From a virus, in IMG/VR virus record IMGVR_UViG_3300042525_001082, positions 1-57,491 of that record: DNA of 57,491 bases. One strand, 5' to 3'. This document shows positions 1-57,491 of the stretch, one piece after another. The notes beneath the pieces are model-generated. The model ran no database searches and was not told the DNA's origin. It worked only from the letters and a program-made list of their open reading frames with translations. A program made the translations under genes and the position numbers. Within the stretch, counting starts at the first letter, position 1, and every line of letters begins with the position of its first letter.

Positions 1-2
1 TT

Positions 3-1406
3 TACACACTTGCTAAACCTCAAAACACACAAGAAATAAAGTATGAATTAGTTGTGCATCCAGATTATGAAGATTATGTAGAAAGTGTGGGGTTTGATGG
101 GATTAAGTTTAAGGCTTCAAAGGCTAAATATTTAACAAGTATTGTCACGTCTGGATGGAAATTAAGCCGATTTCAACAAGAAGAAATAGGAGGAGACACC
201 GATACCCGTGAGATGATTTTTGTTGGTGGGGAGGGAATGATAGAAGAAATGAAACCGGGATGGGTTTATGTTGGCCCACCAGGTCAAGAAAGAATACAGT
301 GGGGGCTGGTCAAGACAGGAAGGCTACTCCCTGATCCTTGGTGGAAAGTAGTTAAATTTCAAAGAATAAACAGGTGGGATGAAACTAAGTTTTATCTAAA
401 ATCAATGCGCGCAGACTATGAACAGGATGCAGTTCCCTACAGCATTGAGTGGGTTTTTTGGGATGAAATGGATGAGCAAATGCAGCGAATGATGTTCTCA
501 AAAGTTACACCCCCAAGAGAGGGTTCTAATCAAAGGTTGAAAGTGGGCTTAATTACTGCCGACATGGATTTTGTAGAGCCAATGCTGGTGTGGACAGAAT
601 CTAGGCAAGCGTCTTCGATTGCAACAATGGCTCACCCTGACTCAACCGAAGAAGATCCCCTCCCCGCTTTGGTAACGGGAGAAGAAAGTTATTATCAATC
701 AATTTGGACTAAAAAGAACGACGAATATTCAACCGAGAAGATAGTGGAATTAACCGCATCGGGAGCCGGGTTTGTGGATGGGGTTGAGAATATTCGATAT
801 CGAGAGATTCAAGGGAGGCCACCAGAAGCTCAATACAGGAAAACAACATGGGAGCAACAACAACCAAAACCGCCACTAAGTAGGGTTATAACAAGTAGGG
901 TTACAAAACGATACTTTGTCTACTCTGATTCAATCCCTGAGTGGGCATCAGAAGGGGGAGAAAGTCTAAGTTTTGGGGCTGCCTCTACACTTAGTCAAGC
1001 AGAAAAAGCCGCCAAAACTCAACTTACAATTAACACCCTTCAAAGTACCCAAGAAACCCGGACAGTTAGCTGGCACTTCCCGAACATTGAAGGGGGAGAT
1101 TTTTGCACTTTCAGTGGGGATAGATTTCGGGGGAGATTTAGAGTCTTATCGGCTTCCTACACACTGGAATATGACGGAAGCCAAAATGCCTATGGACTAG
1201 ATCCAATCTGCAAAACGGATGGAACAAAGTTGACACTGGGATTGTGGGACAGTCGCTCTATTCGTGTTGAGACAAGAGAAGATCCCATTCCATCTAACGA
1301 AGGTTCAGATAACAACCAAGGAGAAGATCCAAAAGTAGACAATAATGCCACTATAATTACTTTAGGAGGGGTTTTGCCCTCGACTGTCCCCGGTCGGAGA
1401 AATTAA
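3..1406 (+). CDS. Virion structural protein, probable tail or baseplate component (5' end outside window)
   Basis: The frame is open to the left edge of the window, so the true start lies outside. A GTG at 54 would be the first start inside, but the reading continues upstream of it without a stop. The visible 450 or so residues are soluble and rich in Trp and aromatic residues. No catalytic motif is seen. The C-terminal part is beta-rich, followed by an acidic, low-complexity end. It leads a rightward run of virion-type genes (small protein, large beta-rich protein, fibre), which suggests a minor tail or tail-tip protein. This role comes from context and is not proven by a motif. Confidence 0.6.
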   Translation, partial: YTLAKPQNTQEIKYELVVHPDYEDYVESVGFDGIKFKASKAKYLTSIVTSGWKLSRFQQEEIGGDTDTREMIFVGGEGMIEEMKPGWVYVGPPGQERIQWGLVKTGRLLPDPWWKVVKFQRINRWDETKFYLKSMRADYEQDAVPYSIEWVFWDEMDEQMQRMMFSKVTPPREGSNQRLKVGLITADMDFVEPMLVWTESRQASSIATMAHPDSTEEDPLPALVTGEESYYQSIWTKKNDEYSTEKIVELTASGAGFVDGVENIRYREIQGRPPEAQYRKTTWEQQQPKPPLSRVITSRVTKRYFVYSDSIPEWASEGGESLSFGAASTLSQAEKAAKTQLTINTLQSTQETRTVSWHFPNIEGGDFCTFSGDRFRGRFRVLSASYTLEYDGSQNAYGLDPICKTDGTKLTLGLWDSRSIRVETREDPIPSNEGSDNNQGEDPKVDNNATIITLGGVLPSTVPGRRN

Positions 1407-1408
1407 GA

Positions 1409-1582
1409 ATGTCATCCCCAAAAGAAAGAGAATTAGCAGCTAAATTACTTAAAATATTATCTGATGGACAACCAACTTGGAATGTTTCAGGAAGTTCCAT
1501 TACGGGCAGATATAGAGGGAAAACAGTAACAGCAACAAACCAAACCAGAACATTAAGGGAGTCAGTAGCATGGCGACGGTAA
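1409..1582 (+). CDS. Small hypothetical protein (57 aa) in tail operon
   Basis: An ATG two bases after the stop of the preceding gene opens a 57-residue frame that starts MSSPKERELAAKLLKIL and ends in TAA. It overlaps the start of the next gene by 13 bases, as expected for a translationally coupled late phage operon. The N-terminal half looks helical and the C-terminal half is basic and Thr-rich. I do not recognise the family. The tight packing is the main evidence that it is real. Confidence 0.55.
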   Translation: MSSPKERELAAKLLKILSDGQPTWNVSGSSITGRYRGKTVTATNQTRTLRESVAWRR

Positions 1583-1776
1583 ATCAAATCGCATCTCAGA
1601 CTTTAAGTAGATTAAATGGTCTTAACAAGTCAGTGTTAATTGGCAAGGCTTACCCCCTAGGGAGTAGTGGATCTGTATTCTCTGGGATGGGTAAAAGTTT
1701 TGTAGCCAAAGGCGTGGTTACTGGTAAGGCGATCGCCTTTAAACACAATGGAAAATGGCAAGTTGTACAAGGTTAA
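1570..1776 (+). CDS. Small hypothetical structural-operon protein (68 aa)
   Basis: This short gene overlaps the preceding small gene by 13 bases. The protein is Gly/Ser/Lys-rich (start MATVNQIASQTLSRLNG) and ends in a short beta-like stretch. It contains a HIP1-like GCGATCGCC in its coding sequence. The family is not recognised. Its position between tail-type genes suggests a small virion or assembly protein. Confidence 0.6.
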   Translation: MATVNQIASQTLSRLNGLNKSVLIGKAYPLGSSGSVFSGMGKSFVAKGVVTGKAIAFKHNGKWQVVQG

Positions 1777-1795
1777 ATGAGTACAAGGTTAAAAT

Positions 1796-3523
1796 ATGCT
1801 AACTTACGCTGGTATTCCCTCTCAAATTCCTGCTCCGGTTGTCTCGGTAATTTCGGGAAGCCTAACGGGTTCGGTAGCAGGATCTCTATATTGGCAGATG
1901 CGGAACCGCCAAGGATTTAACCTGTATTCCCCACCAACAGCCATTAGTTTAACAACAGGTCAAGGCGTGACTGTAATTGTGCCTGACTGTAATTGTGATG
2001 GGTATGATCCGGTCTCCTATGTGTTGTCATTCTCCCCGACAAATACCTATTTAGCTGCTTACGTGATCGCTACTTACTCGGCTTCAGACACTTTACCTGG
2101 GACGTTAACAATTAACAAAAATGAATATTTTGTCACTCAAAGAAGTGTGGCAAATACATCCCAAATCCCTGCCAACAAAATCAATGGAATGCGGGTTTAC
2201 GTTGACGAATGGGGAGAAATCAGAGAATGGCAAGACGGTCAATGGTTAAAAGTTTATCCCCAGGAATTCCAAACTTTAATTACATCGACTCGCTCAGTAA
2301 ACGGCTGTGATAGGTTGCTTTCTGAGTTCACGGATGAGCAAAAAGAAATTATTATCCGTCCCGATTATGCGGTTGACAGAAGTTACTCGGAGCCCGTCAA
2401 GTTTTGGCTCAGGAATGAAACGACATCTCCCTATTTTGCAGGGAGATCCATATCAGTAGGGATATCGTGGGGAGATACGGACTTAACTGATCTGTTTTTT
2501 GGTGCGGGTGCGGTCAATTTGACATTTTTAGGATACGTTAACTTAACTAATGGATCTCTGGACACCTCCGCGTCAGGCGGTGGGGAAATGACGGGGATTA
2601 ATCAAAGAATTACTTATACCAACAACAATTCGGGATTGATCTTAGAGAAAGATTTGCCACCAGGATACGCCTATCTAGTTGCTGTCGAGATTCAGGTTGA
2701 CGTGGCAAGTTTAGGGGGGAGAGTAGCCGAGAATGCTCAGATAGAGGTCAGCTTGTCAATTGGGGAACGGGTTGGCTACTATTCGGGTGTAGCTGCAATC
2801 ATTGGCAATTTAATTAGTGCGGGGTTGGATCTACGTCGAATTGTCCCTGACACGGGTTTAAGCGCGATCGCCTTATCGGGATCGGGAATTGTCAATGGGC
2901 GATCATTTATTGGAGTAGGAGAGCGTGGGGTCTTTGGTTTAGTTGCCAACGCTGCCAATCAAATCGTTGCTATTAACGGGAATGGGACTTGTTTAGCAGT
3001 TTCGGGGTTAGGAACAGGTCAAGTATTGAGGGCTAAAGTCGGGACATTAAATGGTTGTGGAAAAGCAATTGTGGCAGGGAGTGTAACGTTAAGCCCTTCA
3101 ACACAATTAGAGATTAAACTAACGCATCCCACAAATATCAGATCCGACTATCTTGATGTCATTGCAGGAAATTCAAAAGGGAATTTCAATGCAACAGATA
3201 TATGGATCTGGATAGGGGGAAATAAGTTTAGCACTCCAGTGCAGCTAGGCGAAGCAACTCAAACTATTGTCTTAACTGGATCAGGAGGAGAGGCAACTAC
3301 TGTTCCTGATTCGGAACTGGGATTGTACAGCCCTGTAATTAACTCTGTAGCTGCCGTCAATGGGGCTTCGGGCTTCGCTAGTGGGAATTATTTGATCACA
3401 GTCGCATATTACTACACAAACACTGTGACAGCCATTTCTCACCAAGGGATTTTAGAGATGGATTCTGATATTTTGAGTTTTATTGAAAACTCGGCTAAAA
3501 AATATGCCTTAGTCTTGGGATAA
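1796..3523 (+). CDS. Large beta-rich virion protein, probable tail/baseplate or adsorption protein
   Basis: This 575-residue protein is rich in Gly, Ser, Thr and Asn with no hydrophobic anchor, as is usual for phage tail and adsorption proteins. An early segment (about residues 1-65) looks like a fibronectin-type or immunoglobulin-like fold. A short Trp-rich part around residue 150 (EIREWQDGQW) resembles the solvent-facing motifs of fibre assembly proteins. It starts at ATG 1796, 19 bases after the previous stop. The last codons and the following bases (about 3502-3557) look like a diverged tandem copy of one stretch. No enzyme motif is seen, so the role is inferred from composition and neighbours. 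Confidence 0.6.
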   Translation: MLTYAGIPSQIPAPVVSVISGSLTGSVAGSLYWQMRNRQGFNLYSPPTAISLTTGQGVTVIVPDCNCDGYDPVSYVLSFSPTNTYLAAYVIATYSASDTLPGTLTINKNEYFVTQRSVANTSQIPANKINGMRVYVDEWGEIREWQDGQWLKVYPQEFQTLITSTRSVNGCDRLLSEFTDEQKEIIIRPDYAVDRSYSEPVKFWLRNETTSPYFAGRSISVGISWGDTDLTDLFFGAGAVNLTFLGYVNLTNGSLDTSASGGGEMTGINQRITYTNNNSGLILEKDLPPGYAYLVAVEIQVDVASLGGRVAENAQIEVSLSIGERVGYYSGVAAIIGNLISAGLDLRRIVPDTGLSAIALSGSGIVNGRSFIGVGERGVFGLVANAANQIVAINGNGTCLAVSGLGTGQVLRAKVGTLNGCGKAIVAGSVTLSPSTQLEIKLTHPTNIRSDYLDVIAGNSKGNFNATDIWIWIGGNKFSTPVQLGEATQTIVLTGSGGEATTVPDSELGLYSPVINSVAAVNGASGFASGNYLITVAYYYTNTVTAISHQGILEMDSDILSFIENSAKKYALVLG

Positions 3524-3628
3524 TTTTAAAAATTATGCTTTTAGTCCTGGGGTGAATTTTCTTAAATTAAAAATGCAATCAATAAAAGAGGGGTTAAAAT
3601 TAATTATAAATCCTTCTATTTTTGAAAG

Positions 3629-4084
3629 ATGCCTGATATTAGTACACAGCAAACGGAGGCGGCTGCTTTAATTAAAGAGCAAATAGAAGCCCTGGAGAAC
3701 CCGGCACAGACACTTCCCTACTGGGAGATTTATCGTGCTATCTCAAACGACGGGGGATCTGCGGACGTTTCCGCACTTGCCAAAGAAGCAACACTTGGTG
3801 CGATCAACGCCAAACTTCCATCTTTATCAAGTGGTAGAGTCCCAGTCTCTTTACCAACAATAACCGCCGAGTTAGATTGTAGATTGCTAACAACAAATAC
3901 AACAATTGCAACTGGTAGTTATTTCATTTATTTAAAGGTACTCGTAGGGGATGTAACTATTAATGGATTAACATTTTCATCCGGTGAAAATCTAAACTTT
4001 GAAGCCATTAATAATGTTCTATACCCCGCTATTGAGTTAGTAATTTCTAGTGGTAAATCAGTCCGATTAGTGAGAGGATATTAA
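3629..4084 (+). CDS. Probable virion protein (151 aa)
   Basis: The protein starts MPDISTQQTEAAALIKEQIEAL. Residues about 45-70 (SADVSALAKEATL followed by INAKLPSL) form a helical segment common in proteins just before fibre genes in cyanobacterial phages. The C-terminal half is beta-rich. The stop is one base before the ATG of the fibre gene at 4086, so the two are almost certainly co-translated. The exact role is unknown; a fibre-associated or neck protein is a reasonable guess. Confidence 0.6.
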   Translation: MPDISTQQTEAAALIKEQIEALENPAQTLPYWEIYRAISNDGGSADVSALAKEATLGAINAKLPSLSSGRVPVSLPTITAELDCRLLTTNTTIATGSYFIYLKVLVGDVTINGLTFSSGENLNFEAINNVLYPAIELVISSGKSVRLVRGY

Positions 4085-4085
4085 C

Positions 4086-5642
4086 ATGGGAATGTTTTCG
4101 GATATTGATTATTCTTTGATTGTTTTGCAATTAGAGAAAGCAATGGCTAATGGTGTGGCTACCTTGGATTCAAATACTAAGGTTCCTAAAGCTCAGATTA
4201 GTTTAACCGCTTCTGATGTTGGTGCGATCGCATCTACTGGCAACGAAGTTTTAACAAGTTTAAACGCCGCGTCTGGCACAATTTCATCTGGGCTTTTACC
4301 GTCTTATGTTGATGATGTCCTGAGTTATACAAACCTTGCCGGGTTCCCAGGCACTGGCGAGACTGGAAAGATTTATGTTGACGAAACGACTAATAAAGTT
4401 TACCGATGGTCGGGTTCTGTTTATGTTGAGATATCGAGTTCTGCTACTGCGGGAGAGGCTTTAAAACTAAGCACGCCACGGACAATTGCAACAACGGGGG
4501 ATGCAAGTTATTTAGTTAGTTTTGATGGTTCAGCCAATGTTACAAGTGCGATAACACTGGCAACGGTCAATAGTAATGTTGGTTCTTTCGGTAGTGCTAG
4601 TTCAATTCCTGCTATTACTGTCAATGCTAAGGGTCAAGTAACTGCGGTTTCAACTAACAGTATCGGCAACGAATTAATTGCCCTTCAATCGCTATCCGAC
4701 ACCCCAGGATTCCTAAAAAAAACAGGGGATGGGACTTATTCTATTGATATTAATTCCTATCTTTCATTGGCAGGTGGGACTATCACAGGGGACTTGATTT
4801 CAACTAGCGCAACGGCATCAACATCAACAACTACAGGGGCTTTAAGGGTCGCTAGTTTAGGGGTTACGGGTGCTATTTTTGCTGGTACTGTTAGTGCCAA
4901 TTCTTATAATTTGATTCCTATTGGGAGAGGAGGGGGGAGTTTAGGCACAAATACAATAACAGGAGTTAGTGTGCTCCAGGCCAATACCACAGGTATTGGC
5001 CTGGCAGCTTTTGGAACTGGGGCTTTACAAAATAATACTACAGGGAATTATTCAACGGCAGTTGGAGTTAGTGCGCTTTTGTCCAATATTACAGGGAATA
5101 GTTTAACTGCCGCTGGACTTAATGCGCTTCGTTCTAATACTACAGGGAATAATTCGTCTGCTTTTGGCGTTGGGGCTTTAGAAAATAACACTACAGGGAA
5201 TAATTTAACTGCCTCTGGAGTTGGTGCGCTTTTCAGCAATATAACAGGGAGTAATTTGGCAGGTTTTGGAGTTGGTGCAGGACGTTACATCGCTGACGGG
5301 ATTACGGGATTAACTGTCTCAAATAACTCCTGCTTCTTTGGCGTGAACACCAAAGGAACCCAGAATGCAACAAATGAGCAAGTTTTTGGCTACAACGCCA
5401 CCGGAAACGGCTCAAACACCGTAACAATTGGTGATATTGAAATCACCAATAACTTTTTCAGAGGTGCTTTATCTTTGAATGCAACCCAGGTTGTTTCTAC
5501 CAGAAGAACCGGATGGACTGCACCAACTGGAACACCAACTCGCACAACCTTTACAACGTCAACTGTTACCCTTACAGGGTTAGCAGAAAGGGTAAAGGCG
5601 TTGATTGATGATTTAATTACACACGGATTAATAGGAGCATAA
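4086..5642 (+). CDS. Tail fibre protein with 17-residue tandem repeats
   Basis: This 518-residue protein is rich in Thr, Ser, Gly, Asn and Ala. Around residues 293-394 it has six tandem 17-residue units of the type G-x-x-A-L-x-x-N-T-T-G-N-x-x-T-A-x, ending in GVGAG. Such repeats are typical of trimeric beta-helical shafts in tail fibres and trimeric adhesins. An earlier segment near residue 95 (TGKIYVDETTNKVYRW) matches a short module often seen in phage fibre proteins. The C-terminal tail is helical (LAERVKALIDDLI). It probably forms the receptor-binding fibre. The gene follows the previous one by one base and is followed after two bases by a possible chaperone or lysis-side gene. Confidence 0.8.
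   Translation: MGMFSDIDYSLIVLQLEKAMANGVATLDSNTKVPKAQISLTASDVGAIASTGNEVLTSLNAASGTISSGLLPSYVDDVLSYTNLAGFPGTGETGKIYVDETTNKVYRWSGSVYVEISSSATAGEALKLSTPRTIATTGDASYLVSFDGSANVTSAITLATVNSNVGSFGSASSIPAITVNAKGQVTAVSTNSIGNELIALQSLSDTPGFLKKTGDGTYSIDINSYLSLAGGTITGDLISTSATASTSTTTGALRVASLGVTGAIFAGTVSANSYNLIPIGRGGGSLGTNTITGVSVLQANTTGIGLAAFGTGALQNNTTGNYSTAVGVSALLSNITGNSLTAAGLNALRSNTTGNNSSAFGVGALENNTTGNNLTASGVGALFSNITGSNLAGFGVGAGRYIADGITGLTVSNNSCFFGVNTKGTQNATNEQVFGYNATGNGSNTVTIGDIEITNNFFRGALSLNATQVVSTRRTGWTAPTGTPTRTTFTTSTVTLTGLAERVKALIDDLITHGLIGA
4962..5267 (+). repeat. Six tandem 51-bp repeats coding the fibre shaft
   Basis: Six 51-bp units, each coding 17 residues, lie in register inside the fibre gene. They are diverged at the DNA level but share the core coding NTTGN or NITGN. 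They allow shaft length to change by recombination. The first unit also holds a perfect 12-bp inverted repeat with a 5-nt loop at 4976-5004. Confidence 0.8.
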
Positions 5643-5644
5643 TC

Positions 5645-5968
5645 ATGACTATTGAAAAAAAAGACCATTTTTTTGTATTGCAAAGCCAACAGATTCCCGT
5701 GAGTGGGATTTTGTTGGATGTTGTAATTGAACTGTGCCACCAATATTCGATTGTCAATCTTGAGACTGGAGAAGTTTTGGGGACAAGCCCAGGTGAAGGT
5801 ATCTTAAATTTGGGAACACCCAATGAATTAGAAGTCGAGTTTCCTGGATTTTCAGAGCGGATGGAATGGATAAAAATTGCTTTGGTTACTAAGGCAATGG
5901 GAATAATAGCCACCAGAAAAGCTGCAATTGAAGCGTCAAAAAACAACCCATTAACACCAATAGAATGA
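5645..5968 (+). CDS. Hypothetical protein after fibre gene (107 aa)
   Basis: The gene starts two bases after the fibre stop and its TGA overlaps the next ATG as ATGA (5965-5968). The 107-residue product has a beta-rich first half and a long C-terminal helix (residues about 70-100). Small proteins at this position often help fibre assembly, but no specific family is recognised. Confidence 0.6.
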   Translation: MTIEKKDHFFVLQSQQIPVSGILLDVVIELCHQYSIVNLETGEVLGTSPGEGILNLGTPNELEVEFPGFSERMEWIKIALVTKAMGIIATRKAAIEASKNNPLTPIE

Positions 5969-6324
5969 TATCAATATCAATTTTTTCGCTCCCTTTCAAC
6001 CAGTCCGGTTATGCCTTCTTGCTTTTCTTTGCAGGACTGATTTCTATTATTAATGGATTTTCCTTGATATTTGATAACCGAAAGTTGAATCAATACTTGT
6101 CATCTACTCTGTTGATAAATAACGGATTGATGTTATTGTTTGACAGCTTTAACAAGATAGGTTATGACAAGTTTGATAATATGAAAATATCAACTTTAAT
6201 AATTCAAATTATTATAAGTTTTTTATCGCTATTCCTTGTATTGGGGCATCACTATGAACGTAGCAAAAAACTCAAAGAGCGAAAAAAAGAGGGTGAGTCT
6301 TACGATTTTAGAAAGAGGGGGTAA
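5965..6324 (+). CDS. Small membrane protein, possible holin-like
   Basis: The 119-residue product has about three hydrophobic segments (near residues 14-36, 45-62 and 76-96) and a highly charged C-terminal tail rich in Lys, Arg and Glu. That layout fits a phage holin, and the gene lies just behind the fibre genes where lysis genes are common. No holin family motif is diagnostic here, so this is a guess from topology. It is translationally coupled to the gene before it. Confidence 0.55.
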   Translation: MISISIFSLPFNQSGYAFLLFFAGLISIINGFSLIFDNRKLNQYLSSTLLINNGLMLLFDSFNKIGYDKFDNMKISTLIIQIIISFLSLFLVLGHHYERSKKLKERKKEGESYDFRKRG

Positions 6325-6334
6325 ATATTGCAAT

Positions 6335-6766
6335 ATGCCACGCCCTGTTTTTAGAATTAAATATATAGTTCAGGCATTATTTTTTAATCATCATTTCCTG
6401 ATGATGATTCTGGTGGGATTGTTTGGAATGATTTTTACCCCATTAGAAACATCTATTAGATGGATAAATGAGAGTATTGATTTTTTAAACGCTATCACCC
6501 TTGGGGTGGGGATTGGCGGGATAATTTGTTGGTGTTTCGTCTACAAGTTCAAGAAAGAGTTTAGTAGTGAAATTAGCTCCTCTGTTTGGACTGCTTGCTA
6601 TATTCTTTTAAATATCTGCCACATCCTTTCAGTATTGTTTATAGTAGTTTTCTTTTTGTCTGTAGGAATCAAGCAAAATGGCAGTATATCTTCCTTAGCT
6701 TGCGGGGTGTTTTCTTCAATGCTTGCAGAGATTATGTTATCAATTAAATATGCCTACAAAAGTTAA
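6335..6766 (+). CDS. Small membrane protein (143 aa)
   Basis: I chose ATG 6335 (MPRPVFRIKY). An upstream in-frame ATG at 6236 would overlap the previous gene by 89 bases, and the G-rich stretch near 6315 could act as a ribosome site. The product has about four hydrophobic helices. It and its neighbours form a run of membrane genes after the fibre genes, consistent with a lysis or superinfection-exclusion function, but no family is recognised. Confidence 0.5.
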   Translation: MPRPVFRIKYIVQALFFNHHFLMMILVGLFGMIFTPLETSIRWINESIDFLNAITLGVGIGGIICWCFVYKFKKEFSSEISSSVWTACYILLNICHILSVLFIVVFFLSVGIKQNGSISSLACGVFSSMLAEIMLSIKYAYKS

Positions 6767-6783
6767 TTACCCTCGTAATCAAA

Positions 6784-7230
6784 ATGTTGATGTCTTTTTT
6801 TCATGTTATTCTCCAATCAAATACAACAACAGCTACTACAGACCAAACGATTCAATCAGTATTTGGTTTGATTACCGTTCTGTTGGGTGGTAGTAGTGTG
6901 ATTGGTATTGCTATCAATAGAATTTTTGATACCAAAAACATCAAGGTTATAGTTGAATTACAAAGTGAAATTAAAAGCCTTCAGAGGGAGGCTAATTATA
7001 GGGAGAATGATTTAAACAGGCTTGAGGTTGAAAACAACGAACTCAGGGAAAAGATAGCCGCGCTACAGGAGAAAACTAACTCTAATTTTTCTGAACAATT
7101 AGTAAACATTCAAGAAAAATATCAACACTTAGCTTCAGAACATCAAAAAGCTATTGCAATAATAAAGAAGTTAAAAGGGGTATCTACCAATGCAAGTAAT
7201 TCAAACACTAACGACGGCAATCAAACCTGA
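6784..7230 (+). CDS. Membrane-anchored coiled-coil protein, possible spanin-like
   Basis: The 148-residue product has one N-terminal hydrophobic segment (about residues 23-45) followed by a long heptad-rich coiled coil (about 50-130) with many Glu, Lys, Gln and Leu residues, then a Ser/Asn/Thr-rich tail. A single anchor plus periplasmic coiled coil is the layout of Rz-type inner-membrane spanins, and the gene lies after a holin-like gene. No peptidoglycan hydrolase is recognised beside it. A strong hairpin follows at 7232-7263. Confidence 0.5.
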   Translation: MLMSFFHVILQSNTTTATTDQTIQSVFGLITVLLGGSSVIGIAINRIFDTKNIKVIVELQSEIKSLQREANYRENDLNRLEVENNELREKIAALQEKTNSNFSEQLVNIQEKYQHLASEHQKAIAIIKKLKGVSTNASNSNTNDGNQT

Positions 7231-7231
7231 G

Positions 7232-7263
7232 ACAATCTCTTGCCCGGGAGGGCATTAGATTGT
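7232..7263 (+). terminator. Strong hairpin after the coiled-coil gene
   Basis: The arms ACAATCT and AGATTGT flank an inner stem TGCCC/GGGCA with a GGGA loop. It starts one base after the stop of the upstream gene and is followed by TATTTAAT. It may be a terminator or an mRNA stabiliser. Confidence 0.55.
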
Positions 7264-7302
7264 ATTTAATGCAACACCAACACAACCCAGTCCCTTTTTA
7301 TC

Positions 7303-7542
7303 ATGAATAATTCAACTAAAATTAAACTGATTGCATTGGATCGTGAAGTTACCGTATCCGAGGAAACTTTCACGATTAAGGAATTGAAAGTTAAGTATCC
7401 TAAACAATGGCTACAATCTCGTAATGATTATCCTGTTTTTATTAATTCGTGTATGGACAAATGGATATCAGAACAGGTAAAATTACAGGTAGAATTACAG
7501 GTAGAATTGAAGTGGAATGTTGTTACTTTTGAGGTGGGATGA
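7303..7542 (+). CDS. Hypothetical protein with short tandem repeat (79 aa)
   Basis: The product has 79 residues and starts MNNSTKIKLIALDREVTVSE. Near its C-terminus a 12-bp unit (AGGTAGAATTAC) is present about three times and codes QVELQVEL, a sign of recent slippage. Its stop overlaps the next start by four bases (ATGA). The function is not recognised. Confidence 0.5.
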   Translation: MNNSTKIKLIALDREVTVSEETFTIKELKVKYPKQWLQSRNDYPVFINSCMDKWISEQVKLQVELQVELKWNVVTFEVG

Positions 7543-7928
7543 TGGATACGGAAGCATTAAAAAATTTAATAACCGAATACGAGAATGCTACGGATTCAGG
7601 GTACAAGATGAGATTGGCTAATCAGATGAACGACATTATAAAAAAAGATATCTGGGAACTTCAAGGGAAAATTAGAGAGGAAATGATGTTGCGAATGCAA
7701 ACAAAAACAGAACAATTAAATAATCTAATAGCCAAAACAACGGGAGAAAATACCCAATATGGTTATTGGTATATTGAGTTCAGAGGTCGGTCTGGGTGGT
7801 GGGCGGTTTCTGATATCCCTGTTAGTTTTGGAGAGAATGGAACATACCTCGGTAAGTCTTATATTGATGCTGTCAGGTCAATTAAAGATTTATTTCCAGA
7901 AAGAAAACCTTTGAATAGGGTGCTATAA
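7539..7928 (+). CDS. Hypothetical protein (129 aa)
   Basis: The gene is coupled to the previous one by an ATGA overlap. The first 65 residues are strongly helical and charged; the second half is compact with several aromatic residues (YGYWYIEFRGRSGWW). It is the last gene of the first rightward block. A weak hairpin follows at 7963-7990. The family is not recognised. Confidence 0.5.
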   Translation: MMDTEALKNLITEYENATDSGYKMRLANQMNDIIKKDIWELQGKIREEMMLRMQTKTEQLNNLIAKTTGENTQYGYWYIEFRGRSGWWAVSDIPVSFGENGTYLGKSYIDAVRSIKDLFPERKPLNRVL

Positions 7929-7962
7929 TAATGATGCACACTGATTAAAATTGGACAACACT

Positions 7963-7996
7963 AACCCGATGATTTATTAATTGTTGGGTTATTTTT
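7963..7996 (+). terminator. Probable terminator of the late block
   Basis: The arms AACCC and GGGTT are separated by 18 bases and followed by ATTTTTATT. The stem is short and the call is moderate. Confidence 0.4.
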
Positions 7997-7997
7997 A

Positions 7998-8070
7998 TTG
8001 GTGAAGATATTGGGTTTGTATTATAATATAAATAGGCAACCCGCCAAAAGTTTTTGGCTTTTGAACGGGT
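7998..8070 (+). promoter_or_regulatory. Promoter and structured leader of the Rha-family gene
   Basis: A TATAAT at 8022-8027 lies 18 bases after TTGGTG at 7998-8003, giving a plausible promoter. The transcript would start near 8034 and fold at once: GCCAAAA (8043-8049) pairs with TTTTGGC (8052-8058), inside an outer ACCCG/CGGGT pair (8039-8043 and 8066-8070). The gene starts at 8102 behind a GGAG ribosome site. Confidence 0.45.
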
Positions 8071-8101
8071 CTAACCACAACTTACTTATACGGAGTAAAC
8101 A

Positions 8102-8791
8102 ATGGCTATTCTTGACATTACCACACAGAATGACACCTTAGTTGTCGATTCCCGATTGATTGCTGATGAACTGGGGATTCAACATAAGAACTTACTGCAA
8201 ACAATCACAAAGTATTTAGACCGATTAGAACGAAAAACACCAGTCGCGTTTAAAACGGACGTGGTGAGACGCCCGCAGGGTGGGGCTTACGAAGTCTCTT
8301 ACTGTTTCTTGAATGAAGCACAAGCAACACTTTTGATGACGTTTTCCCGAAACAGTGATCAGGTTTTGGATTGCAAAGAACGGTTAGTTGAGGCTTTCTC
8401 CCTTGCTAAGAATAACCACGTTCAGACCCCGCTTGCGTTACCACAAACCTATGCTCAGGCTTTGCTAGAGGCTGGACGATTGGCGTTAGAGGTAGAAAAG
8501 TTAGAGGCCGAGAAAGCACTGCTTGAGGAAGAAAACAATCAACTGTCCGAGGCTTTGGATGAACTTTTTGATTATTCGTCAATCATCAGGGTTGCCAAGT
8601 TCAATAAAGTTCATGAGTCTAACTTCAGTTGGCGACCTCTCAAAGCGATGAGTATTAAGATGGGGATAGAGATTAAACAAGTTCCCGACGCCCGGTACAT
8701 GACGAAAAATATTTATAGTCACGATGTTTGGCGGATCGTTTATCCGTGGGTGAAGTTGCCAGAGACTACGACGTTAACGATTATCAGATAA
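8102..8791 (+). CDS. Rha-family phage regulatory protein / antirepressor-like
   Basis: The N-terminal 90 residues have the Rha layout: a DSRLIADELGIQHKNLLQTI segment, then AFKTDVVRRPQGG and the conserved region FLNEAQATLLMTFSRNSDQV. A coiled coil follows at residues about 118-155. The C-terminal 70 residues resemble the KilA-C/ANT-like DNA-binding part of phage antirepressors (YSSIIRVAKF, then a basic helical end). Such proteins control lysogeny or antagonise repressors. The last 31 bases of the gene are copied again near 10431-10463, on the far side of a minus-strand cassette. Confidence 0.8.
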   Translation: MAILDITTQNDTLVVDSRLIADELGIQHKNLLQTITKYLDRLERKTPVAFKTDVVRRPQGGAYEVSYCFLNEAQATLLMTFSRNSDQVLDCKERLVEAFSLAKNNHVQTPLALPQTYAQALLEAGRLALEVEKLEAEKALLEEENNQLSEALDELFDYSSIIRVAKFNKVHESNFSWRPLKAMSIKMGIEIKQVPDARYMTKNIYSHDVWRIVYPWVKLPETTTLTIIR

Positions 8792-8793
8792 TC
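8761..8793 (+). repeat. Copy 1 of the Rha 3'-end direct repeat
   Basis: The first 23 bases (8761-8783) are identical to 10431-10453, and similarity continues with a few mismatches to about 8793/10463. This copy is the functional 3' end of the Rha gene including its stop codon. Confidence 0.85.
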
Positions 8794-8801
8794 AAAAAAA
8801 G

Positions 8802-8825
8802 AACCCTCTAAATATTTAGAGGGTT
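8802..8825. terminator. Bidirectional terminator after Rha
   Basis: A perfect 24-bp palindrome (AACCCTCTAAAT and its complement) lies between the Rha stop and the convergent minus-strand gene. It is flanked by A runs on the left and GATTTT on the right, so it can end transcription from both sides. Confidence 0.8.
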
Positions 8826-8829
8826 GATT

Positions 8830-8956
8830 TTAAAATAATTTATTACAATCCTTGCATTTCATTCGGCGGCGACCGTGTTCGGTGTAACCATATCTAACCA
8901 GCCTATGACTACCACACCGGGGGCAACCGTCGCCAATCAGGGCTTTTGCAAAAAAA
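8830..8956 (-). CDS. Zinc-ribbon extension, probably reached by -1 frameshift from the upstream gene
   Basis: On the minus strand this frame codes about 38 residues with a clear zinc ribbon (CPRC near its start, then MKCKDCNKLF at the end). It closely resembles the N-terminus of the protein at 43288-43593. No ATG, GTG or TTG lies in this frame between the upstream in-frame stop and the first cysteine. The preceding gene (8937-9317) crosses seven T residues (8950-8956) just before its stop; read as T TTT TTG this is a classic -1 slippery heptamer. A -1 slip would give a 161-residue fusion ending in the zinc ribbon. The alternative is a decayed gene broken by an indel in the T run. Confidence 0.55.
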
Positions 8957-9317
8957 GACAGCCTAACACCTCTGATGGGTTATTGGCATTTCTGACTAGC
9001 GCACCCGGAGCCAGGCAATCAGCCCGGTTCACTTTAACGGCGGCGGCTGCTACCAGTCCCGACACTACATAATAAACATCGGGAGACGCAGGGGGGAGTC
9101 CCTCAATCTCGCCATATTGAACGCTTTGGACTGGAATCCCTAGAATGGGTTCGGATTCTGTGTTGCCCATCGCCACACGGGGGATGATTCCCGATGGTGG
9201 CAGGGTGTGGAGGATCTCAACAGCCGAAGCTGTGAATTGCTTGGTTTTAGGATCTTGAGTCACCCCTTCTTTTGAACAGATGACGATTTGATGGGGAGTG
9301 GCGTTGATGATTTTCAT
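8937..9317 (-). CDS. Conserved phage hypothetical protein (126 aa)
   Basis: The protein starts MKIINATPHQIVI and contains ASPDVYYVVSGLVAAAAVK and a C-terminal LAPGALVRNA...VLGCLFL. I recognise this as a small family found in phages and mobile elements with no known function; its usual end is close to the GC motif here. An AGGAG ribosome site lies 6 bases before the start. The gene ends inside a run of seven T residues followed by a separate zinc-ribbon frame, so a longer frameshift product is possible. It is the last gene of a three-gene minus-strand cassette. Confidence 0.75.
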   Translation of the reverse strand: MKIINATPHQIVICSKEGVTQDPKTKQFTASAVEILHTLPPSGIIPRVAMGNTESEPILGIPVQSVQYGEIEGLPPASPDVYYVVSGLVAAAAVKVNRADCLAPGALVRNANNPSEVLGCLFLQKP

Positions 9318-9326
9318 GATTTTCTC

Positions 9327-9494
9327 CTAATAAAATAATGTGTCAATGCGACTGCAAGCGCAGTCATAGGCTGTGGCTTCTGTGGGGTAATCGTAGCCAC
9401 TTGAAAAGATGATTACCCCGTCTTGGTAGATAAACCAGGCGTACTTCCCTGATTTATCTTTTATCTCGACTTCGTAGCCGAAATAGTGGGTCAT
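9327..9494 (-). CDS. Small hypothetical protein (55 aa), paralogue of 41745-41906
   Basis: The ATG overlaps the TGA of the upstream gene (ATGA at 9491-9494). The product starts MTHYFGYEVEIKDKSGKYA and ends with a segment (YPTEATAYDCACSRID) that mirrors the 53-residue protein at 41745-41906 (SEEEAIDCAKFFID). Both look like one beta-sheet with a closing helix. The role is unknown. Confidence 0.6.
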   Translation of the reverse strand: MTHYFGYEVEIKDKSGKYAWFIYQDGVIIFSSGYDYPTEATAYDCACSRIDTLFY

Positions 9495-10279
9495 ATTAGG
9501 TCACACTTTCCTACCATTTTGTTTCCGCAAGGGAAGTCCGCGCAAACGGACTGGTAGGTGGGGTTTTTCGTCCCGAAAGCCTTTGTGACAATTCCCTGTC
9601 CATATACAGGGTGATTGACAATGTCACCGACTTTTAATAACCCGTCGGCGGGTTTGTCTAAATTGTCAAGGTATTCTTTGACAACCTTGATTGCCTCTCC
9701 ATAAAAATGCTCCCGTTGGTCTGTGTAGACCTTTTCGGTTTTTTCCGATGGCAAGTCTAAGACCGCCAAATCGGTCACAGAATATTCTGTGGTTTCTCCA
9801 TAGCCCGTTTCGTAGGCAATGGTTGTGGCACTAGGAAATTTAGGCTTCCCTTCCACAGCTTCCCCGAATTGATTTACGGCAACCAAAGCCATATAGGTGA
9901 CTGTCACCTGATATTCGTCAGCCACAAAATGAGCTTTGGGGCCAGAAACTTCGCCCCATTGAGAATTACCGCCCCGCATCCCATCGGGGGACTCTTTACG
10001 ACGGGCGGGAGACTGTGTTTTTTGATAACTCCCTTGGAGTTTTTGACAGGTAACAGTCTCCTGTTTTTCTTCCTGGGTGACAACCCATTCCAGTTTTGTC
10101 ACCTTAACGGAGTTCGGTAACGGGGTGACGTTACCAATGGAGTCACCATTATCTTTCCAGATGTTCCCTCTATCATCGACGTAATACCCCTTTGTAGGGA
10201 GTTTCAGGGCATCACGCCCTAGATCATTGTTCCATTTCCACGATGGGGTTTTAGTTGCGGTTTTAGTTGTGGTTGTCAT
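9491..10279 (-). CDS. Hypothetical protein with C-terminal Tudor/SH3-like segment (262 aa)
   Basis: I chose the ATG at 10279 (MTTTTKTATKTPSWKW) because AGAGGA lies 7 bases upstream; a longer frame to 10366 would cover the promoter. The middle is soluble and Lys/Thr-rich. The last 50 residues (KVGDIVNHPVYGQGIVTKAFG) match the pattern of small nucleic-acid-binding barrels such as the C-terminus of UvrD/PcrA. The gene opens a minus-strand cassette of three genes bracketed by direct repeats. Function is unknown. Confidence 0.6.
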   Translation of the reverse strand: MTTTTKTATKTPSWKWNNDLGRDALKLPTKGYYVDDRGNIWKDNGDSIGNVTPLPNSVKVTKLEWVVTQEEKQETVTCQKLQGSYQKTQSPARRKESPDGMRGGNSQWGEVSGPKAHFVADEYQVTVTYMALVAVNQFGEAVEGKPKFPSATTIAYETGYGETTEYSVTDLAVLDLPSEKTEKVYTDQREHFYGEAIKVVKEYLDNLDKPADGLLKVGDIVNHPVYGQGIVTKAFGTKNPTYQSVCADFPCGNKMVGKCDLI

Positions 10280-10325
10280 GGCGTTTGTCCTCTCTGTGTG
10301 TTGGTTGTTGTTCTCTACATTTCTA

Positions 10326-10354
10326 ATACTACACAAAATATCAACAGGTGTCAA
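10326..10354 (-). promoter_or_regulatory. Consensus promoter of the minus-strand cassette
   Basis: Reading the minus strand, TTGACA (10354-10349) and TAGTAT (10331-10326) are separated by exactly 17 bases. The -35 region lies within two tandem TCAACAGGT units (10341-10360), which may be an operator. Confidence 0.65.
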
Positions 10355-10377
10355 CAGGTAAAGCAAACTATTTTAGA

Positions 10378-10400
10378 TTTTGTATCAGGGGGATACAAAA
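10378..10400. promoter_or_regulatory. Inverted repeat, probable operator
   Basis: TTTTGTATC (10378-10386) and GATACAAAA (10392-10400) form a perfect 9-bp inverted repeat with 5 bases between. It lies just behind the minus-strand promoter and ahead of a TATAAT-containing stretch on the plus strand, a fitting place for a repressor. Confidence 0.5.
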
Positions 10401-10430
10401 CGACTGGTTTTTTGATATAATATATAGAGA

Positions 10431-10463
10431 AGAGACTACGACGTTAACGATTACCAAATAATT
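10431..10463 (+). repeat. Copy 2 of the Rha 3'-end direct repeat
   Basis: The block repeats 8761-8793, with the first 23 bases identical. Here it is not attached to a Rha gene. With copy 1 it brackets about 1.64 kb that carries the three-gene cassette on the opposite strand. Confidence 0.85.
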
Positions 10464-10484
10464 CTCGGTCTAAATTAAACTAAA

Positions 10485-10515
10485 AAGCCCTCCACGAGTT
10501 AAAAATGGAGGGCTT
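10485..10515. terminator. Terminator hairpin
   Basis: AAGCCCTCCA (10485-10494) pairs perfectly with TGGAGGGCTT (10506-10515) over an 11-nt loop. It ends the minus-strand gene run that comes from the right. Confidence 0.7.
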
Positions 10516-10519
10516 CTCT

Positions 10520-10708
10520 CTATCTGTATTTGTGATTTTTTCTAGCCTTGCGACTAGGACTATGCTCTCGATGTTTTTTGCAATATCCCGAACGGTTTTG
10601 AGTGGAAAGTGGGATATTACACACCTGGCATTTCTTGATTGTCTTAATTGGGAAATCGACCTTGGAGAATTTCCAGATCCTCCTTTGTGTCTTCAAAGCA
10701 ATGTTCAA
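10520..10708 (-). CDS. Small zinc-finger protein
   Basis: The 62-residue frame contains C-Q-V-C, then GYCKKHREHSPSRK. The same pattern (CAYCGKPL then TGYCYKHRELSPERK) opens the protein at 55111-55512, so the two share a small zinc-binding domain. The only start in frame is a TTG at 10708 overlapping the previous gene, so the true start is unsure. It probably binds nucleic acid or another protein. Confidence 0.5.
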   Translation of the reverse strand: MNIALKTQRRIWKFSKVDFPIKTIKKCQVCNIPLSTQNRSGYCKKHREHSPSRKARKNHKYR

Positions 10709-10799
10709 CTTTGAAGACTTCCTTGTGATAATCCGTTAACTCCCCATAGCACGGGCTATCACAAAACTTGACTGCATCTTCAAAAGTCCATTTCCCCAT
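10644..10799 (-). CDS. Small hypothetical protein (51 aa)
   Basis: I chose the ATG at 10799 (MGKWTFEDAVKFCDSPC), which overlaps the end of the upstream gene by 20 bases; a longer frame would run deep into it. The product is acidic with three cysteines or more in the first half. The family is not recognised. Confidence 0.45.
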   Translation of the reverse strand: MGKWTFEDAVKFCDSPCYGELTDYHKEVFKVEHCFEDTKEDLEILQGRFPN

Positions 10800-11619
10800 G
10801 CGTTTCTCGCGGCTTCCCATCCCAAAGGTTGGCACAAAACCAAGTCGAGTCCGAGCTAACGTCTGGGTAAAGTTCATCAGCTAAGGTTAGATGGAATTCC
10901 CAGGTTAAACTATCTTGAAGGCTGTCTAAGCTCGACTTCTGGGTGGCGTAGCCTTTGGTTTCTAGCTCATGCTGGTTGATATAGTATTTACTCTCCCAGA
11001 CGGTAGCTAAAGCCTTTTGGTGGGACTCAGATAAAACTTGATCATAGGTAGCTGATACCCATTGATCTTGTTCGCTATCCAGAAGCCATAATGTCATGTT
11101 GTATTTCTGCACAGCATCACAAAAACTTTTGGCAACATCTGGACACTCATTCTTGAGTAACTGGAAATCGTAGGGTAATGTTTCCAGGCTATCTATCTGG
11201 GAATGATACTTAATCACTACATCCCCAAGTGTCACGGTTTCAAATTCAAGCCCACTTACTTTGTGCTTTTGTTGGACACGGTGGATTTTGTCTAGCCGTT
11301 TCCAGTGTTTCTCTACTGTGTGGTGATAGGATTGACCCCATGCTTCCTTGATAGCCTCAAGACTATTTAAGTCTTTCTTGCTTTGATACCGTGACAGGCG
11401 TTTTAAGACCTGTTCTGGGTCGGTGAACCCTTGATACGCGAGTTCTAGTTCGTCACTGGGGCTAAGGGGAACCCCAAGCCGACTACTTAACCCGATGTTT
11501 ATTAAAGCCTTAGCGATCGCAACTTCTGGGCGTTTGTGGAGATATCTGTCAGCTTTCTCCAGGGAACTTAGTATGCGTTGTTGTGTTATTGGTTTGGGAT
11601 TTGATTTATTATTGATCAT
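10780..11619 (-). CDS. Hypothetical protein (279 aa)
   Basis: I chose the ATG at 11619 (MINNKSNPKPITQQRILSSL) with AGCAGG ahead of it; a GTG at 11667 would extend it by 16 residues but lacks a ribosome site. The protein is soluble and largely helical, rich in Gln, Lys and Ser, with a basic middle (VEKHWKRLDKIHRVQQKHK). No motif is recognised. It heads a minus-strand run of three overlapping genes. Confidence 0.55.
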   Translation of the reverse strand: MINNKSNPKPITQQRILSSLEKADRYLHKRPEVAIAKALINIGLSSRLGVPLSPSDELELAYQGFTDPEQVLKRLSRYQSKKDLNSLEAIKEAWGQSYHHTVEKHWKRLDKIHRVQQKHKVSGLEFETVTLGDVVIKYHSQIDSLETLPYDFQLLKNECPDVAKSFCDAVQKYNMTLWLLDSEQDQWVSATYDQVLSESHQKALATVWESKYYINQHELETKGYATQKSSLDSLQDSLTWEFHLTLADELYPDVSSDSTWFCANLWDGKPRETHGEMDF

Positions 11620-11976
11620 AGTTGCCTGCTTATTAGGTTTACTCACGTCCCCTGGTGTTTGCTGCACTGTGGGGATATTTTAATTTTACCTTACCCGATC
11701 GCACTACACCCAATCAATTTTTAACGAGCCTGAATTAAGCGAGGAGCCTTCCCGATTTGTGGAGGGTTTTGAGTTTTGCTGCGATCGCCCCTGTCACACT
11801 GAATCCCGAAACCCCGATGCTGTATAATTTATGGGGATGTCACACTGAATTTCTTATACACTGAATCTTGATCACAGTGAGTTGTATTAATCTTATATTA
11901 TGTTTTAGTGTGACAAAGAGGATTCGTTAAAAGTATCACCATGATACAGTTTATTTTTATTTTACCCCTTGACAAA
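11620..11976. promoter_or_regulatory. Noncoding region with iterated TGTCACACTGAAT motif
   Basis: No gene is seen here. TGTCACACTGAAT occurs at 11792-11804 and 11839-11851, a partial copy (ACACTGAAT) follows near 11858, and GTGTGACA near 11908 is the inverted core. The same motif appears twice in tandem inside the replication gene near 35275-35305. It may be a regulator or replication-protein site for the thymidylate kinase operon. Confidence 0.45.
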
Positions 11977-12585
11977 ATGACAAACACCACCCCTTTATTT
12001 GTAGCTTTTGAAGGAATTGATGGCTCTGGAAAAACAGAGCAACTTGGACAAGTGGCAAAACATCTGACGGAACATTCGGGCTTGAAGGTTTTAAACACCA
12101 GGGAACCTTGGGGGGATGATGCACGGATTAGGATAAAAAACACAGATTTACCCCCATTGGATCAGATCCAGTTGATTGCCGAGGATAGAAAAGCTCATTG
12201 CAATTGGCTTAGAGAAGTTTGGGGCGACTATGACCTGATCTTTTGTGACCGATTCACAGCCTCCACGTTAGCCTACCAGGGCTATGGAGAAGGGCTTGAG
12301 ATAGAAGGCTTGATAAGGGTAAATGAAACGGCCACACAGGGCTTAAAACCCGACCTCGTTCTATTGTTAGACTGCCCCGTAAACGTCTCGGCCAATCGGC
12401 TGAATAGATCCCTTGATAAAATAGAAAAAAATATCCATTTTCTAAACAGAGTGCGGTTCGGGTACTTGGCTCTCGCCCATCGGTTTAATTATCAAATCAT
12501 TGATGCAAGCAAAAACAAGGGCAATGTTTTTACCGATGTCCTAATATCCTTATCAAAGCTAATGAAGTCGTCATGGGGTGACTAA
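11977..12585 (+). CDS. tmk: Thymidylate kinase
   Basis: The product (202 aa from ATG 11977) phosphorylates dTMP to dTDP for DNA synthesis. It has the P-loop FEGIDGSGKT at residues 11-20, a TREPWG segment, the DR motif in FCDRFTAS with the following LAYQGYGEG, and a DLVLLLDCP strand. These are the hallmarks of Tmk. An upstream ATG at 11941 would add 12 hydrophobic residues, but the family usually starts just before the P-loop. Phages carry tmk to raise dTTP supply. A copy of the C-terminal third follows directly at 12594-12833. Confidence 0.9.
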   Translation: MTNTTPLFVAFEGIDGSGKTEQLGQVAKHLTEHSGLKVLNTREPWGDDARIRIKNTDLPPLDQIQLIAEDRKAHCNWLREVWGDYDLIFCDRFTASTLAYQGYGEGLEIEGLIRVNETATQGLKPDLVLLLDCPVNVSANRLNRSLDKIEKNIHFLNRVRFGYLALAHRFNYQIIDASKNKGNVFTDVLISLSKLMKSSWGD

Positions 12586-12593
12586 CACCCGAT

Positions 12594-12833
12594 ATGGTGA
12601 TTATTTTCGATCTACAAATTCGGGCGGCGGTGGCAAGATTAGAAGATAGACCCCTTGATGCAATTGAAAGAAATATCTTGTTTTTGGAGAGGGTGAGGTG
12701 GGGATATTTGGACATTGCCAAAAGATACAAATACCACCTGATTAATTCCAATCAGTCATCTGAGTTGGTGTTTAGCAAGGTGGTAAATCAGGTGTTACGG
12801 GCCCTGGAAATTGAGAGTTTAGTTAAGGTATAA
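12594..12833 (+). CDS. Thymidylate kinase C-terminal fragment (partial duplicate)
   Basis: Residues about 12-75 align with the C-terminal third of the Tmk just upstream: RPLDAIERNILFLERVRWGY matches RSLDKIEKNIHFLNRVRFGY. There is no P-loop or DR motif, so it cannot be a kinase alone. It has its own ATG and stop and is not split by stops, so it may be a residual duplicate or a small protein that pairs with the full enzyme. Confidence 0.65.
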   Translation: MVIIFDLQIRAAVARLEDRPLDAIERNILFLERVRWGYLDIAKRYKYHLINSNQSSELVFSKVVNQVLRALEIESLVKV

Positions 12834-12835
12834 AT

Positions 12836-12863
12836 AAAGCAGGGTATTTTGCAACCCTGCTTT
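12836..12863 (+). terminator. Terminator after tmk genes
   Basis: AAAGCAGGGT pairs with ACCCTGCTTT across an 8-nt loop and is followed by ATATTT. It serves the plus-strand tmk genes and possibly the convergent minus-strand gene. Confidence 0.8.
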
Positions 12864-12878
12864 ATATTTAAACTATTG

Positions 12879-13037
12879 TTAACTCCACTCCTCTAACTCC
12901 AATTCTTCCCCTACAAACTCAGGGAACTGATTGTAGAATTTTGTCAAGGCTTCTAACTCATTTAGAGCGTCTAAATAATACCCTTGACGGTCTTCTTTTT
13001 TGGCTGCGGTCTTGATGCGAGTAATGCGATAAACCAT
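12879..13037 (-). CDS. Small acidic hypothetical protein (52 aa)
   Basis: The gene has an AGGAG ribosome site 7 bases before its ATG at 13037. The product begins MVYRITRIKTAAKKEDRQG and ends with an acidic stretch (EELELEEW). The family is not recognised. Confidence 0.6.
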   Translation of the reverse strand: MVYRITRIKTAAKKEDRQGYYLDALNELEALTKFYNQFPEFVGEELELEEWS

Positions 13038-13065
13038 GATATTCTCCTATTTAGTTAATGAAAAT

Positions 13066-13407
13066 TTAGTTAATGAAAATTTGCTTGTTGATTAATAGAA
13101 CGCTTTGAGCCGTTAACACAGGGGATTCATTGTGTTTAAACACAAATGAGTTGTATTTATAAGGGTTGTAAGTAACGGCTTGATTGCAGTTTTTCACTGC
13201 GTCAGTCAACGTTCCAACAACGTAAGCATGGACATTTTTGCGTTGCTCTCTGATAACCCGTTGCCGTCCGGCTTCAGAAACTTTGAACGTACCATTGGTT
13301 AATTTAACTTCTGTTTCGTGGGCTATAACCCGCCCCTTATTTTCGCCCTCTAATGCGACGACTGAAAACATCTTTTTATGAAGATTGAAATAGACTTTAA
13401 CTTTCAT
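13066..13407 (-). CDS. Conserved phage hypothetical protein (113 aa)
   Basis: The sequence MKVKVYFNLHKKMFSVVAL, then KVSEAGRQRVIREQRKNVHA and YVVGTL is a pattern I recognise from small early proteins of many tailed phages. Its function is unknown. The 3' end overlaps a short tandem duplication (AATTTAGTTAATGAA, near 13055-13080). Confidence 0.7.
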   Translation of the reverse strand: MKVKVYFNLHKKMFSVVALEGENKGRVIAHETEVKLTNGTFKVSEAGRQRVIREQRKNVHAYVVGTLTDAVKNCNQAVTYNPYKYNSFVFKHNESPVLTAQSVLLINKQIFIN

Positions 13408-13532
13408 GGTATATTCCTTAAATTAATTGAAAATGATTGACTTGAGAGCAAGTAGGGTGGCTGCCTTACTTGCTTAACTTTTAACCTTCTACATTTATAA
13501 CTGTACCCCAGTTATTTTAAAATGTCAACCCC

Positions 13533-13721
13533 TCACTCAACTTTTTTGTAAAGAATTATGTCGCCGGTTGTGATCGCCTCCAAAAATTCAGTCCATGCGG
13601 GTTCTGCTGATTCCCGTCTCCAATAACGATAACCCATGCCGATGACGAGGGTTTTTAATTTTTCCCTATCTTCTGGCTTGAGTCTGGCTTTGATTTCTTG
13701 TCTGTGTTCGTGGGGCCTCAT
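13533..13721 (-). CDS. Small hypothetical protein (62 aa)
   Basis: I chose the ATG at 13721 (MRPHEHRQEIKARLKPEDRE), preceded by AGGA; a longer frame starts at 13745. The product is helical and charged, then ends with a short beta-like segment (GDIILYKKVE). The family is not recognised. Confidence 0.5.
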   Translation of the reverse strand: MRPHEHRQEIKARLKPEDREKLKTLVIGMGYRYWRRESAEPAWTEFLEAITTGDIILYKKVE

Positions 13722-13813
13722 AAAAAATCCTATATAACTATCCACCAGTTATAACAGATTTATTTCCAGATGGTAAATAATTCTGGCAACGACGGGCGGT
13801 GGATCGTGGATCT

Positions 13814-13846
13814 AAAAAGCCGAATCCCTTACAGAATCCGGCTTTT
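13814..13846 (-). terminator. Terminator behind the tRNA-like fragment
   Basis: AAAAGCCG and CGGCTTTT form an 8-bp stem that ends in a T run on the minus strand. It follows the tRNA-like sequence by about 8 bases. Confidence 0.65.
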
Positions 13847-13853
13847 ACCTCTA

Positions 13854-13900
13854 TCGGAGCGACAGGATTTGAACCTGCGCCCCCTACCACCCCAATGTAG
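13854..13900 (-). tRNA. tRNA-Pro(GGG) 3' fragment, 5' half not found
   Basis: Reading the minus strand: an anticodon arm CTACA-TTGGGGT-GGTAG (loop with U33, anticodon GGG, G37), a T-arm GCAGG-TTCAAAT-CCTGT, then CGCTCCG plus A as the 3' acceptor strand. A 5' acceptor CGGAGCG and a D-arm were looked for upstream on the minus strand and are absent. It is therefore a 3' half, not a full tRNA. Such fragments often mark phage integration sites in host tRNA genes; a decayed tRNA gene is the other choice. Confidence 0.6.
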
Positions 13901-13919
13901 TATCGGTATTGTTTAATCC

Positions 13920-14237
13920 TTATATAGTAGGACTTTTGGGAGTTTGGGAACTTGAGATCCCAATTGTTGATTCCCAATAATCCTTAGCCGCTTCCCACTG
14001 TTCAGACGTAGCCGCGCAGTGGACTTGATGCCCAAAGGAATCACCTTTGTGATGTTTGGCGATCGCACCCTCCAAAGATACACAGCTTAATCGGTACAGA
14101 GGGATTGGGGATTGGTTTATTAGGATATCCAGGGATTGAATAACACTTAGACCAAAGCCATGAGGGTCGTATTTCAATGTATTGGGAATCTGGGGAGACG
14201 CCCCGTCATATTTCCAGTAGCGAGCGTGTAGCAACAT
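13920..14237 (-). CDS. Hypothetical protein (105 aa)
   Basis: A perfect AAGGAGG ribosome site lies 6 bases before the ATG at 14237. The soluble product begins MLLHARYWKYDGASPQIPNT and contains GHQVHCAATSEQWEAAKDYW. The family is not recognised. Its 3' end stops 20 bases before the tRNA-like fragment. Confidence 0.55.
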   Translation of the reverse strand: MLLHARYWKYDGASPQIPNTLKYDPHGFGLSVIQSLDILINQSPIPLYRLSCVSLEGAIAKHHKGDSFGHQVHCAATSEQWEAAKDYWESTIGISSSQTPKSPTI

Positions 14238-14310
14238 ATAATCCTCCTTTGTTTTGTCCTTATATCGTTAACTTTTGCGCGGATTTAAGGCATCGCGCCC
14301 AGCCCATAAA

Positions 14311-14823
14311 TTAACTTTTTAATAATTTATTTGAGATAAAAATATAGCCCTCTTTTCTGGTTTCAATCCAGAATTTAGCATCGGCATTGGAGGCTGCTTT
14401 TAACAAGTTAGACATTTCTTCATGGGACTTAAGCCAGTCAATCCGACATCCCATGGCAACTTCACCTCTAAGACTGCAATGAGCTTCTACAACTCCCTGT
14501 ATGAAGTCAATCCGAATTGACCCCGCCCAGCTTTGTTGCTTTTCCGTCCCTGATGGGGGATCTTGAAAAAGCCAATCTAAATCCGATTGGTCAGGGCGAG
14601 GGAATTGTTCTATTTTTTCCATAACGGGTGCGTTCCAAATTGTTAGTTGTCGTGGAGACTCCACAACCGCTACCGATTTCAGGGCTTCTAAACGCCCCTC
14701 AAGTTGAGTCAATTCAAAAGCCCACTTCCGAACTAAAGACCGGACGCGGGGGAATTTGACTATTAAACTGTTCAGTTGAGAAATTCTTTTAGAAAGTTGG
14801 TCGGCGTTTGTGGAGTTTTTCAT
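14311..14823 (-). CDS. Hypothetical protein, N-terminal paralogue of 38261-38803
   Basis: Residues about 8-45 (QLNSLIVKFPRVRSLVRKWAFELTQLEG) closely match the N-terminus of the 180-residue protein at 38261-38803 (SLIRKWAFELTQLEGK). The N-terminal part is a helical coiled-coil-like hairpin; the C-terminal part differs between the two. Shared starts with different ends suggest domain shuffling. Function is unknown. Confidence 0.6.
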   Translation of the reverse strand: MKNSTNADQLSKRISQLNSLIVKFPRVRSLVRKWAFELTQLEGRLEALKSVAVVESPRQLTIWNAPVMEKIEQFPRPDQSDLDWLFQDPPSGTEKQQSWAGSIRIDFIQGVVEAHCSLRGEVAMGCRIDWLKSHEEMSNLLKAASNADAKFWIETRKEGYIFISNKLLKS

Positions 14824-14897
14824 ATTTTACGCCCGATTTGACGGCGGCGTCCCTGCTTTGTGTTCTATACTAAATATTGTAGCTACAAAATCAAAAT

Positions 14898-15053
14898 ATG
14901 TCAACCCCTAAATCAAAAAAACTTTTTAACCGCCCAACCGTTGTCAGGGTGAGGCTTTCAGAAGTTGAGAGGGAGAGGATAGAGGCGATCGCATCCTCAA
15001 GAAATCTATCCCTCTCGGAATTGATAAGGTATTGGATTAATAATGAAGGGTGA
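14898..15053 (+). CDS. Small ribbon-helix-helix DNA-binding protein (51 aa)
   Basis: The 51-residue product has the ribbon-helix-helix layout: a basic strand PTVVRVRLSEVE, a helix REERIEAIASSR-like and the turn NLSLSELIRYWI. It is close in pattern to the 50-residue protein at 31201-31353. It is likely a dimeric repressor. A GCGATCGC site lies inside the gene. It lies alone on the plus strand between minus-strand genes. Confidence 0.65.
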   Translation: MSTPKSKKLFNRPTVVRVRLSEVERERIEAIASSRNLSLSELIRYWINNEG

Positions 15054-15058
15054 CGAAA

Positions 15059-15463
15059 TCACTCTATCTTGACAATCTCAATCTCAACACAAAGGGCTTT
15101 TAATCGCTCGTAAGCCACCACCGGATCGGCTTCAAAATCAACTGGACTAGATCCGGTCATCGGAGCGTCAGACACCGCCCCTAATGGCTCAAAAGCACGG
15201 GATTTATTATTCCAAAAAAACACCCTGTTAATACGTCGCTCTATTGCTTCCGGTGTTTCGAGAAAACAATAGATAAGTCCTGTGACAATAGACTGTCTCA
15301 CATCGGTTCTGAATCGCCTTTTATCGAGTTTAATTGTCCATAATTCAGATAGAAGTTCCTCGTCGGTTTCTACATCATACCAGAGACACTCACAAGAGAA
15401 TGTGTGGAGGTCGTTGGCATGAATTTTTTGGGCGGGTTGAAATCCTTTTTTAGTTGTCTTCAT
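15059..15463 (-). CDS. Hypothetical protein (134 aa) coupled to the cytosine methyltransferase
   Basis: The gene overlaps the end of the methyltransferase by 14 bases, so the two are probably co-translated. The soluble product begins MKTTKKGFQPAQKIHANDLH. No motif is recognised. It could be a partner of the methyltransferase, but this is only suggested by position. Confidence 0.55.
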   Translation of the reverse strand: MKTTKKGFQPAQKIHANDLHTFSCECLWYDVETDEELLSELWTIKLDKRRFRTDVRQSIVTGLIYCFLETPEAIERRINRVFFWNNKSRAFEPLGAVSDAPMTGSSPVDFEADPVVAYERLKALCVEIEIVKIE

Positions 15464-16406
15464 AAAGATTAATTGATTTTAAGATAGCCAGACCTAACTC
15501 TTTCGCCAACAACGGCGGCACGGCATTTCCGATTATTTGTTGACTTAAAGATTTGGATTCTGGGAATTTGTAATCATCGGGAAAAGTTTGCAGCCGTGCC
15601 GTCGCTTTTTGACTAATCCGTTTGATTTGACTTCCCTGTACGATGTCCGCCCAATGGGTACTTACACCCGCCATAGCTCGAATTGTTGGACAAGGCTTGT
15701 TTTGTGGAGTCGGTAAAATGTTCTTAATACAGGCTCCCGCACGGGGGATTAACAAAACGGGTGAATGAGAGGCTTTTTCTGGCAAATAACCCAATTCATT
15801 CAATCGCTTAATCTGCCAGTCTGCAAGCTCACAATCCTGCATTTCTGGGATTAAATCACTAATGGCTTGATACCATCCCTTTTTGGGTTTTGATTCGGGG
15901 AAATAGGGGAGAGGTTCTGAATTTTTAACTGCCCACATAATCAACCGTTTCCGATTTTGCGGAACCCCGTGATCCGCCGCGTCAAGTATTAACCAATGAT
16001 AGCGATATCCGTGGCGAATTAAGGATTGTAGGATTTTCTCGAATACAGGTGATTTTGAGTAGCCAGGGACGTTTTCTAAAACTACCCATCGAGGATCAAT
16101 CGCTGCGATATAACTGCTACAGTACAGCCCCGCGTCCTTGTCTTTGTGATCACCTAAATTACCCCGTCTAGCGTTTGAATACTGTTGGCACGGGGGACTC
16201 ATCCAAAGCAGGTCAACATAGGGAAGACTGCGGGGGTTTATGTCTCCTGCGCAAGAATTAAATACTTTGGTATTTGGGAAATTTAATCGTGCTACTTCTG
16301 CAATTTTAGGATCTCTTTCAATTCCCCATAAAGACTTAAACCCTGCGGCCTCTAATCCTTTGCCAGCCCCACCACCGCCCATAAATAATTCACCGCAAGT
16401 GTACAT
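15450..16406 (-). CDS. DNA (cytosine-5) methyltransferase
   Basis: The 318-residue enzyme has the ordered motifs of the C5 family: motif I FMGGGGAGKGLEAAGF (8-23), motif IV SPPCQQYS with catalytic Cys73, motif VI ENVPG (111-115), motif VIII QNRKRL (150-155), and motif X QIIGNAVPPLLA near the C-terminus. The variable target-recognition part between VIII and X is short. No restriction enzyme is seen nearby, so it is an orphan that may protect the element from host restriction. It follows a small helix-turn-helix gene by two bases and is coupled to the gene after it. Confidence 0.9.
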   Translation of the reverse strand: MYTCGELFMGGGGAGKGLEAAGFKSLWGIERDPKIAEVARLNFPNTKVFNSCAGDINPRSLPYVDLLWMSPPCQQYSNARRGNLGDHKDKDAGLYCSSYIAAIDPRWVVLENVPGYSKSPVFEKILQSLIRHGYRYHWLILDAADHGVPQNRKRLIMWAVKNSEPLPYFPESKPKKGWYQAISDLIPEMQDCELADWQIKRLNELGYLPEKASHSPVLLIPRAGACIKNILPTPQNKPCPTIRAMAGVSTHWADIVQGSQIKRISQKATARLQTFPDDYKFPESKSLSQQIIGNAVPPLLAKELGLAILKSINLYEDN

Positions 16407-16408
16407 AT

Positions 16409-16732
16409 CTATATTCCAGTGAGTTTATTTTGCATCCCAGGAGCGAGTAGAATCACCTGAGCGTATCTAAGAGCGATACCTTTATCCTGATATTGGCGAT
16501 AAAGTTGGCCGAAGAACTTTCGGTTTTTACTTGGTAAAAACCCTCTGATACTTCTTAGAGGCAAGGAATATACCCAGTCTTGATAGGATTCGCTATTAAT
16601 TAATAGCGAATCCTTTTTCCATCGGGAAACCGTGTCTTCTGGGATATTTAGTTCCATTGCTATTTTGTTTTGCTTCACCCCTTTTTTCAAAAGCTCTAGG
16701 GCTTTCTGTTTTGTCTCTGCGGGATAGGTCAA
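16409..16732 (-). CDS. Helix-turn-helix protein (107 aa)
   Basis: The N-terminus (KQKALELLKKGVKQNKIAME followed by IPEDTVSRWKK) is a clear helix-turn-helix of the transposase or terminase-small-subunit type. The C-terminal part (IRGFLPSKNRKFFGQLYRQY) is basic. The gene is divergent from an XRE-like gene, with an inverted repeat between them, and is followed by the methyltransferase two bases later. It probably regulates this pair of operons. Confidence 0.65.
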   Translation of the reverse strand: MTYPAETKQKALELLKKGVKQNKIAMELNIPEDTVSRWKKDSLLINSESYQDWVYSLPLRSIRGFLPSKNRKFFGQLYRQYQDKGIALRYAQVILLAPGMQNKLTGI

Positions 16733-16766
16733 ATTCCCTCCTTCTTTATGCTATGGTGGTTTAATG

Positions 16767-16791
16767 AATCTATCACTGAGAGTAATAGATT
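16767..16791. promoter_or_regulatory. Operator-like inverted repeat between divergent regulators
   Basis: AATCTAT (16767-16773) and ATAGATT (16785-16791) form a perfect inverted repeat in the 86-bp gap between the two divergent helix-turn-helix genes. The centre-to-centre spacing of 18 bases suits a dimeric regulator on one DNA face. Confidence 0.5.
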
Positions 16792-16818
16792 TTTATTCAC
16801 AAGTCAAGAGGATGTTTT

Positions 16819-17100
16819 ATGATTCCTAGTGTTCCTTACGATCGCGTTGCCTCAATATCCTGGGATAAGCAAGCAGGAGAGAGGTTGAAGAAGCTGCGGA
16901 ACAATAAACGGTATTCTCGCAGCTGCTTGGCAAGACTTACCCAAGATTGCGACCAAAGGTTATCCGAGGCTTATATCCAAAAGGTTGAGGACGGGAGGGC
17001 AAAAACAATCCGACGCGCGAAGCTAGAAACGCTATTATCTCTACTGGATTCGGATATCCAGGCTGTTTTCCCTGGCGGAGACAATAAAAAGTTTTCCTAG
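16819..17100 (+). CDS. XRE-type helix-turn-helix regulator (93 aa)
   Basis: The middle of the protein (GERLKKLRNNKRYSRSCLAR, then LSEAYIQKVEDGRAKTIRRA) fits the XRE/Cro helix-turn-helix fold: two helices, a turn and a recognition helix ending in an Exx-G pattern. It faces a second helix-turn-helix gene on the other strand, as in lysis-lysogeny switches. It starts behind AAGAGG. Confidence 0.65.
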   Translation: MIPSVPYDRVASISWDKQAGERLKKLRNNKRYSRSCLARLTQDCDQRLSEAYIQKVEDGRAKTIRRAKLETLLSLLDSDIQAVFPGGDNKKFS

Positions 17101-17159
17101 CCGCTTGACTTTTATTACTGCAAGTAGTAAATTGGTAATAAGCACTGGATAACAAAATT

Positions 17160-17552
17160 ATGATCGCACAGCAGCCAAAGACGTTTGAGTCGGAAGAAGA
17201 TTTTGAGGAAGTGGAGATAGGAGTGGTAGACCTCCTTCCAACGCCTTTAAAAAAAAAGGAAAAAGACAGTATTTCAATCTCTATAGAGGACTTGAAATCA
17301 TGGCTGGCTTGTGGCATCCTGCCTAAGACAGCCTATGTTTATCTGATGCTTCTGATTAAGTTTGATGGGGCTACGAATGTGGACATCAGGGCGCTTGCCA
17401 ACTCTCTGAGTTGCGCTGTCTCAATCGACGAAGAGAAAACAAAGATAATAAATTTCAGTGAGGAAGAAACCCTTTCTGAAATTGCAAAACTGAATAAAAA
17501 AGGTGCGCTGTCTATTAAGCAAACAGCAATCCAATTGCATCTAAATTTATAG
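17160..17552 (+). CDS. Hypothetical protein, possible winged-helix (130 aa)
   Basis: The N-terminal 45 residues are acidic then basic. Residues about 45-130 are helical with a pattern (PKTAYVYLMLLIKFDGATNV, then IRALANSLSC) that recalls the winged-helix part of replication or partition regulators. This is weak evidence. It stands before a structured leader and the SSB-like gene. Confidence 0.5.
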   Translation: MIAQQPKTFESEEDFEEVEIGVVDLLPTPLKKKEKDSISISIEDLKSWLACGILPKTAYVYLMLLIKFDGATNVDIRALANSLSCAVSIDEEKTKIINFSEEETLSEIAKLNKKGALSIKQTAIQLHLNL

Positions 17553-17562
17553 GCTTGTGTTC

Positions 17563-17599
17563 CCCCACGGCTTCACGGTGCGATAGTGAGGCAGTGGGG
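17563..17599 (+). promoter_or_regulatory. Structured 5' leader of the SSB-like gene
   Basis: CCCCAC (17563-17568) pairs with GTGGGG (17594-17599), with an inner CTTCAC/GTGAGG stem over a GGTGCGATA loop. It lies 43 bases before the next start. No T run follows, so it is more likely a leader structure than a terminator. Confidence 0.4.
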
Positions 17600-17641
17600 A
17601 GGCGTAATCTCCCAATCAACGTAAACATTCTGTAAAAAAAT

Positions 17642-18649
17642 ATGACAAGTAATTCAATGCCCGAAGTTATTGTTGTTAACTTCGACGATGACGACAAGTT
17701 TGGAGTCCTCTACGCCAAGGATTATGTTCCTGGCTACAACAAAATCGGTCTGGAAGACCTCTCCGACGAAGATTTCCAAGACGATGAGGCTTTATTCTTA
17801 ACTTGCCTAACGTGTTTAGCCGATGGGAAAGATTTAGATCTCAAAGATGTTATCTCCGTCAAGGCAACTGAATCAGGTATGGTAGACCGAATCTACACCC
17901 CTGCGATGTTCGCTTCAGAAGGTGGCGAAGGGTTGGTTATTCGTGCGGGATCGAATCTATTCCCCGTGACTCAAAACGGACGCACTTTCACTTGCGGAGA
18001 AATGCAAGGGGAAATCGAAAGCTACTCGGTTAAGTACGGGGACAAAGAGTACAAAGTCCCTCGGATTGATTTTGTCGCACCAAAAGGAGGCTTGATTTTC
18101 TCCCTCCGTGTCTTTGGTAAAGATGAGACGGTGAACGGGGATTCCCTTAAGCACCGTGCGCGAGCCGGTGGGGCGATCGCTGGCTACCTTCGGGAAGCCA
18201 AAGGGGGAAACTACCAGGTGGTAAAACCCACCGAACTGCCAGAGGGGGAATACTTGGTGACTGGGATTGATCAAAAAGAACACCCTGAATATGGTACAGG
18301 GTATTTTGTTGCCCTCGACGGTGGAAAGGCTTTATATGCCAACTTCGGCATGAAGAAGCAGCTTAAATCCTCGTTCAACAGCTTCTCGAATTGCTTAAAA
18401 GGTGGTCGTCCAGTAACCCTGATTATCGCCAACATCCGAGAAGGTAATAACAAAAAGATGACTTGTGACGCGGTGTTCCGCAATCGCGCACCCCACACCT
18501 CAAATATGTTTAAACAAGGGTTTGTGGCAAAAGAACTCCCTGGGGCGGCCGTGGATTCTACAGAAACTTCCCGTCCTAAAGAGAAAGGAATGAAATCGGC
18601 AGAGCCAGATAAGACAGAAGGTGGTCAATACGATCCTCTGCCTTTCTAA
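17642..18649 (+). CDS. SSB-like single-stranded DNA-binding protein (335 aa)
   Basis: The protein has an acidic N-terminus, a beta-rich core at about residues 85-285, and a C-terminal low-complexity linker that ends in YDPLPF. The acidic/aromatic tip ending in PF is the hallmark of SSB proteins, where it docks partner proteins of replication and repair. The linker (KEKGMKSAEPDKTEGGQ) before the tip fits too. The core is not close to bacterial SSB, so a phage-type or novel OB-fold is inferred. It lies directly before the clamp gene. Confidence 0.55.
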   Translation: MTSNSMPEVIVVNFDDDDKFGVLYAKDYVPGYNKIGLEDLSDEDFQDDEALFLTCLTCLADGKDLDLKDVISVKATESGMVDRIYTPAMFASEGGEGLVIRAGSNLFPVTQNGRTFTCGEMQGEIESYSVKYGDKEYKVPRIDFVAPKGGLIFSLRVFGKDETVNGDSLKHRARAGGAIAGYLREAKGGNYQVVKPTELPEGEYLVTGIDQKEHPEYGTGYFVALDGGKALYANFGMKKQLKSSFNSFSNCLKGGRPVTLIIANIREGNNKKMTCDAVFRNRAPHTSNMFKQGFVAKELPGAAVDSTETSRPKEKGMKSAEPDKTEGGQYDPLPF

Positions 18650-18692
18650 CGATTTCTATTGATACCTATCAGGAATTGAAACTAATCAACTA

Positions 18693-18726
18693 AATCAAAC
18701 CGGGATAAATAAATCTCGGTTTGATT
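18693..18726 (+). terminator. Hairpin between SSB-like and clamp genes
   Basis: AATCAAACCG pairs perfectly with CGGTTTGATT, with GGAT/ATC pairing further in. No clear T run follows, so it may be an attenuator or RNA-processing site that sets the ratio of the two proteins. Confidence 0.45.
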
Positions 18727-18749
18727 CAACCTACAAATTCACTAAACCA

Positions 18750-19970
18750 ATGAAATTGACTGTAGATACAAAAGCCTTGTCCGATGCCCTTGATTGGGCA
18801 AACAAGGCGATTCCTCAAAAGCCTAATCATCCCATCCTGGCTAACTTCAAAATTGAAGCGGGTGATAGCAATTTAGAGGTTACGGGGTTTGACCTCTCAA
18901 TGGCTATTAAAGCCACGGTAGAAGCAAATGTTGACAGATGTGGCAGTGTTACGATTCCTGCCAAGTTGTTCACGGAGACAATCAAACACCTCCCCAACGG
19001 AGAGCTAACACTTGAAGTGGACAACGAGACAAATGACGTTAAGATAATTTCCAGTGGCAAATACAACTTGCGGGGATTAAGCACAGAAGAATACCCCGAA
19101 ATCCCCTTGCTTGAAGCTAACAATAGCTTTGAGATTTCGGTAGAGAATCTTCTTCAAGGAAGTAAAACAATCTCCACCGTGTCTACTGATGAAACAAAAC
19201 AACAATTATGTGGGGTTGATCTAAAGTTCTCAGATAAGGGAATCAAGTTCGCAGCAACAAACGGACACTTGTTGATGGTAATTGAAGTCGAAAACGAGGA
19301 TTTTGAAGGGGATGAATCGGAAGTTCAGGAGATTATCATTCCTGGTCGGGCTTTCCGAGAGGTTAAGAAGATGATCACAAAATTCAAAGAGAAAAGGGAT
19401 GATGATACTCCCGTTTTGGTTGGATTTGATGACCGGATTATTATTTTTTCCTATAAGAATCAGCAAGTCCAATGCCGGAAATTAGACGGGGCTTTCCCCG
19501 CTTACGAACAGCTAATCCCTAAAAACCACGCCACTTTGGTAACGGTTGATCGGCGAACCTTTATTGGTTCCCTGGAACGGATGGAGATAATTGCAAAACA
19601 GAAAAATCACATCGTGTGTTGCGACTTTGATGCCGAAGCACAGCAAATTAAACTATCAGTAGAAGCCGCCGACGTAGGCAAAGCAGAGGAGTATATCCCT
19701 GCACAAATATCAGTCAAGGAGCCTATTGCATCCGATGACGACGAAAACGATGACGGGGATGATGAAGAATCCTTTGCCACGATAAACGCAGTTAAAGAGC
19801 CAATTACAGTCGCTTTCAACTGCGCTTATATCATTGAGGGCTTGGAAGAAATGGAAACCAGTGAAGTCCAAATAAAGATCCAAGAGTCTACCATCGCACC
19901 AATTATCATCTCGCCATTAGGGGGAATTAAGATGACATTTCTTCTAATGCCAGTCAATCTTCGGAAGTAA
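18750..19970 (+). CDS. dnaN: DNA polymerase III beta subunit (sliding clamp) homologue
   Basis: The protein (406 aa) aligns in pattern with bacterial DnaN: an N-terminal MKLTVDTKALSDALDWA, a PILANFKIEA strand, IPAKLFTETIKHLP, the second domain with FAATNGHLLMV, and the C-terminal PLGGIKMTFLLMPVNLRK that matches the usual MPVRL ending. It forms a ring that tethers polymerases and other enzymes to DNA. The length is close to the family norm, with an acidic insertion (SDDDENDDGDDEES) near residue 330. Two other window proteins carry QLxLF clamp-binding motifs. Confidence 0.88.
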   Translation: MKLTVDTKALSDALDWANKAIPQKPNHPILANFKIEAGDSNLEVTGFDLSMAIKATVEANVDRCGSVTIPAKLFTETIKHLPNGELTLEVDNETNDVKIISSGKYNLRGLSTEEYPEIPLLEANNSFEISVENLLQGSKTISTVSTDETKQQLCGVDLKFSDKGIKFAATNGHLLMVIEVENEDFEGDESEVQEIIIPGRAFREVKKMITKFKEKRDDDTPVLVGFDDRIIIFSYKNQQVQCRKLDGAFPAYEQLIPKNHATLVTVDRRTFIGSLERMEIIAKQKNHIVCCDFDAEAQQIKLSVEAADVGKAEEYIPAQISVKEPIASDDDENDDGDDEESFATINAVKEPITVAFNCAYIIEGLEEMETSEVQIKIQESTIAPIIISPLGGIKMTFLLMPVNLRK

Positions 19971-20026
19971 AGCCAAAATATAGATACAATCCTCCTCATC
20001 TGGGGAGGACTTAGATAGAGAAAACA

Positions 20027-20263
20027 ATGGCAAACAAAAGATATAGTCACCCATATCTAACCAAGGATTTTCTAACACGGAATCCTTTTAATTATTGCCT
20101 AAACTGCGGAGGGATCTTGGGAAATATTAGACCGGATTTGAAGAATGCAAGACAGGTTTGGCTCGTCCCTTGGGGGTCAAACAAGGTCGTGTTAAACGGC
20201 TACACCCATATTATTTGCCCACATCAAAGAGATCAACAAAATGACTCAATTAATGTCCGCTAA
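20027..20263 (+). CDS. Small hypothetical protein upstream of nrdB (78 aa)
   Basis: The product starts MANKRYSHPYLTKDFLTRNP and has a CLNC pair and a later Cys-Pro-His (ICPHQ), which may bind a metal. It overlaps the start of the reductase gene by 23 bases. The family is not recognised. A short TCCTCC/GGAGGA hairpin lies just before it. Confidence 0.5.
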   Translation: MANKRYSHPYLTKDFLTRNPFNYCLNCGGILGNIRPDLKNARQVWLVPWGSNKVVLNGYTHIICPHQRDQQNDSINVR

Positions 20264-21287
20264 CCCGATTTTTAATCCAAACGGAAACGACGATGTTGCC
20301 CACAGAACGATTTGGTTTGGGGAAACCACAAACTTAATGCAATTGAATGATGTCCGCTATTCTTGGGCGGTTGGTTTATATAAGCAAATGAGAGAGAACT
20401 TCTGGGTCGCCGAGCGCTTGGATATTACCCAGGACGTGACAGATTACGCGAACCTAACTCTCAATGAACGCAATGTTTATGATGGGATTTTAAGCTATTT
20501 AACGTTCTTGGATTCCATTCAAACCTGTAATATTCCCCACCTTAAAAGTTGCGTCACAGCCCCAGAAATCAGCCTGTGCATGGCAGAGCAAAACTCCCAG
20601 GAGGCGTTACACTCCCAGTCCTATTCGTACATGATCGAAACGATTATTCCATCGGATCGAAGAACATCTGTTTATGAGTTTTGGAGAACAGATGAAGTCT
20701 TGCGCGATCGCTGTGAATTTATTGCAGGAATTTATCAGAACTTCATGGATAATTCCACGCCAGAGAATTATTTTGTCGCTTTGTTAGCCGATTATATGTT
20801 AGAGGGGATTTACTTCTACAATGGTTTTATCGCTTACTACAATTTCGCTTCCCGTCAATTAATGCCGGGATCTGCTGATATCTTCAAAATGATTAACCGT
20901 GACGAATTAAGTCATGTTCGGTTATTCCAGAAATTGATTCCTGAAGCTATGCAATTGTTTCCTCATTCCGTTGACCAGATTTACGAAATGTTTGGCACGG
21001 CTGTCGAGCATGAGTGTAAATGGACTAATCATATTGTGGGAAATAATATTTTAGGAATCACGGAATATAGTACGGAACAATACACCAAATATCTAGCCAA
21101 TATTCGGTTACGTTCTATCGGTTTAGAGCCCCTTTATCCCGATAAAAAGTACAGTAAAAGTCCCTATACCCATTTAGAACGCTTCTCTGATACCAAAAAA
21201 GAAGGGCACACCAAAGCTAACTTCTTTGAGGCGACCGTGACAAGTTATGTGATGTCCTCCGGCGTTGACGGGTGGGACGAGATTTAG
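20241..21287 (+). CDS. nrdB: Class I ribonucleotide reductase small subunit
   Basis: The protein makes the radical that the large subunit needs to reduce ribonucleotides. All six di-iron ligands are visible: Asp91 (FLDSIQ), Glu121 and His124 (EALH), Glu188 (LEGIY), Glu222 and His225 (DELSH), and the radical Tyr128 lies seven residues after Glu121 as in E. coli NrdB. The length (348 aa) is normal. No large subunit gene is in this window, so it is elsewhere on the element or supplied by the host. It stands behind the clamp gene, in a nucleotide/DNA synthesis block with tmk. Confidence 0.92.
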   Translation: MTQLMSANPIFNPNGNDDVAHRTIWFGETTNLMQLNDVRYSWAVGLYKQMRENFWVAERLDITQDVTDYANLTLNERNVYDGILSYLTFLDSIQTCNIPHLKSCVTAPEISLCMAEQNSQEALHSQSYSYMIETIIPSDRRTSVYEFWRTDEVLRDRCEFIAGIYQNFMDNSTPENYFVALLADYMLEGIYFYNGFIAYYNFASRQLMPGSADIFKMINRDELSHVRLFQKLIPEAMQLFPHSVDQIYEMFGTAVEHECKWTNHIVGNNILGITEYSTEQYTKYLANIRLRSIGLEPLYPDKKYSKSPYTHLERFSDTKKEGHTKANFFEATVTSYVMSSGVDGWDEI

Positions 21288-21321
21288 GCATTAATCTCTA
21301 TAACTCCCAAAGAAGCTCACT

Positions 21322-21576
21322 CTACCTAGTGGGCTTTTCTTGATCGTCATCTGAATCATCGACAATCTTTTTAATAAATTCCTCAATAGTTAATCCTTCA
21401 TCCTCAGACCGAGACTTTAACATCGCCACAATTTGTTGGTCGTTTGCTTCTATTCGAGCCTGTAATACGTTACCCGCCAAGGTTGTGGGTGCTACACCCT
21501 TGAGTGCTGCCCATTCCCTTAATCGCTTATTATGCCACGCAGGGATCTTAATCGTAATTCTATACCTTTTGTCCAT
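21322..21576 (-). CDS. CopG/ribbon-helix-helix-like DNA-binding protein (84 aa)
   Basis: The start MDKRYRITIKIPAWHNKRLREWA followed by GVAPTTLAGNVLQA fits a ribbon-helix-helix fold, with an acidic C-terminal tail. It is divergent from a small XRE gene across a 125-base gap, so it may repress both. Confidence 0.6.
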   Translation of the reverse strand: MDKRYRITIKIPAWHNKRLREWAALKGVAPTTLAGNVLQARIEANDQQIVAMLKSRSEDEGLTIEEFIKKIVDDSDDDQEKPTR

Positions 21577-21632
21577 TGTTTTTTTATGTCGTTTAGCATA
21601 TAATCAGCATAACATTAACACAAATACTGAAA

Positions 21633-21663
21633 GGGGCTGACCGGATATCAGCCGATCAGCCCC
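21633..21663 (+). promoter_or_regulatory. Stable leader hairpin before the XRE gene
   Basis: GGGGCTGA (21633-21640) pairs with TCAGCCCC (21656-21663), with CGG/CCG inside. It is followed by C-rich, T-poor sequence and lies 39 bases before the ATG at 21702, so it is a leader structure or operator rather than a terminator. Confidence 0.45.
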
Positions 21664-21701
21664 ACCCCAACCCATTCTTTAACCCAGTTGAGGCTATTAC
21701 A

Positions 21702-21890
21702 ATGTTTGCACAAAGCGACCGTATTAACCCAGTTCATTTACTGCAAAGTCGGTTAGGTTGGACTATCGAAAAGATAGCCGAAGAAATGGATTATTCTGTA
21801 AGCGCAGTTAGCAAATGGAGCTCAGGCGATCGAAACCCATCACCAAGAGCTATAAAAGAAGCCCAGAAAGTATTAGCCAACTACCAATGA
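21702..21890 (+). CDS. Small XRE-family helix-turn-helix protein (62 aa)
   Basis: The product has the classic layout QSRLGWTIEKIAEEMDYSVS followed by AVSKWSSGDRNPSPRA: a helix-turn-helix with the W-S-G-D/R pattern of Cro/XRE proteins. It is a lone DNA-binding domain, typical of phage Cro-type regulators. A terminator follows. Confidence 0.75.
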   Translation: MFAQSDRINPVHLLQSRLGWTIEKIAEEMDYSVSAVSKWSSGDRNPSPRAIKEAQKVLANYQ

Positions 21891-21911
21891 CAAATTGAAA
21901 ACTCAAAACCA

Positions 21912-21946
21912 AACCCTCTCCAGTCCTTTACTGCGGAGGGTTTTTT
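21912..21946 (+). terminator. Terminator after the XRE gene
   Basis: AACCCTC pairs with GAGGGTT, followed by TTTT. The loop is 17 bases. It lies 22 bases after the stop codon. Confidence 0.7.
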
Positions 21947-22078
21947 AGTGTCTATCAATCTTGTTCACAAGTGCAATCACAAGTGAATTGTCGCCCCTTT
22001 GATATGGGTTTATTGTTGTTGTTAGTTAAGCGTTTCATTTCGCTTAACAAACAAAAACCAAACGATTTGTAATCATTT

Positions 22079-22336
22079 ATGCGGAGCGCAAGTATTGAGG
22101 AAATCACCCATTTTACCCGTGAGCAGGTAGCCGAGAGTTTAGGAGTTTCGGTTAATTACCTCCGAACCCTATGTCAAGACCTCCGAGGCGTTTTAAGCCC
22201 AGAGGAATTTGATTTTCAACCCAATGACGGCATGATTTCGGCTGATGCTGCAAGCAAGTTAATCGAGTATAAAAACAGGGCAAGAACTCGAACCCGTGAA
22301 CGGATTTTAAACGACATTAAATTAAGAGGATTATGA
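22079..22336 (+). CDS. Small helix-turn-helix protein (85 aa)
   Basis: FTREQVAESLGVSVNYLRTL is a clear helix-turn-helix of the MerR/excisionase type, and the remaining residues are helical with an Arg-rich end. The stop overlaps the next start (ATGA at 22333). It may be an excisionase or regulator of the following run. Confidence 0.6.
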   Translation: MRSASIEEITHFTREQVAESLGVSVNYLRTLCQDLRGVLSPEEFDFQPNDGMISADAASKLIEYKNRARTRTRERILNDIKLRGL

Positions 22337-22878
22337 CAGCACAAACTCAACAAAACTACGACCTTGACGCGATCGCATCTGCGGTTGGAATCAAGCCAGA
22401 AAGAGCCAGATTAATCATTTCTGCATTAGCAGAAAACTTCCATCTTGACGCGACAAAAGTTCCTCAAAATGGGATGGTAGCGATTCTTTCTTCAATTATC
22501 GGAATACAACAAACCCACTCATTGTCTGTTTCCCAAGCTGTTGAAAAATACGTTAAAGACTTGCAATCCCAACAGAAGAAAGCGGGGGGAAAAACAGAAC
22601 ACGCAGCCGGATCTATGGCTGAAACAATCGACAAAATGGCTGACAATTTAGCCGAACAAATAGCCCCCAAGGTTGTCGAACTGGCTGCGGAAAAACTACA
22701 AGATAAAGTCTTAGAACATTTTGCCCAAGGCTTTGAATTTGCAAAAGTAACAACCTGTTTCAATCAAGTGGGAATGATTATTGATGCCGAGATTCGAGAG
22801 GTTGAAAGAGCAGATCGATTTCAACTTACCGGAAGCGAAAACGTTCTCAATTACTTTGCGTTGCCAGAGGGCAAATAA
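22333..22878 (+). CDS. Hypothetical helical protein (181 aa)
   Basis: The product is largely helical. Residues about 1-75 contain a possible DNA-binding helix pair (AIASAVGIKPERARLIISAL), and residues 80-135 are a long amphipathic helix (SMAETIDKMADNLAEQIAP). It is coupled to the helix-turn-helix gene before it. Family not recognised. A HIP1 site lies near its start. Confidence 0.55.
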   Translation: MTAQTQQNYDLDAIASAVGIKPERARLIISALAENFHLDATKVPQNGMVAILSSIIGIQQTHSLSVSQAVEKYVKDLQSQQKKAGGKTEHAAGSMAETIDKMADNLAEQIAPKVVELAAEKLQDKVLEHFAQGFEFAKVTTCFNQVGMIIDAEIREVERADRFQLTGSENVLNYFALPEGK

Positions 22879-22929
22879 ACCAATCAAAAAGCAATATCCC
22901 GATGTGGTTTTTCTTATACACGGAGGGAT

Positions 22930-23151
22930 TTGTTAAGTAAAAACCAGGTACAGATTATGGTGTCATCTATCGCAAAAACAGCAAACAATATTAAGAAGTC
23001 AATGATTAACACAATCATACTCCTAATAATTGGAACGGGTATTGGAGGTGGTAGTGTCATCTGGATGCTACAAGCAAATGCAAACGGTATTTGCAGTCTA
23101 CTCTCTGCAAAAAACCAATTCATTAACATAGTGCAAAAGGACTCAAAATAA
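22930..23151 (+). CDS. Small membrane protein (73 aa), TTG start
   Basis: I keep the TTG start at 22930 because GGAGGG lies 5 bases upstream; an ATG at 22957 is an alternative with no such site. One hydrophobic helix spans residues about 28-48 with Gly-rich GTGIGGGSV. It is the first of a run of small membrane genes that ends with the ATPase at 28395. Confidence 0.5.
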   Translation: MLSKNQVQIMVSSIAKTANNIKKSMINTIILLIIGTGIGGGSVIWMLQANANGICSLLSAKNQFINIVQKDSK

Positions 23152-23537
23152 TGGATACAATTCTTCTCCCGTTGGTTCACGACAACCTGTCATGCGACAC
23201 GGCAATTTCTCACAAAACCTTGGCACGACTTGGCACAAGCCTTGTCTTATGCCTTGTCTCGCCCTCTATGACAGGTCACGCCTTGGCAAAACTCCCGCCA
23301 GGTTATGAGTTTCAACAGGCATATTTGCAAACAGAAACTATGCCACAAAGACCGTGCCAAAACCGTCGAACCATCACCCAAGAATACGAATACACATTAC
23401 CCCAAGAAAACCAAGAATATGAGCCACGTCAGTATCAACAGAATCCAGAGATTGCAGAACGCGGATACGGTGATTCAGGATACACCTTTAACGTCGGAAG
23501 CCAAAATGACATCAACATCGTCTTTAAGTTCTTCTGA
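23151..23537 (+). CDS. Small secreted or membrane-anchored protein (128 aa)
   Basis: Its start overlaps the preceding stop (TAATG). A hydrophobic segment at residues about 28-45 (GTSLVLCLVSPSMTGHALA) looks like a signal peptide or anchor. It is followed by a Gln, Glu, Tyr and Pro-rich low-complexity region. Family not recognised. Confidence 0.5.
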   Translation: MDTILLPLVHDNLSCDTAISHKTLARLGTSLVLCLVSPSMTGHALAKLPPGYEFQQAYLQTETMPQRPCQNRRTITQEYEYTLPQENQEYEPRQYQQNPEIAERGYGDSGYTFNVGSQNDINIVFKFF

Positions 23538-23829
23538 GCTTAGACAAATGAAAAACAGAATCTTGTCACAGGACAAATGTTCTGATAAAGACCTCGAAAA
23601 ACTTTCAATAATTAACGAATTACTAGGAGAAAAAACGATGAAGGTAGATAAATTTTTTGACAAGTTAAATGGGTGGCAGTGGTTAATAGTTGGAATTGTT
23701 GCAGGTTTGATTTATCAAAATATGGTAACAAGACCACAGCCTCAAACATTACAGCCGCAAGTTTCACCCAACACTGTGATGACTCCTAATGGTGGTGCAG
23801 TGAATATGTACAAATTTGAAAACAATTAA
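23506..23829 (+). CDS. Small membrane protein (107 aa)
   Basis: I chose the ATG at 23506 (GGAAG 5 bases upstream), though an ATG at 23638 with AGGAG ahead is also good and would give 63 residues from MKVDKFFDKLNGW. The hydrophobic helix (WLIVGIVAGLIYQNM) is followed by a Pro/Gln-rich tail. It overlaps the previous gene by 32 bases. Confidence 0.5.
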   Translation: MTSTSSLSSSELRQMKNRILSQDKCSDKDLEKLSIINELLGEKTMKVDKFFDKLNGWQWLIVGIVAGLIYQNMVTRPQPQTLQPQVSPNTVMTPNGGAVNMYKFENN

Positions 23830-23834
23830 AAACA

Positions 23835-24101
23835 ATGTCAAACAGAAAGAACGGAATCCATATCAATTACTATGAAGCTCCCGGTCAAAACTATCAACAA
23901 CCAAGTGATGATTGCCAACAACAACCAAACCGGAATGCTACATCATCAGGAATGTCTTCAAATATAATGCTTTTGCCAATAGGTTTTATATTCCTGATAT
24001 TTATTTCACCTATTGTTGTAGGAGGAACAAGATACATTGAACGTCCTAGTCAACCATCGCCCGACATAATCATCAACAACAACAATAAAATGCAGCGATG
24101 A
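23835..24101 (+). CDS. Small membrane protein with Gln/Asn-rich N-terminus (88 aa)
   Basis: The product has a polar, Gln/Asn-rich N-terminus, one strong hydrophobic helix (IMLLPIGFIFLIFISPIVV) at about residues 44-62 and an Asn-rich tail. It overlaps the next start by 4 bases. Confidence 0.5.
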   Translation: MSNRKNGIHINYYEAPGQNYQQPSDDCQQQPNRNATSSGMSSNIMLLPIGFIFLIFISPIVVGGTRYIERPSQPSPDIIINNNNKMQR

Positions 24102-24259
24102 CAAATTTGTACACGAAAAAGGAAATGATGTTTTGGATAGTAGTTTGGTTCTTAACTTATCTCCTTTGCTTACAAAGAGGGGGTGCTGATATTGTTGATA
24201 ATCGCACCCCAGACAATACCGGAGCTTTCTGTCAAGCCTACGCTCAAGGGGATTTATGA
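24098..24259 (+). CDS. Small single-helix membrane protein (53 aa)
   Basis: The ATG overlaps the previous stop (ATGA). The product MTNLYTKKEMMFWIVVW has one hydrophobic helix at residues 10-27 and a polar tail. Its stop overlaps the next ATG too, so this is part of an unbroken coupled chain. Confidence 0.5.
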   Translation: MTNLYTKKEMMFWIVVWFLTYLLCLQRGGADIVDNRTPDNTGAFCQAYAQGDL

Positions 24260-24390
24260 TAACGATAAACCATAGATTCATTATCCAATGGATGATTTTT
24301 GGAATCATTCTTTACCTGACAATCCCCCCTTTAGTCGCAATTCACAACAACATTGTTTGTAACAGATATTATGGACTTCACAAAAAATAA
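24256..24390 (+). CDS. Small single-helix membrane protein (44 aa)
   Basis: The gene is linked by ATGA to the one before it. The product has one hydrophobic helix (WMIFGIILYLTIPPLVAI). It is short, and its coupling to neighbours is the main support. Confidence 0.45.
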   Translation: MITINHRFIIQWMIFGIILYLTIPPLVAIHNNIVCNRYYGLHKK

Positions 24391-24523
24391 ACAGAATTTG
24401 ATTTGGTTAGGAATTGCAGCCGTTGCAGCAGCATTTTTCCTTTACTCAGGAAAGATTAACCTACCTAACCAACAGCAATCACAGTCACCGCAACACCAGA
24501 CACCAGGAGCTTTGAAATGGTAA
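24371..24523 (+). CDS. Small single-helix membrane protein (50 aa)
   Basis: The product MDFTKNKQNLIWLGIAAVAA has one Ala-rich hydrophobic helix and a Gln/Pro-rich tail. It overlaps the previous gene by 20 bases and the next by 7. Confidence 0.45.
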   Translation: MDFTKNKQNLIWLGIAAVAAAFFLYSGKINLPNQQQSQSPQHQTPGALKW

Positions 24524-24813
24524 ATGATTATCCAGAGATAGTTTCGTTATTGATTGAACAAGCAAAATCAACTTTTAAACCCAAAGATGTAATGCTTGAC
24601 CCTGATTGGGTGACTAACACACTTTTCACTTATCAACAAATGCCAGAATATTCACCCATGTCTGAAACACATCAAGATTGTGTTTGGGGTGCTGAGAGTA
24701 TCAAGCCTCGCTCTGAGTGGAATATCACCAAAGAGCAAAATGAGATTTCAGTTAAAAGATGGAAAGAAAAATGGATGGCTGAACGTAAACAAAAATATGC
24801 TCAAAGATTTTAA
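24517..24813 (+). CDS. Hypothetical protein (98 aa), paralogue of 29269-29541
   Basis: The pattern DYPEIVSLLIEQAK, DPDWVTNTLFTYQ, DCVWGAESIKPRSEW matches the 90-residue protein at 29269-29541 (DYPEIVELVVDTAR, NWVTKTLFKYQ, RPRYKW). It is a small soluble domain, probably DNA- or protein-binding. Its presence in this membrane run and again beside the resolvase suggests a shared adaptor role. Confidence 0.6.
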   Translation: MVNDYPEIVSLLIEQAKSTFKPKDVMLDPDWVTNTLFTYQQMPEYSPMSETHQDCVWGAESIKPRSEWNITKEQNEISVKRWKEKWMAERKQKYAQRF

Positions 24814-25348
24814 GTGTGCAGCTACCTATCTGGGAATAATGTGGGCTTTAGAAATATTTTTCCCAGAATTTGATTATTTTGGAATCAGACCAGGAGTGGA
24901 AGGCATAGGAATGTTGGGAATTATATTTTCGCCATTCCTACACGGAGACCCCCAACACTTGATAGGGAACACAGTCGGATATTTGCCATTGGCAACCCTG
25001 ACAATTTTCAAAGCCCCTGGAAAATTCAATTACAACTTTTGGGTGATTTCAATAATTGAAGGTTTTGGTGTTTGGTTCTTTGGTCAACCTGGTTCAAATC
25101 ATATAGGAGCAAGCGGGGTGATATATGGTTTTTTTGGATTTTGTCTTCTTAGTGCTGTCTTTCGTCTTGATTTTCCTAATCTGGTATGCGCTGTTATTAC
25201 CTGGATAATATTCCAAAATTTAATCGGTGGAATGCTGCCATCGGTTGCCCAAGGGATTAGTTGGGAAGGTCATCTAGCAGGGTTTATTGGTGGTGCGATA
25301 GCGGGGTATTTAGATGCAAATTCTCAAAGAAAATTGGAGGCAAATTAA
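24797..25348 (+). CDS. Rhomboid-family intramembrane serine protease (183 aa)
   Basis: The protein has six hydrophobic stretches and the rhomboid signature: HLIGN (His54, Asn58), the catalytic serine in GASGVIYG (Ser106) and the catalytic histidine in EGHLAGFIGG (His159). These place the Ser-His pair in membrane helices as the family requires. I chose ATG 24797 because the longer frame has no hydrophobic content. Rhomboids cut single-span membrane proteins, and several such proteins are coded directly around this gene. This is rare in phage-like DNA. Confidence 0.82.
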   Translation: MLKDFKCAATYLGIMWALEIFFPEFDYFGIRPGVEGIGMLGIIFSPFLHGDPQHLIGNTVGYLPLATLTIFKAPGKFNYNFWVISIIEGFGVWFFGQPGSNHIGASGVIYGFFGFCLLSAVFRLDFPNLVCAVITWIIFQNLIGGMLPSVAQGISWEGHLAGFIGGAIAGYLDANSQRKLEAN

Positions 25349-25615
25349 ATGTATTTGCAACAATCTGAAACCCAGACCTCCCCCCAGATAACAGGATTGA
25401 TGGTATTTAATTGGTCAATGGGTTTGCTGAGTTTATTGTTAGTTGGTTTGATAACTTCTGAAGTTGTCAGGTTGACAAATAAACCAACAGAGGAGTTTCA
25501 AAAGTTTGTAGCCGTAGCCAACCTTTCAGGTTATGAAAAATGCCTGAAAAACAAAGGTGGCGAAGGGTGCAAAGAACAGCTAATTATTGAATGGAGAAAA
25601 AGAAATGGCAACTAA
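25349..25615 (+). CDS. Small membrane protein (88 aa)
   Basis: It begins directly after the rhomboid stop. One hydrophobic helix (MVFNWSMGLLSLLLVGLI, about residues 18-36) precedes a soluble charged domain with two cysteines (YEKCLKNKGGEGC). It is a natural candidate substrate for the neighbouring rhomboid. It overlaps the next gene by 11 bases. Confidence 0.5.
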   Translation: MYLQQSETQTSPQITGLMVFNWSMGLLSLLLVGLITSEVVRLTNKPTEEFQKFVAVANLSGYEKCLKNKGGEGCKEQLIIEWRKRNGN

Positions 25616-26120
25616 ATTAGACGGTTTACGCAATCGTTTTTCAACTGGAAACATTATCAAAGAAGCTGGCACGGGCGCTAATTTCTCTAAAGTGATGAGT
25701 CCAACAGGAAAAGGTGATATCACCCCCTATACCCGTGAACGCTCCTATGCAGGAACCGATGAATTTGACCAACAGTTTAATATTCCTGACCGAGTTAACC
25801 CATCTGAAAATGAAGCTAAGGGAGCTAAGATTATTGCCGAAAATGCAATCAAAGCAGCGTCAAATAAAAAGGTAATTGTCGAAGCTCAATTGAAAGTTGA
25901 TAAAGCTCGTACTGAGTGGTACGAAGCTGACCAACAATATGTTAAAGGTGTGGCAGAAGGTTCATTGAAACGTTTTGAGGAAAAGATTCAAACTCAAAAA
26001 ATGTTAGATGGTCAAGCTCCTAAATATATGCAAATCGTTGGTAATTACGCTAACGAAAATGTAGGGGCTGTTAACGTGATGCGCCAGTTGGACAAAATTG
26101 AAAACTCGATGAAACTGTAA
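25605..26120 (+). CDS. Soluble helical protein in the membrane cluster (171 aa)
   Basis: I chose ATG 25605 (MATKLDGLRNRF). The first 60 residues are Gly/Thr-rich and likely disordered. Residues about 65-160 are a long charged helical region (NEAKGAKIIAENAIKAASNK) that looks like a coiled coil. It lacks a membrane segment. Family not recognised. It may be a structural or substrate component of the cluster. Confidence 0.55.
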   Translation: MATKLDGLRNRFSTGNIIKEAGTGANFSKVMSPTGKGDITPYTRERSYAGTDEFDQQFNIPDRVNPSENEAKGAKIIAENAIKAASNKKVIVEAQLKVDKARTEWYEADQQYVKGVAEGSLKRFEEKIQTQKMLDGQAPKYMQIVGNYANENVGAVNVMRQLDKIENSMKL

Positions 26121-26156
26121 ATTTATTTGGGGGTGAAACATTCCCCCAATCAAAAC

Positions 26157-26510
26157 ATGAAACTATGGAAAGTCAAAAAGTTTTCAATCTTTGGAACAGG
26201 TTTATCTTGTTCCTTTTTGTTATCACATTTTGCTTTGCTTTATCCTGAAGCTAGAGTATTGCTAATTTGTCTTTATCTGGGTTTGATTGTTGGTAGTGTT
26301 ATTTTATATTTAATTTCTGATAATCAAGATACTGTAAACTCTGATGAATTAGTTTTTGGTGCTATAGCTTTATTGATTGGTGTTTTTTATGCTTTAGGAA
26401 TAGGTCAATCTTGGATAGTTTTAAGATTATTATTATGGATTTTATTGTTGATTGTCACTGTTTCAATTTGGATATATTTCACATTACCTCAACCTGAAAA
26501 TAATGAATAA
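26157..26510 (+). CDS. Membrane protein with about four helices (117 aa)
   Basis: I chose ATG 26157 (MKLWKVKKFSIFG). The product is almost entirely hydrophobic, with about four membrane segments. It overlaps the ATPase gene start by 8 bases, so the two are likely made together and may form a membrane complex. Confidence 0.55.
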   Translation: MKLWKVKKFSIFGTGLSCSFLLSHFALLYPEARVLLICLYLGLIVGSVILYLISDNQDTVNSDELVFGAIALLIGVFYALGIGQSWIVLRLLLWILLLIVTVSIWIYFTLPQPENNE

Positions 26511-28395
26511 CACCCCTGAACATTTAAAAAATCCTCACCTGTCAGCATGGTCAATAGGTCTAACCATCGCTGGTTGTAGTCTGGCGATGTTTTCACCTTT
26601 GGCAATCAACAAAAACCCACAGTTAGGGATTGTTGGTACATCTGCGGGTGCGGTGCTATCTGTTGCGGGGTGGGTGATGGGGAGTCAATCAGAGAAATCA
26701 ATCAAGCTACAAGCCAAGGTAGAGGAGCAAACCGAGGCTATATTCCTGCGGCGGTTGGGGATGGAATATGAGTTAGAAAAATTTAGGGATATTAGATATT
26801 TGAACGAAAGTCAGCAAGCGATCGCGCAGCCTAAAAGCCATGATCAAACATTACCACCATCGCAACAAAGACGGTCGGATGACAATGAAGGGAATCTTCA
26901 CCGGAGTCAATTGATGGTTTTAGACCGAGAGAGTCCTGTGGAATATAATCAAGAGAATCATGATATCTATTCAGATGAACTATCATTTATTCCTTGCGAT
27001 ATTCCCTCCAATCATATCTTAAACTTCTATAACTGGGATAAGTTAGCCGATGAGTCTTCGGGAATATTAATCGGGGGAAATTCTGGGAGCGCAAAAACAT
27101 CTCTAGGTGCTGGTTTCGTGATTGGCAAACTAACTGAGCATAAACCCGCCGAGGTGATTGTTTTGGATATCCACGCTTCAAAAAACCCTATCTGGCAACA
27201 AATGGGTTTCCCTAGGGTTGAATCAGATGTTGAAATAATTTATCAGATTTTGTGCTGGCTAATTGAAGAAGTCGAGAACCGAAAAGAAAAAGACGGGCAT
27301 TCTATCATTGTCTGCTTGGATGAAATCAATGATACGATGTCCGAGTTAGCACAATTAGACACTATCAAACCATTGCAAAACAAGGAAAAAAGAGTTAAGA
27401 CTTTTACTTATGCGATTCGGAAACTTTCTAATGCTAGAAAGTTTGATATTTGTTTAATCGGTTTCATGCAAAGTCATAACACCGAAGCCATAGGAATTGA
27501 TGGGAAGTTTAGAAATAATTTCCTTTTAATTCTTTGTGGTGCTAGTGCTAGGAGTGAGATTCAAAACTTGTGGAAACATGACACCCCTGAATTTCAGTAC
27601 ATCCAAAGTGCTGCCTATCCTGTTGTTGTTTGTGGTTCTAATCAGCATCAAATCGCAGAACACCCAACGCATAAACATCATCTTGAGTATAGAAAAAAAG
27701 GCAATGCTCCTGATGGTTTATTAAATCCTATTTTTTTAAATAAACCAATAGATGTTAAAATAGTTCCATCACCTAATATCAATCTAAAAAAAGATGATGT
27801 TCCCAAAGTGTTACAATCAATAAATCCCTTAGATTGTAATACCTGGCAATCAATAGATTATCCCAGTGGCTTGCAATGGCTACCACAACACGAAGCGGGA
27901 GTATATTGTGTATTTGTTGACGGTTATCAAAACCCTCTTTATGTAGGTCAATCTAAAGACCTTTGGAGACGTTGGAACAATAAAGGTGACTGGGAACATC
28001 ACGTTAAAAAACATCTTGAATCAATCGGTGATGTATCGGTGAAAATAGCTTTTTACATCACAAAAAATTGGGATGAGCAAAAACGTTTAACTCTTGAGTC
28101 AGAATTACAAGCTAAATATAAACCTTCGTGGAATGGAACAGCTAACAAAACATTACCCGATAAAACACTTTCTGAATCGGCTCAAGCGGTGTTTAATTTC
28201 ATCAAGGAAATATTTAAGGGTGAACCTATACCAGCCCGTGACTGTTACCGCAAATCATCACTCAGAACTCAGTTTGGATTAAATGCTGAAACTACTGAGT
28301 TGATATTTGATGAATTGCAAAATTTTGGTTTAGGTCAAAAACTAATCAAGGAAATTAATGGTTTCAGAAGTGTAAACTTTTTACCTGATATGTAG
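26503..28395 (+). CDS. Membrane-anchored FtsK/HerA-type ATPase fused to a GIY-YIG nuclease domain (630 aa)
   Basis: Two hydrophobic segments lie near residues 15-33 and 42-60. A polar linker leads to an ATPase with Walker A (GGNSGSAKTS, 191-200), a nearby VIVLDIHASKNPIW strand, and Walker B (SIIVCLDE, 267-274), in the style of FtsK, HerA and conjugative coupling proteins. A GIY-YIG domain follows at about 462-545: GVY (466-468), YVG (480-482), an Arg pair at 489-490, a glutamate near 532 and Asn544. The last 75 residues look like a winged helix. It could move or cut DNA at the membrane. Start ATG 26503 overlaps the gene before by 8 bases. Confidence 0.75.
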   Translation: MNNTPEHLKNPHLSAWSIGLTIAGCSLAMFSPLAINKNPQLGIVGTSAGAVLSVAGWVMGSQSEKSIKLQAKVEEQTEAIFLRRLGMEYELEKFRDIRYLNESQQAIAQPKSHDQTLPPSQQRRSDDNEGNLHRSQLMVLDRESPVEYNQENHDIYSDELSFIPCDIPSNHILNFYNWDKLADESSGILIGGNSGSAKTSLGAGFVIGKLTEHKPAEVIVLDIHASKNPIWQQMGFPRVESDVEIIYQILCWLIEEVENRKEKDGHSIIVCLDEINDTMSELAQLDTIKPLQNKEKRVKTFTYAIRKLSNARKFDICLIGFMQSHNTEAIGIDGKFRNNFLLILCGASARSEIQNLWKHDTPEFQYIQSAAYPVVVCGSNQHQIAEHPTHKHHLEYRKKGNAPDGLLNPIFLNKPIDVKIVPSPNINLKKDDVPKVLQSINPLDCNTWQSIDYPSGLQWLPQHEAGVYCVFVDGYQNPLYVGQSKDLWRRWNNKGDWEHHVKKHLESIGDVSVKIAFYITKNWDEQKRLTLESELQAKYKPSWNGTANKTLPDKTLSESAQAVFNFIKEIFKGEPIPARDCYRKSSLRTQFGLNAETTELIFDELQNFGLGQKLIKEINGFRSVNFLPDM

Positions 28396-28400
28396 TAGAA
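28376..28400 (+). repeat. Copy 1 of a 25-bp direct repeat at the ATPase stop codon
   Basis: The repeat covers the last codons and stop of the ATPase gene and is identical to 28875-28899. Together the copies bracket the secreted-protein gene. Confidence 0.9.
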
Positions 28401-28440
28401 TAATGGTAAAATTATCATAAAACAAAAACAAGAAAAAATA

Positions 28441-28854
28441 ATGAAAAAACTGTTTTTATCACTATTGACTGTTACATTATTGAGCGTATCTTTTGCTAAT
28501 TCATGTTTAGCTAATGAAAATAAAACCATGCGTAATCATACAGGAAATAGTTTGGCTAATGCAAATAGAACGATATTTAATCGTTCAGGAAATTATTTAG
28601 TTTTTATATCAAAAAACAAAAAAACACAACACATAATAAAAAATCCTTTAGATATACCTCAACAATTAAACATCACTTCGGATATCCCTTTTCGTGTTAT
28701 TTGTGAAAAAGATTACGGTGCAGACTATTGTTCAGGATATTTTGATAGAAGTTATCGAGTGATGAAACCAAATGAATCAATAATTGTCGAATTTTATGAT
28801 TTATATGGTGGGATAAAAAATACATTAGCTATTTCTTTTTCCAATCTAAAATAA
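28441..28854 (+). CDS. Secreted or lipid-free exported protein (137 aa)
   Basis: The N-terminus MKKLFLSLLTVTLLSVSFANSCLA is a textbook signal peptide (basic start, hydrophobic core, small residues before the cut near residue 25). The mature part is Asn-rich and beta-like with two cysteines (VICEKDYGADYC) that could form a disulfide. Family not recognised. The gene is bracketed by 25-bp direct repeats, so it looks like an inserted cassette, and it is richer in A and T than its neighbours. Confidence 0.6.
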   Translation: MKKLFLSLLTVTLLSVSFANSCLANENKTMRNHTGNSLANANRTIFNRSGNYLVFISKNKKTQHIIKNPLDIPQQLNITSDIPFRVICEKDYGADYCSGYFDRSYRVMKPNESIIVEFYDLYGGIKNTLAISFSNLK

Positions 28855-28874
28855 TAAAAAATTAAAACTATTTT

Positions 28875-28899
28875 ACTTTTTACCTGATATGTAGTAGAA
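28875..28899 (+). repeat. Copy 2 of the 25-bp direct repeat
   Basis: It is identical to 28376-28400 and lies in the noncoding gap after the secreted-protein gene. Confidence 0.9.
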
Positions 28900-28938
28900 C
28901 CCTTGATTTATCCTACAAGCAAAGCAAAACACAAGCCC

Positions 28939-29268
28939 ATGAATTATCCCGAAGTAGTCGAATCAGTCTACAGTCAAATCCTGTTAATCCCAGAACCCAA
29001 TCCCATCCCCAAAAACAAAGACTTTATTTTGATGGTACTCTATCACCGGACGACAAACCCTAAAGCCAAATACCCCCGTGAAGGGGCTGTCAAAACCATT
29101 CTTGATCTTGGTTTAGAGTTTGCTCCTGTTGAGGATTGGAACATCAGCTTAGAGGATTACAACGCCGCCAAACTAAACCAACAAACCCGATGGTTGGCGT
29201 GGCGAGAGGGGCTAACACCTGTTAACCCAGGGATGAAGAAAACTATAGATAATGAACAGGAGTTTTAA
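28939..29268 (+). CDS. Hypothetical protein (109 aa) related to the 24517 family
   Basis: I chose ATG 28939 (MNYPEVVESVYSQILLIPEP). The opening resembles the DYPEIV start of the proteins at 24517 and 29269, so they may share a domain. The gene ends with no gap before the next ATG. Family not recognised. Confidence 0.5.
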   Translation: MNYPEVVESVYSQILLIPEPNPIPKNKDFILMVLYHRTTNPKAKYPREGAVKTILDLGLEFAPVEDWNISLEDYNAAKLNQQTRWLAWREGLTPVNPGMKKTIDNEQEF

Positions 29269-29541
29269 ATGAAAAAATCCAAACCAAAATCAGACTATCC
29301 AGAGATTGTCGAGTTAGTTGTTGATACTGCCAGAAAGCGCGGCGGCAATCAATTATTAACTGATGTCAATTGGGTAACTAAGACCTTGTTCAAATATCAG
29401 AATGGTGTGATTCCCTTGACTGATACCGACTCCGATTGCGTCAGGATTGGAGAGGAGTTAAGACCCCGTTATAAGTGGCAGATCACCAGAGATCATGTAG
29501 CTTTTGCTAATCAGAATAGTATTAAGAAGGGATGGAAATAA
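29269..29541 (+). CDS. Hypothetical protein (90 aa), paralogue of 24517-24813
   Basis: See the match at 24517-24813 (PEIVELVVDTAR, NWVTKTLFKYQ, RPRYKWQIT). It begins at the stop of the preceding gene and ends one base before the resolvase start, so all three are co-translated. Confidence 0.6.
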   Translation: MKKSKPKSDYPEIVELVVDTARKRGGNQLLTDVNWVTKTLFKYQNGVIPLTDTDSDCVRIGEELRPRYKWQITRDHVAFANQNSIKKGWK

Positions 29542-29542
29542 A

Positions 29543-30097
29543 ATGATCAATACTTTCATCGGAATTGACCCAGGCAAAACCGGAGCGATCGCTATCATTT
29601 CTCCATCGGGAATCAAACTCATTGATTGTCCAGTTATTGAGATTGAAACTAAGGTTAAAAGCAAAAAGCCAAACCTCACGCTAATTGATCAACTTGTGGA
29701 CAAGGGAACAGTCAAGTCCAAAACTAAAATCACAACGAAGTCAAGCCCTGCATTAATGGCATCGGAGTTAGCACAGTTGGCTACCTCAAACTCAATAATC
29801 GCCATAGAGAGCGTTCATTCAATGCCAGGACAGGGAGTTCGATCAACCTTTGATTTTGGGATGAATTTTGGCATTTGGTTGGGAGTGATCGCAGCGTTAA
29901 ATATTCCTATGGAGTTGGTGATCCCTCAAGAATGGAAAAAACACTATGGCTTGATAGGGAAAGACAAGGACGCATCAAGGATTATTGCGGTGCAGTTATT
30001 CCCCCAGATGGCTATGGAATTAAAGCTCAAGAAATACAACGGGCGGGCCGAGGCACTTCTCCTTGCTGAATATCTGCGGCGCAAAGCAGGAGGCTAG
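29543..30097 (+). CDS. RuvC-like Holliday-junction resolvase (184 aa)
   Basis: The protein shows the RuvC/RNase H fold: GIDPGKTGAIAI (Asp9), IIAIESVHSM (Glu89) and NGRAEALLLAEYL (Glu170 in place of the usual Asp). Such enzymes resolve branched DNA in phage replication and packaging. ATG 29543 is chosen since the longer frame from 29504 runs inside the previous gene. A strong terminator follows. Confidence 0.75.
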   Translation: MINTFIGIDPGKTGAIAIISPSGIKLIDCPVIEIETKVKSKKPNLTLIDQLVDKGTVKSKTKITTKSSPALMASELAQLATSNSIIAIESVHSMPGQGVRSTFDFGMNFGIWLGVIAALNIPMELVIPQEWKKHYGLIGKDKDASRIIAVQLFPQMAMELKLKKYNGRAEALLLAEYLRRKAGG

Positions 30098-30104
30098 GAC
30101 AAAA

Positions 30105-30141
30105 CAAAACCCCGTCCAAAATACTGATGGACGGGGTTTTG
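30105..30141 (+). terminator. Strong terminator after the resolvase
   Basis: CAAAACCCCGTCC (30105-30117) pairs perfectly with GGACGGGGTTTTG (30129-30141) and is followed by TTTTT. Confidence 0.9.
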
Positions 30142-30201
30142 TTTTTATGGATTAACTACCGACTGTGCTAGAACTGAGTACGGAATTGATTTATCTTTTC
30201 G

Positions 30202-30507
30202 TCAAACTAATTCTAATTCGTGAATTCTTGCCGACAAATCGGCTGTCCATTTTTCCCAGTCGTGGGTTTGACCATATTTGGATCGAAAATAATCATGCTC
30301 TGACTGAATCAGAGAAATTAGATTATTAGGGAAGCACCCATCAACCCCAAATGCTGACACGGGGAACCCTTCGGGATTGTATTCGGGGCTGTATTGATAA
30401 GTTGTCGCCATCAACGAGATGGCATCCCCAGATACTTTAAACACGGGAGTATTCCAGTTTTCTTTGAATTTTGCTCTCATTAAGTCAATTGCTGTGTAAC
30501 TATCCAT
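30202..30507 (-). CDS. Hypothetical protein (101 aa)
   Basis: The soluble product begins MDSYTAIDLMRAKFKENWNT and ends DLSARIHELELV. A TCGGAGAC stretch ahead of the start can serve as ribosome site. Family not recognised. Confidence 0.5.
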   Translation of the reverse strand: MDSYTAIDLMRAKFKENWNTPVFKVSGDAISLMATTYQYSPEYNPEGFPVSAFGVDGCFPNNLISLIQSEHDYFRSKYGQTHDWEKWTADLSARIHELELV

Positions 30508-30573
30508 GATTTTGTCTCCGAGTGTTTAACTGTTACCTGTTACTAATATCCCATAGGTCTTAAAGAATGAATG

Positions 30574-30789
30574 TCAAGCCTTTTCCAGAAATTTTTTATA
30601 GATTTCCTGAAACTCGGACGGTGACAGCATCCCACGCCCTAACCTCTCTATGAGTTCGGCACGAGACAAGCCAAAGGACGCTGATAGGACTTTAAGACCG
30701 TCCCACGCGACATCGGTGATATTTATGCCCTTAGAAGTTTTGATTGTGGCGTAGTCGCGGGGTTTCCCTCTGCCTCTTTTTGTGTCCAT
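30574..30789 (-). CDS. Small DNA-binding-like protein (71 aa)
   Basis: I chose the ATG at 30789 (MDTKRGRGKPRDYATIKTSK). The basic start, then ITDVAWDGLKVLSASFGLSR and AELIERLGRG, suggests a helix-turn-helix or ribbon-helix-helix regulator. It is divergent from the gene at 30866, with overlapping promoters (TTGACA at 30807 on the plus strand). Confidence 0.55.
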   Translation of the reverse strand: MDTKRGRGKPRDYATIKTSKGINITDVAWDGLKVLSASFGLSRAELIERLGRGMLSPSEFQEIYKKFLEKA

Positions 30790-30865
30790 AATTATTTTAA
30801 TTTGGGTTGACATATTTATTATAACCTGTGCTATGATTATATTATATCACGGGAGAATTAAAATC

Positions 30866-31147
30866 ATGAGTAGAGAATCAAGAGTAATCTATTATATTCG
30901 GTGCGATGTTTGCGGGGAAACAGACGAAGACGGAAATACCTCGTTCGATTACGATTCCGATTGGAATAAAAATCACGGGTTTAATGTTTGTGACCAGTGT
31001 TCAGAAGATGGGGAAAACGGAGAAATCTGGGATTACCGCAGCATCGAGGAGGTTATAACGGATGAGATTCCAGACAGAGAAAACTCCACAAACGCTTTCA
31101 TGAAGGCAGACGCAGAAGGCGAGATTAAATTTGTTAAATGGCTATAG
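30866..31147 (+). CDS. Small zinc-binding protein (93 aa)
   Basis: I chose ATG 30866 (MSRESRVIYYIRCDVCGETD). Two Cys pairs (CDVC and CDQC, about residues 13-16 and 37-40) form a zinc knuckle; the rest is acidic. Family not recognised. A promoter, TTGACA at 30807-30812 and TATGAT at 30832-30837, precedes it. Confidence 0.55.
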   Translation: MSRESRVIYYIRCDVCGETDEDGNTSFDYDSDWNKNHGFNVCDQCSEDGENGEIWDYRSIEEVITDEIPDRENSTNAFMKADAEGEIKFVKWL

Positions 31148-31148
31148 G

Positions 31149-31177
31149 TTGACTATTTTCTAGTTTTGCTCTAATAT
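31149..31177 (+). promoter_or_regulatory. Promoter of the ribbon-helix-helix gene at 31201
   Basis: TTGACT (31149-31154) and TAATAT (31172-31177) are 17 bases apart, and the start codon is 23 bases further on. Confidence 0.55.
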
Positions 31178-31200
31178 ATTATATATGCACTAGGTAATAT

Positions 31201-31353
31201 ATGGCAAGACAAAAAAAGCTACAGTTGAGTCTATCGGAAACGGAGCATAATCGGCTAAAGTCCTATGCCCAAAGCCAGGAAAAGACTATGGCGGAAGTGA
31301 TGCGCGATTGTATCAGAAACTTAACAACAGCAAAACAGGAGAGTCATGGGTAA
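31201..31353 (+). CDS. Small ribbon-helix-helix protein (50 aa)
   Basis: The product MARQKKLQLSLSETEHNRLK, then SYAQSQEKTMAEVMRDCI, is a plain ribbon-helix-helix (CopG/Arc type) domain. It overlaps the next gene by 8 bases and likely represses its own operon. Confidence 0.7.
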   Translation: MARQKKLQLSLSETEHNRLKSYAQSQEKTMAEVMRDCIRNLTTAKQESHG

Positions 31354-31798
31354 AGCAGCAACACTACGGGAGCAAAAACGGAAGCAGTGGTATCTATCAG
31401 AACCTCATGTTTTTGGGAGATTTACATCTGTTATCAATGGGGTGAAGAAAATTGTTGACGGGGCTACAATCGAAAGCTATTTAGCCGATCCTGAATTATT
31501 CGATTGGATCAAAGAAACGCTACCAAACAGTCAGAAAGGCATCCCTGATAGAGTGCTAGAAGCATCGTTGCTTGGATTAAAGGATGAAATCTTTTTATAT
31601 AAAGACACTCGAATGATGCACTTGCTTTTTAAACCTGAGTGCGATATGCCTATTGCGGGTTTGTCAATATATAGCGGTCGTTTCTGGGTTAATCATAATT
31701 ATCCTAAGCTGTTGGTGAAAAATCCAAACCCCAAGAATGCTACAGCTAGAGACATAGAAAAGGCTGTAACCCTTTGGAAAAAGTCGTTGTGGGACTAG
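31346..31798 (+). CDS. Hypothetical protein (150 aa)
   Basis: It is coupled to the ribbon-helix-helix gene, which suggests a regulator-effector or toxin-antitoxin-like pair. The product begins MGKAATLREQKRKQWYLSEP and has LLGLKDEIFLYKDTRMMHLLF in the middle. No known toxin motif is seen, so the pairing is only a possibility. Confidence 0.55.
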   Translation: MGKAATLREQKRKQWYLSEPHVFGRFTSVINGVKKIVDGATIESYLADPELFDWIKETLPNSQKGIPDRVLEASLLGLKDEIFLYKDTRMMHLLFKPECDMPIAGLSIYSGRFWVNHNYPKLLVKNPNPKNATARDIEKAVTLWKKSLWD

Positions 31799-31915
31799 CC
31801 TACAAAACTTTATGAGCAAATCCGTCTAGTTGTGCTTATAATAGAAAAACGGTCGGGGTGAGAACTTTCTTCTGTTTTCGCCTTGTCGTGTCCCACCAGT
31901 TATAGGAAGATTGAC

Positions 31916-32080
31916 ATGAAAATTCCCAAAGAAAAACCCGTCCTGAGAAGACGGGGGATTCAAAAACACCAAGAGAACGAGTCGAAATCTTTTTTAAAAA
32001 CAGCAAGGACAAAAGCCAATTCATTAAAGTATAACAAAGATATCTTGAAAAAACAAGAGTTTTTGCAAAATATTTTATGA
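31916..32080 (+). CDS. Small basic hypothetical protein (54 aa)
   Basis: AGGAAG lies 6 bases before ATG 31916. The product is very basic (MKIPKEKPVLRRRGIQKHQ) and helical. It sits just ahead of the replication gene and could be a small nucleic-acid-binding protein. Confidence 0.45.
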   Translation: MKIPKEKPVLRRRGIQKHQENESKSFLKTARTKANSLKYNKDILKKQEFLQNIL

Positions 32081-32149
32081 ATTGGCGATCGCACGGTCAA
32101 CTAACTCCTTTTCAAACTTAAACCCCACGATACTAGAGGGATCAACACT

Positions 32150-35100
32150 ATGATTATTCAAAGACATCGAGACGAGTTCCTGGCTTCAGCTATTCATCCC
32201 CATATTATCGACTTAAACTTTGAGTCACTCAAGGGACAGGATGCTCTTGAAGCCGTATTATACGGGGAGATGGAAGCTCTAGGAAAAAAATCACCCCACT
32301 CGCTTCAGTACACCACAACCCCCCTCAAGAGGCTTTTTGAACGCTTCAAGCACCTAGAGGACGGGGGGTGGAGTTTTAGGGGCGTTGATCCTCTCAACTG
32401 TTCCCAATATATGAAATGGGGATGTTTTAAAGCCGATAGACCTCGCTATAGTTTCAGCGACCTATTGAAGATGATTAAATACGAGCATCCGGGGAAAGTG
32501 CCTACACGAGCATTTTTCGTGGTGCCATCCTGGGAGATTGGGGTAAAAATAGCCATCAAAGCGGGTGAGCAGTATATTGAAAGCTACAAGTCCCGATGTC
32601 CGCAAGGGGACTTTGATTGGAGTGAGGGCGATCGCTACTTTTGGGAGTGGGCAATTGAGATCAACTTGCCAATCACGATCACCGAGGGGGCTAAGAAAGC
32701 AGCGTGCTTGATATCGGCGGGATACGCTTGCATCGGATTACCTGGGATTACTGGGGGAGTGCGGACTAGCCGAGAGGACGGTAACGGATTTAAGGAGAAG
32801 TGCGCTCCTTACCTGATTCCTGAGTTAGAGATTTTTGTGACGACAGGGCGACGGGTGAATATTGTTTTTGACCATGAAACAAAAATCAAAACCATTCGCA
32901 ACGTCCAAAGGGAGATAAATAAATTAGGTGAGCTTTTTCAGAAGGACAAACGGGATGTCCGTGTGATCAGTTTTCCTGGGCCAGAGAAGGGAGTTGATGA
33001 TTTTATCATGGCGCATGGAGAAGAAGAATTTGATCTTCTATATAACAAGGCTCCTGATTATCGGATTTATCAATTCAACAGAGGGTGGCAACTAACCAAG
33101 ACTCCGACATTGACCCTAAACGTTCGATATTTGGGAGATTTACCCACTCCTACTACTGGGTCTGTTTTTATCTACTCAGGCATGGGAACAGGGAAAACTA
33201 AACGGCTAGAACCTATCGCCCAGGATGCTATTGCTAGTGGGCGGAGGGTTTTGGTGATTACCCACAGGGTTGAACTTGGGCGGGCAATCTGCAATGCGGT
33301 GGGTGTGCCTTGGGTTGAGGAGTGCAAGGGAAGCGTTGAAGGGAAAACCCTGGGGTATGGTTTGTGCGTAGATAGTTTGCACCCCCTGAGCCAAGCCAGT
33401 TTTGACCCAGAGGCTTGGGAGGGTGCTGCGGTGATCATAGATGAAGTTGAGCAAGTCCTTTGGCATTTGTTCAATAGTTCAACCTGTGCCGAAAAACGGA
33501 CAGCAATCCTTTCAAGTCTGGAAACGTTACTGAAAAGCGTTCTAACAACGGGAGGATTATTAATTGCCCAAGATGCCGACCTTTCAAATTACTCAATTGA
33601 CTACCTTACGGAATTGTCGGGGATTGAAAATCTGGAACCCTACATTGTCGTCAATAAATACAAAGGAAACGGGCGCAAGGTTCATTTCTATAGCCATAAA
33701 GTCGAAGCACTCTATAAAGAGATAGACAAGCAAATTCGTGAAGGCAAGCGAATGATAATCGTGGAGGATAGCCAAAAAGTTAAAGGCAAGTTCTCAGCAA
33801 TCAATATGGAATCACACATCCGCAAGAATCATCCCCACGTCCGTGTTATTCGGATTGACTCGGAGACTGTATCAAATCCAAATCACCCGGCTTTTTGCTG
33901 TGCAAAAAACATTGACACGGTGATTGAATCGGGTCAATATGACGTTGTGATTGCTTCCCCCACAATCGGGACAGGTGTATCTATTGACCTCAAAGGCTAT
34001 TTTCACAGCGTGTTTGGGCTTTTCAAGGGAGCGATCGCCACAAACGATGTCCTCCAGATGATGTCGCGGCTTCGGGACTTGGCGGCTGAATGGCATTTAT
34101 GGTGCGCTCAGTACGGGTGCAGCAAGGTTGGGAATGGGTCATCTGGCGCGCACGTCCTCCTTGAATCTCAAGATCGGGTGACTCGCAAGCATATCGAAAT
34201 CTTAGAGAAATACGACAGGGCAGGATTTGATATCGACACCCAAACCGACACACGGCACACAAGTGCGTGGGCTAAGTATGCGGCACGAATCAACGCAGGG
34301 CAGTGGAAATACCGAGAAACGGTTCTTTACCTATTGAAACAGGAAGGGCATGATGTTTCCAATTCGGATGATTCTCAAATGCGATTTGACGAGGATAGAT
34401 TAGCTTCTGAAGAAGCGATCGCCCGACAAATGGGGGATTTAGAGAAAGCCGACGATATTCAATACGAACGGGGACGGATTGAAGTCATCACGGACGAGCT
34501 TGACAGTAAGATTCAGGTAATCAAAGCCGAGGCGGAGGAGATTCGCACCCAGAATCGGGTGGCGAACGCCGAGGTAATCACGAACGCGGAGGATATTTCG
34601 TTCTCTAAATACGAGAAGCTGCAAGACAAGAAAGCTAAAACCCCAGAAGAACTGGCGGAGCAGCAAAAATACTACCTGAAGGACACATATAAAATAGATG
34701 TCACGCCAGAGCTTGTCTTAAAGGACGAGGACGGTTGGCTAAAACAGCTACGATTGCACTATTTCTATATGAATCCTGAGCAAGTTCATGATCGGGATGC
34801 CAATCACATCAAAAATGCGGTACAAAACGGGGATGGGCAAGTCCACCTGCCGGACATCAAACTTTATAGTGCCTGTGTTGAAATTCTCAAGTTGATGGAA
34901 CTGGATCGATTCCTGAACGGAGAGGAATTTACTAATGAATCCGAATTGATCCAAAAACTAGGCAAAATCTTCAAGGAACAGGGGCGAGAGATTCGGGAAT
35001 ATTTTAAGGTAGGGCCGACAGGCTTGACCCCGATTGCTCAGATCAACCGATTTTTCAAAGATACTATTGGACTAAGAATGTCTGGGCGGCAAATCCGTGA

Positions 35101-35722
35101 CGAGGAAGGGAATAGAACAAGAGCTTATTCCTTCAAAGGCTTTGAGGATGGACGTTCTGTGGTTTTTGAAGCCTGGGATAAAAATGTAGCCCAATATACC
35201 AATAACGAGATAATGGCTGTCACACCAAAACATAATAGAAGATTAATACAAAACACTGACACCACTAATAAAATTCAGTGTGATCAAATTCAGTGTGATC
35301 ATGGAGAAGAAGGAACACCCTTTCCAGTAGATATAAAGCGGGGGGAAGAAGCCCAGCAAGTAGCGATTTCATTGACCGAGCCAGAAGAAGCTCAAAACAC
35401 TCCCAAAGATTGGCAAAATCAGGGGAGTGCGGTGGGTTCCGGTACTTTGGTAGAGGCGGTGTCGAATAGTTGGAAGGGTGTTGTGCGGCTGGTTAAGTCG
35501 GTCTTCCCTGAATGTTGGGTAGCTAAGTATGAAGTCAGCTTCCTAAAACGAAACCTCTTGCTAGAAACAGCAGGGAAGGCATTTACAATCGACTCACCCG
35601 CCGCACAATGGGTTCATAACGCATTAGACCCCGATGGTGGTGCATGGGCTTTCCAGGGCTACATAGAGGGCAGTACGCAGATGTACACAATCCCTCTGGG
35701 ATGCCTGGATTTCAATCCATAA
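32150..35722 (+). CDS. CyRepA1-like plasmid replication protein (DUF3854 plus helicase-like part, 1190 aa)
   Basis: The N-terminal third holds a DUF3854/Toprim-like part: ITITEGAKKAACLISAGYAC near residues 174-193 and a VFDHETK acidic strand. A superfamily-2-like helicase follows: YSGMGTGKTK near 341-350 (Walker A), AAVIIDEVEQ near 427-436 (Walker B), ASPTIGTGVSIDL near 602-614, and MMSRLRD near 637. This order matches the cyanobacterial plasmid initiator CyRepA1. A long helical middle and a variable tail follow. The stop codon lies inside the first CRISPR repeat, and two tandem copies of ATTCAGTGTGATC are inside the gene near 35275. It is the best evidence that the element replicates as a plasmid. 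Confidence 0.8.
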   Translation: MIIQRHRDEFLASAIHPHIIDLNFESLKGQDALEAVLYGEMEALGKKSPHSLQYTTTPLKRLFERFKHLEDGGWSFRGVDPLNCSQYMKWGCFKADRPRYSFSDLLKMIKYEHPGKVPTRAFFVVPSWEIGVKIAIKAGEQYIESYKSRCPQGDFDWSEGDRYFWEWAIEINLPITITEGAKKAACLISAGYACIGLPGITGGVRTSREDGNGFKEKCAPYLIPELEIFVTTGRRVNIVFDHETKIKTIRNVQREINKLGELFQKDKRDVRVISFPGPEKGVDDFIMAHGEEEFDLLYNKAPDYRIYQFNRGWQLTKTPTLTLNVRYLGDLPTPTTGSVFIYSGMGTGKTKRLEPIAQDAIASGRRVLVITHRVELGRAICNAVGVPWVEECKGSVEGKTLGYGLCVDSLHPLSQASFDPEAWEGAAVIIDEVEQVLWHLFNSSTCAEKRTAILSSLETLLKSVLTTGGLLIAQDADLSNYSIDYLTELSGIENLEPYIVVNKYKGNGRKVHFYSHKVEALYKEIDKQIREGKRMIIVEDSQKVKGKFSAINMESHIRKNHPHVRVIRIDSETVSNPNHPAFCCAKNIDTVIESGQYDVVIASPTIGTGVSIDLKGYFHSVFGLFKGAIATNDVLQMMSRLRDLAAEWHLWCAQYGCSKVGNGSSGAHVLLESQDRVTRKHIEILEKYDRAGFDIDTQTDTRHTSAWAKYAARINAGQWKYRETVLYLLKQEGHDVSNSDDSQMRFDEDRLASEEAIARQMGDLEKADDIQYERGRIEVITDELDSKIQVIKAEAEEIRTQNRVANAEVITNAEDISFSKYEKLQDKKAKTPEELAEQQKYYLKDTYKIDVTPELVLKDEDGWLKQLRLHYFYMNPEQVHDRDANHIKNAVQNGDGQVHLPDIKLYSACVEILKLMELDRFLNGEEFTNESELIQKLGKIFKEQGREIREYFKVGPTGLTPIAQINRFFKDTIGLRMSGRQIRDEEGNRTRAYSFKGFEDGRSVVFEAWDKNVAQYTNNEIMAVTPKHNRRLIQNTDTTNKIQCDQIQCDHGEEGTPFPVDIKRGEEAQQVAISLTEPEEAQNTPKDWQNQGSAVGSGTLVEAVSNSWKGVVRLVKSVFPECWVAKYEVSFLKRNLLLETAGKAFTIDSPAAQWVHNALDPDGGAWAFQGYIEGSTQMYTIPLGCLDFNP
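35274..35304 (+). repeat. Tandem AAATTCAGTGTGATC motif inside the replication gene
   Basis: Two adjacent 15-bp copies code IQCDQIQCD. The core ATTCAGTGTGA is the reverse complement of the iterated motif before tmk (11792-11851). Replication proteins often have their iterons within or near their gene, so this may be an origin or autoregulation site. Confidence 0.5.
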
Positions 35723-36188
35723 AATAGGCAATCGTCTATTGCGGGGTAGCTTGTTCAGAGGGATTGATCGCACTCTATTCGTTTCAATCCATAAAATAGG
35801 CAATCGTCTATTGCGGATAAAATCGCATATCAAAACCCTCCCAAACATTGCATGTTTCAATCCATAAAATAGGCAATCGTCTATTGCGGGAGCAACCGCG
35901 CCATTGCACTGTTTTTGTGAACTATGTTTCAATCCATAAAATAGGCAATCGTCTATTGCGGGAACGATGGGGAAAACTTCGGCGGGTAATTGCTAACCAA
36001 AGTTTCAATCCATAAAATAGGCAATCGTCTATTGCGGGCCCAAGCTCAAATTCTTGGGGGGTATATTGACTATCAGAGGTTTCAATCCATAAAATAGGCA
36101 ATCGTCTATTGCGGGTTCTAGCTCCCCTAGATTAACTGTAGTCAGGTTTTCCGTTTCAATCCATAAAATAGGCAATCGTCTATTGCGG
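35709..36188 (-). CRISPR. CRISPR array, seven 36-nt repeats and six spacers
   Basis: Repeats start at 35709, 35781, 35854, 35926, 36002, 36079 and 36153. On the plus strand the unit starts GTTTCAATCC and ends CTATTGCGG; it is otherwise identical except that the first base of the copy at 35709 is A. Six of seven copies are followed by a G. Spacers are 36, 37, 36, 40, 41 and 38 nt and all differ. I favour minus-strand transcription: the repeat then ends ATTGAAAC, the degenerate copy lies at the far end, and the array follows cas12 in the same direction. Pairing of GCAAT/ATTGC near the end of the unit would also allow plus-strand reading. Confidence 0.95.
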
Positions 36189-36204
36189 GAGCTTAATCCG
36201 CAAT
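36182..36204. repeat. Inverted repeat formed by the last repeat and the cas12 gap
   Basis: ATTGCGG at the end of the seventh repeat pairs with CCGCAAT at 36198-36204, giving a 7-bp stem over 9 bases. It sits in the 20-nt gap before the cas12 stop and may guide processing or mark the leader end of the array. Confidence 0.5.
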
Positions 36205-36208
36205 TGTT

Positions 36209-37885
36209 TCAGGCGTTTCTATCGAAATCACCTAAGCTCATTTGATTTATTATAGCATGAGTTTTGGTGGTTTCGGCAACTAAAAAATCGTGAACCCCGT
36301 TTTTAAACAAATTATCTGGAATCGTTATGGTGTCTGACTTTTTGGTTTTTTTCTTGGTTGCCTTTTTAGAAGAGCTAGGGGTTGCCGAATTTTTATTAAT
36401 CAGGAATTTATACCAGAAATTATCGGACAATTCCACACCTTGATTGATTGCCATTTGAGCTAAACCTTTTAACTTAATGTTCTGTCCTGAGTTGACATCA
36501 CGAGCAACGGTATAACCACAATTAGAGCATTTGTGAGTGCGTTGAGATAGCTTTTTCTTCTCTTGATGTCCACACTTCGCACAACATAAAGTAGTTCCCC
36601 AATTATCAACCCGAATCACTAATTTTCCGTGTTCCTTTGCTTTGGTTTCTAATAAATCAATAGCTTGACCAATAGCTACATCACTCCCTGTTCTGTTACT
36701 TCCTCGTTTGCGTTTTTGACTATTTTTATCGTAGATAACTGTACCATTTTCGGCAACCACTGGATTTCCTTCTGTGTCTAATTTTGCCTTGGCTTTAGCT
36801 TTTCGGTAGACGTTGGCGGGTTTGTAATCCTCAACAAAAATCACGTCAAACCAATTGATTAAATTGGTAGAATGCCAGTGATTGAATGATCGGCGGTGAC
36901 GGGCGATTTTCTCATGAAGTTTAGCAATTTTATTATTGAGTTTCTCCCAATTCTTAGTTTTCCCCTCGTTCATTCGATACTTGCGAGATAATTGTTGCTG
37001 CATTTTCCTTAGACGTTTTAGCGATCGCTTTAAAGGTTGTGCAGCCTCAATAGTATGACCATTATCCAATGCCATAACAAACTGATGTCCGGGGTCAATT
37101 CCACAACATAACCCTGTCTTCTTGGCTTGTTTGACAGGGACGGACGCAGTTAATTGTATATACCACCCCGACGCTTTTTTGCAAATTTTCATCGGGTTAA
37201 AATCGCAACCATACCACCGTTTATCAAATCCAATTACTTCGATATAACCCAATTTTGGAATATTGATCTTACTGTCCTTAACGCCTAGATCCTTAGCGTT
37301 GTAATGGATTAAAGTCATTACCTTATCTTTAGCTGTTTTGAAACGTGGACGACTGTGGCGACCCGCTAAAAATCCCTCCCAAGCCTTTGATAGTTCATGC
37401 GCTACACCTTGAATAAATTTTGCCGGGCAATCGGTGAAATTAACTTTTCGCTCCTCACCTCTAACTAAATAAGTCACAATCCGATCCTTGTGGTGCTGAT
37501 GTCCAAATACCTTTAGAAACCCGTATAGTACCGACTTTTTAGAATCCAGTGAGTCAATAATAGGACTATTTTCATCAATGGCGACAGGATGGATTAACCC
37601 CTTTTTCTTCTCGACTCGCTCAATCCCCATCTTCCAATCTGGGATCTCAATTCGTACCCATTGCTTGAGCTTGCGGTCGTATCGTTGCAGGGGAGTTGCA
37701 GGGACGTTAGACTTTGACAGTTTATCGTAAGGGTTCCACTCGTTAAATTCCTCTATCAGTCCTAACGAGCGATTCCAAACCCACTTACAAACTAGCATCC
37801 AATCTTCTAGGGTTCGCTCTTGTTCTGAAGATAAAATGAGTTTAAACTCCTTTGTTCGCACATTTTCGCTAAAATTAGAAGACAT
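36209..37885 (-). CDS. cas12: TnpB-like Cas12 effector nuclease (type V, V-U2-like, 558 aa)
   Basis: The C-terminal half is a RuvC nuclease: CGIDPGHQF (Asp264), FVEDYKP (Glu352), and ARDVNSGQNI (Asp463). A zinc site, Cys435/Cys438 and Cys453/Cys456, lies between the last two. N-terminal features follow the TnpB/Cas12 plan: EQERTLEDWMLVCKWVWNRS helix, then HSRPRFKTAKDK near 177-187 and a basic linker. Intact D/E/D residues argue against Cas12k, which lacks them. It is longer than usual TnpB (about 400 aa). It lies beside a CRISPR array and a predicted tracrRNA. I place it near the V-U2 group known from cyanobacteria, on recall and not on alignment. A transposon TnpB is the less likely choice. 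Confidence 0.8.
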   Translation of the reverse strand: MSSNFSENVRTKEFKLILSSEQERTLEDWMLVCKWVWNRSLGLIEEFNEWNPYDKLSKSNVPATPLQRYDRKLKQWVRIEIPDWKMGIERVEKKKGLIHPVAIDENSPIIDSLDSKKSVLYGFLKVFGHQHHKDRIVTYLVRGEERKVNFTDCPAKFIQGVAHELSKAWEGFLAGRHSRPRFKTAKDKVMTLIHYNAKDLGVKDSKINIPKLGYIEVIGFDKRWYGCDFNPMKICKKASGWYIQLTASVPVKQAKKTGLCCGIDPGHQFVMALDNGHTIEAAQPLKRSLKRLRKMQQQLSRKYRMNEGKTKNWEKLNNKIAKLHEKIARHRRSFNHWHSTNLINWFDVIFVEDYKPANVYRKAKAKAKLDTEGNPVVAENGTVIYDKNSQKRKRGSNRTGSDVAIGQAIDLLETKAKEHGKLVIRVDNWGTTLCCAKCGHQEKKKLSQRTHKCSNCGYTVARDVNSGQNIKLKGLAQMAINQGVELSDNFWYKFLINKNSATPSSSKKATKKKTKKSDTITIPDNLFKNGVHDFLVAETTKTHAIINQMSLGDFDRNA

Positions 37886-37913
37886 ACCTATTTAAGAAAT
37901 TGAAATGTATATA

Positions 37914-37942
37914 TTGACATTTCCATTATATACAACTATAAT
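37914..37942 (+). promoter_or_regulatory. Perfect sigma-70 promoter of the predicted tracrRNA
   Basis: TTGACA (37914-37919) and TATAAT (37937-37942) match consensus at all twelve positions and are exactly 17 bases apart. The likely start is near 37949. It is divergent from cas12, whose ATG is at 37885. Confidence 0.85.
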
Positions 37943-37944
37943 GG
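37923..37944. promoter_or_regulatory. Operator-like palindrome on the tracrRNA promoter
   Basis: CCATTATA and TATAATGG form a perfect 8-bp inverted repeat with 6 bases between. The right arm contains the -10 box of the tracrRNA promoter, and the left arm holds a TATAAT on the opposite strand toward cas12. It could be bound by a repressor that couples both. Confidence 0.55.
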
Positions 37945-37948
37945 AATC

Positions 37949-38097
37949 ACCGACGTTTAGATCGGCAAGCCAAAAGCTGCCCTTGGAGCCGAAAGGATTA
38001 ACGATTAGGCGATGAAGAGGGAATATTCTCTAACCAGATATGGTTAGCAATTTTAAAAATAGGTAATCAACTTAAAAAGGGGCTCCGGCCCCTTTTT
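37949..38097 (+). ncRNA. Predicted tracrRNA of the Cas12 system (about 150 nt)
   Basis: The RNA begins about 7 bases after the TATAAT. Hairpins follow in order: CCGA/UCGG; GC-AGC/GCU-GC; CCUU/AAGG; and a 7-bp CUAACCA/UGGUUAG stem with a GAUA loop (38030-38047). The segment AAAATAGGTAATC at 38056-38068 pairs with the minus-strand repeat over 13 positions, 12 Watson-Crick and one G-U. A second weak pairing is GTTTAGATC (37955-37963) with the repeat end. The RNA ends at AAAAAGGGGC-UCCG-GCCCCUUUUU, a UNCG-loop terminator. No open frame fits the region. Confidence 0.78.
38074..38097 (+). terminator. UNCG-loop terminator of the tracrRNA
   Basis: AAAAAGGGGC (38074-38083) pairs with GCCCCTTTTT (38088-38097) around a TCCG loop, closed by C-G as in the very stable UNCG family, and ends in a T run. 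Confidence 0.9.
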
Positions 38098-38170
38098 AGT
38101 GGACTCCATCTATTGTCCTGATATTGTCCTGCCCACAAAATCAGAATCAAAAAGGACATCGCAACACCTC

Positions 38171-38255
38171 AAAAAATATTTTCAGAAAACGCTTGACATA
38201 TTCTGGATATCTGTACTATATTAATTGTAAGGATAAAACACAAGCAAAGGACAAA
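38171..38255 (+). repeat. Copy 1 of an 85-bp exact direct repeat with promoter
   Basis: It is identical base for base to 39098-39182. It holds TTGACA (38193-38198) and TATATT (38217-38222) at 18-base spacing and ends in a GGACAAA stretch before the start codon of the next gene. Confidence 0.95.
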
Positions 38256-38260
38256 ACGAC

Positions 38261-38803
38261 ATGGCTATTCAATCACTGACAAAAAGATACTTACAACTAA
38301 AATCTTTAATGTCCAAGTTCAAAAGCGTCAAGTCACTAATTAGAAAGTGGGCTTTTGAGTTAACTCAGTTAGAAGGGAAAATCGAAGATTTCTACAAAGG
38401 AATAACAACCAAGCCCGTCAAACAAGTCGAGAAAGTTGCAGAAACAATCACAATAAATGTTGGCTCACAAGTATTGAAATTCCCCGTAAAAAATGAGGGT
38501 GATAGCGAAAAATTCAAAATAACAATCAAAAGTATTCAAAAATTAATTGCTAACGCCACAGCTAAGTGGAGCAGTGAATGGGGTGACGAATGGGCGTTTG
38601 ATGGTCGCGTATCTTACGGGGTTATGATGGGTTTACAAGAGATGATGAAAGTTTATAAAAACACATCTGGCAACGGCGGACTAAAGTTAGAAGATATGTC
38701 TCATACATACATGATTAATTGGCGGTTTCATGGAAACTTTGTTGGTCAAGCTAATATGGTCTCATTAAGTTGCAGTATCCTGATTAACAATCGCAAACCC
38801 TAG
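38261..38803 (+). CDS. Hypothetical protein (180 aa), paralogue of 14311-14823
   Basis: The N-terminal 45 residues share SLIRKWAFELTQLEG with the protein at 14311. The C-terminal part has DEWAFDGRVSYGVMMGL and is soluble. It is driven by the duplicated promoter block and ended by a GTCACC/GGTGAC hairpin (38815-38837). Function is unknown. Confidence 0.6.
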   Translation: MAIQSLTKRYLQLKSLMSKFKSVKSLIRKWAFELTQLEGKIEDFYKGITTKPVKQVEKVAETITINVGSQVLKFPVKNEGDSEKFKITIKSIQKLIANATAKWSSEWGDEWAFDGRVSYGVMMGLQEMMKVYKNTSGNGGLKLEDMSHTYMINWRFHGNFVGQANMVSLSCSILINNRKP

Positions 38804-38814
38804 CCAATAAACAA

Positions 38815-38837
38815 GTCACCGGATTTGATCTGGTGAC
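38815..38837 (+). terminator. Hairpin after the 180-aa gene
   Basis: GTCACC and GGTGAC flank an ATTTGATC loop with extra GAT/ATC pairing. The same flanking sequence (AGCCAATAAACAAG) and hairpin recur at 39886-39918. Confidence 0.6.
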
Positions 38838-38868
38838 TGTAAGAATAAAACACAACCCTATTATAACC

Positions 38869-39099
38869 ATGCAATGCCCATCCTGCAACACCGCAATGTG
38901 GCTAGACGGATTTAAGAGAGGTCGTCAAGCCTACAAATGCCCTGAATGCCACAAACAGCTAACAGATCCCGCACAACAGGGAAAAGCAGGGCGACCCAGT
39001 GGCACATCAAAAGGTCGGACTTGCACCCTCTGTGACAAACCCCATTACGCCGGGGGATTGTGTCAAATGCACTACAGGAGGGAGAAACGGAAGAAATAA
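38869..39099 (+). CDS. Double zinc-ribbon protein (76 aa)
   Basis: I chose ATG 38869 (MQCPSCNTAMWLDGFKRGRQ). It has a CPSC/CPEC zinc ribbon with AYKCPECHKQ and then a second site (CTLC...GGLCQMHY). The same two-part layout is seen in the protein at 43288, so both belong to a small family carried by this element. Its stop touches the second 85-bp repeat. Probably nucleic-acid binding. Confidence 0.65.
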   Translation: MQCPSCNTAMWLDGFKRGRQAYKCPECHKQLTDPAQQGKAGRPSGTSKGRTCTLCDKPHYAGGLCQMHYRREKRKK

Positions 39100-39182
39100 A
39101 AAATATTTTCAGAAAACGCTTGACATATTCTGGATATCTGTACTATATTAATTGTAAGGATAAAACACAAGCAAAGGACAAA
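39098..39182 (+). repeat. Copy 2 of the 85-bp exact direct repeat with promoter
   Basis: It is identical to 38171-38255, with TTGACA at 39120-39125 and TATATT at 39144-39149. It starts inside the stop of the preceding gene. Confidence 0.95.
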
Positions 39183-39193
39183 GGACAAAGACA

Positions 39194-39877
39194 ATGACAA
39201 CCGCATCACCCGCAAGAGAATTAAAGAAAGCACTCAAAAAAGAGTTCCCCGGCATTAAATTCACGGTTAACACCACAAGATATAGTGTCGATGTCAGATG
39301 GGAGATAGAGCTTAAAACAGAAGCTACAGTCGCAAAGGTTGATGCAATAACAAGTAAATACGATACAGTTCAGATTTCTGGTAGCACGGTTTATTTTAAT
39401 GTTCGATATGAAGGGTACGGGATCAACCTATATCCCACATATACAAAAGAAAGAGAAGAATGGGCGATGAACCTAACAAAAGCCAATAATAGCGAGATGG
39501 TTTGGAATGGAGCGAGAGGAACTTTTGACAACTTCTTAGGAAAAGAAGACCGTGCCACAACAAGACAATACTACGAATACCTTAAAAACGGGGTTGAGCT
39601 TAAAGTGGAATCTACCGTGACCGACACAGACGAAGCAAAAACACCCGACAAAACGGAATCCACCTCAGTATCAGTCGAATCAACAACGGAGTCCAACCTA
39701 GTTCAATTCTCAACATTCAAAAAAGCCACACCCGCACCGACACCCCAACAAAACCCCGATGACGTTTTCTTCTCTGAAATCTACCAAGCCTGGGTTAAAA
39801 AGTTGATAAATAATGGGGAGTTTAATAAAATCAAGTCCTTTGAGGATTGGTACGCGATCGCTATTCAGGTTCTGTAA
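39194..39877 (+). CDS. Protein with LPD29-like N-terminal domain (227 aa)
   Basis: The N-terminal 100 residues (ARELKKALKKEFPGIKFTVN, YSVDVRWEIEL, VAKVDAITSKYD) resemble the LPD29 domain found in large polyvalent phage and plasmid proteins. A Thr/Ser/Glu-rich linker (residues 135-175) and a helical end follow. LPD29 has no firm function. It sits in a promoter-gene-hairpin cassette. Confidence 0.6.
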   Translation: MTTASPARELKKALKKEFPGIKFTVNTTRYSVDVRWEIELKTEATVAKVDAITSKYDTVQISGSTVYFNVRYEGYGINLYPTYTKEREEWAMNLTKANNSEMVWNGARGTFDNFLGKEDRATTRQYYEYLKNGVELKVESTVTDTDEAKTPDKTESTSVSVESTTESNLVQFSTFKKATPAPTPQQNPDDVFFSEIYQAWVKKLINNGEFNKIKSFEDWYAIAIQVL

Positions 39878-39899
39878 ATCAACCAGCCAATAAACAAGC

Positions 39900-39918
39900 C
39901 ACCGGATCAAATCCGGTG
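39900..39918 (+). terminator. Hairpin after the LPD29-like gene
   Basis: CACCGGAT and ATCCGGTG pair perfectly around CAA. With its upstream flank it copies the 38815 hairpin. Confidence 0.65.
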
Positions 39919-39957
39919 ACTGCGACAAATACACCATATTAAATAGGGACTAAAACA

Positions 39958-40137
39958 ATGATCAAAGTTGAAGACATTAAAGAATATCAAATCAGTAACT
40001 TAAACTCACAGTTACCAATCCTAAGAGTGAGAACAATTTACGGGAAAACAGAAATCTACACAGGGAATCGAGCTATTAAAAACCTAAAAATAATCAAAGA
40101 GGTTTTTGACAGAATCGAGCAGGAATTAAACCATTAA
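39958..40137 (+). CDS. Small hypothetical protein (59 aa)
   Basis: The product starts MIKVEDIKEYQISNLNSQLP and ends with KEVFDRIEQELNH. It looks like one beta-sheet and a C-terminal helix. Family not recognised. A strong terminator follows. Confidence 0.5.
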   Translation: MIKVEDIKEYQISNLNSQLPILRVRTIYGKTEIYTGNRAIKNLKIIKEVFDRIEQELNH

Positions 40138-40142
40138 CTACC

Positions 40143-40173
40143 AAAAAGGCACGGGTTTAAATCCGTGCCTTTT
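40143..40173. terminator. Terminator between convergent small genes
   Basis: AAAAAGGCACGG pairs with CCGTGCCTTTT over an 8-nt loop. It lies between a plus-strand stop and a minus-strand stop, so it serves both. Confidence 0.85.
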
Positions 40174-40179
40174 AAGCAT

Positions 40180-40320
40180 TCAATTCCAAATCCCAGATAA
40201 GAATAATTCCTGTTCCTCAATCAACTTCCATTCCTGCCTATTCTCAACTAACCAGTTAATAGTCGCTGCGCATGCTTTCAATAATTTGTTTAACGCAGAT
40301 TTGTTGATTTTAATAGTCAT
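40180..40320 (-). CDS. Small hypothetical protein (46 aa)
   Basis: The frame starts MTIKINKSALNKLLKACAAT and ends LFLSGIWN. It is helical with a basic start. Support comes from its fit between a terminator and the following minus-strand gene. Confidence 0.4.
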   Translation of the reverse strand: MTIKINKSALNKLLKACAATINWLVENRQEWKLIEEQELFLSGIWN

Positions 40321-40329
40321 ATTTGTGTC

Positions 40330-40773
40330 CTAATAAAAAGAAGATAAAATGATATTTGCTGCAATAAGTAAGATTGTAAAACACAATATTCTACTTGCCC
40401 ATTTTGCTATATCCGCTTTTTCATCTCTCAATGTCTCAAGCTCTTTTAGTGCTTCTATCCAAGTTTTAGTAATAATTAATCGGCAATCCTCATCGGTATC
40501 ATAGTAGTTTTCTTTCATCAGCAAACCAGGTGGAGTCATCCCTCCTGCTGCTTTTGGATGTAACCCTAAATAACTTAAACCTACTGTTATAACGAGAAAA
40601 ACGCAAATTACAGTTTTAACGTTATTGGGCGAGTCTGGCAAATTAAACAGAGACAAAATACTGGTGACAAAGATTATCCCTAGCTTTATATCAAGCCTAC
40701 TTATGCTTTTATTAACTAATTTTATGTGATATTTTGTGTAACTATATATTAATTCAATATTCGTGTGTTCCAT
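40330..40773 (-). CDS. Membrane protein (147 aa), possible Pycsar/SLATT-like effector
   Basis: Three hydrophobic helices lie near residues 31-46, 56-73 and 127-145, with a soluble helical segment (LIITKTWIEALKELETLRDE) between the last two. An N-terminal helix followed by two helices and a third late one recalls the membrane effectors of Pycsar/CBASS and SLATT families. No cyclase is seen nearby, so this is weak. Other small membrane families could fit. Confidence 0.45.
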   Translation of the reverse strand: MEHTNIELIYSYTKYHIKLVNKSISRLDIKLGIIFVTSILSLFNLPDSPNNVKTVICVFLVITVGLSYLGLHPKAAGGMTPPGLLMKENYYDTDEDCRLIITKTWIEALKELETLRDEKADIAKWASRILCFTILLIAANIILSSFY

Positions 40774-40941
40774 TCTAACCTCTTTTGATTTTAACTATTG
40801 ATCCACCACCCGGTTTTCGCGTGTTACGGGGTGATTAGGCTCTTTGGATGGCAGCCCCACAAAAATCCCTTACAAGAATAAGCCTAGACACCGGACACAC
40901 AGGGACTTTCAGGGATTTCTAAAAATTCTTTTAGAAATCGC

Positions 40942-40970
40942 TTGACAATTCCTATGGTTCGAGCTATAGT
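40942..40970 (+). promoter_or_regulatory. Promoter for the 41059 gene run
   Basis: TTGACA (40942-40947) and TATAGT (40965-40970) are 17 bases apart. The flank TTTTAGAAATCGCTTGACA resembles that of the 85-bp promoter repeat, so it is a diverged member of that set. Nothing else is seen in 40774-41058. Confidence 0.7.
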
Positions 40971-41058
40971 TAAAAAGTAGAAAACATAAAGGAAACGGCT
41001 GGCTACCCTGCAAAAGTCACCAACCGAATCCCTCCACCTAACACAAGGCTTAAATATT

Positions 41059-41694
41059 ATGTTACACCAAACGAACCACTTAGTCAAACCCGAATACAGA
41101 AACAGAATAATTGTAGCCCAGGTTTTGACTTGGGACAATTACGGACAACAAGAGGTGAGACCGGAAGATATCACACAGATGGCGATCAGCGATGGGATCT
41201 TAACCTACCGACTGGGGGCGAAAGCCCACCCCATAGGGGTTGATCAGTTCGACCGCTTCTGGAAAGCGATACAAGAAGCTAAAAAAGCCGAAGCCCAGAA
41301 ACAAGCCCAGAAACAAGCCCAAAAACAAGCCCAAAAACAAGCCCAGGAAGCAGCAACCGAACCCGAATGGAAAATTGAACACTCCTTTATAGACTTCGAT
41401 GATACGGAAGTAGATGTAGTAAGCCGAACAATCAACGGGGTCAAAGAAACCCGGATGATGTGGAAGGAAGACACACTTTACGACCTGGACTTTGCGATCC
41501 GCACAAGCTCAGGTGTGGTGGTCAAAGCCTCCTGGAAGTATGGACACCGCAATTCATGGTTAAACGCCTACCGAGGCCTCTGGACAGCCCGTAACCGCCA
41601 ACGGAACGCGGAACGGGACGCTATTGAACGGATGGAAGCCGAACACGACGATGCCCGATCCTACTGGGAAATGGCAGACGCAGCATCATATTAA
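41059..41694 (+). CDS. Hypothetical protein with QAQK repeats (211 aa)
   Basis: A soluble N-terminal part is followed by four or more QAQK repeats at about residues 78-97 (coded by tandem 12-bp units) and a C-terminal helical domain ending in a charged helix. Family not recognised. A GAGGGG/CCCCTC hairpin follows. Confidence 0.6.
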   Translation: MLHQTNHLVKPEYRNRIIVAQVLTWDNYGQQEVRPEDITQMAISDGILTYRLGAKAHPIGVDQFDRFWKAIQEAKKAEAQKQAQKQAQKQAQKQAQEAATEPEWKIEHSFIDFDDTEVDVVSRTINGVKETRMMWKEDTLYDLDFAIRTSSGVVVKASWKYGHRNSWLNAYRGLWTARNRQRNAERDAIERMEAEHDDARSYWEMADAASY

Positions 41695-41696
41695 GA

Positions 41697-41717
41697 TCCG
41701 AGGGGTGAAAATCCCCT
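41697..41717 (+). repeat. Intercistronic hairpin, copy 1
   Basis: A 21-base block with AGGGG/CCCCT stem lies just after the stop of the upstream gene. It is repeated at 41911-41931. Confidence 0.7.
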
Positions 41718-41744
41718 CAATAATTAACCCTATTAACTGAAACC

Positions 41745-41906
41745 ATGAACTACAAAGGCTACGAAATCACAACGGAACAAGTCAAACAAGGGTTTGTGTT
41801 CTCCCAACCTACCTACTGGATTGTTTATGTTGACGGTCAACAACTGCCAAACCAGTTCGACTCAGAAGAAGAAGCAATTGATTGTGCCAAGTTCTTTATT
41901 GACTAA
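41745..41906 (+). CDS. Small hypothetical protein (53 aa), paralogue of 9327-9494
   Basis: The product MNYKGYEITTEQVKQGFVFS, then IVYVDGQQLPNQFDSEEEA, matches the layout of the 55-residue protein at 9327-9494. It is framed by two copies of the same hairpin. Confidence 0.6.
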   Translation: MNYKGYEITTEQVKQGFVFSQPTYWIVYVDGQQLPNQFDSEEEAIDCAKFFID

Positions 41907-41910
41907 ATAA

Positions 41911-41931
41911 TCCGAGGGGTGAAAATCCCCT
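41911..41931 (+). repeat. Intercistronic hairpin, copy 2
   Basis: It is identical to 41697-41717 in its stem-loop block and follows the small gene. Confidence 0.7.
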
Positions 41932-41983
41932 TCAATACAACTAACAGCAAACCAAAGGACAATTAACCAAAGGACAATTAACC

Positions 41984-42868
41984 ATGACATCTCAACAATC
42001 TGAAACCGAATTTCAACCAATCAAATACCCCAACGGGTTAACCGTAACCAAGTCGATGACAACCCCATCAAAACCAGGCAAGAAACCCCGCGAGGTTTGG
42101 ACTGTGACAGGGTTAACGCTTAACGAATACCGTGATGCACTCTACGACCTTGGTGGTCGCCCCTATCCCCGTAGCTCAAAGCATAATTTCAACTTCTGGG
42201 ATGACCCCAATAGTGATATCGCAGCGTTAAACGATAGCGATAAAACATCCTTTGCCGAACAGCAAGAGGGAATGAAAAAACGGGCGGTAGCTCGTTCAGA
42301 GCGATATAAGGAGTTAGCTCAAAAGAACTCCGATAAATCAAACGCTTATTATCAGACTTCTAGTGACGCTGTAGCAGGCATCCCCCTGGGGCAACCCATC
42401 CTAATCGGTCATCATAGCGAAGGGCGACATCGGCGCGATATAGCCCGTTGTCATAGCGCTATGGACAAGAGTGTAGAGCATCAAAAGAAATCGGAACACT
42501 ACGAATATAAAGCAGCTGTCGCAGCCAGTAATGCCGAAAGCCACGGCATTGAGTTTATTGGCAACCGAATTGCCGACTGTGAGGCTAAAATTCGGGCTTG
42601 CGAAAAATACCCAGACACGCAGTTTTATATTCAACAAAAGAAAGAGGAAGAAGAAAAATTAGAATACTGGAAACAGAAGTTCGATGAAGCTGGCGGGTTA
42701 CGGGTTGAGATTAGCAAGATAAAGAAGGGTGACTACATTAAGGTGCGGGGTCAGTGGTACACGGTAATCAGGGTTAACAAAAAGACCGTAACCCATTCAT
42801 GGTTTTATGAAGGCGGAGAATGGAAAAGCCCACACCATGAAATTCAAGAGCATAAAACGGTAGTATAG
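41984..42868 (+). CDS. DUF3560-family protein (294 aa)
   Basis: The middle (RSERYKELAQKNSDKSNAYY, then IPLGQPILIGHHSEGRHRRD and MDKSVEHQKKSEHYEYKA) is the DUF3560 signature, common in phages and plasmids but of unknown function. The C-terminal 60 residues form a short beta-domain (KKGDYIKVRGQWYTVIRVNK). It follows two copies of a CAAAGGACAATTAAC block that hold its ribosome site. Confidence 0.75.
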   Translation: MTSQQSETEFQPIKYPNGLTVTKSMTTPSKPGKKPREVWTVTGLTLNEYRDALYDLGGRPYPRSSKHNFNFWDDPNSDIAALNDSDKTSFAEQQEGMKKRAVARSERYKELAQKNSDKSNAYYQTSSDAVAGIPLGQPILIGHHSEGRHRRDIARCHSAMDKSVEHQKKSEHYEYKAAVAASNAESHGIEFIGNRIADCEAKIRACEKYPDTQFYIQQKKEEEEKLEYWKQKFDEAGGLRVEISKIKKGDYIKVRGQWYTVIRVNKKTVTHSWFYEGGEWKSPHHEIQEHKTVV

Positions 42869-42879
42869 GGCAAAAATAA

Positions 42880-43188
42880 ATGCAACACAGACTGTACGGA
42901 TTAAGAGGAGAGGCATACACCCAGGAATATAAACGGTTGTACACCGAGCTTGCTCCAGAGATCAAAACAGAAATTTTGAAACTCAAGACTTCATCGGGGA
43001 GTTTCACGATCTACGACTTTGGCAGTTTATGTATGAAGTTTGAAATCCCTGCAATAGTGATGGACGACTACCTAAACTCAATTTTCCCTCCTCCTTCTGA
43101 TAGCTTCTTTTGGGGTGCAGGGACGTGGGAGAGACTTCATAGCAATGGGGTCAAAGCCGAAGACATCGGGATAGCGTGGGGTGATTAG
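42880..43188 (+). CDS. Hypothetical protein (102 aa)
   Basis: It starts 11 bases after the DUF3560 stop, so likely same transcript. The product has YTELAPEIKTEILKLKTSSG and GSLCMKFEIPAIVMDDYLNS. Family not recognised. Confidence 0.5.
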   Translation: MQHRLYGLRGEAYTQEYKRLYTELAPEIKTEILKLKTSSGSFTIYDFGSLCMKFEIPAIVMDDYLNSIFPPPSDSFFWGAGTWERLHSNGVKAEDIGIAWGD

Positions 43189-43287
43189 AAAGGAGATGAT
43201 CATTTAGTGCCGCCCTTTTTTGTGGAGGGCGGTGTTTCTATTTTTTGATACAGTACAATTAATTAAACAAAAAGCAAGGAGAAGGCT

Positions 43288-43593
43288 GTGGAAAACAAAT
43301 GTCCCAGATGTGGAAGCAAATCTTTCTATTACAATGGAATAAGAAAGCGAAAAACAGGCGACGCACAGCAATATCGCTGCAAAAACTGCAATAAACAATG
43401 GATTGATGAACCTCTGCCAGGAGGAAGACCTCCTCTATTGACCTCCTACGACGACGAATATTGGTGCCGGAACCATTTAGGCGTTAGAGCCAAAGCCAAG
43501 GGCTTGTGCGCGAACTGTTACGCCACTCACCGAAGAAAGGAGAGGGGAAAAGGAAAACCAGATCCCCTTGAGTCTCTATTAGTTTTAAGTTGA
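43288..43593 (+). CDS. Zinc-ribbon protein (101 aa), GTG start
   Basis: AAGGAGAAGGC precedes the GTG at 43288. A zinc ribbon (CPRCGS at residues 5-10, YRCKNCNKQW near 30) is followed by a second Cys/His site (WCRNHLG, LCANCYATHRR). It resembles InsA-type transposase N-termini and the frameshift tail at 8830-8956. Probably a DNA-binding adaptor. Confidence 0.7.
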   Translation: MENKCPRCGSKSFYYNGIRKRKTGDAQQYRCKNCNKQWIDEPLPGGRPPLLTSYDDEYWCRNHLGVRAKAKGLCANCYATHRRKERGKGKPDPLESLLVLS

Positions 43594-43654
43594 GGATTAG
43601 CCAATAGGAAACCCTGGCATGACCAGGGTTAGGGTGTCTATTTTAGGCGATCGC

Positions 43655-43915
43655 TTATTTCCCGTCACCTAAAACCGCATCCTCTAATTGCTTTAGCCGC
43701 GACTCTATTGCCATGAACCTCTTGCTGTCTGGACTGGGATTGGCAGAATTGATCGCTTCTATCCCTGCTTTTATTAAAAGTTTTAGGGTTCGCCCCTGAT
43801 TGAATTCCAGCATTTTCCCAGGCGTGGGATAACTCTCTAATCCGATTTTCTCCATCTCCTCGTAGATTTCGGGAGGACATCGGAAATTGATTGCTATAGA
43901 AGATTGTCTGTTCAT
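43655..43915 (-). CDS. Ribbon-helix-helix-like protein (86 aa)
   Basis: The start MNRQSSIAINFRCPPEIYEE fits a ribbon-helix-helix fold and the remaining part is a helix-rich, charged tail. It overlaps a HIP1 site near its stop. Likely regulator. Confidence 0.6.
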   Translation of the reverse strand: MNRQSSIAINFRCPPEIYEEMEKIGLESYPTPGKMLEFNQGRTLKLLIKAGIEAINSANPSPDSKRFMAIESRLKQLEDAVLGDGK

Positions 43916-44104
43916 GATGGAATATGGTTTACATTATTTCCCTTATTATAGCCTATTGTTGACATTTTGCAATACATAAGTAAACCAGTAGAGTAAACTG
44001 TAATTATGTAAGAAATACTAAATGCGAATGGTTGCAAAAAAGTAAACAGATTAGGTACTATGCAAGACAGTTTTCTGAATTTTAAAAAAACTAGGAGCGA
44101 TCGC

Positions 44105-44284
44105 ATGAATTATTTTATCATTAAAGCTAAAGGTGCATCTGTCTTTTGGACAGGTACTCAATGGCATCATCCAGCTAAAAGATATAAGTCAAGAAAGATA
44201 GCTGAGAATGCTATCAGAAAAACAACCAATCACTATGAGTTCAGCAGACGAGAAAAAGAAGTAATAGAAATCAATCTTCCATAA
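44105..44284 (+). CDS. Small basic protein (59 aa)
   Basis: I chose the ATG at 44105 (MNYFIIKAKGASVFWTGTQW); an upstream ATG at 44060 would add 15 residues. The start lies directly behind a GATCGC HIP1 half. Product is basic, with one predicted helix. Family not recognised. Confidence 0.45.
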   Translation: MNYFIIKAKGASVFWTGTQWHHPAKRYKSRKIAENAIRKTTNHYEFSRREKEVIEINLP

Positions 44285-44321
44285 AATTCAACCCCGTAAA
44301 TTAACTTTACGGGGTCTGTTA

Positions 44322-44627
44322 TTATTTCTTTTTCTTCCAACTTTTTCCGACTTTATTTAACAAGCCAGGAAACATTCTAGTCCAAAATATTCCCCCTATA
44401 GCAAAAGCAATCATTGTGGCTTTAGTCGGTGGATCACAATTAAAAGGAAACCCACCAGCCCTATTGTCGAAAGTTTTATAACCAACAATATTGTCATCGT
44501 CAATATCGGCAGTTTTAGTAACTAGCCTTAACCAATTAATAAATAATTGAGGATCGGATTCAAAAACCATTTCAACAATCCGATCCTCAATCAATCCCAA
44601 CTTTTTCGCATCCATCATTTTTACCAT
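44322..44627 (-). CDS. Hypothetical protein (101 aa)
   Basis: The first ATG overlaps the stop of the methyltransferase gene, so it is coupled. One weak hydrophobic segment (MIAFAIGGIFWTRMFPGLL) lies near the C-terminus, which ends in four Lys residues. Family not recognised. Confidence 0.5.
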   Translation of the reverse strand: MVKMMDAKKLGLIEDRIVEMVFESDPQLFINWLRLVTKTADIDDDNIVGYKTFDNRAGGFPFNCDPPTKATMIAFAIGGIFWTRMFPGLLNKVGKSWKKKK

Positions 44628-45172
44628 TTAGAAGTTTGACAAACGGTTCCCCAACCCTCAAAAACTACCTCAAATCTTTGAGGTTGCAATCCAAAATAAA
44701 ACAGAGTTTGGGAGAACCTGTTTTGGTCTTGTTTTTTTCCTTCCGCCGCCCGTTTGGGACTGTAGAATGTGAGTCGGGTTGAGGGTAGGCAGAAGCGATC
44801 GCACCGATTCAAAGCCTTTTTATACCAGGCTGTACTGTTGTCAGTATTGGTTAACAAGAATGCTTCCGCTTCCGTCTCGTTCAGGGTTTGAATTAATTTG
44901 TCAACAACCTTCTCAACAAATCCCGCGCTGTAGGGAGGGTTTAACCAGAGTGTCTTAGCCCGTCTCCAGTTCTGTTTAAATCCATCATCTTGAATTGTGA
45001 ATATCTTTTGAGCTTTAATAATTTGATTGGCTTGTTCACAGCTAAAAGGGTCTAATTCAGGAAATCCATAAAACTCATGGACTAAATCAATCAAATCAGA
45101 CGGGGTATAATTTTCGTTTGAATCAAGAATTACGGGTTGTGTTTCAAACAGACAAAGTTGTTGTATAATCAT
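44621..45172 (-). CDS. Phage N6-adenine DNA methyltransferase (Dam-like)
   Basis: The product (183 aa) has the phage Dam-like layout: ELDPFSCEQAN (Asp41) for AdoMet binding and LWLNPPYSAGF with the catalytic NPPY (78-81). The sequence QLCLF at residues 5-9 fits a sliding-clamp binding motif. It methylates adenine in an unknown site and may protect DNA or mark it for regulation. No restriction enzyme is nearby. Confidence 0.82.
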   Translation of the reverse strand: MIIQQLCLFETQPVILDSNENYTPSDLIDLVHEFYGFPELDPFSCEQANQIIKAQKIFTIQDDGFKQNWRRAKTLWLNPPYSAGFVEKVVDKLIQTLNETEAEAFLLTNTDNSTAWYKKALNRCDRFCLPSTRLTFYSPKRAAEGKKQDQNRFSQTLFYFGLQPQRFEVVFEGWGTVCQTSKW

Positions 45173-45330
45173 TGTTGTTTACTCCTTTTGTGTTTAAAAG
45201 TATCTGAGATGCTCTACAAACTCAGATACTTTTTCTTTATTATAAAGTATTAGAGATTTTTTGGCGGTTTTGCTGTGTTTATTCTATCATTATTAGTGAT
45301 AAAATAGTTTTTAAAATTGAGGAAGTAAAA

Positions 45331-45498
45331 GTGACAACAGAAACAGCACCAACGGAAATAGCTGCGCCGTCGATTGTGGGATATTTACTCGACAATCAAG
45401 GGAAGACAATTAAGTGCAAAGCAACGATAAACTCAAAGGGATATATAGTTTTTTATCCCGTGGACGAGGAGTGCGATCGCAATGCCAACAACGACTGA
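45331..45498 (+). CDS. Small hypothetical protein (55 aa), GTG start
   Basis: GAGGAAG lies 5 bases before the GTG at 45331. The product has a Thr/Ala-rich start and a small beta-domain (GYLLDNQGKTIKCKATIN). Its 3' end (45480-45506) resembles 45630-45656 (about 22 of 26 bases). Confidence 0.5.
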   Translation: MTTETAPTEIAAPSIVGYLLDNQGKTIKCKATINSKGYIVFYPVDEECDRNANND

Positions 45499-45549
45499 TT
45501 ATGTTAATGTTTTCGTGTTATAATAATATTGGTGGAAAGATTCTCTCTT

Positions 45550-45581
45550 AAAGCTACCCGGCATCCGCTTGGTGGCTTTTT
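45550..45581 (+). terminator. Terminator after the 55-aa gene
   Basis: AAAGCTACC pairs with GGTGGCTTTT (one bulge) and ends in a T run. Confidence 0.7.
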
Positions 45582-45653
45582 GTTTTATGGGTTTGGGTGT
45601 TAGAATATTATTGGAGAGATCAGAGGGAGAAATGCCAACGACAACTGATTGTG

Positions 45654-46676
45654 TTAGCTCCGATTGTAGAATGGTGATAAATAAACCGAGGGATGAAACG
45701 GAATTAAATCTATCCCTGGTTTAAAAATATATGGAATATTTCCCACACCCGTACCTTCAGGAACTATTAAACTGTTACCATTTAATAATCCAATCATTTT
45801 AGAATTAATATCTAATTCGGTATTTAAGTGTAATTTTGTTTTTTCAAATAAACTACCATTATTTTTAATTTTAATACTCCATAATCCCGTAGGATATAAA
45901 GCTAAAATACTACCATTACCTAATAATGAAACACCTTTACAAGTTGCATCATTTGGGTCAATACTATTTGAATTAATCAAACTATTTGAAGCATAATCAT
46001 AAACCAAGCATTTATTGTTATATCCAGGCTCAGGAAATAAAATCAATAATTCATCAACTGTTATTATTGCATGGGAATATCTTTTATAATTTGTCAATTC
46101 AGAAATCTCGGTTAAAACTAAACTTCCTAAATCTAATATCGCAAATGCTTTAGTTCCTGCAATCAAAAATATTTTACCATTGGGCAATAAATATGCCCCG
46201 TTATAAGCGGGTGTAGAACCTCCTGAGAAAACAGTTGTAATCTTTTGAACACTATCATCTAAAGGATTATAAATCGCTGCATACAAGGCATTGTACGGGG
46301 GAAAGAACACTCTACCATCGGGTAATAAAGTCCCCCCCAAATATCTGTTAGTTGTGACTGTGATTATTTCTTCCTCCCATGTTGAGGTGATGTTGAAAGT
46401 GTTTGCTTGACTGTTATAAATTAACGGTTGTTTCCAATTTCTAGGGGGGAAAACAATTGTTTTTTTATCAGCACATAAAACACCTTTCCCATAACTAGGC
46501 GAGTTGGTCGCATATTCATGGTTAGCAAAGTCTTGACCCCTTGAATTTGTCAAAGGGTTGTATATTGCATAACCCCATGTTTTCTCGGTGAACTTGCAGA
46601 AAACATTACCATCAGCAAGTAAAACCATGTTATCAATTCTTTTTAAAAAAGCACCTGAATCAGCAACAAATAACAT
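45654..46676 (-). CDS. Beta-propeller-like virion protein (340 aa)
   Basis: The protein is made of repeating beta segments with the pattern LLxDGxV/I-F and IYNPLxxS (for instance LLADGNVFCKF, LLPDGRVFFPP, LLPNGKIFLIAG). That pattern is typical of Kelch/galactose-oxidase-like beta-propellers. It ends LSPFYNRS. The neighbour at 46682 has the same architecture and ends LSAFYNRG, so they arose by duplication. They are probably receptor-binding tips. Confidence 0.6.
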   Translation of the reverse strand: MLFVADSGAFLKRIDNMVLLADGNVFCKFTEKTWGYAIYNPLTNSRGQDFANHEYATNSPSYGKGVLCADKKTIVFPPRNWKQPLIYNSQANTFNITSTWEEEIITVTTNRYLGGTLLPDGRVFFPPYNALYAAIYNPLDDSVQKITTVFSGGSTPAYNGAYLLPNGKIFLIAGTKAFAILDLGSLVLTEISELTNYKRYSHAIITVDELLILFPEPGYNNKCLVYDYASNSLINSNSIDPNDATCKGVSLLGNGSILALYPTGLWSIKIKNNGSLFEKTKLHLNTELDINSKMIGLLNGNSLIVPEGTGVGNIPYIFKPGIDLIPFHPSVYLSPFYNRS

Positions 46677-46681
46677 AAAAT

Positions 46682-47677
46682 TTACCCTCTATTATAAAAA
46701 GCACTTAAACAAACTTCTTTAGGTAAAGTCCCTAATGAACTATCCCAAATTGTAAAACCATTGTTATCTAATGCTGTACCATTGGTACAATAAAACATTT
46801 TTCCTGATGGTAGCATAACCATACCTTTAGGATTTTGCTGCAATGTCGGCATGGTGGTATAGCCAACATTAGTCAAAACATTATTTGTGATATTGTATTT
46901 ATTTATTTGTGTGACATTAGCTAAGAAAACATCACCATCAGGAGAGATTCTAACAAATGCAACTGGTTGCGTCCCGGTCATCCCCTCTTGGCCAATTATT
47001 TTTTTACTGTATATGTCAATTAAATTCAACCCAAAAGCATTACCAAAAACAGCTAATCCTCCATCATAAAGTAATGAACTTTTTGATGCTTGGTCACCCG
47101 CAAATCCATTTAAAGATATTTGCTCCCAAACATTATTAAATGGGTTGTAAATATAACAGGTTTGTGTCTGACCATCCGCATTGATTAATAATAATTTACC
47201 ATCAGGTAATAATGTTGTTGATATTGGTGATTGAGTCAGCAATACTGACGGAATGTTAGGAAAGTTTTCTAAGTATGTAGTTTTTGGGTTAAAAACACCG
47301 AATCTGTGAGTAGTATAGTTACAAATAGCAACTTTTCCATCACGCATTAATGATGCACCGTTGACAGCAAAAGTCCAATCATTAAGTGTTTGATATGTTC
47401 CATCTTCATTGACCAATAACCAACTTCTTCTATTTGAAAATGAAACTCCACAAAAAAGCATTCTACCATCTAACAATAAAACCCTTGGGTAATAATCGGA
47501 ATTCGGTAAAACAAAAGTTGTAAAAGTATTATCATCAGGGTTAAAAATATAACCCTTTGATGAACCACCATTTTCTGTTCCACAATAAACTTTACCGTTA
47601 AAATGTAAAACAGCACCCAAAGGTTTATCAGCTATTGCTCCGGTTCCTACAAACGTAAAAGGCATATATACCCCCAA
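46682..47677 (-). CDS. Beta-propeller-like virion protein, paralogue (331 aa)
   Basis: It has the same repeated pattern (LHFNGKVYCG, LLDGRMLFCG, MRDGKVAICN, LLPDGKLLLIN, LPSGKMFYCT) and C-terminal YNRG. A second ATG at 47665 would also serve. It overlaps the next upstream gene by 31 bases. The pair may let the phage bind different surface sugars. Confidence 0.6.
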   Translation of the reverse strand: MGVYMPFTFVGTGAIADKPLGAVLHFNGKVYCGTENGGSSKGYIFNPDDNTFTTFVLPNSDYYPRVLLLDGRMLFCGVSFSNRRSWLLVNEDGTYQTLNDWTFAVNGASLMRDGKVAICNYTTHRFGVFNPKTTYLENFPNIPSVLLTQSPISTTLLPDGKLLLINADGQTQTCYIYNPFNNVWEQISLNGFAGDQASKSSLLYDGGLAVFGNAFGLNLIDIYSKKIIGQEGMTGTQPVAFVRISPDGDVFLANVTQINKYNITNNVLTNVGYTTMPTLQQNPKGMVMLPSGKMFYCTNGTALDNNGFTIWDSSLGTLPKEVCLSAFYNRG

Positions 47678-48360
47678 TCAGTTAACAATGAACTACTACT
47701 AATATAATCTATTTTATTATTTTCTGTTATTGCTTTATCTAATCTTATTCTAATACTATCATAATTAGTCAAAGTGTTCACATCATTATCAAGATAACCT
47801 CTCTTATTTTCTATAGTCTGAAAATAATATTGTTTGTTGATAAAACTAAAATCTGTTAGTGTTGTATTTATATCATCTGGTGCTAATTTTTGATTATCTA
47901 AACTTGCTTTAAAATGTTGACTACTTATATAAGAAAAATTAGTCAATAATTCACTGTTACCAACTTCAAAATTATAGCTTTCTTCGGTGATTTCATTGGC
48001 ATTGATAACCGGAATCAATCGAGGTAAAATATCATCCCATGAAACTAATACATAAGATTTTAAATCAACTCTATTCTGAGATATTCCATTGGTTATTAAT
48101 GCTTTAGTCAAAGTCCAATTTGCTAATTCAAAACTATCACTTTTTTGAGTTGAATTAAAAAATTTCCAACAACCTAGAGTAGCAGGAATATCTTGCGGAT
48201 TTTCAACAACACCGGTTTTACGCCAAACATAAATTGCTTGGTCACTACCCATACCAACAAACATGAATAAACCATCTTCATCGGTACTGTCAAAGGTGAA
48301 ATTATTAGTTAGCTCCTGAGTATTTGCCACCCAGAAGGCACTTGATTTGTAATTAGGCAT
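47647..48360 (-). CDS. Probable virion protein (237 aa)
   Basis: The soluble, beta-rich product starts MPNYKSSAFWVANTQELTNN, with repeated short units that contain ELTNNF, LTDFSFINKQYYFQ and LTNYDSI. It resembles fibre-adapter proteins. It overlaps the propeller gene and follows the 898-residue gene by three bases. Confidence 0.55.
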   Translation of the reverse strand: MPNYKSSAFWVANTQELTNNFTFDSTDEDGLFMFVGMGSDQAIYVWRKTGVVENPQDIPATLGCWKFFNSTQKSDSFELANWTLTKALITNGISQNRVDLKSYVLVSWDDILPRLIPVINANEITEESYNFEVGNSELLTNFSYISSQHFKASLDNQKLAPDDINTTLTDFSFINKQYYFQTIENKRGYLDNDVNTLTNYDSIRIRLDKAITENNKIDYISSSSLLTDWGYICLLRL

Positions 48361-48363
48361 AAG

Positions 48364-51060
48364 TTAATCCCTTAATTTTAAGCGGTCTTCTCTCGTCATG
48401 CTAAACGGGTCAATATAATCACCTCGCTCTTTCTCTTTTTCTTTGTCGGTTCTAATCGCTGTAACAAAATAAACTAAACTTTTATCATTAATTCCATTTA
48501 TTTTTGGTAATTTTACAGTTGTAGACAACCGAAATTTAGTCTCAGGTAAAAAATTAAAAACTTTTTCATCATCAGAAATATAAGGGAATTTTTGCCTTTT
48601 ACTAATATTAGCATTAACATTGTCATCCCTTAAATATACCAGATCATAAAACCCGTAATATTTTTTAGTTGGGTAATCAAAAGATTTCGGATAATTGTCT
48701 ACAACGCCTTTGAGAATTTCGGGAGTTATCCATGCGGGGTTTGTTATCGTTCCAGTATATCCAGGGTAAAATCCATAGACAACACCCATTCCGGTACTTC
48801 CGTAGGTCTTGATGGTGTGCGATGCGTCGCTGTTGGTAGTTTCAGTCTTCGCTATCTTAAACTGTGCCCTTGCCGTTCCGTTTTTTAGGGAGTTGAGGAA
48901 TACACGGCTACCAATCATCTCACCTACTCTAACGGTATCTTGAACGGGAAATGACGAACCTAGATCGAAATTGTCAATAGCGGAGTCTTCGCCTGTTTTT
49001 ATTTTTGAGGCGAGATACAAGTCATCATTTGAATAATTTATATTATTGTAGTACCTAATAACATCATCGGTGACTAACCCAGTTCCCAGTGTGTAGCCTT
49101 CACCTTTGTAATAAACGCCAAAAGGAAACCCATAGATAAATTTAATATTATCTGGCTTATAAGAATTTGCTCCTACATAAAACTTGCTAAACCTTTGAGC
49201 AGAAAAGACTGAATTAAAATCGCTGTCCTTTTTCGGCATCGGTACTTCGCGGCTGATAACATAACCCGATACACCCCCCATTGATGTACTCAACCCTTGA
49301 GAATTTAATTTATAAGCAGATTGGCTATAGCTACTCCCATCTCTGCACAGGTTATCTGATGTTGGGAAAAAGAAATAAGGATTCAAAAAACCATCATAAT
49401 CTAGTTCTTTTATCCATTCTGGTAAGCCTGTTATAACACCATCTCTAATTGGGTAATATCTAACACTTGGAGAGTTACCATTAACTTCAATAACAGTTAA
49501 TCTTCTAAATTGAAAACAACAATAATTGTTTTTGCAATTCCTTTTTATAGCTAAATCAGATCCAATAGTTTCAAGTTTTATCTGCTGTTCAGCACCTTCT
49601 AGTAATAAAAAAACATGGTGATTCATTGCTAACGAATAGGCTTTAGTATTGGAATACAGATTTAACGAATTTGGGACTAAAGGTTCTAGCATTTCGCCAA
49701 CGGGCTTGGTTTTATCAAAATTAAACTTTTCTCTATTCGTGAGTAGAATTTCGGACATTTTACCAGGGAATAGACCCCAATTAGAGCCAATATTTTCCGA
49801 CCAAGTGAAGTCATCTAAAATCACATCCAAAGGGTGTATCCAATCATTGGGAATAGCGTCATCATCTTTTGTTTCAGGGTCGTTGTCTGGCAGACTTCCT
49901 ATTAAGTTAATCGGGAAAGTACATAAAAACTCACTAGCCGTTGTCTCATATATTTTAGTGTTATTAAAATATATCTCCGCCATGTATTTTGAATTTGGTG
50001 CATCAATAATATCTGATTTTTTCTTAGGTAATTTTTCTCCAGCTTGACTGTGGGACGGTTGACCACCGCCACCGCCACCGCCACCGCCACCACCATTATT
50101 GTAGTAAATATCAAAAGGTAAAAAACCGGGGTTGGGAGACACTGCAATTTTCTTTATGACAGCACTAATGCCGCCTTGTGCAACTGGCGGATCGTCAGGG
50201 AAAACAGTCCATTTGCCTTCAAAATATTGTACATGTCCAAATTTTCTACCTTTTCCTGCCCATATACCAGCATCAGGTGAACTATGAATAGCTGTCATTA
50301 TATTATAGCCACCACCACCCTCTACAGGTGTAAAAGAGGTGTCAAAACCAAATAAATACATCCCCCCTGATATTGTAGGTTTATATCTAATATTAGAAGC
50401 CCGACTTTCTGCATCCTTAAAACCCTCTATCCCAGAACCTACCTCAAAAAACAGAATCTTATCGTAAATACAGGTAAATCCACCGGGTTCTGTTGGGGGG
50501 CCAGAAACAAGCCAAACATATTGGTGGGCGTTAAATGGAGCATATTGACCATCAAAAGTTGCTGTGATTGTAGCTGTGACACTAACAGTATATTTCCCGA
50601 TATAGGTAGGAACTAAAACGATATCTTTAGTGCTTATAGGATTACCGCCAGCACCACCGACATCGTATCCACCACTGCCGTTAGGTGAAACCGTAGCGGG
50701 ACTGTAGCCACTGCCGGGAGAGGGGGACTCTGGGCGTTTAAGTATTAGTCTAATATCCCTTTCTGTGGGGTTGTGTAATATTATTTTACCCGCGCTGATT
50801 TTTTCAGCTGACCCAATTGCTGCGGTCGGGAGACTGCTAGATTTTCTATAATCCTCAAATTGCCAAGCACTAGCACAGGGATATCGAATCATCGCAGAAA
50901 AATCATAAAGCCAAGATTGCCCAGTCTTAAAGACCACGGGAGATGGTTTTCTAACAAACTTAACCCAAAAAACATTAGCTTTTACTGGGATTGTTGTAAT
51001 TGCGTCTCCTATCGTATCGTGCCTGTGATTTCCTTGGCTTGTTTTCTTGTTTTTGCTCAT
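48364..51060 (-). CDS. Large virion protein (898 aa) with poly-Gly segment
   Basis: I chose the ATG at 51060 (MSKNKKTSQGNHRHDTIGD), which overlaps the previous stop (ATGA). The protein is soluble, aromatic and Gly-rich with a run of nine or more Gly near residue 325, a flexible hinge as in tail proteins. No enzymatic motif is seen. It heads the part of this block that leads to the propellers. Confidence 0.6.
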   Translation of the reverse strand: MSKNKKTSQGNHRHDTIGDAITTIPVKANVFWVKFVRKPSPVVFKTGQSWLYDFSAMIRYPCASAWQFEDYRKSSSLPTAAIGSAEKISAGKIILHNPTERDIRLILKRPESPSPGSGYSPATVSPNGSGGYDVGGAGGNPISTKDIVLVPTYIGKYTVSVTATITATFDGQYAPFNAHQYVWLVSGPPTEPGGFTCIYDKILFFEVGSGIEGFKDAESRASNIRYKPTISGGMYLFGFDTSFTPVEGGGGYNIMTAIHSSPDAGIWAGKGRKFGHVQYFEGKWTVFPDDPPVAQGGISAVIKKIAVSPNPGFLPFDIYYNNGGGGGGGGGGGQPSHSQAGEKLPKKKSDIIDAPNSKYMAEIYFNNTKIYETTASEFLCTFPINLIGSLPDNDPETKDDDAIPNDWIHPLDVILDDFTWSENIGSNWGLFPGKMSEILLTNREKFNFDKTKPVGEMLEPLVPNSLNLYSNTKAYSLAMNHHVFLLLEGAEQQIKLETIGSDLAIKRNCKNNYCCFQFRRLTVIEVNGNSPSVRYYPIRDGVITGLPEWIKELDYDGFLNPYFFFPTSDNLCRDGSSYSQSAYKLNSQGLSTSMGGVSGYVISREVPMPKKDSDFNSVFSAQRFSKFYVGANSYKPDNIKFIYGFPFGVYYKGEGYTLGTGLVTDDVIRYYNNINYSNDDLYLASKIKTGEDSAIDNFDLGSSFPVQDTVRVGEMIGSRVFLNSLKNGTARAQFKIAKTETTNSDASHTIKTYGSTGMGVVYGFYPGYTGTITNPAWITPEILKGVVDNYPKSFDYPTKKYYGFYDLVYLRDDNVNANISKRQKFPYISDDEKVFNFLPETKFRLSTTVKLPKINGINDKSLVYFVTAIRTDKEKEKERGDYIDPFSMTREDRLKLRD

Positions 51061-51980
51061 ATAATTATAGTCTCCCAAGTTAATTCTGTCTTGATTCTTA
51101 TTTCGCTAATCTCAAGGATACTACCATTTAACACTTGATCGGGAATAGTATCAGATTCAGAAGAACTAATAATACAATAGTCTTTTTCTAGTGGGGCTGC
51201 ATAGCAAACAAGAGCGTCGCTATAATCAGGTTCGGAAGCTCTAAATAAGAATAAGCAATCATAAATTATATTACCTTTATTGGACTCAATCAATACGGGT
51301 GTCGTAGCGTAATCCGTCACCACACCAGGTCTTTCCGGTACAGTCCCCAATGACAATACAGGAACAAGAGGGCAGAAGGTTGCCCCATCTTTTGTGTTAT
51401 CAAATTGATTTAAACATTTTTCTATAAAATCTTGAGATGAATTATATAAACATACATTAGTCTCGTTATCGTGTTTAACTATATCAACATCCTTAGCAAC
51501 ACCTAAGTAGTAACTATTAGATGTATTTAAAAAGTTGCTGTGAATTGTTGTTGCGTTTTCAAAAAATGGAACTAAAAGTAAATTGCTATCTGTTTTGACG
51601 TAATTTCCCCCGATTATTGGGACTGTTTCATGGCTAACATAGATTGTTTTAACAGAAGACAGTTTACCTCTATCAAAACTAATCTTCTCTGGTAGACTGA
51701 CAGAGAACAGAACCGACGACTCGTTATAAGAGTATCTAATATCGTCAGAAGAAAATTTAAAAGATTTCTTATTTCTTTCCTGAATATCAGCAATAGTTCC
51801 AATATACAAATATGGATTAGAGCCGGTATAATTACCTTCGTCGTAGCGACTGATCCAGACATAATAATCACCTGTCATTTCCCAGATATATTTTGCCTGT
51901 TCCTTTAAAAATTCAACTGTAGGGAAAAAGGTTATTACCTCCCCCGTACCAAAAACCTCTGGTGGCAAACTCTCCGTCAT
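51057..51980 (-). CDS. Probable virion protein (307 aa)
   Basis: A soluble, beta-rich product of unknown fold begins MTESLPPEVFGTGEVITFFP. It is coupled to the 898-residue gene by an ATGA overlap and lies behind the GH10-like gene by five bases. Confidence 0.55.
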   Translation of the reverse strand: MTESLPPEVFGTGEVITFFPTVEFLKEQAKYIWEMTGDYYVWISRYDEGNYTGSNPYLYIGTIADIQERNKKSFKFSSDDIRYSYNESSVLFSVSLPEKISFDRGKLSSVKTIYVSHETVPIIGGNYVKTDSNLLLVPFFENATTIHSNFLNTSNSYYLGVAKDVDIVKHDNETNVCLYNSSQDFIEKCLNQFDNTKDGATFCPLVPVLSLGTVPERPGVVTDYATTPVLIESNKGNIIYDCLFLFRASEPDYSDALVCYAAPLEKDYCIISSSESDTIPDQVLNGSILEISEIRIKTELTWETIII

Positions 51981-51985
51981 GGCAT

Positions 51986-52732
51986 TTATCTATTAGTATA
52001 TAAATTTAACTTCTCAAAAGTAGGCATCCGCCGACCAACCTCCGCATCCTCAGAACATAACCACCAACTACAAAATGATTTAACTTGGTGGCTATTAGCA
52101 ATTCCCTCCAATTCCCCCCATAAATAATCACAGGCGAATTTATCAACATCGTTTTTATACCATAAACTCGCCTCGATAAAATGCACGGGAACATCAAACA
52201 TCTCAATAATTTTAGGTAATCTGGTTAGGATCACCGGAGCATTGTAGGTTTTCAAATGAGTTTGAATCCCTACCTCTACCGGAAAATCCTTAGCTAATTC
52301 GTGGCAGATGTTGGCGATCGCATCCCATTTATTGAATAGGTGGGGTTTGAAATCTCCCAAAATTAATCGGGCTTTGGGGTTGGCAATATGCGCGGCTTCA
52401 CAATATCGCTTTAAGTCATCGAGCTTGTAATTAGGATATGGAACCCCAATGTCATCGGTGAACTCATTTGTTAATACCCATTCATTAATCTTAGGGAATT
52501 TTGCAACTCGTTTTTTAATCCATTGTTCTATCGTTTCACAACCGGAAAATGGACAGGGCTTATGATGTTTATGCCCATAAAGGAATTGCGCTCGGATAAT
52601 TTTATCTGGGAAGTCCAGAGGGTTTTTAGTCCCGTTCCGGTCAACAAATAACTGCCAATGGTAGCCAATCACAACCCCGTCAAATAGCGTTAAGTCCAAA
52701 GGTTGTGAACTTCCACAGGTAAATTGAATCAT
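51986..52732 (-). CDS. GH10-like glycoside hydrolase, probable surface-sugar depolymerase (248 aa)
   Basis: I chose the ATG at 52732 (MIQFTCGSSQPLDL), which overlaps the previous stop. The pattern RAQFLYGHKHHKPC, EWVLTNEF (Glu90), VGIQTHL, VHFIEASLW (Glu187) and FCSWWLCSED follows the strand order of family 10 glycosidases, with the two catalytic glutamates in the expected places. It would cut a polysaccharide on the host surface during adsorption. Confidence 0.7.
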   Translation of the reverse strand: MIQFTCGSSQPLDLTLFDGVVIGYHWQLFVDRNGTKNPLDFPDKIIRAQFLYGHKHHKPCPFSGCETIEQWIKKRVAKFPKINEWVLTNEFTDDIGVPYPNYKLDDLKRYCEAAHIANPKARLILGDFKPHLFNKWDAIANICHELAKDFPVEVGIQTHLKTYNAPVILTRLPKIIEMFDVPVHFIEASLWYKNDVDKFACDYLWGELEGIANSHQVKSFCSWWLCSEDAEVGRRMPTFEKLNLYTNR

Positions 52733-53214
52733 TAAGTAGCTCCCTCTCCTGCTACCCACCCCCCGTTAAAGGGACGATATAAAATCCCTGTCGAGGTATC
52801 TCGCCAGGTCTCTCTCGCACTATTGGGGGTCTTAGAAACACTTGCCGGGGTGTTAGTGTGTACGCGCATTCTGGCATCTGTCTCAACCCACGCCGTGCCG
52901 TTGTAGACATAGGTTAGGACTGAATCATAGTTATTGACCGCCCCATTCTCTTGATATATCCAACGGGTTCCAATCGCAGCCGCCCCCGTTGGCGTGGTAG
53001 TGGCGACAACCGTAGAATCTCTGGATATAAACCATCTACCTCCGCCCGTAGCAGTGTAGCAACTTTTACTATTTGCTGTTGAAGTCGTGTCGGTTTTAGC
53101 TAATGCTAACCAGGTTTTTTCGGCAGAAGCATAGAAGACAATTCCATCTTCTAAATCAGTAACACTTAAAGCCGTAATTACAGCAATATTCGCCTTTGAA
53201 CCCATCCAAACCAT
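52732..53214 (-). CDS. Probable virion protein (160 aa)
   Basis: The product is Thr/Ala-rich. Residues about 78-112 contain IGTRWIYQENGAVNN and VYNGTAWVE, a short adaptor module often seen in fibre or tail proteins. A second ATG at 53205 is possible. Confidence 0.55.
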   Translation of the reverse strand: MVWMGSKANIAVITALSVTDLEDGIVFYASAEKTWLALAKTDTTSTANSKSCYTATGGGRWFISRDSTVVATTTPTGAAAIGTRWIYQENGAVNNYDSVLTYVYNGTAWVETDARMRVHTNTPASVSKTPNSARETWRDTSTGILYRPFNGGWVAGEGAT

Positions 53215-53219
53215 TTGTC

Positions 53220-53582
53220 TTAAATCTCCGCTACGGTTAAATCTAAAAACACCGATACATCCCCAACACTCGCACTATTCCAATCATTTATTAATCCAGA
53301 GTTCCAATTATCAATTCCATGCAAATCCCAAACTAAATTAACAGGGGTGTCACTCGCCCAAATTTGGAGAGCTTGACCCGTAGTTAGCAAGATTTTAGTC
53401 TGCAACTGAAATGGAAAACCCTGGTCAATTTTGGCGTTAACCAGGAAGGGTTTTACTGTGAGGTAGGCATCTACTGATGTCAGGTTAGATGCTATCCCAC
53501 CGATAACCATTGTGTCCTGAGTTGGGGTGAATAGTGTTGTCGGCTGGTTTATTCGTTGCCTAATTGATTGTGCGATCGACAT
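53220..53582 (-). CDS. Probable virion protein (120 aa)
   Basis: I chose the ATG at 53582 (MSIAQSIRQRINQPTTLFTP). A basic helix is followed by beta segments. It is coupled to the next genes. Family not recognised. Confidence 0.5.
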   Translation of the reverse strand: MSIAQSIRQRINQPTTLFTPTQDTMVIGGIASNLTSVDAYLTVKPFLVNAKIDQGFPFQLQTKILLTTGQALQIWASDTPVNLVWDLHGIDNWNSGLINDWNSASVGDVSVFLDLTVAEI

Positions 53583-53778
53583 TGTCTTCTCCCCTAGCTT
53601 TTCTGATTGCCACACCCGTCAATCGGTAGATTTCTTTACTACACATTCTCACTATGTCATTAAGGATACCTTTCTTTTCGTCATCGTTTACACCCCACCC
53701 TTTAAGCTCAACAACTAATCTTTCTAGTTGTTCAATATTTAAAGGGGGATTTTTTTGATATTGTCCTCTATTTTCCAT
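53560..53778 (-). CDS. Small hypothetical protein (72 aa)
   Basis: A helical, charged product begins MENRGQYQKNPPLNIEQLER. It overlaps the next gene by 23 bases and the HU gene by 11. Confidence 0.5.
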   Translation of the reverse strand: MENRGQYQKNPPLNIEQLERLVVELKGWGVNDDEKKGILNDIVRMCSKEIYRLTGVAIRKARGEDNVDRTIN

Positions 53779-54049
53779 TCCCCACTACCTCCTTGAAGTT
53801 TTTCCCTGCCGAAAACACGGGGACAGTAACCGCAGGGATAATCATTGTTTCACCTGTTTTTGGGTTTCTTCCTTCTCTTTCTTTTCGTTCCCGTGACTGA
53901 AAAGAACCAAAACCAACCAATGTTACCTTATCTTGATTAGAAACCGCTTCCATAATCGTATCTAAAGCCGCTGTCAACACAGTGCCAGCTTGTTTTTTAG
54001 ATACGCCAGCGCGTTCTGCCACGGCATCCACTAATTCACATTTATTCAT
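53768..54049 (-). CDS. HU-family DNA-binding protein (93 aa)
   Basis: The sequence has the full HU signature: MNKCELVDAVAERAGVSKKQ at the start, VTLVGFGSFQSRERKERE and the arm GRNPKTGETMIIPA followed by PVFSAGKNFKEVV. HU bends and packs DNA; phages use it to organise their genome or help recombination. Its length is normal. Confidence 0.92.
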   Translation of the reverse strand: MNKCELVDAVAERAGVSKKQAGTVLTAALDTIMEAVSNQDKVTLVGFGSFQSRERKEREGRNPKTGETMIIPAVTVPVFSAGKNFKEVVGNGK

Positions 54050-54094
54050 TGATCCACCTTCAGCTTAGTAATTAAGTTAATAATATCACAAAAC

Positions 54095-54313
54095 CTAAAG
54101 GACATGGGAGTTTTCTGTGATTCCAATTATTTTTATTCTTTCCCGCAAAACTTCTTTATATTTTTTCATCGCACTTAATTGGCAAAGTTGCCTCTGTCTT
54201 TCCCCATTTGAGACGCGATTCAGTGCAGGGTTGGAACCGATAAAACTTGCTAGTTTTTGAATCCTAGAATCAAGTTCCTCTTGCTCTAGGTATATATCAC
54301 TCGACTTATTCAT
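54095..54313 (-). CDS. Small conserved phage-type protein (72 aa)
   Basis: A helical product (ELDSRIQKLASFIGSNPALN, then RQLCQLSAMKKYKEVLRERI) of the type commonly found near phage small genes with unknown function. The pattern resembles crossover-control or Gp5-like small helical proteins, which I can only note loosely. Confidence 0.55.
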   Translation of the reverse strand: MNKSSDIYLEQEELDSRIQKLASFIGSNPALNRVSNGERQRQLCQLSAMKKYKEVLRERIKIIGITENSHVL

Positions 54314-54591
54314 TGTAAACTAATAATTTGAACGAGACAATGGTGGGCTAGGTCAGGGATTGCCCAGACACACAGCATGAAGCAGACGTTCACCCACCAC
54401 TATTATTTTAACATTTTACTTGATTTTTGACCGATTGAGAGAGGCGGAGGATCTGGATCTCGGCGATCGCCCTGGGCAATACAAAACTTCAAACACACCC
54501 CACGCCCCTATCTTACTGATGAAGAATTAAAACAGGAATTGTTTGGAGTATTAGAGGAGAGTTGACGAGATAAACAGATAGAATCCAAATC

Positions 54592-54613
54592 AGGAGGGTA
54601 TTACAGCCCTCCT
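54592..54613 (+). terminator. Terminator hairpin
   Basis: AGGAGGG pairs with CCCTCCT across 8 bases and is followed by AAAATTTTCTT. It isolates the next promoter. Confidence 0.65.
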
Positions 54614-54634
54614 AAAATTTTCTTGAAAAAGGGG

Positions 54635-54663
54635 TTGACAGATAGAGAATAAGGGGGTAATAT
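54635..54663 (+). promoter_or_regulatory. Promoter of the 54708 gene
   Basis: TTGACA (54635-54640) and TAATAT (54658-54663) are 17 bases apart, and the gene starts 45 bases further. Confidence 0.7.
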
Positions 54664-54707
54664 GGGGGTATTGAACGAAAAACAAGAAAAACAAGGGAGT
54701 CAACAAA

Positions 54708-55034
54708 ATGTTATTACAGGATCTAGTCGGAACAGAAGATGACTTTACCGCCGAAGATATCCGCTTGGTACTGGATTGGATTGACGACTACTCGGTAGCA
54801 GGTTTCGGAATTGACGTTATTGACTGTTTCGGAATTGACGTTATTGACTGGGAAGTCGTAGGTATAGGAGATAATCGTCAAGTTGGCATTCTATTCGACA
54901 TGAAGGATAACCGCTATGGCTATTATACGGATTGGTGTCAAACCGTCCTAACTGAGTTAGATAAGACTTACCAAGAATTGTCGGACTGGGGTAGCAAATG
55001 GGATTGTTGCCCTGAAGTTTTACGGGAATCCTAA
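54708..55034 (+). CDS. Acidic hypothetical protein (108 aa)
   Basis: The N-terminal part is very acidic. Two tandem copies of a 24-bp unit code FGIDVIDC/FGIDVIDW near residues 33-47, a recent slippage. The C-terminal part has two Cys (WDCCPEV). Family not recognised. Confidence 0.5.
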   Translation: MLLQDLVGTEDDFTAEDIRLVLDWIDDYSVAGFGIDVIDCFGIDVIDWEVVGIGDNRQVGILFDMKDNRYGYYTDWCQTVLTELDKTYQELSDWGSKWDCCPEVLRES

Positions 55035-55042
55035 AGCCAAAG

Positions 55043-55076
55043 CCAAGCGGCTTGCTCTTTGAGATAAGCCGCTTGG
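55043..55076 (+). terminator. Terminator after the acidic gene
   Basis: CCAAGCGGCTT (55043-55053) pairs perfectly with AAGCCGCTTGG (55066-55076). Confidence 0.75.
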
Positions 55077-55110
55077 TAAAATACTCACCCACGTCGGTTC
55101 AATTAATTTA

Positions 55111-55512
55111 ATGGACAAGCAACAGTGTGCCTATTGCGGGAAACCCCTGCGGAGCCATAATAAGACGGGGTATTGCTACAAGCACAGGGAGCTTTCCCCT
55201 GAACGCAAGACTAGAGTAACTTACAAACAACGGAAACAAGGAAAAAAAATGACCACAACAACTAAAAGCCTGGAAGATTTTGCCTCTGATTACTTACAAT
55301 CCAATGGGTTTGAGAAAAACCCAACGGGAGGGTACACATTGGAAAACAGGGAAATAAACCTTAGTCAACATCACCTAGCCGGATACCTGGTTCTTTTTGT
55401 TTACAACTTAGACGACGAAGGGAATCCAATAACAGTTGGAGGCGGTGGGGTGATCCTCCAGTCAGAGCAAACTATCCGTAATTTTATCAGCATAATTGCA
55501 AACCTGGAATAA
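55111..55512 (+). CDS. Zinc-finger protein with C-terminal domain (133 aa)
   Basis: The N-terminus (CAYCGKPLRSHNKTGYCYKH) is the same small zinc-binding motif as in the 10520 gene, here followed by a basic linker and a soluble domain (FASDYLQSNGFEKN, then VLFVYNLDD). It suggests the small protein can occur alone or fused. An ATG at residue 47 (MTTTTKSLEDFASDY) could start the second domain alone. Confidence 0.6.
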   Translation: MDKQQCAYCGKPLRSHNKTGYCYKHRELSPERKTRVTYKQRKQGKKMTTTTKSLEDFASDYLQSNGFEKNPTGGYTLENREINLSQHHLAGYLVLFVYNLDDEGNPITVGGGGVILQSEQTIRNFISIIANLE

Positions 55513-55594
55513 TGAACAAAACAATTATTTACCTGTTATTTACCTGTCCGAAGACACGGCTCAATTAGAGCCAAATTCTTGACCATAATCGCAT

Positions 55595-55625
55595 AAAAGA
55601 ACCAGATAATTACCTGGTTCTTTTT
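55595..55625 (+). terminator. Terminator after the zinc-finger gene
   Basis: AAAAGAACCAG pairs with CTGGTTCTTTTT, a strong stem with a T run. Confidence 0.8.
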
Positions 55626-55657
55626 GTTTATGGGATTTGTCTGTTCAACCATCAGCA

Positions 55658-55873
55658 TTAAAAGCAATGCGGCTTCATTGCTCTTAATAAATTTGTCCGT
55701 ATCATATCATTTTGGGTTACTTGCAGGATAAAATCTCGCATCTCATCAAACCCTTCCCGTATTCTCCCTGAATCTATTGCGAATTGGATTTTCATATCGA
55801 CTTCGGCCTTGATTGAGGCTAACTGAAATTGCTGTTCTAAAGACAATGCTCCGGGTTCTTGCTTTGCTTGCAT
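55658..55873 (-). CDS. nblA: NblA-like phycobilisome degradation protein (71 aa)
   Basis: NblA binds phycobilisomes and delivers them to Clp protease. Here the pattern LSLEQQF, a following helix (QLASIKAEV), then RDFILQVTQNDMIRTNLLR, matches the NblA family (LSLEQQF, a linker, then an alpha-helix with Leu/Gln/Met spacing). The length is slightly above the usual 55-65. Cyanophages of Microcystis and Planktothrix are known to carry nblA, so it probably remodels the host antenna during infection. Confidence 0.72.
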   Translation of the reverse strand: MQAKQEPGALSLEQQFQLASIKAEVDMKIQFAIDSGRIREGFDEMRDFILQVTQNDMIRTNLLRAMKPHCF

Positions 55874-56231
55874 GGTTTATCCCTTTCAATAGATAGTGAA
55901 TTTACCCTATCTTATCCTGTGGATCGCTAAGAGAAAGATGCTATTGATACATTTAGGTGTTGCCCTAACGAATACCGTGTAACACGCTAACCTTTGTCGG
56001 GAGGGTAGGGGGGTCTTTTGGGGATTATGTGTTATAGTGAATATGGCTTAGGCTAGAACTGCTCTCGCACCACACGCAGTTTAGTTCAGTCCTTGGCTCC
56101 TTAACTCTTTGTTTTTCGATTTATTGTCCCAGGAGAAATCTTGGGACACTTTTTTGTTTATAGGGGTTGAGTTTTCCCTGGTGTTTGAGTTATAGTTAAA
56201 GCAGGAAACAAGGAGTAAAAAGCAAGGACAC
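55874..56231. other. Noncoding stretch with a possible small RNA
   Basis: No gene is seen. TACCGTGTAACAC occurs at 55973-55985 and again at 57100-57112. A perfect TGTCCCA/TGGGACA hairpin (56125-56148) followed by CTTTTTTG is a good terminator. Between them an RNA of about 100 nt (about 56040-56155) with an AACTG/CAGTT stem could be made from TATAGT near 56033, but the -35 is poor. Confidence 0.4.
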
Positions 56232-56396
56232 ATGAATTGTTTAGACTGGATTAATTGGCGGAGCAATGGCTTCCGCGACTACACCGTTAATTTCCGGCTA
56301 TGGCGTAACATTATCAGTCGCACTCGCCCCTGTGATTACCAGATCATTGCTTTCTGGTATTGGTTGAATTATCCTAGCTCAGATGGGGGCGGTTAA
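56232..56396 (+). CDS. Small hypothetical protein (54 aa)
   Basis: AAGGACAC precedes the ATG. The product is Trp-rich and basic (MNCLDWINWRSNGFRDYTVN) and ends GGG. It stops one base before the ATG of the next gene, so the two are coupled. Confidence 0.5.
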   Translation: MNCLDWINWRSNGFRDYTVNFRLWRNIISRTRPCDYQIIAFWYWLNYPSSDGGG

Positions 56397-56397
56397 A

Positions 56398-56727
56398 ATG
56401 CAGAAATCACTATCATGGCGTGATCATGCGATTAATCGAATATCAAACGCCCTCCTTGAATATGAAGCACAATGCGCTTGCTTAGGGGAAGAAATCAACC
56501 CTAAAGACGCACGGAAGTGGGTAAACGACCGCTACCCCTTCGGAATTAGGGAACATTCCCCCTACAAGATATGGCTTGAGGAACTGCGATTAATTGAGAA
56601 ATTCGTGGGATTTGGTTTTCCTTTTAGAAATTACCCTCACTGGCGAAATTGTGTAAACTCTAGGGGGGAGTCGTGGAACAATCCCAAAAGTAAAACGGTT
56701 AGTGAAGGTCAATTAAGTTTGTTTTAG
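56398..56727 (+). CDS. Hypothetical protein ending in a sliding-clamp binding motif (109 aa)
   Basis: I chose ATG 56398 (MQKSLSWRDHAINRISNALL); an in-frame ATG at 56383 lies within the previous gene. The product is helical and basic and ends EGQLSLF, a canonical QLxLF clamp-binding peptide at the free C-terminus. With a DnaN-like clamp coded at 18750 it probably joins the clamp. The bases coding the tail are copied twice more after the stop. Confidence 0.55.
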   Translation: MQKSLSWRDHAINRISNALLEYEAQCACLGEEINPKDARKWVNDRYPFGIREHSPYKIWLEELRLIEKFVGFGFPFRNYPHWRNCVNSRGESWNNPKSKTVSEGQLSLF

Positions 56728-56759
56728 CTAAGTTTGTTTTAGCTAAGTTTGTTTTAGCA
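56715..56759 (+). repeat. Three tandem copies of a 15-bp gene end
   Basis: Copies at 56715-56729, 56730-56744 and 56745-56759 are identical except for the last base. The first codes the end of the preceding protein (LSLF and stop). Confidence 0.9.
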
Positions 56760-56783
56760 ATCACCAAGGGAGACAAGTCAAAA

Positions 56784-57092
56784 ATGGAATTATTAACTTT
56801 CAAATCATTCAAAGAACAAATCAAGAAACTGTTTCCCCATTTCCACGAAGAAGTGGAGATTCACGCCGCAAACTTAACGGAATCAGCATGGGAATCCATA
56901 ACGATCTTGTATATTGCGAAGTTTGGCTACGACGATCCGAATGAGCATATTGTTGAATACGAAACAAGCGGGTGTTTTTATTACCACTCCCAGAAAATTA
57001 TTGGGGTTGGCAAAACACTCTCGGATGCCATAGAAGATCATCGGGTAAAAGCTAAATCTAATCTTTCTTTCCTTTCAATGTCCAAAAGTTAG
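56784..57092 (+). CDS. Hypothetical protein (102 aa)
   Basis: The soluble product starts MELLTFKSFKEQIKKLFPHF. A Gly-Cys-Phe-Tyr-Tyr stretch and VGKTLSDAIEDH follow. Family not recognised. Confidence 0.5.
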   Translation: MELLTFKSFKEQIKKLFPHFHEEVEIHAANLTESAWESITILYIAKFGYDDPNEHIVEYETSGCFYYHSQKIIGVGKTLSDAIEDHRVKAKSNLSFLSMSKS

Positions 57093-57213
57093 GCCAGATT
57101 ACCGTGTAACACAGCAATTATGGCTTGACGAATCCAAGAAAGTGAGTTATGTTTAAAGATAGGAAGTCGCAAAACCAGCAACAGCGAGTCCTATCTTTTT
57201 TATATCAAAAACA

Positions 57214-57491
57214 ATGGCAAATCCAACACCAAGGCAACTAGATCATTTTTTTAAAGGGAAGTGGAATAACCTCCCCACTAAAGTAATTCGACTCCCTGAA
57301 GTCTTCCATAATAAAGCATACGAGATATGCAAACTTCTTGACAATGGAGTAGATCCACTCGCAAGAGTAGATCCACTCGCAAGAGTTGAATCCGTGCCAC
57401 AAACCTTTCCCTGGACAATGGAGGCGGTTCGGGACTGGATGGTTCACGAAGATCGGGAACTGCCTGAACTCCTGCCGTTAGAGCAAATATT
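57214..57491 (+). CDS. Hypothetical protein, truncated by the window end
   Basis: The frame starts at ATG 57214 (MANPTPRQLDHFFKGKWNNL) and is open to the last base. An 18-bp unit is repeated twice and codes DPLARVDPLARV. The rest is helical. The family is not recognised; the 3' end is outside the window. Confidence 0.5.
   Translation, partial: MANPTPRQLDHFFKGKWNNLPTKVIRLPEVFHNKAYEICKLLDNGVDPLARVDPLARVESVPQTFPWTMEAVRDWMVHEDRELPELLPLEQI

What the first reader, a model, noticed from the sequence alone, without database searches (positions are those of the whole stretch)
35709..38097. Compact CRISPR-Cas12 locus with its own tracrRNA on a phage/plasmid element
A seven-repeat array, a 558-residue TnpB-like Cas12 with intact RuvC D264/E352/D463 and a zinc site, and a divergent structured RNA that can pair with the repeat lie in 2.4 kb beside the replication gene. 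There are no adaptation genes and no transposition genes. Size, TnpB-like layout and cyanobacterial setting recall the poorly studied V-U2 group, which is known to me only as an in-silico class. A mobile element that carries such a system could use it against rival phages or plasmids or to silence host genes.
Basis: partly seen in the sequence, partly recalled or inferred. Interest (0 to 1): 0.95.

Follow-up and report, generated by a model that had tools for sequence, protein, structure and literature searches.

The report
Phage-borne V-U2 CRISPR targeting rival elements
A virus of the bloom-forming cyanobacterium Planktothrix carries its own small CRISPR weapon whose changing memory is aimed at competing phages and plasmids, which suggests what a poorly understood CRISPR class (V-U2) is used for and gives a predicted target rule and helper RNA to test.

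Summary
Confirmed. The locus has seven repeats, a 558-aa Cas12 with intact RuvC and zinc site, and a divergent tracrRNA candidate. The protein groups with V-U2/C2c8, not with 20 TnpBs (support 100/100). The RNA has a perfect TTGACA-17-TATAAT promoter, a terminator and a 13-bp anti-repeat, and is conserved in a 78%-identical orthologue whose repeat and anti-repeat both differ and still match.

The same unit sits in 19 further IMG/VR contigs; 14 different arrays occur, with new spacers beside cas12. The window and seven related records encode no Cas1 or Cas2.

Of 96 spacers, 43 match Planktothrix plasmids, a small Planktothrix element or sibling phages; reversed spacers gave none there. Two of the window's own spacers hit a plasmid replication gene. 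The 5' flank shows a GTN PAM (GT in 28/43, P~2e-26), the PAM of Cas12k and of type I-D, a CRISPR type common in Planktothrix agardhii.

Best reading: a phage-carried effector plus tracrRNA, probably supplied with spacers by host adaptation proteins, acting against competing replicons. V-U2 on a cyanophage is known (CL131); tracrRNA, PAM, targets and turnover appear new. Cutting versus blocking is untested.

The parts
35709..36189 (-). CRISPR array: seven 36-37 nt repeats, six spacers; crRNA strand is minus (repeat CCCGCAATAGACGATTGCCTATTTTATGGATTGAAAC, then spacer)
   Evidence: direction inferred from GTN PAM on the 5' side, spacer polarity and the degenerate repeat at 35709
36190..36240 (-). 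leader-side flank, conserved next to the newest repeat and overlapping the 3' end of the cas12 gene
   Evidence: identical flank GAGCTTAATCCGCA... in all sibling arrays that reach it; role as leader inferred
36209..37885 (-). type V-U2 (C2c8-like) Cas12 effector, 558 aa, RuvC D264/E352/D463, zinc ribbon C435/C438/C453/C456
37914..37942 (+). promoter of the divergent RNA, TTGACA-17-TATAAT
   Evidence: 12 of 12 consensus positions; TTGACA kept in all siblings
37945..38103 (+). candidate tracrRNA of about 155 nt
   Evidence: z -2.54; conserved to a 78%-identical orthologue, similarity ends after the terminator
38056..38068 (+). anti-repeat AAAATAGGTAATC, 13 bp with the crRNA repeat
38079..38097 (+). 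terminator-like hairpin GGGGCTCCGGCCCC followed by T5
   Evidence: sequence; the consensus scan did not list it
32150..35722 (+). CyRepA1-type phage/plasmid replication protein; its family is also targeted by the array on a rival plasmid
   Evidence: NF042913 430 bits; phrog_4913; targets

Best explanation
A phage-carried type V-U2 CRISPR-Cas12 system of a Planktothrix virus. Shown by sequence: effector, array and divergent RNA form one unit kept in 19 further contigs; arrays differ at the cas12-proximal end; spacers match Planktothrix plasmids and sibling phages next to a 5'-GTN motif. Inferred: the divergent RNA is a tracrRNA that pairs with the repeat to form a dual guide; spacers are inserted in trans by host Cas1-Cas2, most likely of its type I-D system, since the carriers tested lack them and the PAM is that of type I-D; Cas12 with its guide cuts (RuvC intact) or blocks GTN-flanked targets in competing replicons, so the phage keeps the host cell for itself.
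For: Family and tree. Intact RuvC and zinc site. RNA. Turnover. Targets: 43 of 96 spacers, none of the reversed spacers in phage or plasmid sequence; all ten hit records among 72,556 plasmids are Planktothrix. PAM: GT in 28 of 43. No Cas1/Cas2 in eight virus records, both present in a Planktothrix genome. Literature: Cas12k GTN (PMC7889808), type I-D GTN/GTH (PMC10212523), I-D in all P. agardhii isolates of one study (PMC9398003).
Against: No transcript or activity data. The anti-repeat taken alone is only modestly beyond chance, and in L024 not beyond chance. Many target matches have 5-9 mismatches; 53 spacers have no target. Virus records may be fragments, so Cas1-Cas2 could lie outside them. 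GTN alone cannot separate the effector's PAM from the PAM of the adaptation complex.
Confidence: 0.78

Rival explanations
1. [quoted passage not shown]
For: The PAM equals the I-D PAM (PMC10212523); repeat length (37 nt) and its ATTGAAA end resemble the host I-D repeat (PMC9398003).
Against: The repeat otherwise differs from the host I-D repeat; effector, RNA and array stay together across contigs; anti-repeat and repeat match within each lineage, best between cognates in L024; the catalytic residues are kept.
Confidence: 0.1
2. The effector works without cutting, as a programmable DNA-binding block of plasmid or phage genes, as shown for Cas12m.
For: Cas12m, another V-U lineage, protects by binding (PMC11013384); one V-U2 relative has lost the RuvC residues.
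Against: D264, E352 and D463 are kept in the window and in nine of ten other V-U2 proteins compared.
Confidence: 0.25
3. The spacers serve to silence host chromosomal genes.
For: Proposed for the CL131 system (PMC6293099); some huge-phage spacers target host chromosomes (PMC7162821).
Against: Matched spacers lie in plasmids, a small element and sibling phages; the genus scan with about a third of the spacers gave chromosomal matches only of about 22 nt or less, mostly in one low-complexity spacer.
Confidence: 0.05
4. An ordinary TnpB that happens to lie beside an unrelated array.
For: TnpB models score 174 bits; the nearest solved natural structure is the TnpB of 8bf8.
Against: C2c8 and Cas12u2 models score much higher; tree support 100/100; no Y1 transposase; linkage kept across contigs.
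Confidence: 0.03

Closest known systems
Type V-U2 (C2c8) locus of cyanophage vB_AphaS-CL131 (PMC6293099)
   Same: V-U2 effector with an adjacent array on a cyanophage, no adaptation genes; same clade in the tree
   Different: About 30% identical effector, unrelated repeat, no tracrRNA reported, one of ten spacers matched (a primase pseudogene), no PAM reported
C2c8 loci of cyanobacterial plasmids and chromosomes (Microcystis NIES-2481 plasmid p1, G244, G176)
   Same: V-U2 effector followed by an array downstream
   Different: Longer arrays (23 to 81 repeats); gap between effector and array; no tracrRNA shown here
Cas12k (V-K, formerly V-U5)
   Same: Cyanobacterial, compact, tracrRNA, GTN PAM (PMC7889808)
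   Different: Cas12k does not cut and serves a Tn7-like transposon; here RuvC is intact and no transposition genes were recognised
Type V-U variants of huge phages (PMC7162821)
   Same: Phage-borne, mostly without Cas1-Cas2, spacers against other phages
   Different: That paper names no V-U2 tracrRNA or PAM in the text read; here plasmid replication genes are targets too
Planktothrix type I-D CRISPR (PMC9398003)
   Same: 37-nt repeat with ATTGAAA end; I-D PAM in related systems is GTN/GTH
   Different: Multi-subunit class 1 effector with its own adaptation genes

Membership tests
Type V-U2 / C2c8 | Effector belongs to the C2c8 sequence family | tested here: met
   Best family in NCBIfam (305 bits, but below the curated 350) and PADLOC (358 bits); V-U2 group 100/100 against TnpB
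Type V-U2 / C2c8 | Effector gene adjacent to a CRISPR array | tested here: met
   Array 20 bases from the effector gene, also in siblings
Type V-U2 / C2c8 | No adaptation genes at the locus | tested here: met
   No Cas1 or Cas2 in the window or seven related records
Type V-U2 / C2c8 | Single compact effector with RuvC and zinc ribbon | tested here: met
   558 aa, D264/E352/D463, four cysteines
Type V-K / Cas12k | Inactivated RuvC | tested here: not met
   All three catalytic residues present
Type V-K / Cas12k | Linked Tn7-like genes (tnsB, tnsC, tniQ) | not tested
   None was noticed in the family scans but no dedicated search was made
Type V-F / Cas12f | Effector belongs to the Cas12f families | tested here: inconclusive
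   NCBIfam Cas12f2 36.5 bits, cut-off 450; one PADLOC model labelled Cas12f scores 331 bits, below Cas12u2 at 358; Cas12f was not in the tree
IS605/IS1341 TnpB | Groups with transposon TnpB | tested here: not met
   Tree 100/100
IS605 TnpB | Linked TnpA (Y1) transposase | tested here: not met
   No Y1_Tnp in the window or siblings
Dual-RNA (tracrRNA) guided Cas12 | tracrRNA with anti-repeat | tested here: inconclusive
   Conserved, promoter-headed RNA with matching anti-repeat; expression not testable here

The most novel reading that the evidence does not exclude
A family of Planktothrix phages carries a stand-alone interference module (V-U2 Cas12 plus tracrRNA) whose repeat and PAM fit the host's type I-D adaptation machinery, so that the host writes spacers against the phage's competitors: an adaptive immune system split between virus and host.
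Probability: 0.5. Interest if true: 0.87.

Novelty: new variant of a known kind. Interest (0 to 1): 0.76.

Why it matters
V-U2 has stayed largely an in-silico class: a 2021 review calls its function unknown (PMC7889808), a 2024 table gives no PAM and lists no tracrRNA (PMC11641405), and the one cyanophage example reported no tracrRNA (PMC6293099). These contigs supply a predicted tracrRNA, a predicted PAM (GTN) and natural targets, so the system can be rebuilt and tested directly. They also show a phage CRISPR memory that turns over although no adaptation genes were found on any record tested, and they tie conflicts among phages and plasmids of a bloom-forming cyanobacterium to one compact effector.

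Tried and rejected
Spacers against 50,697 phage records: no match. Exact pattern scans of viral contigs with two spacer motifs found only the arrays themselves. Rfam: no match. The AlphaFold model had mean pLDDT 39 and was not used. A duplex-energy scan for anti-repeats in the CL131, Microcystis, G244 and G176 loci gave nothing beyond shuffled repeats, so no tracrRNA is claimed for them. The cas12-tracr unit has no close copy in 386 cyanobacterial genomes. Calling the most-targeted small phage gene (L051:2688-3188) a Rad52-like annealing protein rests on my reading of its sequence only; Pfam, PHROGs and NCBIfam give no match. Mismatches are not clearly depleted next to the PAM. PADLOC on all 63 window ORFs listed only the first 25 families, so it does not by itself exclude small Cas proteins; dedicated searches did that for Cas1 and Cas2.

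Full report
What is there. The window is an IMG/VR virus record of 57,491 bases. At 35709-36189 lies an array of seven repeats with six spacers. At 36209-37885 on the minus strand lies a 558-aa reading frame with RuvC residues D264, E352 and D463 and zinc ligands C435, C438, C453 and C456. Upstream of it and divergent lies an RNA-like block at 37945-38103 on the plus strand, behind a perfect TTGACA-17-TATAAT promoter, folding better than shuffles (z -2.54) and ending in a G+C-rich stem followed by T. The neighbour on the other side is a CyRepA1-type replication gene. Other genes of the window are phage-like: head decoration and virion structural protein, sliding clamp, NrdF, thymidylate kinase, Holliday junction resolvase, methyltransferases, anti-repressor.

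What family the protein belongs to. Its best NCBIfam family is C2c8 (305 bits, below the curated cut-off of 350), well above TnpB (174); its best PADLOC family is Cas12u2 (358 bits), followed by one Cas12f-labelled model (331). In a maximum-likelihood tree of eleven V-U2 proteins (the window, four sibling phages, CL131, Microcystis and Chroococcidiopsis plasmids, three cyanobacterial genomes) and 20 TnpBs, the V-U2 group is one side of a branch with support 100/100. Some branches are long, and Cas12f and Cas12k were not included. The catalytic triad is kept in ten of the eleven V-U2 proteins; the Chroococcidiopsis plasmid copy has lost it and has no array nearby.

The unit is mobile and its memory changes. 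A search of IMG/VR found 19 further contigs with the same effector at 78-100% identity, besides one TnpB. Window and contigs together carry 14 different arrays. Arrays share spacers mostly at the end far from cas12 and differ next to cas12, and the last repeat of the window is degenerate. So I infer that new spacers enter at the cas12-proximal end, next to a conserved flank that overlaps the end of the cas12 gene, and that the crRNA is read in the same direction as cas12. The repeat drifts even within single arrays, for example GCGG in older and GCGA in newer repeats.

The RNA. The block is conserved in the 18 sibling contigs where it could be read, including L024 at 78% protein identity, and similarity stops after the terminator. 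Its 3' part holds AAAATAGGTAATC, which pairs without interruption with GATTGCCTATTTT of the repeat. The best duplex of each of the four sibling types lies at this same place. In L024 both partners differ: its anti-repeat pairs best with its own repeat (-14.4 kcal/mol against -11.9 or weaker), and the other anti-repeats pair poorly with it (-7.7). Taken alone the longest helix is only modestly beyond chance in the window, more so in L021 and not in L024. I take the block as a tracrRNA at about 0.85.

Targets. Ninety-six spacers were scanned without gaps, allowing up to 27% mismatches. In 1.04 Mb of sibling phage sequence 10 spacers hit, in 0.73 Mb of Planktothrix agardhii plasmid sequence 20 hit, and in 0.43 Mb of other cyanobacterial sequence none; reversed spacers gave 0, 0 and 1 hit. 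In all 72,556 plasmids of PLSDB, the ten records hit are all Planktothrix. Further Planktothrix contigs, above all a 12.9-kb element in genome G288, raise the total to 43 spacers, again with no reversed hit. Spacer S15 from the L010 array matches sibling G001 without mismatch; G001 itself carries a V-U2 system. Two of the window's own spacers (1 and 4 mismatches) lie in the CyRepA1 replication gene of plasmid LR882964, and a third matches several plasmids with 5 mismatches. Other targets include DUF3987 genes and a small gene conserved on these plasmids.

PAM. Taking the best site of each spacer, position -3 is G in 34 of 43 and -2 is T in 35 of 43; GT stands there in 28 of 43 against a background of about 5% (P about 2e-26). 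This is the PAM of Cas12k (PMC7889808) and of type I-D systems of Synechocystis and Microcystis (GTN, GTH; PMC10212523).

Where spacers come from. Cas1 and Cas2 are absent from the window and from seven related virus records, while a Planktothrix genome has both. All P. agardhii isolates of one study have type I-D with a 37-nt repeat ending in ATTGAAAG (PMC9398003). I infer that host adaptation proteins, most likely of type I-D, write the phage array. This step is not shown, and virus records may be fragments.

How it works, by step. Shown by sequence: family, linkage, turnover, targets, GTN flank. Inferred: tracrRNA-crRNA guide, acquisition in trans, cutting by RuvC. The likely benefit is exclusion of competing plasmids and sibling phages from the cell. 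Precedents are CL131 (PMC6293099) and the V-U variants of huge phages (PMC7162821); the tracrRNA, the PAM, the plasmid targets and the observed turnover go beyond them as far as the papers I could read show. The paper library holds open-access papers only, so other work may exist.

Noticed in passing
L024:11119-11300: Isolated copies of both repeat types of that phage flank what reads as a tRNA-Met gene, far from the main array; one copy lies inside a reading frame. The tRNA was recognised by eye only.
   Followed up: partly
L046, L047 (Chroococcidiopsis plasmids): C2c8 proteins that have lost the RuvC residues and zinc ligands, with no array within reach: possibly a dead or repurposed V-U2 effector.
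   Followed up: partly
L209 (genome G288, contig C5, 12.9 kb): Small Planktothrix element with a primase-helicase and a HerA-like ATPase that is matched by a large number of the spacers; its nature (plasmid, satellite or virus) is open.
   Followed up: partly
window 38171-38255 and 39098-39182: Exact 85-nt duplication holding a TTGACA-18-TATATT promoter-like block ahead of two small genes.
   Followed up: no
L153 and L154 (genomes G244, G176): Chromosomal-type V-U2 loci with about 80 and 39 repeats, the second next to mreC-mreD; no adaptation genes were recognised among the few neighbours checked.
   Followed up: partly
L045 (Microcystis NIES-2481 plasmid p1): C2c8 followed by at least 23 repeats ending in ATTGAAAC; its spacers were not searched for targets.
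   Followed up: no
arrays of L019, L020, L024: Two or three distinct repeat versions occur in order along single arrays, so the repeat copied during acquisition has changed over time.
   Followed up: no

What the first reader, a model, noticed from the sequence alone, without database searches (positions are those of the whole stretch)
37914..38097. Predicted tracrRNA with a perfect promoter, anti-repeat and UNCG terminator
TTGACA-N17-TATAAT is followed by an RNA of about 150 nt. AAAATAGGTAATC at 38056-38068 matches the plus-strand repeat at 12 of 13 positions, so it can pair with the minus-strand crRNA with one G-U. The terminator has a C(UCCG)G loop. This layout, divergent from cas12 instead of between cas12 and array, differs from Cas12k loci as I know them.
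Basis: seen in the sequence. Interest (0 to 1): 0.88.

Follow-up and report, generated by a model that had tools for sequence, protein, structure and literature searches.

The report
Guide-RNA partner in cyanophage CRISPR
A virus of the bloom-forming cyanobacterium Planktothrix carries its own miniature CRISPR system and, next to it, a small RNA gene that very probably pairs with the CRISPR guide RNA so the system can work; such a partner RNA had been reported absent from this little-studied class.

Summary
TTGACA-N17-TATAAT (37914-37942) is followed by a ~149-nt non-coding RNA ending in a GGGGC(UCCG)GCCCC-T5 terminator at 38097. The window is a PaV-LD-like Planktothrix phage. The neighbouring cas12 (36209-37885, minus) is C2c8-like (subtype V-U2), not Cas12k.

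The tracrRNA reading is well supported, and the pairing is longer than reported: 38048-38068 against the repeat, 21 positions (16 Watson-Crick, 3 G-U). All 18 relatives with upstream sequence keep the block. In the most diverged one (L018) the anti-repeat changed to match its own, different repeat. RNA helices show compensatory changes. Co-folds of four lineages give the same hairpin plus duplex, ending 4 nt before the spacer. In phage PaV-LD cas12 is deleted and the RNA's -35 box is lost too.

Spacers match Planktothrix plasmids; four protospacers share 5'-GTY.

CL131-type V-U2 loci, published as lacking tracrRNA, also carry a hairpin plus anti-repeat at the cas12 3' end, where TnpB has its omegaRNA. 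The window's divergent RNA gene may be a relocated form.

No transcript or activity data exist. Verdict: probable first tracrRNA for V-U2, a new variant of a known kind.

The parts
37914..37942 (+). promoter of the tracrRNA, TTGACA-N17-TATAAT
   Evidence: TTGACA invariant in all aligned relatives, -10-like hexamer kept; -35 lost in PaV-LD together with cas12
37921..37946 (.). perfect 10-bp inverted repeat TTCCATTATA-tacaac-TATAATGGAA; places a second TATAAT on the minus strand facing cas12, so possibly a shared bidirectional promoter; not fully kept in L013 and L018
   Evidence: read from sequence; function inferred
37949..38097 (+). predicted tracrRNA, about 149 nt
   Evidence: conserved in 18 of 18 relatives with upstream sequence and in PaV-LD; two-sided changes in helices
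38030..38047 (+). 7-bp hairpin CTAACCA-GATA-TGGTTAG directly before the anti-repeat
   Evidence: three of seven pairs with compensatory change, 100% paired; same hairpin in four co-folds
38048..38068 (+). anti-repeat CAATTTTAAAAATAGGTAATC
   Evidence: 16 WC + 3 GU of 21 with the repeat; tracks the repeat in L018
38074..38097 (+). intrinsic terminator with C(UCCG)G loop and T5
   Evidence: read from sequence; five pairs with two-sided changes across relatives
36209..37885 (-). cas12, C2c8-like (V-U2), 558 aa; RuvC D264, E352, D463 and zinc ribbon present
35709..36188 (-). CRISPR array, 7 repeats of 36 nt, 6 spacers; crRNA read in the cas12 direction, repeat ...GGATTGAAAC next to the spacer
   Evidence: strand from G-U polarity
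36115..36152 (-). spacer matching the CyRepA1 replication gene of a Planktothrix agardhii plasmid (37 nt at 97%), 5' flank GTC
35817..35853 (-). spacer matching five P. agardhii plasmids (88.6% over 35 nt), 5' flank GTT in the two read

Best explanation
The block is the gene of a tracrRNA that serves the neighbouring phage-encoded V-U2 (C2c8) Cas12. Proposed steps: (1) the RNA is transcribed from its own promoter, divergently from cas12, and ends at an intrinsic terminator (signals seen; transcription inferred); (2) its anti-repeat pairs with each repeat of the pre-crRNA read in the cas12 direction, stacking on a preceding hairpin and leaving 4 nt before the spacer (supported by co-variation and co-folding); (3) the folded 5' scaffold plus duplex is bound by Cas12 much as a split omegaRNA would be (inferred from the TnpB/LaTranC/Cas12f-like fold); (4) the complex binds or cuts DNA next to a 5' GTY-like motif in plasmids, and perhaps other phages, that compete for the same cyanobacterium (inferred from four protospacers). 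Processing, perhaps by host RNase III, is untested.
For: Promoter and terminator bound the RNA. The block stands beside cas12 in all 18 relatives whose contig reaches there. L018's anti-repeat fits its own diverged repeat (score 26) and not the others (11-18); all transitions between repeat and anti-repeat have the G-U polarity of the assigned strands. Two-sided changes at 8 of 31 pairs, 99.3% of cells paired. Four lineages co-fold the same way, ddG -13.8 to -17.9, reached by at most 1 of 100 shuffled crRNAs. PaV-LD lost cas12 and the RNA's -35 box together. Nuclease motifs intact; fold like TnpB, LaTranC, Cas12f. Spacers hit Planktothrix plasmids with a shared 5' GTY. Independent V-U2 lineages also hold a hairpin plus anti-repeat near cas12.
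Against: No transcript, binding or interference data. The relatives are close kin, so there are only about four or five independent repeat/anti-repeat pairs, and W, L013 and L015 repeats cannot be told apart in the pairing test. The W pairing is AT-rich and alone is not exceptional in several kb. The window-clade RNA model finds nothing convincing in other V-U2 loci.
Confidence: 0.86

Rival explanations
1. A structured phage small RNA that pairs with the repeat to titrate or regulate crRNA, or to tune cas12 expression (decoy, or repressor like the long-form tracrRNA of type II), and is not needed for interference.
For: Promoter and terminator make it a free-standing small RNA gene; its start lies only about 64 nt from the cas12 start, and an inverted repeat spans both possible -10 elements. 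Related phages carry solitary repeats that may act as decoys.
Against: The RNA always sits beside cas12, and its promoter decays when cas12 is lost. The hairpin-plus-duplex geometry next to the spacer is repeated in four lineages and in another V-U2 branch, as expected for a guide-RNA part.
Confidence: 0.09
2. Chance: the small RNA exists for another purpose and the resemblance to the repeat is accidental.
For: Matches of this size arise by chance within several kb of sequence.
Against: Inside the RNA itself chance gives it in 0.05-0.1% of shuffles, and it follows the repeat change in L018 and extends with the repeat in L013 and L015.
Confidence: 0.03
3. A coding or purely DNA-level element (short peptide gene, operator, replication signal).
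For: A 36-aa ORF overlaps the 5' part, and there is a 10-bp inverted repeat at the promoter.
Against: Small indels between relatives break all frames; two-sided changes keep RNA helices and a terminator.
Confidence: 0.02

Closest known systems
Type V-U2 (C2c8) CRISPR-Cas of cyanophage vB_AphaS-CL131 (PMC6293099)
   Same: Phage-borne, single C2c8 gene followed by a short array, no Cas1/Cas2; here shown also to hold a hairpin plus anti-repeat near the array
   Different: 33% protein identity; its anti-repeat lies at the cas12 3' end, not in a divergent gene with its own promoter; published as lacking tracrRNA
TranC, e.g. LaTranC (PDB 9jfo, 9jfq)
   Same: TnpB-like effector with a guide split into tracrRNA and crRNA (own knowledge of the 2025 work); fold match
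   Different: Different lineage; in the window the RNA is upstream and divergent; descent from an omegaRNA not shown
TnpB with omegaRNA/reRNA (ISDra2, ISFba1)
   Same: Fold, RuvC and zinc-ribbon motifs
   Different: Has a CRISPR array and a separate RNA; no TnpA or transposon ends were looked for or seen
Cas12f (V-F)
   Same: Small, tracrRNA-using Cas12 (own knowledge); PADLOC Cas12f models also hit
   Different: Weaker match than Cas12u2; different repeat and RNA; NCBIfam Cas12f2 far below cut-off
Cas12k (V-K) CAST
   Same: Cyanobacterial, tracrRNA-using small Cas12 (own knowledge)
   Different: No Tn7-like domains in the ORFs scanned; RuvC triad intact; RNA upstream and divergent

Membership tests
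Type V-U2 (C2c8) | Effector matches C2c8/Cas12u2 profiles | tested here: inconclusive
   Best PADLOC family Cas12u2, 3e-107 over residues 10-513; best NCBIfam family C2c8, 305 bits, but below its curated cut-off of 350. A diverged member on this evidence.
Type V-U2 (C2c8) | Adjacent CRISPR array, no adaptation genes | tested here: met
   7 repeats 35709-36188 next to the cas12 stop; no Cas1/Cas2 among the ORFs scanned (ORFs under 100 aa and some larger ones not scanned)
tracrRNA | Anti-repeat complementary to the repeat, tracking it between relatives | tested here: met
tracrRNA | Expressed as an RNA near cas and array | not testable with these tools
   Promoter and terminator signals only
tracrRNA | Needed for crRNA maturation or interference, bound by the effector | not testable with these tools
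   Needs experiments
Type V-K (Cas12k CAST) | Inactivated RuvC and associated tnsB, tnsC, tniQ | tested here: not met
   D264, E352, D463 present; no Tn7-type domain in the ORFs scanned
TranC (transposon-CRISPR intermediate) | TnpB-like effector using tracrRNA plus crRNA that correspond to a split omegaRNA | tested here: inconclusive
   Fold matches TnpB and LaTranC (model pLDDT 67) and the RNA pair is split; descent from an omegaRNA not shown

The most novel reading that the evidence does not exclude
V-U2 systems are split-omegaRNA CRISPR nucleases. In CL131-type phages the tracrRNA is still encoded at the 3' end of cas12, the omegaRNA place, while in Planktothrix phages it has moved to a stand-alone divergent gene with its own promoter and terminator. 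Phages use these systems against plasmids and against each other, even against a rival phage's cas12 3' end.
Probability: 0.4. Interest if true: 0.8.

Novelty: new variant of a known kind. Interest (0 to 1): 0.68.

Why it matters
V-U2 is a Cas12 group with no described mechanism that I could find: the 2025 classification mentions V-U only as TnpB-like and candidate systems and names no V-U2 tracrRNA (PMC12669027), and the one phage example was reported to lack tracrRNA, with a gene-regulatory role suggested (PMC6293099). A concrete tracrRNA, a candidate 5' GTY motif and natural targets make the system directly testable. They also offer a possible intermediate between a TnpB omegaRNA and a free tracrRNA, and point to a phage-borne mini-CRISPR aimed at plasmids and rival phages in a bloom-forming cyanobacterium.

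Tried and rejected
Rfam: no family at gathering threshold in the window, no informative weak match in relatives. RNA model R1 against other V-U2 loci and 390 cyanobacterial genomes: only weak, short matches. Protein-coding reading of the block: only a 36-aa ORF, frames broken by indels between relatives. Reverse assignment (tracrRNA minus, crRNA plus) in the window: contradicted by G-U polarity. CL131-type on the antisense strand: pairing somewhat stronger in some loci, but only the sense strand reproduces the window's geometry (hairpin, then duplex ending 4 nt before the spacer), and repeat ends agree with it; left open. Microcystis-type: a CCTAATAAGGC-like segment in the cas12 tail pairs with the repeat, but the evidence is mixed. 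L210, L212: no anti-repeat above null; L066 one match slightly above a small null, inside the gene; L213's match rests on the GCGATCGC palindrome. Further spacer searches in plasmids gave one extra protospacer; exact scans for three spacers in viral contigs found at most the sibling array. The structure model is modest (pLDDT 67) and was used only for fold class. Two genome searches failed for want of a genome handle and were repeated.

Full report
WHAT THE WINDOW IS. The window is an IMG/VR virus record. Its first 25 kb match Planktothrix phage PaV-LD at about 84.5% identity over 28% of the stretch; it holds head-decoration, ribonucleotide reductase and thymidylate kinase genes. Two of its six spacers match Planktothrix agardhii plasmids, so the host is very probably Planktothrix.

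THE OBSERVATION. All stated elements are present at the stated coordinates: TTGACA 37914-37919, 17 nt, TATAAT 37937-37942; anti-repeat core 38056-38068; terminator GGGGC-UCCG-GCCCC-T5 ending at 38097. The anti-repeat is longer than reported: CAATTTTAAAAATAGGTAATC at 38048-38068 against CAATCCATAAAATAGGCAATC of the repeat, 16 Watson-Crick and 3 G-U of 21.

THE EFFECTOR. cas12 (36209-37885, minus, 558 aa) hits PADLOC Cas12u2 at 3e-107 and NCBIfam C2c8 at 305 bits, below the curated cut-off of 350: a diverged V-U2 protein. The RuvC triad (D264, E352, D463) and the zinc ribbon are there. A structure model of moderate confidence (pLDDT 67) matches Cas12p, TnpB, LaTranC and Cas12f. The array (7 repeats, 6 spacers) lies just past the cas12 stop; no Cas1/Cas2 or Tn7-type domain was found in the ORFs scanned. 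It is therefore not a Cas12k locus.

CONSERVATION. A scan of viral contigs gave 19 close relatives; all 18 whose contig reaches upstream of cas12 carry the same divergent block. TTGACA is invariant, a -10-like hexamer is kept, the 5' scaffold is nearly invariant, and the sequence past the terminator differs between groups. In L018 the block is 84% identical while cas12 DNA is 76% identical.

CO-VARIATION WITH THE REPEAT. Relatives fall into several repeat types. L018's repeat (GTTTCAATTCCTGATAGGCATTAAAAGGAATTTCAAG) is very different from the window's; at the homologous place its RNA reads CAATTAATGATAGGCA, pairing with its own repeat CAATTCCTGATAGGCA. Scores: L018 RNA with own repeat 26, with other repeats 11-18; window RNA with own repeat 31, with L018's repeat 17. 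The W, L013 and L015 repeats are too alike to separate from each other in this test. In L013 and L015 the pairing extends by three positions. Every transition between repeat and anti-repeat is C>T or A>G, which pairs as G-U only if crRNA is read in the cas12 direction and the tracrRNA divergently.

RNA STRUCTURE. 8 of 31 proposed pairs carry two-sided changes and 99.3% of cells pair (93% when shuffled, 35-59% when slid); the hairpin before the anti-repeat and the terminator carry the signal. The window RNA alone folds at z = -2.1. RNA-RNA co-folds of W, L013, L015 and L018 all give the hairpin, then the repeat:anti-repeat helix with a small internal loop, ending 4 nt (AAAC) before the spacer; ddG -13.8, -17.9, -16.9 and -14.0, reached by 1, 0, 0 and 0 of 100 shuffled crRNAs.

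A NATURAL DELETION. Isolated phage PaV-LD carries the same RNA (194 bits) and two repeats, but cas12 is gone except codons 3-26, and about 28 nt containing the -35 box are missing compared with L186, apparently by a deletion between short direct repeats. Loss of the RNA promoter together with cas12 fits an RNA that is useless without Cas12; it is a single case.

OTHER V-U2 LOCI. CL131 was reported to have no tracrRNA (PMC6293099). A search of whole loci finds in CL131 and its relatives L047, L051 and L052 an anti-repeat of 17-30 nt inside or just past the cas12 3' end, before the array. For L047 and L052 it is far above the shuffled-repeat maximum, for L051 slightly above; for CL131 itself it equals that maximum by score, but it is the strongest duplex in the locus by energy (-36.5 against -25.8 kcal/mol for the next). 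On the cas12 strand it directly follows a 6-bp hairpin with loop TGAATAT whose stem is GGGAGA/TCTCCC in CL131 and ATCACC/GGTGAT in L047: the stem sequence is exchanged and pairing kept. The co-fold again has hairpin plus duplex ending 4 nt before the spacer. This suggests, but does not prove, that the RNA of these loci sits where TnpB has its omegaRNA and that the Planktothrix-phage form is a relocated, independently transcribed version. The RNA model of the window clade does not recognise these loci by sequence, and G-U polarity there is mixed.

TARGETS AND MOTIF. Four spacer matches were read with their flanks: window spacer 36115-36152 to a CyRepA1 replication gene of a P. agardhii plasmid (5' GTC); window spacer 35817-35853 to P. 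agardhii plasmids (5' GTT; five plasmids listed, two read); a sibling-array spacer to another P. agardhii plasmid (5' GTT); and a spacer of a Microcystis-type V-U2 locus (L067) to the cas12 tail and anti-repeat of V-U2 phage contig L052 (5' GTC). A 5' GTY motif is consistent with type V and with the assigned crRNA strand; four cases are few, and the motif was chosen after seeing them.

MECHANISM. Shown by sequence and comparison: promoter, terminator, conserved structured RNA, co-varying anti-repeat, nuclease motifs, spacers against plasmids. Inferred: transcription, a crRNA:tracrRNA:Cas12 complex, DNA binding or cutting, a role in competition among mobile elements. The TranC comparison rests on the fold match plus own knowledge of the 2025 work, which is not in the library.

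NOVELTY. No paper found in the library describes a V-U2 tracrRNA; the 2025 classification mentions V-U only as TnpB-like and candidate systems. Subscription literature could not be checked. I file it as a new variant of a known kind: a tracrRNA for a subtype said to have none, in an unusual layout.

Noticed in passing
L193 3021-3403 (PaV-LD, HQ683709 about 68795-69177): Phage PaV-LD keeps the tracrRNA and two repeats but has lost cas12 (codons 3-26 remain) and the -35 box of the RNA promoter.
   Followed up: yes
L218 1504-1540 and L219 1497-1609: Microcystis phages MaMV-CH01/DL01/DL02/DH01 carry one solitary Microcystis-type V-U2 repeat; MaMV-CH02 carries a two-repeat mini-array whose only spacer looks like an inverted copy of its own leader promoter. 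Possible RNA anti-CRISPR-like solitary repeats.
   Followed up: partly
L067 array spacer and L052 5447-5482: A spacer of one V-U2 locus matches (35 of 36) the cas12 tail and anti-repeat of another V-U2 phage contig, as if one phage's system targets the other's.
   Followed up: partly
L018 12120-12156: A lone exact copy of the L018 repeat lies about 4 kb from its array, beside a tRNA-like stretch, with a degenerate copy near 12264.
   Followed up: no
window 35709-35722: The outermost repeat overlaps the 3' end of the 1190-aa CyRepA1-type replication gene (32150-35722); its stop codon lies inside the repeat. One window spacer targets a CyRepA1 gene of a host plasmid.
   Followed up: no
window 38171-38255 and 39098-39182: An exact 85-bp direct repeat with a TTGACA-18-TATATT promoter stands before two small genes.
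   Followed up: no
L047, L051, L052, L061 cas12 C termini: CL131- and Microcystis-type C2c8 proteins end in QLTLW or QLTIWDLL, reminiscent of a sliding-clamp-binding motif; the window protein lacks it.
   Followed up: no
L024, L025 (Chroococcidiopsis plasmids): C2c8 genes without an array; the one translated (L024) has a degenerate RuvC motif and no zinc ribbon, so it looks derelict or repurposed.
   Followed up: no
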